From Bacteroidales bacterium (GTDB lineage Bacteria; Bacteroidota; Bacteroidia; Bacteroidales; DTU049): a stretch of 37,034 nt of DNA. The number at the start of each line of letters is the position of its first letter. The first letter of the stretch is position 1. The position numbers were made by a program, and so were the translations under genes. The notes beneath the pieces were generated by a model. The model saw only the letters and a list, made by a program, of their open reading frames with translations. It did not search any database and was not told where the DNA came from. The stretch lies in NCBI GenBank assembly GCA_016937255.1, contig JAFGWG010000185.1, positions 1 through 37,034 on the forward strand. Direction: 5' to 3'. This document shows positions 1 through 37,034 of this stretch, piece after piece.

Positions 1-732
1 AACAGACCAGGACTCGTGGGTATGCATGCTTCATTTACGGTGGAGCAACACACTTTACTGAAAGCAATAGAAATTGCTGCCAAATACGATACAGGTATTC
101 ATATTCATGTGGCCGAAGATCCGGTGGATGAGCAGCTGACCCGTGAAAAATACGGTGTAAGCGTTATGGAACGTCTTCGTCATGCGGGGGCGCTCAATCT
201 CAAAGGAAATATCCTAGGACACGGCTTGCATCTGGATAAAGAAGAGCGTGAATTGGTAAAAAACTCCGGCTCATGGATGGCTGTAAATGCCGATTCCAAT
301 CTCAATAATCGCGTTGGTTTCTTTACTTCTGAAGGTTTTGGCGATAAAATTATGCTTGGAACCGATGGCATGCACAGCGATATGATCAAAAGTGCCCAAA
401 CTGCTTTGTTTGCAGGGCAAAACTTCGATGAAGTGGATATGGGAATGATTTATAATCGTTTGCGCAATTCTGAGAAATATCTGCACGAAAACGGACATGC
501 TTTTGGCGGGAATAACCTCATTGTGCTCGATTACGACAGCCCGACACCGCTTACAGAGAGCAATTATATCGGGCATTTCTTTTTTGGTTTCGAGAACCGC
601 CATATAACCCATAGCATTTCAAACGGAAAACTCATTTATGCCGAAGGCAAAGTGCAAACGGTTGATGAAGAAAGTATTCTGAAGGAATCTGCAAAGGCGG
701 CTATGCATTTGTGGGATGAGATGGTGAAGTAG
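1..732 (+). CDS. ssnA: SsnA-like amidohydrolase (aminohydrolase), 5'-truncated by window edge
   Basis: Open from base 1 (NRPGLVGMHASFT...); amidohydrolase motifs HIHVAED, GHGLHLD, LGTDGMHSDM; followed by a dihydropyrimidinase gene as in known ssnA/hyuA clusters. Confidence 0.8.
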   Translation, partial: NRPGLVGMHASFTVEQHTLLKAIEIAAKYDTGIHIHVAEDPVDEQLTREKYGVSVMERLRHAGALNLKGNILGHGLHLDKEERELVKNSGSWMAVNADSNLNNRVGFFTSEGFGDKIMLGTDGMHSDMIKSAQTALFAGQNFDEVDMGMIYNRLRNSEKYLHENGHAFGGNNLIVLDYDSPTPLTESNYIGHFFFGFENRHITHSISNGKLIYAEGKVQTVDEESILKESAKAAMHLWDEMVK

Positions 733-773
733 TTATACATCTGCAGGCATCATGCTCAAATCAAATATCCGTA

Positions 774-836
774 GAGACGAATAGCATTCGTCTCAAAGAA
801 CCAAAAACACCCGTAGAGACGTATAGCATACGTCTC
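774..836. repeat. Two perfect 21-bp hairpin repeats (gagacgaat-agc-attcgtctc and gagacgtat-agc-atacgtctc), with a degenerate third copy to ~877
   Basis: 774-794 and 816-836: 9-bp arms, AGC loop, both preceded by ccgta; partial copies at 843-853 and 859-877. Confidence 0.85.
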
Positions 837-910
837 AAAACAGTATACGCCTCAATACAGCATTCGTCTCAAAGAACATAGTTTTCCTTGTCAAGAAAAT
901 GATTAACTAA

Positions 911-960
911 ACAAATTTGTTTTCGCCTGATAAATGATGTATATTTGACAAATTTGTCAA
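911..960 (+). promoter_or_regulatory. Promoter (TTTG-N20-TATATTTG) with two palindromic putative operators
   Basis: ACAAATTTGT at 911-920 over the -33-like TTTG (916-919); TTGACAAATTTGTCAA at 945-960 overlapping the -7-like TATATTTG (940-947). Confidence 0.7.
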
Positions 961-962
961 CA

Positions 963-1517
963 ATGAATGCGTTGGGATCATATTTACGTAAAGTCCGCAA
1001 AGAATCGGGCAGGTCTTTAGCCGATTTAGCCAAGGACCTATCAATGGATATTACATTGCTCAGTCGCATTGAAACCGGAAAACGGGATTTGGCATTTGAG
1101 CGATTAGCTGAGTTTTCAACGGTCTATAATATTCCAGAAAATGAATTGCAGTCGCTATGGATGCAGGCAAAAAATAATGTAGAAGAACCAGTGGTTTTGT
1201 ATCAGGCTATGGTATCATCAGTAAGCGAAATTCGCCGCATATTATCTGATATTTTCAAAACCGACCCCCGAATTGAAAGGGCATTTCTATTTGGCAGCAT
1301 ATCCAGAAAACAAGCACATGTCAATAGCGATATAGATATAATGCTTGAAATCAAAGAAAACGAAGTAATTACAATTTTCGATTTGGCAGAAATAAAAAAT
1401 AAGTGTGAGCAAAAACTTAATAGGAAAGCAGATATCAATACCCGCCACTCTGTTGGAAATGATTTAGCCACATCTATACAACCCGATCTGAAACTCATTT
1501 ATGAAAGAAAAAGCTAA
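963..1517 (+). CDS. XRE-type HTH fused to MNT-family minimal nucleotidyltransferase (MntA-like antitoxin)
   Basis: N-terminal HTH (LGSYLRKVRKESGRSLADLAKDLSMDITLLSRIETGKR); NTase motif FLFGSISRKQAHVNSDIDIMLEI; ATG at 963 preferred over TTG at 945. Confidence 0.8.
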   Translation: MNALGSYLRKVRKESGRSLADLAKDLSMDITLLSRIETGKRDLAFERLAEFSTVYNIPENELQSLWMQAKNNVEEPVVLYQAMVSSVSEIRRILSDIFKTDPRIERAFLFGSISRKQAHVNSDIDIMLEIKENEVITIFDLAEIKNKCEQKLNRKADINTRHSVGNDLATSIQPDLKLIYERKS

Positions 1518-1854
1518 TTATATCATTTTCAGGCTAAAACATATCATCAAGGCAATTGATATGATTGATAGGTCTATGACTGATGTAACTGTGGATTCAT
1601 TTCTGGAAGATGAAGTTTTGCAAAGTGCGGTTTGCTATCAGTTTCTGATCATAGGAGAGGCCGTTCGAAACCTTCCTGTTGAATTTACCGAGAAGCATGA
1701 TTATCCCTGGTATAAGCCTCGATCGTTCAGAAATTTCCTTGCACATGAGTATTTTGGAGTGGACATGAAAATGGTTTACTATACTCAGCAAAAAGACATG
1801 CCCGGGTTTAGAACTTATATAAATGAACTGATTGAAAAAACAAAAGATGAGTAG
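1501..1854 (+). CDS. HEPN domain protein (HepT-like toxin, DUF86)
   Basis: Rx4HxY motif RNFLAHEY; overlaps upstream MNT gene by 17 nt; length typical of HepT. Confidence 0.85.
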   Translation: MKEKANYIIFRLKHIIKAIDMIDRSMTDVTVDSFLEDEVLQSAVCYQFLIIGEAVRNLPVEFTEKHDYPWYKPRSFRNFLAHEYFGVDMKMVYYTQQKDMPGFRTYINELIEKTKDE

Positions 1855-3142
1855 TTTGCTGATTAAAAATATTACCATTGTAAACTCAGACTATTCTTTC
1901 AAAGCCAATGTGCTGTTTGAGGATGGTAGAGTTTTACAGATTTCTGACAAGCCGATTGAGAGCAATGCAAAAGTGTATGATGGAACCGAAAAGTATCTGA
2001 TACCTGCGGGAATTGATCCACATGTGCATTTAGCATTGCCCACACCTGCAGGACCCTCATGCGATGATTTTGAAATGGGGAGCAAAGCTGCAATAGCTGG
2101 AGGAACCGGAGCGCTGATTGACTTTGTAACACCAAAGCGTGGTCAATCACTTATTGAAGCAACAAAAGAGCGCCAAAAAGAGACAGAAGCATCTGAAATT
2201 CCTGTAAAGCTGCATGTGGGTATCACCTGGTGGGATGATAGTCTGGATGCAGAAATTGAATCGCTGTTTAAAGATTATGGCATTAAGACTTTCAAGGTTT
2301 ATATGGCTTATCTCGATAATATCGGGCTGGAAGTCCCTCAAATGCATAAGGCCATGAAGAGTATTGCAAAACATGGCGGTATGATGGCTTTGCATGCTGA
2401 ATTGGGCATAGAAATAATGAAGCTGCATTATGAATTCAGGCAAAAAGACAGACTTGCTGCATTTAATCACCCATGGACTCGCCCTGCAAATGTTGAATTT
2501 GAGGCCGTGCAAAAAGCATTAATGTTGGTTGAGTTCACGAAATGCCCGACCTATTTTGTACATATCAGCACGGCAGAATCAGTGCAGATGATTCGTGAGG
2601 CTAAAGCAAAAGGATTGCCTGTTTTTGCTGAAACCTGTCCGCAATACCTTCTTTTGGATGATGAAAAATACAATGGTCCTTTCAGTCAGGTGGCGCCTTT
2701 TATAATGAGTCCGCCATTACGCCGAAAAGAAGATCAGGAAGCACTTTGGGAGGGATTGAAAGACGGAACTATAGACACCATTTCTACAGATCATTGTCCG
2801 TTTACAATGAAACAGAAGAGTGCAGGAATTAACGATTTTACAAAAATTCCAAATGGAGTAGGGGGGATTTATCATAGAATGGGATTGATATATACATACG
2901 GAGTCCTTGAAAATCGTATAAGTTTGAATGAGTGGATTAAACTATGTTCTTCAAATGCTGCTGAAATATTTGATTTTGAGAACTATGGGAAAATAGAGGA
3001 GGGAGAAGATGCGCCGGTATTTATTTGGGATCCTGAGCCGGAAGAAGTAATTGGCGACTCTCAACCTTTCAGTAATGCCGATACTAATGTGTATAAGGGC
3101 TTAAAAATCAAAGGAAAAGCAATTAATATCTCTGAATTATGA
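1847..3142 (+). CDS. hydA: Dihydropyrimidinase / D-hydantoinase family
   Basis: GIDPHVHLALPTPAG, GGTGALIDFVTP, KVYMAY, TCPQYLLLDD, STDHCPFTMKQK; ATG at 1847 overlaps the HEPN stop. Confidence 0.85.
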   Translation: MSSLLIKNITIVNSDYSFKANVLFEDGRVLQISDKPIESNAKVYDGTEKYLIPAGIDPHVHLALPTPAGPSCDDFEMGSKAAIAGGTGALIDFVTPKRGQSLIEATKERQKETEASEIPVKLHVGITWWDDSLDAEIESLFKDYGIKTFKVYMAYLDNIGLEVPQMHKAMKSIAKHGGMMALHAELGIEIMKLHYEFRQKDRLAAFNHPWTRPANVEFEAVQKALMLVEFTKCPTYFVHISTAESVQMIREAKAKGLPVFAETCPQYLLLDDEKYNGPFSQVAPFIMSPPLRRKEDQEALWEGLKDGTIDTISTDHCPFTMKQKSAGINDFTKIPNGVGGIYHRMGLIYTYGVLENRISLNEWIKLCSSNAAEIFDFENYGKIEEGEDAPVFIWDPEPEEVIGDSQPFSNADTNVYKGLKIKGKAINISEL

Positions 3143-3681
3143 GAATTAAATATAGCTTAGATGCAAGTGATTATCTAAAATTTCAATTGTTTCTTGCTTC
3201 CCGTTCAAAGCAGGTAAAGCGCAGACGGAATTTCACTCGTTGGTTTATTCCAATTCTGTATATACTTATGTCTTTAGTGTTTTTTGGTATTGAGCAACCC
3301 ATTACCATGATTGTTTTTGCAGCTTTGGCTATTATTTGGTTTTTTCTGTACCCCATTTATAGTAGAAACAGATACATACGGTATTATCGCAGATTTATAG
3401 AGGAGCATCATTCGTCTAATTTTAATAAGGATTTCTTCATTGAAACAAAAGAGGACGAATTTTATCTGGAAGCTGAAGAAGCCAATAGTAATATTAAGTA
3501 TTCGGCGGTAAAAAATATTTTCGATTTATCGAGCCATTATCTCATTCAGCTTAAGCCGGGATCTGTGGTTATTTTGCCTGTAGAAAAAACAGATGCTAAA
3601 GATCTGAATAGCTTGATAGAAGAGATTTCTTTGAAAAGCAATATCAAGGTTTCTGATTTGAGAAATTGGAAATGGAAATAA
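3139..3681 (+). CDS. YcxB-like membrane protein
   Basis: Two TM helices then a C-terminal YcxB-like segment (IKYSAVKNIFDLSSHYLIQL); ATG overlaps the upstream stop. Confidence 0.55.
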   Translation: MRIKYSLDASDYLKFQLFLASRSKQVKRRRNFTRWFIPILYILMSLVFFGIEQPITMIVFAALAIIWFFLYPIYSRNRYIRYYRRFIEEHHSSNFNKDFFIETKEDEFYLEAEEANSNIKYSAVKNIFDLSSHYLIQLKPGSVVILPVEKTDAKDLNSLIEEISLKSNIKVSDLRNWKWK

Positions 3682-3734
3682 AAATACCGCAAGTTTTTCC
3701 CCTCACTTTTGTCAAATTGTATAAATTAGCGCCA

Positions 3735-4118
3735 ATGAAGTATTATTTTGAGAAAAAACTGAATTTGTCTTTTTCAGATTCTATTGAAAGAGTTACGAAC
3801 GTATTGAAAGATAATGGTTTAGGAGTTGTTTCCGAAATCAGAATGGATGAAAATCTCAATAAGTTGGATAGCAACGATTTTAAGCCATATCTTATTTTAG
3901 GTGCTTGTAGTCCTGAACATGCCAAAGAAGCTCTCAGACATGAAGAGAATATTGGTGTTTTATTGCCGTGCAACGTTGTTGTTGCTTCTGAGAATGATGG
4001 AACACGGGTTGCTGTTGTAAATCCATTAGTTGCCATGCAAGGAGTTCAGAATCCAGCATTGGAGCCCATGGCAAAGGAGATTACAGAGAAGCTAAAACAA
4101 TTCATGTCAGCAATATAA
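3735..4118 (+). CDS. DUF302 domain-containing protein
   Basis: LNLSFSDSIERVTNVLKDNGLGVVSEI...YLILGACSPEHAKEAL...GVLLPCNVVV; start chosen at internal ATG. Confidence 0.75.
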   Translation: MKYYFEKKLNLSFSDSIERVTNVLKDNGLGVVSEIRMDENLNKLDSNDFKPYLILGACSPEHAKEALRHEENIGVLLPCNVVVASENDGTRVAVVNPLVAMQGVQNPALEPMAKEITEKLKQFMSAI

Positions 4119-4121
4119 AAA

Positions 4122-4141
4122 AGGCCACCCGCGGGTAGCCT
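4122..4141. terminator. Bidirectional hairpin between convergent genes
   Basis: aggccaccc-gc-gggtagcct with one mismatch, A-rich on the left. Confidence 0.6.
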
Positions 4142-4167
4142 AAATATATTCGAAAAACTAAAATTAA

Positions 4168-5829
4168 TTAGTTTTTAATCACTTTAAATCTGGCGTATTC
4201 CTTGTCAGTTACAAGCACATTAATGAAGTAAATTCCTGCTTCACCATTAATACTACTTGTGATTTTGCTCACAGAGCGATAAACTTCATCACTAACTATT
4301 TGCCCCATGTAGTTGGTGATCTGAACTTGTACAAAATCATATTTCTTACCAAGTTCAATATTTATTTCTGAGTTAGTTGGATTTGGATATACTTGTGATA
4401 GATCGAGTGTGCTTTCCTCTAATGAAACTATTGTTGAAATTGTATGGCAGGCACTGGTATCGGCACAACCATTCATGGATACAATTACAGCGTAATCACC
4501 ATTGGCAGTTGCCGTAAACGACTGGTTGGTTTCGCCTGGTATGATTGCATAGGCACTGTCGCATGAAACCCATTGATAAGCTGCACCTGTTGCATTGCTG
4601 GTTAGTACTGGGTCCATGCTAGTTACACCTAGCTCTATATATGCATTTTCTTCAGCTGAAAACACAAAGGAGGTAAAAAATACAATTGTGTCTTCATTTA
4701 TACTTCCAATAGATCCTGCTTCTCCAGGTGCAGCACCGCCATATAGAGTTGCTGGGCCACCATTTACATACATAGCCCCGGAATTATTGATGTTCTCTCC
4801 AAAAAGCTTTATACGACCTCCACCACCGGAGCCGCCATCATCATTTGCAGTACTTGTGCCAATACTTCCTTGGCCACCATTTGCGTCAATAGTTCCTGAT
4901 AGATTGACTTCAGCGCCATATATAAGCACTCCACCACCGGCACCGCCACCGCTACCTTGCCCACCACCGGGTTGCTGTGCATCATTTCCATTTGCATTGA
5001 TATATCCGTTTACAATTATCTCCTCAGCAAAAAGAATTACTTTTCCTCCTCCATTGCCGCCAATTGTAGTACTAGCTGAACCACCACTTGAACCCATTTG
5101 AATATCAAACCCAGTTGCTGTACCATAAGCAATTCCACCTGTTTGAATAGGGTCTCCTGTGTCATATCCACCATCTCCGCCATCACCACCATATCCTGCA
5201 CCACTTGCTCCACAAGATGATGAATAAGTTCCATAACCAGGACCTGAACCGTTTAAGCCGGCTCCAGTTATTTGAAATCCATTTCCTTGTGCATGCAGCA
5301 CACCATCAATAATAATTATTGCAGCACGAATTTCAAACATACTATCATTTGCAGTTGTGAATACTGTATCACCAGCAGATATTTCAAACCAATCATAAAC
5401 ATTCAGGCTGTCTAGTGTATCATTTCCTGATGAAATATAAGCATTGGGAAATGTGAGGCTAAAATCTGACATAGCCGTGGCAGTGGTGTCGCCATAATGC
5501 ATATAAATCATATATGTGCTATCTCCTGAAAAATCAGGTAAGTTCACCCAAATGATTGTTGAATCAGTGTTTATATAGTCCTCAATATAGTAATTGTAAA
5601 ATATTGTTGGTGCACATTTTTCAGGACTAAAACGAAGATCTTCTCCATTGATTTGTAATTTACCTGCTCCGATTAACGTATCGGTTTCTACAATGAGCTT
5701 TACAGGGTAATTATTGAAGGTAATACTTGTGTCATTTGAAATAGATACAGGCATGCGATACATCCCGTTATATTGTGCAAATGCTCCAATTGCCATCAAA
5801 ATGAATAATAAGGTAAAAAGTTTTTTCAT
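4168..5829 (-). CDS. Secreted T9SS-sorted protein: DUF2341-like domain plus glycine-rich repeats
   Basis: Signal peptide MKKLFTLLFILMAIGAFAQ; C-terminal sorting motif LSQVYPNPTNSEINIE; Gly-rich repeats in the middle. Confidence 0.75.
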   Translation of the reverse strand: MKKLFTLLFILMAIGAFAQYNGMYRMPVSISNDTSITFNNYPVKLIVETDTLIGAGKLQINGEDLRFSPEKCAPTIFYNYYIEDYINTDSTIIWVNLPDFSGDSTYMIYMHYGDTTATAMSDFSLTFPNAYISSGNDTLDSLNVYDWFEISAGDTVFTTANDSMFEIRAAIIIIDGVLHAQGNGFQITGAGLNGSGPGYGTYSSSCGASGAGYGGDGGDGGYDTGDPIQTGGIAYGTATGFDIQMGSSGGSASTTIGGNGGGKVILFAEEIIVNGYINANGNDAQQPGGGQGSGGGAGGGVLIYGAEVNLSGTIDANGGQGSIGTSTANDDGGSGGGGRIKLFGENINNSGAMYVNGGPATLYGGAAPGEAGSIGSINEDTIVFFTSFVFSAEENAYIELGVTSMDPVLTSNATGAAYQWVSCDSAYAIIPGETNQSFTATANGDYAVIVSMNGCADTSACHTISTIVSLEESTLDLSQVYPNPTNSEINIELGKKYDFVQVQITNYMGQIVSDEVYRSVSKITSSINGEAGIYFINVLVTDKEYARFKVIKN

Positions 5830-5931
5830 ATTGAAAATATTTGGTTTGATATGCAAAATTAAGAATAATAACCAATTCATTATATGAATTAATATGATAA
5901 TTAATAGCAATATAATTGTTTAGGCAAAAAA

Positions 5932-5962
5932 AGCTGCCAGACAGTTTAAGTGTCTGACAGCT
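5932..5962 (-). terminator. Rho-independent terminator downstream of fumC
   Basis: agctgccagaca/tgtctgacagct hairpin followed by a T-run on the minus strand. Confidence 0.7.
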
Positions 5963-5975
5963 AGAATTCAAATAC

Positions 5976-7358
5976 TTAAACCATCTTCCCCGGATCCACC
6001 CACTGATCGAAATCTTCGGGCTTAACCAGCCCGGTTTGAATGGCCGATTCCTTAAGGGTTAAACCTTCCTTATGAGCTTTCTTGGCAATGGTGGCAGCAT
6101 TATCGTATCCGATGTGCGGGTTCAATGATGTTACCAGCATCAGTGAATTGTTTAGATGCTTGTCAATAGCTTCTTTGTTAGCTTTAATCCCTGCCACAGC
6201 ATTATCGGTAAATGAATGACATGCATCACCAATAAGTTGAGCAGCCATGAGGAAATTATAGATCATTACCGGCATAAAAACATTAAGCTGGAAATGCCCA
6301 TTCATGCCACCGATGTTAATGGCTGCATCGTTTCCTATAACCTGAGCACAAACCATGGTCATTGCTTCTGCCTGAGTAGGATTTACTTTTCCGGGCATAA
6401 TAGATGAGCCGGGCTCATTTTCGGGAAGCATTAGTTCGCCAATGCCACAACGCGGACCACTGGCCAGCATACGTATATTATTGGCAATATGCATGAGGCT
6501 TACGGCAATCGTTTTTAAAGCACCGCTTGATTCTACTATGGCATCGTGGGCTGAAAGGCTTTCGAATTTATTTTCAGCCGTAATGAATGGCATACCGGTA
6601 AGTTCTGCAATTTTTGCAGCAACTTTTATATCATAATTCTCGGGTGTATTGAGCCCTGTACCTACTGCAGTTCCACCCAATGCGAGCTCTGTAAGATGTG
6701 CCAGTGTGTTTTTAATGGCACGAATACCATGATCGATCTGAGACACATAGCCTGAGAATTCTTGTCCAACAGTAAGTGGGGTGGCATCCATAAGGTGGGT
6801 GCGACCTGTTTTTACGATATCCTTAAACTCCTCACTTTTGGCTTGCAGCGCATTACGCAGTTTTTCCAACGCAGGAATGGTGTGCTCTGTAAGCTTTTTA
6901 TATGCTGCAATATGCATGGCAGTAGGGAAGGTGTCATTACTCGATTGCGATTTGTTTACGTCGTCGTTTGGATGAAGTGCTTTTTTTGCATCCTCGAGTT
7001 TGCCGCCGGCAATTACGTGTCCGCGGTTAGCCACTACCTCGTTCACATTCATGTTACTTTGCGTGCCAGAGCCGGTTTGCCAAACTACCAATGGGAATTC
7101 ACCTGCGAGTTTTCCTTCCAGAATTTCATCGCATACCTGTGCAATAAGCTTTGATTTTTCTGGATCAATTTTCCCAAGATCCGCATTGGTTAAAGCTGCC
7201 GCTTTCTTCAAAATGGCAAAAGCTTCAATTATTTCTACCGGCATTTTTTGTCCACCGATTTTAAAATTCTCTTTTGAGCGTTGAGTTTGTGCTCCCCAGT
7301 ATTTTTCTGCAGGCACCTTAACTTCGCCTAAACTGTCTTTTTCAATTCTGTATTCCAT
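5976..7358 (-). CDS. fumC: Class II fumarate hydratase
   Basis: Full-length; [44 protein letters not shown]. Confidence 0.96.
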
Positions 7359-7382
7359 GGTTTTTTTTTAAATGATTTCTTA

Positions 7383-7727
7383 TTAAAACAAACTGGCTAC
7401 TGCATCTTCGGTTTCACCAATTACCGCCCTATTCCCCTTAACAATAATGGGCCTTTTCAGTAATTTAAGGTTCTCAGAAATGATTTTAATCCATTCCTGA
7501 TCTGTAAAATTTTTCCCCTTTAGTTCCTTTTTATATACATCTTCCTGAGTACGAATGATATCCTGCACTTTCATATTAAGTTGCTTCAATAATTTGGAAA
7601 TATCTTCAGGACTTAGCCCCGTTTTTAGGTATTCCACTATTTCAAAATCTTCGGTGTGTTTTTTAAAAAACTCTAGTCCACCGCGACTTTTACGGCATCT
7701 TGTATTGTGGTAGATTATTGTTTTCAT
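7383..7727 (-). CDS. arsC: Arsenate reductase (ArsC) family protein
   Basis: YHNTRCRKSRGG active-site Cys motif; C-terminal KLLKRPIIVKGNRAVIGE. Confidence 0.85.
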   Translation of the reverse strand: MKTIIYHNTRCRKSRGGLEFFKKHTEDFEIVEYLKTGLSPEDISKLLKQLNMKVQDIIRTQEDVYKKELKGKNFTDQEWIKIISENLKLLKRPIIVKGNRAVIGETEDAVASLF

Positions 7728-7891
7728 TTGAGATAAGTATTTGGATGCAATTTACAAAAATATGTGTATGAATTGTAAAAAGAAGGATATTTATATTGTA
7801 AATTTTCTCATGAATTGATTACCATTTGTTTCCCAAAACTATTTGACATAGCTGCCTAATTATATTACATTTGAAAACTAAATACATTCAA

Positions 7892-9448
7892 ATGAGAATT
7901 CTTATTTCTGCTTTGTTTTTATTGGTATTGATTCAATCCAATCACGGCCAGCTTTTAGGTCCTGAACCTTTTGATAGTGATTTTTTAGTACATGGATCTT
8001 CGGCTTCTACATCTGTTTGGTTTGCTCCGAGCTCTAATACGCCAATAGATTATACCGCATCTGGTGGATGTACTGGTGGACATGCTTCATATTCTGGAAA
8101 TTGGAATAGCTACTGGGGAAATTTTCTTCGTCTGCCTGAAGTAGATGCGAGTGGTTTGGATAGTTTAAAACTGAGTTTCGATGTGTCGCACTCCTATTTT
8201 GCTTCTCAAAGCAATGATTGGATTCGTTTTTATGTATGGGCAGATGGAGGATATCAAAAAATTGTATCTGCAGTTCGAATAAACGGAGTTGATGAATTAT
8301 ATGATTTTGGTGTAAATGGCAAAGGCTTCATTTTCGATACACCCAGAACATGTGCGGCGGTTGAAGTGGTTTTCGATTTGAGTACAATTAGCAATACCTC
8401 ATCCATTTTGGTTTATCTCGAAGCCAATTGCAATTACAATAATTCAAATATCTATTTTATCAGTTTCGATAATATATCACTTGCTTCAGCAGGAAGTTCA
8501 AGTTTTTCTGTATCATGCAGAGCCGACACTTCTTTTTGTCTTAACGATGCTGCGTGGCCTATTTCAGGTTCTACACCTGCGGGCGGTACATATTCAGGAG
8601 CGGGAGTAACATCTAATATATTTTTTCCTTCCATTGCTGGCATTGGATCACACAGTATCAAATATGTAAATGATGATGGAATGGGAAATTCTGATTCGTG
8701 CTATTTTAATATTACGGTCAATGATATTCCACATCCAAGCATTGTGGTTATGCCTAATGATACTCTATGCAATGGTGAAAGTCTAATATTGACCGCAACT
8801 GGTGCACAAACATACCAGTGGGATAATGGTGTAAATAATGGAGTGTCATTTACCCCTTCAACCCAAATTTATACAGTAACAGCCACTGCTTCAAACGGCT
8901 GTCAAAATGATACTTCTGTTAGTGTCTATGTAATTCCTGATCCTACAGTATCCTTAATTCTGCCGTGGGATACTCTTTGCGCAACAACAGATATACCTTA
9001 TCCGCAATATCCTCTAAGCGGTGGAAATCCTACCGGAGGTTATTATCTGGGCGGAGATGTAATTGATTCCATGTATATCGAAGCCAACGGAGTACCTGCA
9101 TATCGGAATTCTGTGGTGGAGTATTATTATGAAGACGCCTATGGGTGTAGTGGAATGGCTATTGATTCTGTGTATATGGACTTATGTTTGACTGATATTG
9201 CAGAGAATGATAATCAGAATCTTATTTTGTATCCGAATCCTGCTTTTGATAATTTGAATATTTTTTTCGACGGTGAAATACAATCGGTTGAGATATGGAG
9301 TAGCGACGGGAAAGTAATGTACTTTACAGAATTCAGTGATTGTGTGAATTTACATTCGGTAATTGTTTCAAAGTGGCCAGAAGGTATTTACTTGCTGCGG
9401 ATTATTGATTCAGAAAACAATCAAATTAATCGGAGCTTTCTTCGATAA
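7892..9448 (+). CDS. Secreted protein with T9SS type A C-terminal sorting domain
   Basis: Signal peptide MRILISALFLLVLIQSNHG; Ig-like/PKD-like repeats; C-terminal LILYPNPAFDNLNIFF...GIYLLRI. Confidence 0.75.
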   Translation: MRILISALFLLVLIQSNHGQLLGPEPFDSDFLVHGSSASTSVWFAPSSNTPIDYTASGGCTGGHASYSGNWNSYWGNFLRLPEVDASGLDSLKLSFDVSHSYFASQSNDWIRFYVWADGGYQKIVSAVRINGVDELYDFGVNGKGFIFDTPRTCAAVEVVFDLSTISNTSSILVYLEANCNYNNSNIYFISFDNISLASAGSSSFSVSCRADTSFCLNDAAWPISGSTPAGGTYSGAGVTSNIFFPSIAGIGSHSIKYVNDDGMGNSDSCYFNITVNDIPHPSIVVMPNDTLCNGESLILTATGAQTYQWDNGVNNGVSFTPSTQIYTVTATASNGCQNDTSVSVYVIPDPTVSLILPWDTLCATTDIPYPQYPLSGGNPTGGYYLGGDVIDSMYIEANGVPAYRNSVVEYYYEDAYGCSGMAIDSVYMDLCLTDIAENDNQNLILYPNPAFDNLNIFFDGEIQSVEIWSSDGKVMYFTEFSDCVNLHSVIVSKWPEGIYLLRIIDSENNQINRSFLR

Positions 9449-9458
9449 GAATTTTTAT

Positions 9459-9489
9459 TTTGATTCTATACCAATTGTTGGTATATTTG
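9459..9489 (+). promoter_or_regulatory. parDE promoter (TTTG-N19-TATATTTG) with inverted-repeat operator
   Basis: ATACCAA-TTG-TTGGTAT at 9468-9484 between/overlapping the promoter elements. Confidence 0.65.
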
Positions 9490-9505
9490 TAATAAATTTT
9501 CAGAT

Positions 9506-9751
9506 ATGCCAAAAAACACGAGCATTTTATTAGGTGATTATTTTGAAGACTTCATTAAACAACTCGTTAAAACCGGCAAGTATTCAAGTGCAAGTGAAGT
9601 GATCAGAGCTGCATTAAGGGTTTTTGAATATGAGGAAACCAAAAAAACTGAGCTGATAAATGAATTGAAAAAGGGAGAAAGTTCAGGATTTATTGACGAT
9701 TTTGACCCTGCAGAATTCTTAAAAGATATGCACAAAAAGCATAAAGCTTAA
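9506..9751 (+). CDS. parD: ParD-like antitoxin (CopG/RHH)
   Basis: KNTSILLGDYFEDFIKQLVKTGKYSSASEVIRAALRVFEYEE. Confidence 0.9.
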   Translation: MPKNTSILLGDYFEDFIKQLVKTGKYSSASEVIRAALRVFEYEETKKTELINELKKGESSGFIDDFDPAEFLKDMHKKHKA

Positions 9752-9753
9752 TA

Positions 9754-10053
9754 ATGAAATACATAATAAGCAGGGAAGCTGGGCATGATCTTGAAAGAAT
9801 TTGGTTTTATACAGCCGAAAACTGGTCAGTTGATCAGGCTGATCATTATTTCGGTTTGATCATTGATAAAATTGAGTTTCTTTCTAAAAATTCGGATGCC
9901 GGTCAAGATTATTGCGAAATTCGAAAAGGATATTTTAGGTCAAAAGTAAAATCACAATTTATTTTCTACAAGAAGAATAGTAAGAAAAATGTGATTGAAA
10001 TCATTAGAATTCTACATCAGAAAATGGATATTGAAACGAGGATTAGTGAGTAA
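9754..10053 (+). CDS. parE: ParE/RelE superfamily toxin
   Basis: SREAGHDLERIWFYTAENWSVDQADHYFGLI, IRILHQKMD; 2 nt after parD. Confidence 0.9.
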   Translation: MKYIISREAGHDLERIWFYTAENWSVDQADHYFGLIIDKIEFLSKNSDAGQDYCEIRKGYFRSKVKSQFIFYKKNSKKNVIEIIRILHQKMDIETRISE

Positions 10054-10054
10054 T

Positions 10055-10219
10055 TTGAGAAATGTTCAAAATCAGATTACTGATGCATTTAATAGAATGA
10101 GAAATAAAAAATCATTGGAATATTTTGGTCTTGAATTCAGTAAACTTAGTGAAGAACAACAAAAAGCAATTCAGACTCTTATTCCAATTGCAGTTTCCGA
10201 AGCGGAGCCAAGACATTAG
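10055..10219 (+). CDS. Possible small hypothetical protein immediately after parE
   Basis: Open frame LRNVQNQITDAFNRMRNKKSLEYFGLEFSKLSEEQQKAIQTLIPIAVSEAEPRH; start uncertain (ATG at 10097 possible). Confidence 0.3.
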   Translation: MRNVQNQITDAFNRMRNKKSLEYFGLEFSKLSEEQQKAIQTLIPIAVSEAEPRH

Positions 10220-10228
10220 ATTATATAA

Positions 10229-10254
10229 AAAAAGCGGCCAAACAGCCGCTTTTT
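10229..10254. terminator. Bidirectional Rho-independent terminator
   Basis: aaaaagcggc-caaaca-gccgcttttt between convergent genes. Confidence 0.85.
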
Positions 10255-10271
10255 CTTTGAAAATATGTCGT

Positions 10272-12053
10272 TTAATAACGCTCTCTTTTCTTATAGTGTG
10301 TGTGGAGCAGTTCGTGAGATTTATGTCCGAGAGGTTTACCAAGAAACTCCTCATAAATCTGTGTAATCTCAGGATTTTCGTGAGATTTACGAACTGGCAT
10401 GCCTTCGTCTTCAGCATAGATAGCTTCGGTACGCTTCTGACGAATCTCAAGGCTGGTAGGAATAGGTTGTCCACCACCACCAAGGCATCCACCAGGACAA
10501 GCCATAACTTCGATGAAGTGATAAGCAGCTTTTCCATCGCGTACGGCATCCATAAGGATTTTGGCGTTAGCAAGACCGTGGGCAATAGCCACTTTAAGTT
10601 CTGCACCTTCGAGGAATGACCAATCAGGAACACAACCTTCAATTTTGAGGCTTGCTTCTTTCACACCTTCCATACCACGAACAGGAGTAATGTTAAGATT
10701 TTCAAACGGAATTTCGCGTCCGGTTACAATCTCGTAAGCTGTACGAATAGCAGCTTCCATTACACCACCTGTAGCACCAAAGATAACAGCTGCTCCGGTA
10801 GAATCACCCATGAGGCTGTCACATTTCTGGTCTTCCAGTTTCATGAAATCGATACCTGCCTGCTTAATCATCATTGCGAGTTCGCGGGTAGTAAGAACTA
10901 CATCTACATCCTGATAACCGCTGTCGCGCATTTCTGGACGCTCACACTCGAATTTTTTAGCAGTACAAGGCATGATGGAAACACTATAAATGTTTTTGGG
11001 ATCAATACCTTTTTTCTGTGGATAATAAGTTTTGGCAAGAGAACCAAACATTTGCTGAGGTGACTTACAAGTAGAAAGATTGTTCAGCAATGTAGGATAC
11101 ATGTGCTCAATATATTTAATCCAGCCCGGTGAGCATGAAGTAAACATTGGAAGAGCAACATCTTCTTTTTTGTCAACCAAAGCAAGTTTGAGACGAGTAA
11201 GAAGCTCTGTACCTTCTTCCATAATGGTAAGGTCAGCAGTAAAGTCGGTATCGAGAACACTGTTGAAACCAAGATTTCTTAGTGCAGCTACCATTTTACC
11301 AGTTACACGTACACCGGGATCAAAGCCAAGCTCTTCACCGAGGGCGATACGCACTGCAGGAGCAGTTTGTACAACAACGTGTTTTTCAGGGTCATTAATA
11401 GCATCCCATACTTGATCAATATATGTTCTTTCTGACAATGCAGCGGTGGGGCAGCGGTTGATACACTGACCACAGTTGGTACATACCACTTCGTGCATAG
11501 GTTTGTCAAGGAAAGTACCAATGTGCTGGTGGTCGCCTTTAGCAATAACTGCAAGTGCATTTACATTTTGCAGTTCGCTACAAGTACGTACGCAGCGCTG
11601 ACAACGGATACATTTTGAATCATCTTTTGCGATAGCAGGAGAGCTGATATCAGCAATCTTACATTCTTCTTTAACGAGATCCAAAAATACGTGATCACCA
11701 ATGCGGTATTCTGAAGCAAGCTCCTGAAGTTCGCATTTTCCGTTTTTAATACACTTGGTACAGTCAGCATTATGCTCAGAAAGTAATAATTCTACAACAT
11801 GTTTACGTGCTGATCGCACTTTTTCGCTATTGGTCATTACTTCCATACCGTCAGCAACAGGAGTTGCACAGGCAGCAGCAAGTAAACGGGCACCTTTTAC
11901 TTCAACAACGCACACACGGCAGTTACCTGCAATGCTCAGATCAGGATGATAACATAAAGTTGGGATTCTGAAATTGAGCTTGCGCGCAGCATCCAATATG
12001 GTAGTCCCTTCTTCAACAGCAACGGGGATATTATTTATCTTAAGATTAACCAT
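10272..12053 (-). CDS. NAD(H)-linked [FeFe] hydrogenase catalytic subunit (group A, HydA/HndD-like)
   Basis: H-cluster motifs TSCSPGWIKYIE, MPCTAKKFECERPE, MACPGGCLGGGGQP; N-terminal 2Fe-2S and 4Fe-4S ferredoxin domains. Confidence 0.95.
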   Translation of the reverse strand: MVNLKINNIPVAVEEGTTILDAARKLNFRIPTLCYHPDLSIAGNCRVCVVEVKGARLLAAACATPVADGMEVMTNSEKVRSARKHVVELLLSEHNADCTKCIKNGKCELQELASEYRIGDHVFLDLVKEECKIADISSPAIAKDDSKCIRCQRCVRTCSELQNVNALAVIAKGDHQHIGTFLDKPMHEVVCTNCGQCINRCPTAALSERTYIDQVWDAINDPEKHVVVQTAPAVRIALGEELGFDPGVRVTGKMVAALRNLGFNSVLDTDFTADLTIMEEGTELLTRLKLALVDKKEDVALPMFTSCSPGWIKYIEHMYPTLLNNLSTCKSPQQMFGSLAKTYYPQKKGIDPKNIYSVSIMPCTAKKFECERPEMRDSGYQDVDVVLTTRELAMMIKQAGIDFMKLEDQKCDSLMGDSTGAAVIFGATGGVMEAAIRTAYEIVTGREIPFENLNITPVRGMEGVKEASLKIEGCVPDWSFLEGAELKVAIAHGLANAKILMDAVRDGKAAYHFIEVMACPGGCLGGGGQPIPTSLEIRQKRTEAIYAEDEGMPVRKSHENPEITQIYEEFLGKPLGHKSHELLHTHYKKRERY

Positions 12054-12074
12054 GGTTTTGCTCTTTTGATTTGA

Positions 12075-13229
12075 TTAATAAATGATTTCTTCTTTGAAGT
12101 TATCTGCAATCGAGATGAAAGGATTAGCAACTGATTGTCCGAGACCACATTTTGCAGCAATCTTCATACTTTCTGCAAGTTTTTTAAGGTCTTCGAGATA
12201 AGCAGGACTTTTTTCACCTTTTTTAATGGCTTCTATACCTTTAAGAAGTTGTTGGCAACCTACACGACATGGTGTACACTGTCCACATGATTCTTCAACG
12301 AAGAATTCGAGATAATTTTTCAGTACGTTGTACATTGAACGACTGCTATTAAAAATCATCATAGATCCACCGGTAGGAATACCTTCAAACCCGATAATAG
12401 TTTTATCGAAGTTTTTTCTAGGAACACAGTGACCAGAAGCACCACCAACCTGAACAGCTTTGGTATCTCCATCACCCCATTCTTCAACAAACTCATTCAG
12501 TTTCATCCCAAGTTCAAGCTCAAAAATACCTGCATTAGGTGTGTCGCCTGAAACGGAAAATACTTTAGATCCACTTGAATCAGCTGTTCCGAGTGCTTTG
12601 AAATCATTTGAGCCCATGCGAATAATCATAGTAGTGTAAACCAAAGTTTCCACATTATTGATTACAGTAGGCTTTCCGTTATAACCAGCTACAGTGGGGA
12701 AAGGTGGCTTGTTGCGTGGCTCACCACGTTTGCCTTCCATAGATTCCATGAGTGAAGTTTCTTCACCACATACATAAGCACCACTTCCAGATTTAACTTT
12801 AATGATAAACTTATGACCTCTTTGCTGCATTTGATTGTTAAAAATGTCAATTTTAGGCTGAAGATCTTTCAGTAAATAATTGTACTCACCACGAAGGTAG
12901 ATATAACCTTCTTCAGCGCCAACAGCGTATGAACATAATGCCATACCTACAAAAACTTTTTCAGGAACTTTAGTCAGAATCTCACGATCCTTGAATGTTC
13001 CAGGCTCGCCTTCGTCGGCATTACAAATAATATATTTTTTGTCGCTTTGTTCGCTAGCAGCAAATTTCCATTTTAAGCCAGTTGGGAAACCTGCGCCACC
13101 ACGACCTTTTAAACCACTATTGATGATCTCGTTGATGACTTCATCCTTAGACATGGCAAGACCTTTGTCAAGCACATCTATGATAGCGCATCCTGCATCG
13201 AATATGATATCAACTTTTTTTGTACTCAT
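12075..13229 (-). CDS. NuoF-like flavoprotein subunit of [FeFe] hydrogenase (HydB/HndC-like, short form)
   Basis: GRGGAGFPTGLKW, NADEGEPGTFKDREI, ESCGQCTPCRVG. Confidence 0.93.
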   Translation of the reverse strand: MSTKKVDIIFDAGCAIIDVLDKGLAMSKDEVINEIINSGLKGRGGAGFPTGLKWKFAASEQSDKKYIICNADEGEPGTFKDREILTKVPEKVFVGMALCSYAVGAEEGYIYLRGEYNYLLKDLQPKIDIFNNQMQQRGHKFIIKVKSGSGAYVCGEETSLMESMEGKRGEPRNKPPFPTVAGYNGKPTVINNVETLVYTTMIIRMGSNDFKALGTADSSGSKVFSVSGDTPNAGIFELELGMKLNEFVEEWGDGDTKAVQVGGASGHCVPRKNFDKTIIGFEGIPTGGSMMIFNSSRSMYNVLKNYLEFFVEESCGQCTPCRVGCQQLLKGIEAIKKGEKSPAYLEDLKKLAESMKIAAKCGLGQSVANPFISIADNFKEEIIY

Positions 13230-13252
13230 TTCAATTCCTTTTTAGTTCCTGA

Positions 13253-13726
13253 TTAATTATTTGTGGAAACAACATACTTCTCAAGAGCTTCCAGTGCTGT
13301 TTGAGGGGTTAGTTTAGTATATACATCATCATTGATGAGCATAACCGGCCCTTCATGACACCAACCCATGCAATTGGCTTTCAGCAAAGAAAAATTGCCG
13401 TCGTGTGTTGTCTCTCCAACCTTAATTTTCAATGCAGCCTCGATTGCATTAATGATTTCATCTTTACCAGCCATATCACATGAAATGGTTTGGCAAACAC
13501 GAATCACATTACGACCTCTGGGCACTGTATCTAAAAAGGTGTAGAAACTTGCCGTTCCGTAAACATCAGCTGCAGAAATATCCATAAATTCTGCAACTTT
13601 TTTCATGGCTTCCTCGCTAAGAAAACGTTCTTTAGCAACAATGCCTTGAAGCACGGGCATTAGACTATTACGACACTTGCCGTGCTTCTCAACCAATTCT
13701 TTAATTAAGATTTCTGTATTGGACAT
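13253..13726 (-). CDS. NuoE-like [2Fe-2S] subunit of [FeFe] hydrogenase (HydC/HndA-like)
   Basis: VYGTASFYTFLDTVPRGRNVIRVCQTISCDMAG, ANCMGWCHEGPVM; GGAGG ribosome-binding site 5 nt before ATG at 13726. Confidence 0.93.
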   Translation of the reverse strand: MSNTEILIKELVEKHGKCRNSLMPVLQGIVAKERFLSEEAMKKVAEFMDISAADVYGTASFYTFLDTVPRGRNVIRVCQTISCDMAGKDEIINAIEAALKIKVGETTHDGNFSLLKANCMGWCHEGPVMLINDDVYTKLTPQTALEALEKYVVSTNN

Positions 13727-13905
13727 ATGATCCTCCATTAGTTTGTTATTCAATTAACAATTGACGCCAAAAATAGTAAACCTTAATAAGATAAGGTCAA
13801 CTAAATCAAGATTTTTCTGCTTTTTATATTAATTTATAGATAGTCTAAATTAGAAGTGTATTAATCAAATTTATATACATCAATACTACTGCGGAATAAC
13901 AGGCT

Positions 13906-14490
13906 CTATTTTATTGTCATATTCTCCGAAGAAAATCGAGAGATTTTACGAATGATTGGAGTTAAAAAATGTTTACGAATAATATATTTTAGTCGATCAG
14001 ATTTACGAATTAAACTTGCAAAAAATGGCGAGATTATATAGTAAAACCCAATAAAAATACGACCTCCAAAGGATTTATTTAGAATATTATCTCTGTAATG
14101 CCTTAAAATAAGAACTTCGTGAGCGTTATAATCTCCATAACAAGCGGTGGCAATAAAACAACCTTCTTTCGGCTTAGGAAAACCGTTTTCAACAGCGAGA
14201 CTATCAACATAGTTTTTTGACGATTTAAGGTCCCAGTTTCGTTCCTTTTTGCAAAAACGAATGGCTTCAATTCGTCCTTTTTCAGAAAATATTTTCAGAA
14301 TCTGGTTGTCAAAAGCGCTGTGCGCATTGTGTTCATCAGATCCAGGTGCATATTTTTGTTTAGCTTCATCGGGCTTGTATTGATGCCCACAATTCAAACA
14401 AACAAATGTGAGGCTAAATTGTCCTTCTGACTTCTTTTTCAATATTTTAAGAATATCAGAACCGCATTTAGGGCAGGCAAAACTAATCAT
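13906..14490 (-). CDS. Three-part protein: zinc ribbon + L7/L12 C-terminal-like segment + CFI-box C-terminal domain
   Basis: CPKCGSD...CLNCGHQY; GRIEAIRFCKKERNWDLKSSKNYVDSL; CFIATACYGDYNAHEVLILRHYRDN. Confidence 0.65.
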   Translation of the reverse strand: MISFACPKCGSDILKILKKKSEGQFSLTFVCLNCGHQYKPDEAKQKYAPGSDEHNAHSAFDNQILKIFSEKGRIEAIRFCKKERNWDLKSSKNYVDSLAVENGFPKPKEGCFIATACYGDYNAHEVLILRHYRDNILNKSFGGRIFIGFYYIISPFFASLIRKSDRLKYIIRKHFLTPIIRKISRFSSENMTIK

Positions 14491-14496
14491 GTCGTT

Positions 14497-15081
14497 TTAT
14501 TTAGGTAAATATCCAATTTCCTTCAAAATATTTTCAACCTTCACAATAAGAAAATCTTCTTCGTTATTTTGTATTACAAAATCGCTTCGTTTTTCTTTAA
14601 TTCGCTCTGAACCTTGCATTTTTTCGCGTTCTTTTATGAGTTCTACACTCATATTTCTGCTTTTTTGAAGCCTGTCATGCCGTATTTCTTGTTTTGCAGA
14701 AACGTGTATTTTATAAGTAAAAAGGTCTTGTAAACCAATTTCAAAAAACATGGCTGCTTCAATAAGAATATTATTTTTAGATTCTTGAATTAAGTGTTTG
14801 GTATAATTGGTTAGGGCAGGGTATAATACAGAATTCAAGCGATGATAAAGCGATTCATTGTTAAAATAAATTTCGGCCATGGCTTTATAGGCAATTTTGC
14901 CCTTACTATCTCTAATTGGAATGCCCAATATCTGCTCTACATTTTTTTGTATTTCTGGAATTTCATATAAGTTTTTAGCCAAAATATCAGCATCAAAAAT
15001 TTCAAATCCGAACGACTCAAATATTTTTGCAACACTTGATTTTCCGCTTCCTATATGTCCGGTTAAACCTATGCTGATCAT
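14497..15081 (-). CDS. coaE: Dephospho-CoA kinase
   Basis: MISIGLTGHIGSGKSSVAKIF P-loop; DADILAKNLYE. Confidence 0.93.
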   Translation of the reverse strand: MISIGLTGHIGSGKSSVAKIFESFGFEIFDADILAKNLYEIPEIQKNVEQILGIPIRDSKGKIAYKAMAEIYFNNESLYHRLNSVLYPALTNYTKHLIQESKNNILIEAAMFFEIGLQDLFTYKIHVSAKQEIRHDRLQKSRNMSVELIKEREKMQGSERIKEKRSDFVIQNNEEDFLIVKVENILKEIGYLPK

Positions 15082-15983
15082 GGCAATAGTGGAATTCTAG
15101 TAGGATTGAAACGAATTAGTCTGCATTGAGTATTAAGCTGTGGAGTAATGATTATTTCATTATTCTTGACTTTATGTCTGAATTTAACTTTCACTTTATT
15201 TGTGTATTCAGGCACCCATGCCTCCATTTCAATGTTTTCTACGTACACCTTTCCATCAATTTCTGCCTGAAAATGATCTGTCCAGCTTAAACGCTTCACT
15301 TTTATAACGGGTATTTGAATATCAACACTTGTTTTAGAATACATCCATGCATCAGCATCATTAATTTCGATAGGGACAGAGATATTTACACTATCTCTTA
15401 GTTTTTCTTCGAAAAGATGAATTGCTAATATACTATCGATATTGCTAATTTTTTTGGAAGGTCCTTCAATGAGTATTGAGTCGGGCAAAATAATTACTTT
15501 ACCCAAAACCATATATCCGTCGGCACACTGGTAATCGAGTTTTGCATATACCGGTAACTTTTTCTTAGGATAAGAAGTTAGAGAATAGGATATGCGTGAA
15601 TAATCGAACTCTGAAATGCTAATATTACTTGGTAATTCTCTTTGAATACTTTCAAGAATGACAGGCTTAGGAATATAAAAAATGTGTTTATCCTCCGCAT
15701 CTTGCCTATTTAGTTGGCTGAAGTCAATGTTAATTGTTTTTTTATCTTTTAAATGATAGCGGATTAATGCAAAACCACTGCCGCTAATATTTATCTGAAA
15801 ACCACTATCTGAAAAATGTAACGAATCATAATATGCAGGTATATTAGTAATATGGACATCAATATCAACTTTTACATTGAATTCACCTGCCAAATGATTA
15901 ATAAACCAAAGAAAAGCAGAAAGCAACAGTGTTATTATAAAAACCCTGAGTTTTCTGCTGGATTTGATTTTTTTTGCGATCAT
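15078..15983 (-). CDS. YbbR-like domain protein
   Basis: N-terminal TM helix then YbbR-like repeats; between coaE and yajC. Confidence 0.75.
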   Translation of the reverse strand: MIAKKIKSSRKLRVFIITLLLSAFLWFINHLAGEFNVKVDIDVHITNIPAYYDSLHFSDSGFQINISGSGFALIRYHLKDKKTINIDFSQLNRQDAEDKHIFYIPKPVILESIQRELPSNISISEFDYSRISYSLTSYPKKKLPVYAKLDYQCADGYMVLGKVIILPDSILIEGPSKKISNIDSILAIHLFEEKLRDSVNISVPIEINDADAWMYSKTSVDIQIPVIKVKRLSWTDHFQAEIDGKVYVENIEMEAWVPEYTNKVKVKFRHKVKNNEIIITPQLNTQCRLIRFNPTRIPLLP

Positions 15984-16312
15984 TTACCTCTTGCTACTTT
16001 CTCTGGATCGTATTCTGACCCAATGGCGCTTTTTTCCATTTTAAGTTTGCCTTGACCCTCGGTTTCGATCACAACAGTGTTGTCGTTCACTTCAATAATC
16101 TTCCCGTGAACACCACCTATGGTAATAATGCGATCACCTTTTTTAAGGTTTGTGCGGAAATTACGTGCTTCGCGAGATTTTTTTGATTGTGGACGGATGA
16201 AGAACAGCCAGAATACTACAACCAGTGCCAGAAGCATAAGCATAGATGACCAATTGCCCCCTTCAGAGCCCTCGCCCTGAGGCATCATGAGAAGAATGTA
16301 AGCTAAATTCAT
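15980..16312 (-). CDS. yajC: Preprotein translocase subunit YajC
   Basis: VVFWLFFIRPQSKKSREARNFRTNLKKGDRIITIGGVHGKI. Confidence 0.93.
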   Translation of the reverse strand: MNLAYILLMMPQGEGSEGGNWSSMLMLLALVVVFWLFFIRPQSKKSREARNFRTNLKKGDRIITIGGVHGKIIEVNDNTVVIETEGQGKLKMEKSAIGSEYDPEKVARGK

Positions 16313-16323
16313 ATTGTTTTTTT

Positions 16324-16779
16324 TTAAGGTTCTTTTACTACTGCTTTGATATTAAGAGAAAAGTTGGGGGGTTCACAATTTGTGACCAATACGATGCTCT
16401 TGTTTTGAACGCCTTTTTTTCCATTGCTGTTAAACTGAATGGTTATATTGCCTTCTTCACCCGGAGCAATAGCTCCTTTTGGGTATTCAGGAACTGTACA
16501 TCCACAAGTTGTGGAATGAGACGAAATAACTAAATCTGCATTGCCAGTGTTCTTAAACTTAAAGGTATAAGAGACAATTTCTCCCTGCAAAATTTCACCA
16601 AAATCATGTTCTGTTTTGTTAAACGATATTTGAGGACCATCACCAGTGCTTTCGCCATTTACACTGTTTGAATTATGTACAACATCGGTGGGGATTCTTC
16701 CATCATCTTTTTGCCCTCCACATGCACTAAGAGCTATGCTTATTGCAAAAATTGAAAACATTTGTGTAATTTTTGCCAT
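16324..16779 (-). CDS. DUF1573 lipoprotein
   Basis: Lipobox ALSAC; HDFGEILQGEIVSYTFKFKNTGNADLVI...TCGCTVPEYP. Confidence 0.85.
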   Translation of the reverse strand: MAKITQMFSIFAISIALSACGGQKDDGRIPTDVVHNSNSVNGESTGDGPQISFNKTEHDFGEILQGEIVSYTFKFKNTGNADLVISSHSTTCGCTVPEYPKGAIAPGEEGNITIQFNSNGKKGVQNKSIVLVTNCEPPNFSLNIKAVVKEP

Positions 16780-16831
16780 CATGATTTAAAATTTTTGCAA
16801 AGGTATGAATATTTTAATTCAGATGGAAAAA

Positions 16832-16874
16832 GGTTATTGGTTGATTGGTGAATTGGTTAATAGTTGGTTGATGA
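16832..16874. repeat. Degenerate short-word array (ttggttgattggtgaattggtt...)
   Basis: Repeated (t)tggtt/attggt words between two genes. Confidence 0.5.
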
Positions 16875-16936
16875 TTAAGAAATCTTCATTAACCCAATAC
16901 CTAATTCACAACAACTCAATTTTCAAACTCCATAAA

Positions 16937-18829
16937 CTAGTCTTCAGCCAATACAATAAGCTTGTCTTCAGCACTAAAACTTATCATTTTCGATTTGTTG
17001 GGGTTCATTACAATACCATAATTAGCAGAGGCATCATTAGATTTCGACATTATTCGATATCCTATGGCTACCTGATTAAAGTCTGAAGCAAGTTTAGTGA
17101 TTTGATAAAATGTAACTTGTTGATTTTCTTTTACATATGCCATGGCAGGCTTAAAGTAAATTTCTGAGCCGTCTGCATCGAGTAGGTCTTCAATAACAGG
17201 TTTAAGATATTTATTTTCGCTTATCATTGTGAGTAATAAGCTTACGAGTTTTTCACTTACAATAAAATCGTTTTTCTGGTTAATTCTGGCAAGTTCCATA
17301 TTGTGAGGATCAAGCATTTCGCTTACAATATTGATGTCGAGATTATTTCTTTTTACAATTTCTCTAATATGGAGCAATGAAACCAGTGTATTGGCATCGG
17401 CTTGTTGAATATCAATTCCATTCTCGGCCAAAATAATAATGTAATCATAGTTTTCAAACTGTAGTTCGTTTAAAACTATTCCGTTGGTAATATCTGCAAA
17501 ATCTATCTCTGTTAATAATCCATCAATATTCATTTTTTCTACTTTATCTTTCAGGTGCTCTTGTGCAATTACCTGAACAGAACTTTCTTTTGGAAAATAA
17601 TTTGCAAACTCTGTTAATATTAAAGAGATTTTAGAATTATAACCCAATATTAGGGTTTTTACTTTTTGCTTTTCAAATGTGTATTCTTCATTGCTTTTAA
17701 TCTCGTCCACTTCGCGATGCCCACATTTGCCGTTGGCAATAACAGTATCATCGTCTTCGCTTATGGCAACTATTTGGTCAGTATCTTTAATAACATAGTC
17801 TTTTGGTGGGTTTAGTTGCACTTTTTTGTCTTCATATTGTAGGCCAATTATAGTACTGTCTTCATAGCATAACTGAGCTTCGCTGAATGTTTTGCCAATA
17901 ATTTTTGGTTCTTTCATAAAGTATATTTCATCTCCTTCAAACCTTAAAAGGTCTTCTATCACTATACTCAACCCAGGTTGATGAACTGCTTGAACAGTAA
18001 GCCTGGCAATGATTTCGCTCAAAAGCAGTGTTTCAACTTCTTTTTTTGCAACCATTTCAATAACTTCCTGGTTTTTTTTCTCTTGCACTTCAACAGTAAT
18101 GTGATAATCGTCTTTTTTACGATCAGGATTATTTACAATGGCCAATACAGTTTTAATTACAAAAATATCCTCAAATCCATTATTATTAGGGGGTAAAATT
18201 ATAATGGAACGCGCAGTGTTGAAATTAACCATTTCGAGGTCAATCATCTCCATCGGGCTTCCTGTGCGGCAAATAATTTTGCTGTTTTTTGTGTCGGATA
18301 CCTGGTTTTTAATCTCTTCCTCCATTTCAGTTTTATCCTTGTCAGACATTACGACAATGCGAGGCTTATGCTGATTTTCATTGGCAATAGTCAATTGTTG
18401 AATAATGGTAAAGACTTTGGGCGACCATCCCAAAATGAGGGTATGACCGGATTCCAAAACTTTAGAACGACCCTTTCTTAGCTGTTCTAGCTTTTGATCA
18501 AAACCCGCAGAAATAATACCGATTAATGCAGATACAATAAAAATTCCACCAATAGTAATAATTAGCATTAGAAATCTAAAAGGCCAACCATCATCTCCTC
18601 CAATTGTACCCGGATCTATGCTTCGCATTAGCGATTGCCATAAAGCCTCAATAAAACTAATGTTGCCAGATTCTGTAGGAACAATTCCGATAAAAGCAAT
18701 TATAATAGCAGAAATAATTACCATTAAAATTGTTGAAATTCCTAGCCAGAGAATAATAGCTCCCGGTCCCCTCGACATTAAATTGTCTAATGAATATTTA
18801 AAACGCTCTTTGAAAGTGATCTTACTCAT
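16937..18829 (-). CDS. CASTOR/POLLUX/SYM8-like ion channel with tandem RCK/TrkA-N-like domains
   Basis: N-terminal TM/pore region (MRSIDPGTIGGDDGWPFRFLMLIITIGGIFIVSALIGIISAGFDQKLEQLRKGRSKVLESGHTLILGWSPKV), two nucleotide-binding-like halves. Confidence 0.8.
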   Translation of the reverse strand: MSKITFKERFKYSLDNLMSRGPGAIILWLGISTILMVIISAIIIAFIGIVPTESGNISFIEALWQSLMRSIDPGTIGGDDGWPFRFLMLIITIGGIFIVSALIGIISAGFDQKLEQLRKGRSKVLESGHTLILGWSPKVFTIIQQLTIANENQHKPRIVVMSDKDKTEMEEEIKNQVSDTKNSKIICRTGSPMEMIDLEMVNFNTARSIIILPPNNNGFEDIFVIKTVLAIVNNPDRKKDDYHITVEVQEKKNQEVIEMVAKKEVETLLLSEIIARLTVQAVHQPGLSIVIEDLLRFEGDEIYFMKEPKIIGKTFSEAQLCYEDSTIIGLQYEDKKVQLNPPKDYVIKDTDQIVAISEDDDTVIANGKCGHREVDEIKSNEEYTFEKQKVKTLILGYNSKISLILTEFANYFPKESSVQVIAQEHLKDKVEKMNIDGLLTEIDFADITNGIVLNELQFENYDYIIILAENGIDIQQADANTLVSLLHIREIVKRNNLDINIVSEMLDPHNMELARINQKNDFIVSEKLVSLLLTMISENKYLKPVIEDLLDADGSEIYFKPAMAYVKENQQVTFYQITKLASDFNQVAIGYRIMSKSNDASANYGIVMNPNKSKMISFSAEDKLIVLAED

Positions 18830-18927
18830 AATGATTTTGTTTGGTCGGTAAAGTAAACCAATTCATCTGAAATATGCAAGATATTTATGAGATAAGATTT
18901 ATGATTTTAGAATCTCAAATGTATTAA

Positions 18928-20331
18928 TTATTGGGCGATTCGCTTTAGTAGAGCAATAGCCTCCACATGATGTGTATGTGGAAACATATCAACTGCTTGA
19001 AGATATGCCACTTCGTATTTGTCTTTCATCATTTCAATATCTCTGGCTTGAGTTGCGGAGTTGCAGCTGACATAAACCATTTTTTCAGGAGCAGCTTTTA
19101 TTATTTGTTGCACTACATCAGGATGCATGCCAGAGCGGGGAGGATCGGTGATGATTACATCGGGATGCCCGTTTTTCTGTATGAAATCTTCAGTAAGGGT
19201 TTTAGCAATGTCTCCGCAATAGAAAACACAATTGTCTACATTATTATTTTTCGCATTGCTGTTGGCATTAACAATGGCATCTTCAATATATTCAATGCCC
19301 ACTACTTTTTTAGCGTTTGGGGCAATAAACAATGCAATGGTTCCGGTGCCCGTATATAGATCGTAAACAACTTCGTTTTCACTTAGTCCGGCCAGTTCGC
19401 GTGTCTTTTTATAGAGTTCGTATGCTTGTAAATGATTGGTTTGATAAAATGAGAGAGGACCTACTTCAAATTTCAAATGCTCCATGCGCTCTTCCAAAAA
19501 TGATGAACCGTCGAATACTTTATAATCGAGGCCGTCCATGGAATCATTACGCTTATTATTTATTATGTAGATCCAAGAATGTACGTCTGATAATTTTTCT
19601 TTCAAAGTGGACATCAATCTGAGAGCATCTTCACATTCTTCATTGAAAACCACACTTACCATCCATTGATTGTCCTGGTTATTGCGAATAATTAGATTAC
19701 GAAGAAGCCCTTCATGAGTTTTTCGGTTATAAAAACTTAGTTCTAGTTCAATGGCTGTTTCGTAAACAGTATTGCGAATTGTATTGCTGTATTCGGGTTG
19801 TAAATGGCATTCTTCAATATGTAGAATCTTATCAAATCGTTGAGGAATGTGAAAGCCCAAAGCTCTCATTTCTTCATTCTCTTCATTGTTTTTTTCAACG
19901 ATCCATTTTAAGTCTGAAAATGAAAATTCAAGTTTATTTCTGTAATAATATTCTTTTTCTGAAGCAATAACAGGCTGCATTTCGGGTTCTAAACCGGCAA
20001 TTTTTCTGAAATTATCGGCCACAAGCTTGCTTTTCATTTTGCTTTGAGCATCGTAGGATAGGTGCTGCCATTTGCAACCGCCACAAGAACCAAAATGTAT
20101 GCATTTGGGATCAACTCTGTATGGACTTTTCTCTTGCATTTCACGAATAAATCCTTCGCTATAGTTTCTTTTTGAGCGAACAAGCATTACATCAACTACA
20201 TCACCGGGAGCTGCAAAAGGGACAAATACAATTTTACCATCGTGACGTGCAATACATTTGCCTTCGGCACCTGCTTCTTCTATTATCATCTTTTCGATGA
20301 CAGTTCCATATACTTTTTTACGTTTTCCCAT
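18928..20331 (-). CDS. rlmD: 23S rRNA (uracil-1939-C5)-methyltransferase
   Basis: TRAM domain; FGSCGGCKWQHL; DLYTGTGTIALF; ITDPPRSGMHPDVV; YVSCNSATQARD. Confidence 0.9.
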   Translation of the reverse strand: MGKRKKVYGTVIEKMIIEEAGAEGKCIARHDGKIVFVPFAAPGDVVDVMLVRSKRNYSEGFIREMQEKSPYRVDPKCIHFGSCGGCKWQHLSYDAQSKMKSKLVADNFRKIAGLEPEMQPVIASEKEYYYRNKLEFSFSDLKWIVEKNNEENEEMRALGFHIPQRFDKILHIEECHLQPEYSNTIRNTVYETAIELELSFYNRKTHEGLLRNLIIRNNQDNQWMVSVVFNEECEDALRLMSTLKEKLSDVHSWIYIINNKRNDSMDGLDYKVFDGSSFLEERMEHLKFEVGPLSFYQTNHLQAYELYKKTRELAGLSENEVVYDLYTGTGTIALFIAPNAKKVVGIEYIEDAIVNANSNAKNNNVDNCVFYCGDIAKTLTEDFIQKNGHPDVIITDPPRSGMHPDVVQQIIKAAPEKMVYVSCNSATQARDIEMMKDKYEVAYLQAVDMFPHTHHVEAIALLKRIAQ

Positions 20332-20336
20332 GATTG

Positions 20337-21125
20337 TTAATTCAGAAATTCACTGATGCTCTTACTCAGTTCTTCAGGTGTGAGTCCTCGTTTAATTTCG
20401 CCAGAATGAGTAATGCTTATTTTGCCATTTTGCTCGCTAACGACAATACTTAAGGCATCAGAATTTTCAGATATTCCAATAGCCGCTCTATGTCTCATAC
20501 CCATATCTGTTGGTAAATCTTCTTTGCGGCTTACCGGTAAAATGCATTTTGCAGCTCTGATAATATTTCTGTAAATAATTACTGCTCCATCATGCATCGG
20601 TGCATTTTTAAAAAAAATATTCATCAGGAGATCTTTACTTATATCTGCCTGAAGACTTACGCCTGTGTTTTGAATATCTAGCAATTCATTTTTGTCGCTG
20701 CAAATTACTATGAGTGCACCTGTTTCGGTTTTAGCCATGTCTTTGCATGCTTCAACGATATAGTCGTACTCCGTTTTCTTTTCTTCTTTCAGAATTCTCC
20801 AAAAGAATAAGCGACTGCGCTTGTTATCGATAATTCGCTGTGAACCAAGAAGTAATAAGAATCGACGAATTTCCTGCTGGAACACAATTATGAGGGCAAT
20901 TACTCCGACTCCTATAAATTGACCAAGGATTTCTGTTAGCATATTTAATCCAATGGCTTCAACAAGCTTCCAGATTAAATATACAGCCAAAATACCAAGA
21001 AAGATATTTAGAGCAGCTGTTCCGCGAATTAAATTATAAAAAGCATAAATAAGATAGGCCACAAGAATAATGTCTATAACATCCTTCCAACCAACGGCAA
21101 ATATCTCATTCATGAATAGTAGCAT
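20337..21125 (-). CDS. cdaA: Diadenylate cyclase CdaA (DAC domain)
   Basis: Three TM helices then DAC motifs MHDGAVII and MGMRHRAAIGISE; start uncertain. Confidence 0.93.
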   Translation of the reverse strand: MLLFMNEIFAVGWKDVIDIILVAYLIYAFYNLIRGTAALNIFLGILAVYLIWKLVEAIGLNMLTEILGQFIGVGVIALIIVFQQEIRRFLLLLGSQRIIDNKRSRLFFWRILKEEKKTEYDYIVEACKDMAKTETGALIVICSDKNELLDIQNTGVSLQADISKDLLMNIFFKNAPMHDGAVIIYRNIIRAAKCILPVSRKEDLPTDMGMRHRAAIGISENSDALSIVVSEQNGKISITHSGEIKRGLTPEELSKSISEFLN

Positions 21126-21293
21126 GTGCTTTTTTTGCAAAGGTAGCTGAAAAATTCAAAATTGGAAGTAATCCATATCCTCAAAAAGTAGAATCTATGT
21201 TTCAACGACCCCAAGAATGTGGGTCATGGAACATGAAGATGATTTTTCGTGCTTAGATTTCTAAATTCATTAATTTTGCACAAAAGAACTCTT

Positions 21294-22586
21294 ATGAAAG
21301 ACTTTGTCGAAGAATTGAAATGGCGCGGAATGATTCACGATCAAATGCCGGGTGTTGTTGATTACCTCAAAGAAGGCATGGGGACTGCTTATGTGGGCAT
21401 TGATCCTACTGCCGATTCACTTCATATCGGACATTTGGTTTCAGTTATGATGCTTAAACATTTTCAGGTTTGCGGACATAAACCTATAGTCGTAATGGGC
21501 GGAGCAACCGGAATGATTGGCGATCCTTCAGGTAAAAGCGAAGAGCGTAACCTACTTGATGAAGAAACTCTACGTCATAATCAGGAATCGATAAAAGAAC
21601 AACTCAAAAGTTTTCTCGATTTCGATTCTTCAGAAACCAACGCTGCATTGATGACTAATAATTACGACTGGATGAAAGATTTTTCTTTCCTCTCATTTAT
21701 TCGCGATGTGGGTAAGCACCTTACTGTCAATTATATGATGGCTAAAGACAGTGTAAAAAAACGACTGTCCGGTGAAGCCAACGAAGGGATGTCTTTTACA
21801 GAGTTTACCTATCAATTGGTACAAGGTTATGATTTTCTGCATCTCTACCAAAACTACAATTGTCGCCTGCAAATGGGCGGAAGCGATCAATGGGGGAATA
21901 TTACCACAGGAACGGAACTCATTCGTAGAAAAACAGGAGGATCAGCTTTTGCATTGACTTGTCCGCTTATAACCAAAGCTGATGGCGGAAAATTTGGAAA
22001 AACAGAAACGGGAAATATCTGGCTCGATCCTGCAAAAACAAGCCCTTATGCATTCTACCAGTTTTGGCTCAATACTTCAGATGAAGATGCTGAGAAATAT
22101 ATAAAAATCTTCACGCTTCTGGATCAGGAAACAATAGAAAAACTGACTGCACGGCATCGCGAAGAACCTCATATGAGACTGCTGCAGAAATCACTTGCAG
22201 AAGAACTCACCATTATGGTGCATTCTGAAGAAGAATACAATAGTGCTGTTGAAGCCAGTCAAATTCTATTTGGTAAAGGTACCGCTGATACATTGCAGAA
22301 GCTTTCTGAAAGCATGTTTTTAAGTATTTTCGAAGGTGTGCCACTGGAAGAAATATCACGTGCACAACTCGAAGCAGGTATTCCTGTTCTAGAATTTGCT
22401 TCCGATATAGCAAAAGCGTTTACAAGTCGTGGAGAAGCGCGTAGAATGGTGAAAGATAATGGTCTTTCTATTAATAAAGAAAAGGTTGGGGAAGACCTTA
22501 TTATTGGAACGCAGCATTTGCTCAATAATCGCTATATTCTTGTACAGAAAGGGAAGAAGAATTTTTATATTGTACGCGTGGCATAA
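21294..22586 (+). CDS. tyrS: Tyrosine--tRNA ligase
   Basis: [41 protein letters not shown]-terminal S4 domain. Confidence 0.96.
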
Positions 22587-22864
22587 GGATAATGGTTATC
22601 TTGCTGATATAAAGTAGATATTAGTACTCCTACGTATTGCTTTTACTAATTGAACTTACGTTCAACCCATACAGTTTTAGGATTTACCCTGAAAACAGCT
22701 TCGCTATTTTTCATTTTCTTAAAGAAAACAAGCCTCCCAATCCCGATACTGATCGAGAGGGAAGTTTGTCAAAGAATTATCGTAGAATGTGCAGGGTTTG
22801 TATGTTGTGGTAAGAATTGTCATGGAATGTGCAATGGAAGATGTAGTATATCTTATTATTAGAA

Positions 22865-23530
22865 TTACCACATTATTAACCAATAAACAATCAATAGTTC
22901 TTTCTTGGAAGTGGCAATGCCTCTGGAATAACCATGCTGCCATTCCAAAAGCATAGGTGGGCGAGGATTTTTAATGCTATCGACCCAAAAATTTCCAGGT
23001 TTTGCATCTATTACATAAACTTCTAAATCATCAGGTGCTTTGTCTTTTGTGAAAACAACTTCTTTTCCATCTATTCTTTCTGTATAACTAATCTCTTCAG
23101 TCCCAAATTTTACAGGGTCAAAATCAGGAATTGGTAAGTTTGTTAATTGTTTTGGTGTGTGTTGGTGATGATAATTGGTTGTATCCCAAAGCCAATCAAG
23201 TGTCATTATGAAGTTTGTTGAATCTTGATAAAGAGAGTTCTGCTGAAAAGTAAAGCGGTTTAATATTTCAGAAAAATCATCTTCAGACAGAGATTGCAAT
23301 ATGTAAATATCTGATAATTCTTCTTGTGAAGGCCAAGACATAAACATTTGCTGGATGTCACTCCCGCCTACATCTTCCGGGAAATGCGAACAAAGCCCGG
23401 GGACCGTATAGTATTTCTCAACTTCAGTCTTGTATTTATCTAACATTTGCTTGCGATTATTTGTTTTACAACCACATGAGATCGCAAAAAATAAGATCCA
23501 AATGATGATGATAATTTTATCTCGTACCAT
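22865..23530 (-). CDS. Hypothetical lipoprotein, candidate immunity partner of the RHS cassette
   Basis: Signal/lipobox-like IIIIIWILFFAISCGCK; starts 14 nt inside the end of the RHS ORF. Confidence 0.55.
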   Translation of the reverse strand: MVRDKIIIIIWILFFAISCGCKTNNRKQMLDKYKTEVEKYYTVPGLCSHFPEDVGGSDIQQMFMSWPSQEELSDIYILQSLSEDDFSEILNRFTFQQNSLYQDSTNFIMTLDWLWDTTNYHHQHTPKQLTNLPIPDFDPVKFGTEEISYTERIDGKEVVFTKDKAPDDLEVYVIDAKPGNFWVDSIKNPRPPMLLEWQHGYSRGIATSKKELLIVYWLIMW

Positions 23531-24710
23531 ATCTTTTTACAAATCTATTAATGATTCCAATATTATATGAGTAGTTGCTCCACCCGTTGATAACACGCAG
23601 ACCTATATCATCTGAAAAATCACTTGAGGCAAACTTGTAAAGCCAATGGTCTGATGCTCTGTTTTTCGGTTCCGCATACGTATACCTATATCTTCCAACA
23701 GTTAAGATATTATTCAGCTGTGGCTCACCCATTGTTTGTCCCATCGAATGCGATGTAGGAACTAATCCTCTCTTTACATAGCTATATCTCTCTGCAATAA
23801 TTATATGAGAATTCGTAATATCAGCAGTTCTTGAACCACACCTTGAATGGTCAGTCTCGTTAAAGACTCTTGTGTATTCAACCCCTTGTGTTATTGCTTT
23901 TTCATATCCCATAGCTCCCATAAACTTTTCGGCATTTTCACCACTAAAATGTGCTTCATCAGTTAGGGTTGATCCATTTTCATTATAATAAGTATATGTT
24001 TTCACTTCATCTGCCATTTGACCAATAATTCCATCTTTATCATATGCTGCAGCTCTCATTTCTTCCTCGTTATAACCAAACATATCATTTTTACCAAGCC
24101 ATTTATAGTTTTTACCAACCTGAGCAGCATCGTCTTTTCCTAAGCGGCTGTTATAATGGACATCTCCGGTCTCTTCATCCACGAACCAGTCCATGCCATT
24201 AGGGTCTGTTATCATAACAGGATTCCCTCCTACGTACATGTATGGCGACATGCTCGGATACTTATCCGCCATCGGGTCAACACTCAGCCAAACACTCAGA
24301 TCACTATCCCCGCCTTTGGCGGGGCAGGCGCCATACCGCGCACCGAAGTAAGAATACTGCGTTTCATTATCTTTTTCTCCCGCTGTGGCGGGATTTCCGC
24401 TGCGCTTCAATTTAGCACTAAACTTATAACGAGTATCATACGTGCTATTTTGTTGATTTACAAAGAGTTCCCCGAAGGGTAAGTATTGCACCCCGATAGC
24501 GATCGGGTGTTGTTCGGCGTAACCGATTGCGTTTGTGATAAAACTACTGCTGCCGAGGCCTGTGCTGAGCGGCGTCGAAGCATGGTCGGGGTGGTAGAAG
24601 TGTTGGTTTGGTTCGTATACTTCTCCTTTATTTGCGTGTTTAACATAATATTCTGTTAAACCGTAATGTGAGACGGAATTCGTAAGATAATATGTATGAA
24701 TTTTTACCAT
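23517..24710 (-). CDS. Orphan RHS repeat-associated core plus variable C-terminal domain (N-terminally truncated RHS cassette)
   Basis: RHS core pieces YHPDH...LGSSSFITN...YLPFGELFVNQQ...YKFSAK...YSYFGARY...LSVDPMADKYPSMSPYMYVGGNPVMITDPNG followed by an unrelated ~240-aa tail. Confidence 0.75.
   Translation of the reverse strand: MVKIHTYYLTNSVSHYGLTEYYVKHANKGEVYEPNQHFYHPDHASTPLSTGLGSSSFITNAIGYAEQHPIAIGVQYLPFGELFVNQQNSTYDTRYKFSAKLKRSGNPATAGEKDNETQYSYFGARYGACPAKGGDSDLSVWLSVDPMADKYPSMSPYMYVGGNPVMITDPNGMDWFVDEETGDVHYNSRLGKDDAAQVGKNYKWLGKNDMFGYNEEEMRAAAYDKDGIIGQMADEVKTYTYYNENGSTLTDEAHFSGENAEKFMGAMGYEKAITQGVEYTRVFNETDHSRCGSRTADITNSHIIIAERYSYVKRGLVPTSHSMGQTMGEPQLNNILTVGRYRYTYAEPKNRASDHWLYKFASSDFSDDIGLRVINGWSNYSYNIGIINRFVKRYGTR
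24309..24332. repeat. Palindromic insert A in RHS core (CCCCGCC-TTT-GGCGGGG)
   Basis: Perfect 7-bp arms (24308-24324); encodes extra GACPAKGG in GARY[GACPAKGG]DSDLS. Confidence 0.75.
24378..24410. repeat. Palindromic insert B in RHS core (TCCCGC-TGTG-GCGGGA)
   Basis: 33 nt encoding LKRSGNPATAG between KFSAK and EKDNETQYSYFGARY. Confidence 0.75.
24491..24507. repeat. Palindromic insert C in RHS core (CCCGAT-AGCG-ATCGGG)
   Basis: Encodes PIAIG(V) between EQH and QYLPFGE. Confidence 0.75.
24558..24581. repeat. Insert D in RHS core (GCTTCGACGCCGCTCAGCACAGGC on the coding strand)
   Basis: 24 nt encoding ASTPLSTG between YHPDH and LGSSSFIT. Confidence 0.7.
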
Positions 24711-24939
24711 TTCTTTCGCTAATGAACGAAAAAATTTGTGCAGCCCCCATGTTTTTGTCACAAAATTTGTGCTCGTGCCTCGCGTCAAATTTATGCGCCA
24801 AAAACCGAAAGCCGGTTTGACATTCCATCGTCAACGAAATGGAAAAACCTTCAATGTTTGCGAGGGGGGAAAGACGTGGAACCGTCAGACATGACAAATT
24901 TCAATTCACTATATTTGTAAAAAAATAAATTTTACGAAT

Positions 24940-26052
24940 ATGAAATTACTTTCGCTTATACTAATTTTGGTTCTGCTATCTTCTTTTAATCTTAGTGCCA
25001 ACGACGGCGTGTTCTACTCTCAGGGCGGTAATTTATATCCCAAAAAAGAAACAACCATCCAACTCAAGCGCGAAGTGCTCATTTTTACCTATCTCGATAC
25101 TGCTGTGCGGGTAGATATATTTTTTGAGTTTTATAATCCGGGTAATGTTAAAACTGAAACTGTAGGTTTTGTAAGTCCACCACCTTCAGGCGATTTACCA
25201 TTCGATTCTGATGATATGGTAGATTATAATTTGAAACATCCACAGATTTTTGAGTTTTATGCCATTGTTAATGATATAATGCAGCCATGGAAGGTATTTA
25301 AGGCTTCTGAAAGTGGATTTCGCACTGATAATAATAGCAAGTTTTTTCATGAATATGTGTATTATTTTGATGCCGAATTTCAAAAAGGTACAAACATTAT
25401 TCAGCATAGCTATATCTATAAAGGTAGTAGTTCGGTTGAATATAAAAATGAATTTTTTTACCGCTTAACCACCGGCAAAATGTGGGCCAATGGGCAAATT
25501 GATGATTTTGAGCTGCTAATAAATATGCCCGGGCAGGGTATTTATGTTCCATGGTCGTTTCAGAAGTCAATGGAACCTGCTAAATGGGATGTGGTTGGCA
25601 TTGGGCGACTTCATGATGAGCTTACCGATTTTATGGGCGATACAGTTCGTGTTGGGTATTTAAAAAATGGAATGCTTCGGTTTCGTGCCAATAATTTTAA
25701 ACCCGATTTCGATCTGCATTTTGGCATTATGCACTATTTTAATATGCTGGCATTCGAAGCCAATGATCTTATTTCCGATATTGACCCTCATTTAGTTGTT
25801 TTTCCGTATTATTTTGATTACGATTATGCCGATCTTGAAGAATTTACTGATTTTGAACTGATGTTCTTAAGGAATTTTATTTATGCCATTCATGGCTATG
25901 AATTTAGAAATGAAGAATTGTACGCCATTTTTTCTATGTTCTCCTGGTATTATCCGCAAGGATGGAAAAACGAAACCATTGATGATGAACTTTCTCCTAA
26001 GGAAAAACAACTGATAAACGATATTGTAAAAATAGAAAAGAGTAGGGAATAA
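24940..26052 (+). CDS. Secreted protein with C-terminal YARHG-like domain
   Basis: Signal peptide MKLLSLILILVLLSSFNLSA; C-terminal LRNFIYAIHGYEFRNEELYAIFSMFSWYYP. Confidence 0.65.
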   Translation: MKLLSLILILVLLSSFNLSANDGVFYSQGGNLYPKKETTIQLKREVLIFTYLDTAVRVDIFFEFYNPGNVKTETVGFVSPPPSGDLPFDSDDMVDYNLKHPQIFEFYAIVNDIMQPWKVFKASESGFRTDNNSKFFHEYVYYFDAEFQKGTNIIQHSYIYKGSSSVEYKNEFFYRLTTGKMWANGQIDDFELLINMPGQGIYVPWSFQKSMEPAKWDVVGIGRLHDELTDFMGDTVRVGYLKNGMLRFRANNFKPDFDLHFGIMHYFNMLAFEANDLISDIDPHLVVFPYYFDYDYADLEEFTDFELMFLRNFIYAIHGYEFRNEELYAIFSMFSWYYPQGWKNETIDDELSPKEKQLINDIVKIEKSRE

Positions 26053-26056
26053 TAGA

Positions 26057-26875
26057 ATGAAAGAAGCTCTGTTTCTAATAAAAAAGGCTCGCGAAATTAG
26101 GAAATCTGTAATTCTAAGCTTGAATGCGGCCGGCAGTGGTCACCTTGGTGGTTCTCTAGGTCTTGCCGATGTGTTTTCTGTGCTGTATTTTCACGAAATG
26201 AAGCATAAACCGGAACAACCTGACTGGCTTGATCGTGAACGACTTATTCTGAGTATCGGACATGTAGCTCCTGTTTTATATGCTACACTTGCCGAATCCG
26301 GCTATTTCGATAAAGAAGAATTATTAACCTTGCGAAAGCTTGGCACCAGATTACAAGGACATCCGGGGCGTGATCATGGTTTACCCGGAGTGGAATTATC
26401 TGCCGGCTCATTGGGCCAGGGACTTGGAGTAGCCGTTGGAATTGCGTTGATGGATCAACACGAAAAGAAGGACAAACGAACTTTTTGCATCATGGGCGAT
26501 GGCGAACTACAGGAAGGTTCTGTTTGGGAAGCTGCGATGAGTGCCGGGCATTATAAGCTGCATAATATCATTGGTATTGTTGATCGCAATAATGTTCAAA
26601 TTGATGGTAAGACCGAGGATGTAATGTCGCTGGAACCATTGGCTGATAAATGGCGGTCTTTTGGCTGGCATGTACTTGAGTGCAATGGCAATGATGTTGA
26701 AGAACTTATACAAGCCTTTGCCCATAAATCAGACGAAAAGCCTACCCTTATTCTTGCCCATACCAAAATGGGCTGCGGCATTCCTGAAATAGAAAACGAT
26801 TATACTTGGCACGGTAAAGCTCCGAATGGGGAAGAGATGGAGCGGTTTTTAGGTATGCTGGTAAAAAACAGATAA
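26057..26875 (+). CDS. Transketolase N-terminal subunit (split transketolase)
   Basis: GSGHLGGSLGLADVFSVLYF, SAGSLGQGLGVAVGIAL, GDGELQEGSVWEA; no C-terminal subunit downstream. Confidence 0.9.
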   Translation: MKEALFLIKKAREIRKSVILSLNAAGSGHLGGSLGLADVFSVLYFHEMKHKPEQPDWLDRERLILSIGHVAPVLYATLAESGYFDKEELLTLRKLGTRLQGHPGRDHGLPGVELSAGSLGQGLGVAVGIALMDQHEKKDKRTFCIMGDGELQEGSVWEAAMSAGHYKLHNIIGIVDRNNVQIDGKTEDVMSLEPLADKWRSFGWHVLECNGNDVEELIQAFAHKSDEKPTLILAHTKMGCGIPEIENDYTWHGKAPNGEEMERFLGMLVKNR

Positions 26876-26907
26876 TTTCATAGTATATTTTAGATACAAA
26901 ATTTATT

Positions 26908-26962
26908 TTTGGAGAAATATGTATTATATTTATTGATTTCTCCAAATATAAATGTATATTTG
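26908..26962 (+). promoter_or_regulatory. Inverted-repeat leader copy 1 (TTTGGAGAAAT-N17-ATTTCTCCAAA) with TTG-N19-TATATTTG promoter
   Basis: Arms 26908-26918 and 26936-26946; TATATTTG 26955-26962; just upstream of the ATPase. Confidence 0.75.
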
Positions 26963-26977
26963 CAGTGAAATATTTCA

Positions 26978-28438
26978 ATGATGAGCACAGTTTCATCCAA
27001 CAGAGATATCATTGGTCGGGCGTCTGAATTAGTTCAGATTGACAGACTTATGCAAACAGACAGATCTGAGTTTCTTGCTGTTTACGGACGCCCAAGGGTT
27101 GGGAAAACATTTCTGATCCGTCAGTATTTGAAGTCTGATATTGTTTTCTTTTTTACCGGTTCATGCAATACTGATACCGGTATTCAGATTCAGAATTTTT
27201 TTACGGAATACCTTCGTCAAACAAAAGAAAAAAAGGAGACTGTTCACCCTGAAGACTGGAACATGGCTTTTGATTATTTGGCGCAATACCTGAAATCATT
27301 TAAAAGGAGAAAACGTAAAGCTGTGGTATTTATTGATGAATTGCCGTGGGCTGATAATCCCAAATCGGGTTTTATGCAGGCTCTTGAGTATTTCTGGAAT
27401 AGTGAGGTATCAGCCATGAATCATGTATTGCTCATTGTTTGCGGCTCGGCTGCTTCATGGATGCAAAACAAATTACTGAAAAGCACCGGTGGACTTTACA
27501 ATCGGGTAACTGCACGAATGAAGCTGGAGCCTTTTACTTTGCACGAAACGGAATTGTATTGTAAAAAGAAACATTTGAAACTGTCACGTTATCAAATACT
27601 TCAGCTGTATATGGCCATGGGTGGAATTCCTTTTTATCTGAATGAACTCAGCCCCGGGAAAAGTGCAGAGCAACTTATAAATGAAGTATGCTTCAGGAAA
27701 AACGGGCTGCTGTCAGATGAGTACGATCAGCTTTATCATTCATTGTTTAAGAATGCTGAAACTCATATTCAGATTGTGGAAACCCTGGCAAAACATCATT
27801 ACGGATTAACTCGTGTCGATCTGCTGGAAAAATCAAAATTGGATGATGGCGGTACTTTTTCACGCGCACTTAACGATCTTTCTGAAAGTGGATTTGTATT
27901 CGTGCAAAGACCCTTCGGGAAGAGAAAAAAAGATAGTATTTATTTGTTAATTGATTTATACTCATTGTTTTATTTTCGGTTTATTAGAAAGAATGCCGGC
28001 AAAACCGGAAATGTTTGGCATAAACAGGCCGGGTCAAATGCATATAAAATCTGGAGTGGATATGCGTATGAAAATGTTTGCATGCTTCATACATCGCAAA
28101 TTGTGAATGCGTTAGGACTTGGCGGAACATTCACCGAAATTTCTTCATGGATTTTCAGAGGAAATGATGAGGTATCAGGGGCGCAAATTGATTTACTTAT
28201 CGACAGAAAAGACGGTGTAATTAACTTATGTGAAGTGAAATTCACTGAAAATGAGTTTATTTTGTCTAAAAATTATACCGGCGATTTACGAAGAAAACGC
28301 TCTGTTTTTGAACATGTAACTGCAACAAAGAAATCGGTAGTTACCACATTAATTACGACCTATCCTGCATTGAAAAACCAGTATTATCTTGAAGAAATTC
28401 ACTCGGAAATTACAATGGATGATCTGTTTAAAGAGTAG
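26978..28438 (+). CDS. AAA ATPase (ATPase_2-like) with C-terminal DUF234/PD-(D/E)xK-like domain
   Basis: Walker A GRPRVGKTFLI; Walker B AVVFIDELPW; C-terminal AQIDLLIDRKDGVINLCEVKFTE nuclease-like motif. Confidence 0.85.
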   Translation: MMSTVSSNRDIIGRASELVQIDRLMQTDRSEFLAVYGRPRVGKTFLIRQYLKSDIVFFFTGSCNTDTGIQIQNFFTEYLRQTKEKKETVHPEDWNMAFDYLAQYLKSFKRRKRKAVVFIDELPWADNPKSGFMQALEYFWNSEVSAMNHVLLIVCGSAASWMQNKLLKSTGGLYNRVTARMKLEPFTLHETELYCKKKHLKLSRYQILQLYMAMGGIPFYLNELSPGKSAEQLINEVCFRKNGLLSDEYDQLYHSLFKNAETHIQIVETLAKHHYGLTRVDLLEKSKLDDGGTFSRALNDLSESGFVFVQRPFGKRKKDSIYLLIDLYSLFYFRFIRKNAGKTGNVWHKQAGSNAYKIWSGYAYENVCMLHTSQIVNALGLGGTFTEISSWIFRGNDEVSGAQIDLLIDRKDGVINLCEVKFTENEFILSKNYTGDLRRKRSVFEHVTATKKSVVTTLITTYPALKNQYYLEEIHSEITMDDLFKE

Positions 28439-28486
28439 TTATTAGGTCGATTATCAGAGTGATCTGAAATTATATGTTTCATTATA

Positions 28487-28555
28487 TTTGGAGAAATGTG
28501 TATATTATTTATAGATTTCTCCAAAAATAATATTTTTTAATGATTCGTATATTTG
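28487..28555 (+). repeat. Inverted-repeat leader copy 2 (same 11-bp arms, same 17-nt spacer) ending in TATATTTG
   Basis: Arms 28487-28497 and 28515-28525; TATATTTG 28548-28555. Confidence 0.8.
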
Positions 28556-28556
28556 T

Positions 28557-28613
28557 GGCAAAGCTCCGAATGATGAGGAGATGGAGCGGTTTCTTGATAA
28601 TCTAAGTGATTAA
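28557..28613 (+). pseudogene. Detached second copy of the transketolase 3' end (GKAPNDEEMERFLDNLSD*)
   Basis: 28557-28592 matches 26813-26848 at 32/36 nt and stays in frame to a stop codon. Confidence 0.85.
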
Positions 28614-29158
28614 TTATTAATATAATACCTCACCAAATCAAAATTCACCACAGAATCGCTTAAGTGTGCTTCTGGCATCACTTTTCTAATCAGCCCTACA
28701 TCTTTTGCCCAGTAAAATTCTGCTGTTCCTTGTGAGAATTTAATTGCTCTTATATCGGTATACCATACATTATTAACTTCCATGGAGTCTATTTGCTCCG
28801 CACTTTCATAAAAGACGCCCATAGGATAATCCTGGCTTTGGTTATAATATGTTGAAGCATGAGCCCAAACGGATAGAGATGGTGATCCGTTGTTAAAGAA
28901 AGACGAATAGAAGCGTTGTTCAAGTATTTCTTCATATTCGGTTGTTGCATTGCAATAATCGTTTAATGTAATATTAGAATATACGAGATTCACACTGTCG
29001 GTAACATTAGAACTAGTATCTTGGTAAACCCAGTACGAGCCAGTCGGGAAAAAGGTATATGCTTTAAAATCATTAGAGAAATATGATTCTTCGCAAGGAT
29101 CAGGTTTATTGCATCCAACAATAAATACCACAAACATTAGTAATAGAAGTTGTCTCAT
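28610..29158 (-). CDS. Hypothetical lipoprotein
   Basis: MRQLLLLMFVVFIVGCNK lipobox. Confidence 0.65.
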   Translation of the reverse strand: MRQLLLLMFVVFIVGCNKPDPCEESYFSNDFKAYTFFPTGSYWVYQDTSSNVTDSVNLVYSNITLNDYCNATTEYEEILEQRFYSSFFNNGSPSLSVWAHASTYYNQSQDYPMGVFYESAEQIDSMEVNNVWYTDIRAIKFSQGTAEFYWAKDVGLIRKVMPEAHLSDSVVNFDLVRYYINN

Positions 29159-29315
29159 ATCTTAAGATTATGTGCTTATACAAATGTAAGGAAATTGAAA
29201 GCGGTTTGCAAGCTAAATATTCAGAAGAGCAGAACAAACTGTTTTTATAATAAAGTGAAAATTTCTGATTAGTCTTTCAAAACAATTGGTTAAGAAAAGC
29301 AAAGTTTTTAATTAC

Positions 29316-29984
29316 TCAATTTTTTGGTAATATGGCAATTACACTTTTGCTTCCCGTTACCTTTTCTCCGGCCTTTACCAAAATCTCCGCATCAGCAGGC
29401 ATAATATGATCGACTCTTGATCCAAAACGAATAAATCCAAGCTCTTCGCCGACTTTAACTTTTTGATTGCCTTGCACGAAACTTAGTACGCGCTTGGCAG
29501 CAGCACCTGCAATTTGTCGAATGGTAATATGCTCGCCATTCAATAATTCAATTTTGGTTTCTACTTGCTCATTCAAAAGGGAAGCCTTAGGTTTTATTGC
29601 CATAAGGTGCTTGCCGGGCTTATGTGTGGAATGAATAATTTTTCCATCTATCGGAATATAATTCAAATGTACATTGTAAATGCTCATGAATACGCTAACC
29701 TGAATTCTCTCTTGCCCATTTTCTGTGGCTTGAAGCTTTTCAATTAGCACCACTTTGCCATCGGCTGCAGAGTAGATTTTTCCGGGCTCGTGCTTAAAAC
29801 CAGATCGATCGGGGTAGCGGAAAAACGTAAATGCCCAGAATTGAATAAGTAAAGGAAAGATAAGTAGAGCAAGTGAGTAAAGAAAATCAAAGTACAGTGA
29901 AACCAAAATAATGGCTGCACTCAATAATAGCATCTGTAATGCTGTAATGATCAGTGGTCGTTTTCCTGCTTTGTGGATGCGCAT
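29316..29984 (-). CDS. psd: Phosphatidylserine decarboxylase family protein
   Basis: C-terminal GFIRFGSRVDHIMP self-cleavage motif; FMSIYNVHLNYIPIDG. Confidence 0.92.
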   Translation of the reverse strand: MRIHKAGKRPLIITALQMLLLSAAIILVSLYFDFLYSLALLIFPLLIQFWAFTFFRYPDRSGFKHEPGKIYSAADGKVVLIEKLQATENGQERIQVSVFMSIYNVHLNYIPIDGKIIHSTHKPGKHLMAIKPKASLLNEQVETKIELLNGEHITIRQIAGAAAKRVLSFVQGNQKVKVGEELGFIRFGSRVDHIMPADAEILVKAGEKVTGSKSVIAILPKN

Positions 29985-30838
29985 TAGTGAAAAAGTATTA
30001 AAACATATAATAGAGTGAAAGGAGCGGTAAGTAATATGCTATCCATTCGGTCAAGAATTCCTCCATGACCAGGAATGAGATTACCTGAGTCTTTTACACC
30101 AGCTTCGCGTTTAAGTTTTGATTGAATCAGATCTCCTAAGGTTGCGGTAAGGCACATTAGAACAACAAATAAAATAATATTCAATTGTTGAGCAAAAGGA
30201 TAGAAGTAATTGTAAACTAGAAGTGAGCCAACTGCAAAAAGAATTCCTGAAATAAGACCTTCAATCGTTTTCTTGGGACTGATTTTAGGTGCAAGTGGGG
30301 TTTTCCCGAACAGTTTTCCGCCCAAATAAGCAAAAGTGTCGTTGATCCAGATTATTGCAAATAAGAAAATGATATAGGGATATTTGAATTCATATGTTTC
30401 TGTGGCTTGTAGTATCAACAGAAAACTAAATGGGACCAATAAATAGACTATGTGCAGTGAAAAAGAATTTATTTGATTAGTGAGATTGACTTCTTTGCTT
30501 AGTGCTAATATTATTATAGTAAAAAGCCAACCTATAGAAAGGATTGGGAAAGTTATTAATAATACATGTAAAATACTTCCATATTCAAATAACAAATAGT
30601 AGTTATAGCCATTCATTAAAAGGAATAACTCAATAGAAATGAATACTGAACTAAAGAAAGCAATAAATACTACTTTATTGATCATTTTCGGACCTGATAG
30701 TTTTAATAATTCCAAATTAGCAATAGTAAATAGTATTAGCATTACAACGGTAAATACAATTGGATTCCACAATGCCGTTCCTGCTAATGCAAGTACGTAA
30801 ATCAATCCAGATGCTGCACGTATAAGAAGTTCTTTCAT
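29984..30838 (-). CDS. cdsA: Phosphatidate cytidylyltransferase
   Basis: Multi-TM; C-terminal SKLKREAGVKDSGNLIPGHGGILDRMDS. Confidence 0.93.
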   Translation of the reverse strand: MKELLIRAASGLIYVLALAGTALWNPIVFTVVMLILFTIANLELLKLSGPKMINKVVFIAFFSSVFISIELFLLMNGYNYYLLFEYGSILHVLLITFPILSIGWLFTIIILALSKEVNLTNQINSFSLHIVYLLVPFSFLLILQATETYEFKYPYIIFLFAIIWINDTFAYLGGKLFGKTPLAPKISPKKTIEGLISGILFAVGSLLVYNYFYPFAQQLNIILFVVLMCLTATLGDLIQSKLKREAGVKDSGNLIPGHGGILDRMDSILLTAPFTLLYVLILFH

Positions 30839-30839
30839 T

Positions 30840-31490
30840 TTATTCGTCGTAAATGAATACAAAAACACGTTTTGAACCATGCGCACCAAGCACCAGTTGT
30901 TTTTCAATATCAGCTGTACGGCTCGGACCGGTGACAAAACTCAGTTGTGAAGGAAAGCGTCCATTGTATTTCTTTTGGGTCTCGCGTAATGCATCTTCAA
31001 TATCGGGTAAAACCTGATCTTGTTTTGCAATAATAATTAATGCATCGTTCATGGCTACACCACGACGTCCTGCACTGAGGTAGCTCGACATTAAAATACT
31101 TCCGGTTCGAGCACAAAGAAACTCACATTCGCTTATCACAGCCTGCACTGTAGGTAAATCATCCGGGTTGGAGATAATTGCATAAGTGTCGCTCATGATA
31201 AGGTTTGCATAATAATCGTTGGAGCAGAAAACGCTTAAGAATTTCAGTTTTTTGAGCACCGAATTTAAGGCCTGTTTAAGTTCCTTTTGGCTTTCGGCAA
31301 AATAGAACATTCCGCCAGCTTCAGTGAAATTCTCTGCAAACTGCATGGGCAGGGGAGTATCGCTTTTTACAAAGGATACCATTTTTTTTTCATCCATTAG
31401 CAATGAAGAAGATTCTTCAGTATCCAGCAATGCATTGCGGATTTTCTTAAGGACTTTCTCTCTTATTTCTATAATTTCATGTTGTTTCAT
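30840..31490 (-). CDS. LUD domain (LutC/YkgG-like) protein
   Basis: CARTGSILMSS, FVTGPSRTADIEKQLVLGAHGSKRVFVFI. Confidence 0.85.
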   Translation of the reverse strand: MKQHEIIEIREKVLKKIRNALLDTEESSSLLMDEKKMVSFVKSDTPLPMQFAENFTEAGGMFYFAESQKELKQALNSVLKKLKFLSVFCSNDYYANLIMSDTYAIISNPDDLPTVQAVISECEFLCARTGSILMSSYLSAGRRGVAMNDALIIIAKQDQVLPDIEDALRETQKKYNGRFPSQLSFVTGPSRTADIEKQLVLGAHGSKRVFVFIYDE

Positions 31491-31550
31491 GCAAAAATAT
31501 ATGCACAAATATAACGATTAAGTGGAATCTGGAAAGTGAAATTTGATAAG

Positions 31551-31647
31551 TTTAATGTGCTGGTGTGCTAATGTGCTAATATTTTGTGTCTTATTCTTTG
31601 AAAAACACTCATTAGCACATTAATAAATTAGCATATTAGCACATTAA
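31551..31647. repeat. Short-word array TTAGCACA/TGTGCTAA in inverted orientation
   Basis: Left tttaatgtgctggtgtgctaatgtgctaatatt, right attagcacattaataaattagcatattagcacattaa; right end covers the ftsH stop. Confidence 0.8.
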
Positions 31648-33755
31648 TTATCTGAAGGCTCATCCTCATCCTTCTCATGAGAATTAATCTTTGGCTCTTT
31701 GATTTTGTTATTATCCTCTGTCAGCTCAAGTGGATTAGATTCTTCTTTCTTCAATTCCTTACTCGATTCATCCAAACCTTTAACATTTTCGCTATCGCTA
31801 ATGAAAGGACGCGGTCCAAAGATTTTCTCTACATCCTCGCGGAATATTACTTCTTTCTCAAGCAATAATTCTGCAAGTGCGGTTACCTTGTCTTTATTAT
31901 CAGCAATAAGCTTTTTGGCACGCTCGTATGCTTCTTCAACAATATTGTGAACTTCCTGATCAATAATTTCAGCAGTTTTTTCAGAATATGGCTTTGTGAA
32001 ATAGAATTCCTGACTACCCGATGAATCGAAGAAACTGATGTTTCCGATCTTTTTGTTTAATCCGAAATATGCCACAGAAGCATAAGCCTGCTTGGTAACT
32101 TTTTCCAAATCATTAAGTGCTCCGGTGGAAATCTGATTGAAATTCACATCTTCTGAAGCACGACCACCAAGGGCTGCAGTAATTTCATCGTAAATCTGTT
32201 CCCAGGTTGTTAATGATCGCTCTTCCGGCAAGTACCATGCTGCTCCCAATGACTTTCCCCGAGGAATAATCGTTACTTTTACCAGTGGGTGAGCATGCTC
32301 AAGTAACCAGCTTATAGAAGCATGACCAGCTTCGTGAAAGGCAATGACCTTTTTCTCGTTTTTGCTGATAATTTTGTTGCGTTTCTCAAGTCCGGCAATA
32401 ATACGATCAATAGCATCGAGAAAATCTTGTTTTTCAATAAGCTCTTTGTCATTTCTGGCAGCAATTAGGGCAGATTCATTACATACATTGGCGATATCAG
32501 CACCAGAAAATCCTGGGGTTTGTTTGGCAAGAAAATCGGTATCTACGTCTTTTGATATTTTTAGTGGCTTGGTATGTACTTTGAAAATAGCTTCACGTTC
32601 ATGTAAATCAGGCAGTTCAACGTATATCAAGCGATCGAAACGTCCGGCACGCATCAATGCTTTATCTAATACATCGGCACGGTTTGTTGCCGCCAGTAGA
32701 ATTACACCGGCATTAGTGCTAAAACCATCCATCTCGGTAAGCAACTGGTTCAGTGTGTTTTCCCGCTCATCGTTGCCTCCAGTAATATTATTTTTACCAC
32801 GGGCTCGGCCAATGGCATCAATTTCATCAATAAATACAATACATGGCGCCTTTTCCTTTGCTTGACGGAAAAGATCACGTACACGCGATGCTCCTACGCC
32901 AACAAACATTTCTACAAAATCAGATCCGCTGATAGAGAAGAACGGAACTTTGGCTTCACCGGCCACAGCTTTCGCAAGTAAAGTTTTACCAGTTCCCGGA
33001 GGGCCTACCAGCAAAACGCCTTTTGGAATTTTACCTCCAAGATTAGTGTATTTTTTTGGATTTTTAAGAAAATCCACCACTTCCATTACTTCAACTTTGG
33101 CTTCTTCAAGTCCTGCAACGTCGTTGAAATTAATCGTAATATGGGTGTTTTTATCAAATAACTGGGCTTTTGATTTTCCAACATTAAAAATTTGCCCTGC
33201 GCCACCGCCACCTCGATTCATCATGCGCATGAGGAAAATCCAGAATATGATAAAAATGCCTATCCATATAACCCATGTTAATACTTCACCTCCCCAATTC
33301 TTGCGCTCTTCAGATTGAACAGTTATTCTATTGTTGGAAATAATACTTTCCTTTTCATTTGGAGTTTTACCAATTGTATCTTTCGCAATGATCTTATCCT
33401 CAGCCTCACGCAATTGCTTCTCAAAGCTTTCAATGGTAGTAAATTTATAAATATAATGCGGTCCACTCAAGTTATTTTCCTTCAGCTTATTGTAGGCAGT
33501 ATCTTCTTTGATAACATCCTGCTTTAGAAAAATTTCTGCGTATTTGTTATTAACCACAACCAATTTTTCAACCTGATGCTTGGATAGCATCTCATTTTCA
33601 AATTTTTTCCAGTTAACGTCATCTGGCTCAGGACCAGAATTGAAAAAGTACATTCCCAGAAAAACAAGAGCCAATACTGCATAAATCCAATAAAAATTGG
33701 GTTTTGGCTTTTTCGATTTTTGCTGGTTTTTTTGAGGGTTATTATTGTTTTGCAT
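31644..33755 (-). CDS. ftsH: ATP-dependent zinc metalloprotease FtsH
   Basis: [33 protein letters not shown]. Confidence 0.97.
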
Positions 33756-34125
33756 CTTTGCTCTCTTCTTTAGTTTTTCGAATTATTTTGGCATCCGCCC
33801 ACAAATCTTCAAGGTGAAAAAATTGCCTAGAATCATCTAGAAAAATATGTGCCACAATATCTCCATAGTCTAGTAAAATCCACTCTCCATTCTTCATTCC
33901 TTCAACGCTAAATGGTTTTATCTTCAGTTTCTTACGTACGTCTTGCATGGAGTTTTCTGCAATGCTTTGGGTCTGCACTTTTGACGTGCCATGGCAGATA
34001 ATAAAATAGTCACAGACATTTTGTCCTGTTTTTCTAAGATCTAGAATAACCACTTCTTGTCCATGATTTGATTGAAAGGTTTCGGCAATAATTTCTGCCG
34101 GGTTTTCTTGAGCTTTCTTTGTCAT
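33742..34125 (-). CDS. rsfS: Ribosomal silencing factor RsfS
   Basis: DYFIICHGTSKVQTQSIAENS, GEWILLDYGDIVAHIF. Confidence 0.93.
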   Translation of the reverse strand: MTKKAQENPAEIIAETFQSNHGQEVVILDLRKTGQNVCDYFIICHGTSKVQTQSIAENSMQDVRKKLKIKPFSVEGMKNGEWILLDYGDIVAHIFLDDSRQFFHLEDLWADAKIIRKTKEESKDAKQ

Positions 34126-34235
34126 TAATGCTTTGTAAATTTGTACAAAGTTAATGTTTTTCCGTTTCTAAAGGCACTGATTTTTATTAGTCATTAATTC
34201 CCTGATTTTTTTATTCGAATATTGCATAGATTATG

Positions 34236-34295
34236 GTCGACAAGTCTTCGTTCGACATGATTTTTGCTGCCGAAGTCGGACAAGTGTTCGCCAAC
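34236..34295. repeat. Two degenerate copies of a GTCG(G)ACAAGTNTTCG..C/GAC repeat
   Basis: 34236-34256 gtcgacaagtcttcgttcgac; 34275-34295 gtcggacaagtgttcgccaac. Confidence 0.6.
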
Positions 34296-34346
34296 CATTA
34301 ACTCTAAGCCTTGAATAAGCAGGTATTTCGTAAATTTGTCAAATCA

Positions 34347-35093
34347 ATGAAAAAAGAATTTCACTTTTCAGAAACCCTCGATTCCACCAATAAAGAAGCT
34401 CAACGGCAAATGGCGGAATATGAGAGTTCGACAATGCATGTTGTTTATGCTCTGCAGCAGACAGAAGGCCGCGGACAGGGTGATCATGTTTGGGAATCTG
34501 AAAAAGACGAAAATGTGCTGATGAGCATATTGTTGAAGGAACAGAAGATTCCTTTTGTACATCAATTTGCCATTAGCCATGCAACAGCACTTGCAATAAG
34601 CGATTTTGTAAAGGAAGAAGCTCCAGATGCCGATGTTTATATCAAATGGCCCAACGATATTTTGTTAAACGGAAAGAAATGTGCAGGAATTCTGGTTGAA
34701 AATGCCAGCATGGGTGCTAATATTACGGTTATTATTGCTGGAATAGGTTTGAACCTGAATCAGAAAGACTTTTCATCTGATTTACCCGATGCTACCGGCC
34801 TTTTTCTTCATGACAGACGTGAACGAAGTATAGAAAAATCCGTGCAGCGTATTGCAGAATTATTCGATTTGAATTTTGAAAAAGTTCTTACCGGCGAATG
34901 GAGCAATTTGCTTCAAGATTATAATGCCCGCCTGTGGAAAAGGGGAGCATTTTGCAGTTTTTCAGGAAAAAATGATCTTTTCAAAGCCAAAATCATAGAA
35001 ACTGAACTCGATGGTAAGATTTTACTAGAGCTGGAAGATGGAAGTGTGCAGGGGGTTTATCATCATGAGGTGAGGATTAAATCTGCGGAATAA
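34347..35093 (+). CDS. birA: Biotin--[acetyl-CoA-carboxylase] ligase
   Basis: LDSTNKEAQ, QTEGRGQGDHVWESE, YIKWPNDILLNGKKCAGILVE. Confidence 0.94.
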   Translation: MKKEFHFSETLDSTNKEAQRQMAEYESSTMHVVYALQQTEGRGQGDHVWESEKDENVLMSILLKEQKIPFVHQFAISHATALAISDFVKEEAPDADVYIKWPNDILLNGKKCAGILVENASMGANITVIIAGIGLNLNQKDFSSDLPDATGLFLHDRRERSIEKSVQRIAELFDLNFEKVLTGEWSNLLQDYNARLWKRGAFCSFSGKNDLFKAKIIETELDGKILLELEDGSVQGVYHHEVRIKSAE

Positions 35094-35098
35094 TCATG

Positions 35099-35157
35099 CC
35101 GTCGTCCGACGACGGAGTGATGGCTTTACAGCAGAAATTCACACACTGTTGTAAAGC
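35099..35157. repeat. Two adjacent hairpins between convergent birA and mutS-like genes
   Basis: CCGTCGTC-C-GACGACGG (35099-35115); GCTTTACAGCAG-N11-CTGTTGTAAAGC (35123-35157). Confidence 0.7.
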
Positions 35158-35170
35158 TTAGTGGAGGATT

Positions 35171-36952
35171 TTAAATAATCCCCATCTTCTTCATTAGAAA
35201 TGTGGCACTTTGGTTTTGGCAAATACCGTTGCGGAGCTTATAATCAAATGCCAGTTCATCATCGATAATATCTACTTCAAAATACTTATTGATAAGCTGT
35301 TGCGGATAGTCTTTCTGCAATGAACAAATATCGAGGTCGTGTGTTGCGATAATGCCTGTGATATCATATTTCATAAGGCTTTTAATAAATTCCTTCGTGC
35401 CCTTGCGCTTGTCGTCAGAATTAGTTCCGCGCAGAATTTCATCCAGCAGTACAAAGCATTTTCCTTTTTGTGCTTCCTGCGAAATGCGATGCAGACGATT
35501 CACTTCGGCAAAGAAATACGATTCGTTATCCGACAATGAATCTTCCACACGCATAGAAACCAATAGCGTAAGCGGATTTACAGAGGCTTTCGTGGCGCAA
35601 ATTGCAGATCCTGCACGAGTTAGCAGCATATTTATGCCCAGCGTTCTCAAAAAAGTAGATTTTCCCGACATATTGGAACCGGTTAAAATCACAAAAGGAT
35701 TTTCATTGAAAGAAATATCGTTGGTAATCCTTACTTCACTGCGAATGAGTGGGTGACCGACTTCTGTAAATCCAATTTTTTGTTCTTTGCTAATTTCAGG
35801 AAAACAATATTCAGGATTATTGAATGCAAAATTTGATAAGCTGTTTAAAGCTTCAAATTCTCCCATAATTTCCAGCCAATTTTCAATTTTATCGGTATTC
35901 TCGTTTTTCCATTGCGCAATTTTATAGAGTACTCTGACGTGATATAGAAATAATCCATTGGAAATAATTGATCCTAAGAGGTTTAAGAAATTCTCGAGCT
36001 GGCCGAAAAGTCTCGATAAACGATGAATTTCAGCATGTGCAGATTTGCTTCCTTTAAGTAATGACTGTAAGTTTTTCAGTTTTTCACTTTCAAAAGGCTC
36101 GTTTTCTATTTCTCTGATTATTAGCGCATAGCGTTCCAGCGTTTTACTAATGCTTTCCGATTCAATAAAAATGGCTTTGATTCTTTTTATATATGAAGAA
36201 ATGAAAAAGAGATTAGCGAAAAACAATGTGATACTTAGGGTGTATAGAATATTGGGGAGGATAAAGAACTGTGCAATAATTGAAAACCACAGCAAGCTTG
36301 GCATGATATAAGATAAAGCAAGGGCAAGCTTTGAAACACTCTTGTCTTTTCTTTTCGACCAGGAAAGTATGTTTTGAAATCTCGCGGCATTGTCTTGAAT
36401 ATTTCGCCCAATGGCATAGATTTTTTGCCGCCATTCGGTTTTATGCTTCAATTCTTCAACTGCTTTTTGGTTTGGAATGATTTCCTCGTCGGGTAACAGG
36501 TCTGAAAGTCTTTTTGCCAGTGAATTTTCGCCAATATAAGTAGCCGTTCTGTTTAGATGCTGATACAGCGAGTCTTCTCCAAAGATATCCAAATCATAAG
36601 TAAAGAAATGCTTGATATTAATGAATTCCTTTCCGTCTTTGAAAGGCAATTTGCGCTCATTTAGGTAGGCTATTTCTTCTTCGTTGATTTCAATCGTTGA
36701 TCTTGTTAGCTTTCTTTTCCAAAAGAGATTTCCATGAACTTTAATCAGCAAAAAGAATGCAATTAAAAACAGCGCAGAAGCAATGATAAATGAGTAATGA
36801 TTTGTTTTGAAAAATCCCCATATCAATAGAATGGCAACAATAATAGATAGAAGCCTGGCAAGAGATAAAAAACCTGATTTTCGATTGAGTTCTTGAAGTA
36901 AATTCCTGTGTTCAAGCAGAATTTCGGAGTATATCGTAGTGGAGATTTTCAT
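35171..36952 (-). CDS. Membrane-associated MutS-like ATPase (MutS domain V with N-terminal TM helices)
   Basis: TM pairs (LLSIIVAILLIWGFF, FIIASALFLIAFFLLI; second pair mid-protein); GSNMSGKSTFLRTLGIN; LLDEILRGTNS; ATHD. Confidence 0.85.
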   Translation of the reverse strand: MKISTTIYSEILLEHRNLLQELNRKSGFLSLARLLSIIVAILLIWGFFKTNHYSFIIASALFLIAFFLLIKVHGNLFWKRKLTRSTIEINEEEIAYLNERKLPFKDGKEFINIKHFFTYDLDIFGEDSLYQHLNRTATYIGENSLAKRLSDLLPDEEIIPNQKAVEELKHKTEWRQKIYAIGRNIQDNAARFQNILSWSKRKDKSVSKLALALSYIMPSLLWFSIIAQFFILPNILYTLSITLFFANLFFISSYIKRIKAIFIESESISKTLERYALIIREIENEPFESEKLKNLQSLLKGSKSAHAEIHRLSRLFGQLENFLNLLGSIISNGLFLYHVRVLYKIAQWKNENTDKIENWLEIMGEFEALNSLSNFAFNNPEYCFPEISKEQKIGFTEVGHPLIRSEVRITNDISFNENPFVILTGSNMSGKSTFLRTLGINMLLTRAGSAICATKASVNPLTLLVSMRVEDSLSDNESYFFAEVNRLHRISQEAQKGKCFVLLDEILRGTNSDDKRKGTKEFIKSLMKYDITGIIATHDLDICSLQKDYPQQLINKYFEVDIIDDELAFDYKLRNGICQNQSATFLMKKMGII

Positions 36953-37034
36953 TTAGTATTGTCAAAGATTCTTGCAAAAATAAGGATTGTAATCTAAATA
37001 TTGTTTATTAAAACACGGCCCTCTTAAGCCCATG

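What the first reader, a model, noticed from the sequence alone, without database searches (positions are those of the whole stretch)
24309..24581. Four independent in-frame palindromic insertions inside one RHS core
Removing four short segments restores an ordinary RHS core: YHPDH[ASTPLSTG]LGSSSFIT, EQH[PIAIG]VQYLPFGE, KFSAK[LKRSGNPATAG]EKDNETQYSYFGARY, GARY[GACPAKGG]DSDLSVWLSVDP. Three of the segments are perfect DNA hairpins (CCCCGCC-TTT-GGCGGGG; TCCCGC-TGTG-GCGGGA; CCCGAT-AGCG-ATCGGG); the fourth is a TTCGACgCCGCTCAGC-type repeat. All are compatible with multiples of 3 nt, so the ORF survived four insertions of different repeat families within ~275 bp. This resembles protein-coding palindromic elements (as in Rickettsia RPEs) but with several families converging on one gene.
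Basis: partly seen in the sequence, partly recalled or inferred. Interest (0 to 1): 0.8.

Follow-up and report, generated by a model that had tools for sequence, protein, structure and literature searches.

The report
In-frame hairpin insertions in an RHS gene
A short RHS toxin-type gene in an uncultured Bacteroidota-like genome carries four small inserted DNA segments (three perfect hairpins and a weaker palindrome) that keep the reading frame; at least one is a widely scattered mobile-looking repeat that also sits in tRNA loops and other genes, so this is a dense example of a known but little-studied kind of 'protein-coding palindrome'.

Summary
Paralogues in the same genome and about 20 RHS loci in related genomes show empty sites at the positions they cover, so the four segments are derived insertions with net lengths +24, +15, +33 and +21 nt. 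Sites 2 and 3 vary independently among paralogues (all four combinations occur); sites 1 and 4 are filled only here. This points to separate events plus recombination between RHS copies. The host gene is a 423-aa RHS core-plus-tail fragment.

The 'mobile palindrome' reading is well supported for site 2: CCCGATnGCnATCGGG has 15 copies here, up to 49 in relatives, none for the reversed control. It is fair for site 1 and for site 3 (a similar element lies in-frame in an RHS gene of another family). It is weak for site 4, whose hairpin is unique in this genome. In-frame palindromes also occur in MetH and probably in T9SS-tail genes.

Best explanation: REP-like hairpin mini-elements, probably moved by Y1 (IS200/RAYT-type) enzymes, tolerated in a recombining RHS core. 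The mobilising enzyme is not shown. Unexpectedly, the site-2 palindrome replaces tRNA D-loops in arrays beside intact tRNA genes in four genomes. New variant of a known kind (REP/RPE).

The parts
23517..24788 (-). RHS core fragment plus variable C-terminal region (423 aa, TTG start as listed; an ATG lies at 24711); only about 140 aa of RHS core
   Evidence: (TIGR03696 29.1 bits, below its 32.5 cut-off)
24558..24581 (-). Site 1 insert, 24 nt GCTTCGACGCCGCTCAGCACAGGC, encodes [ASTPLSTG] with its neighbour; TTCGACnnnGCTCAG family
   Evidence: absent from every other copy that covers the site; related copies elsewhere in this genome
24491..24508 (-). Site 2 element, 18 nt in place of 3 nt (net +15), encodes [PIAIG]; palindrome CCCGATCGCTATCGGG
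   Evidence: filled in window, C20, C159, C236; empty in C147, C212 and relatives
24378..24410 (-). Site 3 insert, 33 nt TTGAAGCGCAGCGGAAATCCCGCCACAGCGGGA, encodes [LKRSGNPATAG]
   Evidence: filled in window, C20, C147, C236; empty in C159, C212 and relatives
24309..24332 (-). Site 4 insert, 24 nt GGCGCCTGCCCCGCCAAAGGCGGG replacing TAT (net +21), encodes [GACPAKGG]
   Evidence: filled in the window only
22865..23530 (-). Downstream overlapping ORF (221 aa), lipoprotein-like N terminus; candidate partner (immunity-type) gene by position only
   Evidence: no convincing Pfam or NCBIfam match

Best explanation
Four small palindromic (REP-like) mini-elements of at least three families inserted one after another into the core of RHS genes of this genome without breaking the frame. 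Sites 2 and 3 were filled first and were spread or separated by recombination between RHS copies; sites 1 and 4 were filled later in, or only remain in, the window copy. Shown: the segments are derived insertions; the copies are polymorphic; one family (TCCCGATnGCnATCGGGA) is dispersed; the frame is kept. Inferred: the elements move as single-stranded hairpins, probably handled by Y1 (HUH) transposases of the IS200/RAYT type; insertions persist because each adds a multiple of three bases with no stop codon in that frame, and because the RHS core here is a short recombining segment under relaxed constraint.
For: Empty sites in paralogues and relatives at protein and DNA level. All four combinations of sites 2 and 3 occur: C212 neither, C159 site 2 only, C147 site 3 only, window/C20/C236 both (C212 and C236 are cut by contig ends). 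Site-2 palindrome: 18 copies with a loose pattern and 15 with the strict one, none for the reversed control, present in 23 of 118 order-level genomes with up to 49 copies. Site-1 family: six further near copies in this genome against 1 in the control. Site-3 element: in-frame in an RHS gene of a genome of another family (L151) and outside long ORFs in G113. Site 4: the exact core CCCGCCAAAGGCGGG recurs in four other genomes. Other in-frame cases in this genome: methionine synthase MetH with a 12-aa gap in solved homologues at that point, and T9SS tail genes. Y1 transposase genes: six matches in this genome, one of them next to two palindromes of the same family as the MetH insert. Literature: TnpA-REP subclass 2.6, mostly Bacteroidetes, is flanked by atypical hairpins with copies elsewhere in the genome (PMC6006769); intragenic REPs are known in many species (PMC3733652).
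Against: No Y1 gene examined is flanked by any of the four RHS families. None of the four shows the GTAG or CGTC foot tag that defines described REPs (sequence inspection). Sites 3 and 4 have no dispersed copies in this genome. The MAG is fragmented, and several RHS copies end at contig ends, so full-length RHS genes could not be examined. Homologous gaps at the T9SS sites are in variable loops and less decisive than the RHS ones.
Confidence: 0.78

Rival explanations
1. The palindromes are not mobile elements: they arose in place by templated mutation (hairpin-driven template switching) or were imported as part of RHS segments from donors, and similarity to repeats elsewhere is secondary.
For: Two of the four hairpins have no other non-RHS copy in this genome. 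Sites 2 and 4 look like replacements (3 nt exchanged for 18 and 24 nt) rather than clean insertions. Flanks of the palindromes are complementary more than expected, which template switching would also give. RHS copies clearly recombine.
Against: The same 18-mer recurs in unrelated contexts in 23 of 118 genomes with zero control hits and in 37 stretches of viral contigs; local mutation would not give the same sequence each time.
Confidence: 0.15
2. The inserted peptides are functional additions to the RHS core, kept by selection (for instance to alter the cage or the cleavage region).
For: All four keep the frame; a similar element lies in-frame in the RHS core of another lineage.
Against: The peptides are simply the translation of DNA repeats in whichever frame they landed (PIAIG or PDSYR for the same palindrome), they lie at four unrelated points, and most RHS copies lack them. 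No test of selection was possible with one copy.
Confidence: 0.05
3. Assembly or binning artefact, or chimeric paralogue collapse in a metagenome-assembled genome.
For: Several RHS contigs end inside the core, typical of repeat-broken assemblies.
Against: The window locus is internal to a 37-kb contig with normal genes on both sides; each insert keeps the frame; two of them are found on three other contigs with different flanks.
Confidence: 0.02

Closest known systems
Rickettsia palindromic elements (RPEs)
   Same: Palindromic repeats inserted in-frame in protein-coding genes, several families in one genome (as summarised in PMC10969869)
   Different: RPEs are reported there as about 150 bp; these inserts are 18-33 nt, include pure perfect palindromes, and lie in a Bacteroidota-like genome; four lie within 273 bp of one gene
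REP sequences with RAYT/TnpA-REP (REPtrons), in particular the atypical Bacteroidetes subclass 2.6 (PMC6006769)
   Same: Small dispersed hairpins; Y1 transposase genes in the genome; one Y1 gene (C161) stands next to two hairpins of a family that also sits in MetH
   Different: No GTAG foot tag seen; no Y1 gene found beside copies of the four RHS families
CGTC-tagged REPs (PMC3733652)
   Same: Known in Bacteroidetes, intragenic copies reported, no dedicated transposase known
   Different: No CGTC tag or CCA tail; the stems differ
RHS core / orphan RHS-tip cassettes
   Same: RHS core motifs, variable C-terminal region, small downstream gene, several recombining paralogues
   Different: Core carries four extra segments; domain score falls just below the NCBIfam cut-off

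Membership tests
RHS core (TIGR03696) | Profile match above the curated cut-off | tested here: not met
   29.1 against 32.5 bits; only residues 137-199 aligned. The copy is 85% identical to paralogue C20 in the alignment and 75-81% to relatives outside the inserts, so it is an RHS core by homology
Rickettsia palindromic element | Palindromic repeat inserted in-frame in coding sequence | tested here: met
Rickettsia palindromic element | Length of about 150 bp and sequence of a described RPE family | tested here: not met
   18-33 nt; sequence comparison with RPE families was not run
GTAG REP / REPtron | Unpaired GTAG tetranucleotide at the hairpin foot | tested here: not met
   flanks of the site-2 family show no constant tag
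GTAG REP / REPtron | Y1 (RAYT) transposase gene flanked by the same repeat | tested here: not met
   hairpins around six Y1 genes are of other families; one such family is in MetH
REP-like dispersed palindrome (general) | Many copies at unrelated sites in a genome | tested here: met
   site-2 family only: 15-18 copies here, 49 in G062; sites 3 and 4 not met in this genome
REP-like dispersed palindrome (general) | Demonstrated mobility between strains | not tested
   no near-identical strain was searched; the paralogue polymorphism is indirect

The most novel reading that the evidence does not exclude
The 18-bp palindrome moves by exchanging a loop for a hairpin: it replaces about three bases (net +15 at RHS site 2 and in four of the six tRNA cases read by eye) at the tips of existing hairpins, such as tRNA D-loops, one T-loop and terminator loops. 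Its in-frame behaviour in proteins would then follow from the mechanism rather than from selection.
Probability: 0.25. Interest if true: 0.75.

Novelty: new variant of a known kind. Interest (0 to 1): 0.5.

Why it matters
Protein-coding palindromes are best known from Rickettsia, and how such tiny hairpins enter genes is unresolved. Here empty and filled alleles of the same gene sit side by side in one genome, so insertion boundaries can be read to the base. The same palindrome in tRNA D-loops and hairpin tips gives a concrete, testable target rule for an element too small to carry any protein.

Tried and rejected
Papers holding the palindrome as text: only primers and similar sequences. No paper in the open library on palindromes in RHS genes or in tRNA D-loops was found by the terms used. 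Rfam: no family on the window; the tRNA arrays match nothing but the intact tRNAs convincingly. A de novo hairpin scan for long GC-rich stems in coding DNA gave five cases in 758 kb, close to the shuffled count for all positions, so only MetH was followed. Flank complementarity was not seen for CCCGCCnnnGGCGGG, so the hairpin-tip rule is claimed only for the CCCGAT family and tentatively for TTCGAC (six distinct flank sets). No structure prediction was run, because it would not bear on the origin of the inserts.

Full report
What is there. The window is contig C69 (37,034 bases) of a 3.85-Mb draft genome in 254 contigs. The gene content of the window (T9SS-type tails, FtsH, fumarase, hydrogenase-like genes) and the T9SS domains in the genome suggest Bacteroidota; the taxonomy was not looked up. 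The ORF at 23517-24788 on the minus strand (423 aa) has about 140 aa of RHS core followed by a variable tail. It overlaps a 221-aa downstream ORF. It is a short RHS fragment, not a full-length RHS gene.

Insertion test. Ten places in the genome match the RHS core at E <= 0.001. Translated and aligned, paralogues on contigs C20, C147, C159, C236 and C212 show where the window copy has extra residues. About twenty RHS loci from related genomes, and two from genome contigs, lack the segments at the sites they cover. The DNA alignment gives the boundaries. Site 1: 24 nt added between the codons of YHPDH and LGSSSF. Site 2: three bases replaced by 18. Site 3: 33 nt added. Site 4: TAT replaced by 24 nt. 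Net lengths are all multiples of three. If lengths were random, four in-frame events would have a chance of 1 in 81; this is my calculation and assumes independence and no bias in length.

History. Site 2 is filled in the window, C20, C159 and C236; site 3 in the window, C20, C147 and C236; C212 has neither; sites 1 and 4 are filled only in the window. All four combinations of sites 2 and 3 exist, which needs recombination between copies or repeated insertion at the same base. Site 2 is identical in position in four copies, so recombination is the simpler reading (inference).

The element families. CCCGATn{2-8}ATCGGG has 18 places in the genome and none for the reversed pattern; the stricter CCCGATnGCnATCGGG has 15 here and occurs in 23 of 118 order-level genomes, with 49 in G062, and the exact 18-mer lies in 37 stretches of viral contigs. 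TTCGACnnnGCTCAGC has one exact RHS copy, one exact copy in a T9SS gene and five with one mismatch. The site-3 sequence occurs in this genome only in RHS copies, but GAGCGAAGCGGAAATCCCG...CGGGA lies in-frame in an RHS gene of G024, and a further copy lies in G113 outside long ORFs. The site-4 hairpin is unique here; CCCGCCAAAGGCGGG recurs in G083, G057, G024 and G082, while the general stem pattern is not strongly enriched over its control (24 against 10 forward matches, counted).

Other genes. In 758 kb of this genome a hairpin of the form CCGGAnTGAAnTCCGG lies in MetH (C167), in the linker between its first two domains, and solved methionine synthases show a 12-residue gap at that point. Two hairpins of that type stand next to a Y1 transposase gene on C161 that scores as IS200/IS605 type. 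T9SS tail genes on C73 and C60 carry TTCGAC elements in-frame; the C73 copy lies between 11-base inverted arms. In G113 the CCCGAT palindrome is read as PDSYR in a T9SS-type tail.

tRNA genes. Upstream of intact tRNA-Cys, tRNA-His and tRNA-Val genes in this genome lie one or two partial tRNA copies in which the D-loop is replaced by TCCCGATnGCnATCGGGA. The same arrangement is seen for tRNA-Pro in G023, for tRNA-Met in G113 (with another hairpin at the anticodon/variable region and, downstream, the palindrome in a T-loop) and for tRNA-Leu in G062 in six tandem units of 89 bp. In two viral contigs a tRNA-Met-like sequence has the palindrome in the D-loop with the rest of the tRNA apparently intact. 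Read by eye, Cys, His, Val and Leu all show a net gain of 15 bases, as RHS site 2 does; Met and Pro show 13 and 14.

Hairpin-tip preference. With the palindrome removed and flanks re-paired at random, real flanks of the CCCGAT family fold better than shuffled pairings: z -3.2 to -4.0, 0-1 of 200 shuffles, 32 distinct flank sets. The exact 18-mer in viral contigs gives z about -2, 5-15 of 300 shuffles, 22 sets. Related sites were thinned but shared ancestry is not fully excluded. An earlier version did not strip the outer T/A pair.

Mechanism. Shown: insertion, polymorphism, dispersal of one family, frame retention, and Y1 genes in the genome. Inferred: movement through single-stranded hairpins by Y1 enzymes. 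Not shown: any enzyme acting on these palindromes. Known work describes TnpA-REP subclass 2.6, mostly in Bacteroidetes, flanked by atypical hairpins with copies elsewhere in the genome (PMC6006769), and REPs inside genes in many species (PMC3733652); RPEs are the best-known in-frame case (PMC10969869). The present case is therefore a new variant of a known kind.

Noticed in passing
L002 1438-1608 (C16), L006 1484-1620 (C118), L014 71-246 (C190); L095, L144 (six units), L075 and L109 in other genomes: Arrays of partial tRNA copies next to an intact tRNA gene, with the D-loop replaced by the palindrome TCCCGATnGCnATCGGGA; six tRNA species in four genomes of different families.
   Followed up: partly
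L223 4837 and L240 3392 (viral contigs): tRNA-Met-like sequence with the 18-bp palindrome in the D-loop and the rest of the tRNA apparently intact.
   Followed up: no
L109 295 (G113:C43): A 3' tRNA-Met fragment downstream of the intact gene has the palindrome in the T-loop and a second hairpin TCCGCCGGCTGGCGGA near the anticodon.
   Followed up: no
L217 1501 / L124 7871-7890 (C167): In-frame hairpin CTCCGGACTGAAGTCCGGAG in the linker of methionine synthase MetH, a 12-aa gap in solved homologues; the same hairpin family stands beside a Y1 transposase on C161.
   Followed up: partly
L195 (C73), L196 (C60): TTCGACAGGGCTCAG elements in-frame in T9SS type B and type A sorting tails; the C73 copy sits between perfect 11-base inverted arms.
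   Followed up: partly
L112 1501, L077 209, L255 1729: The palindrome nested in another copy of itself (L112), and at the tip of 11-12 bp stems (L077, L255).
   Followed up: partly
L007, L008, L009, L013, L016, L005: The palindrome lies inside a longer intergenic repeat of the form GTGTAAATATGTGTTT-palindrome-ACGTGGTTTATAA in six places of this genome.
   Followed up: no
C20, C159, C236, C54, C212 contig ends: Five contigs of the draft break inside RHS cores, so the genome holds more RHS copies than can be read whole.
   Followed up: no
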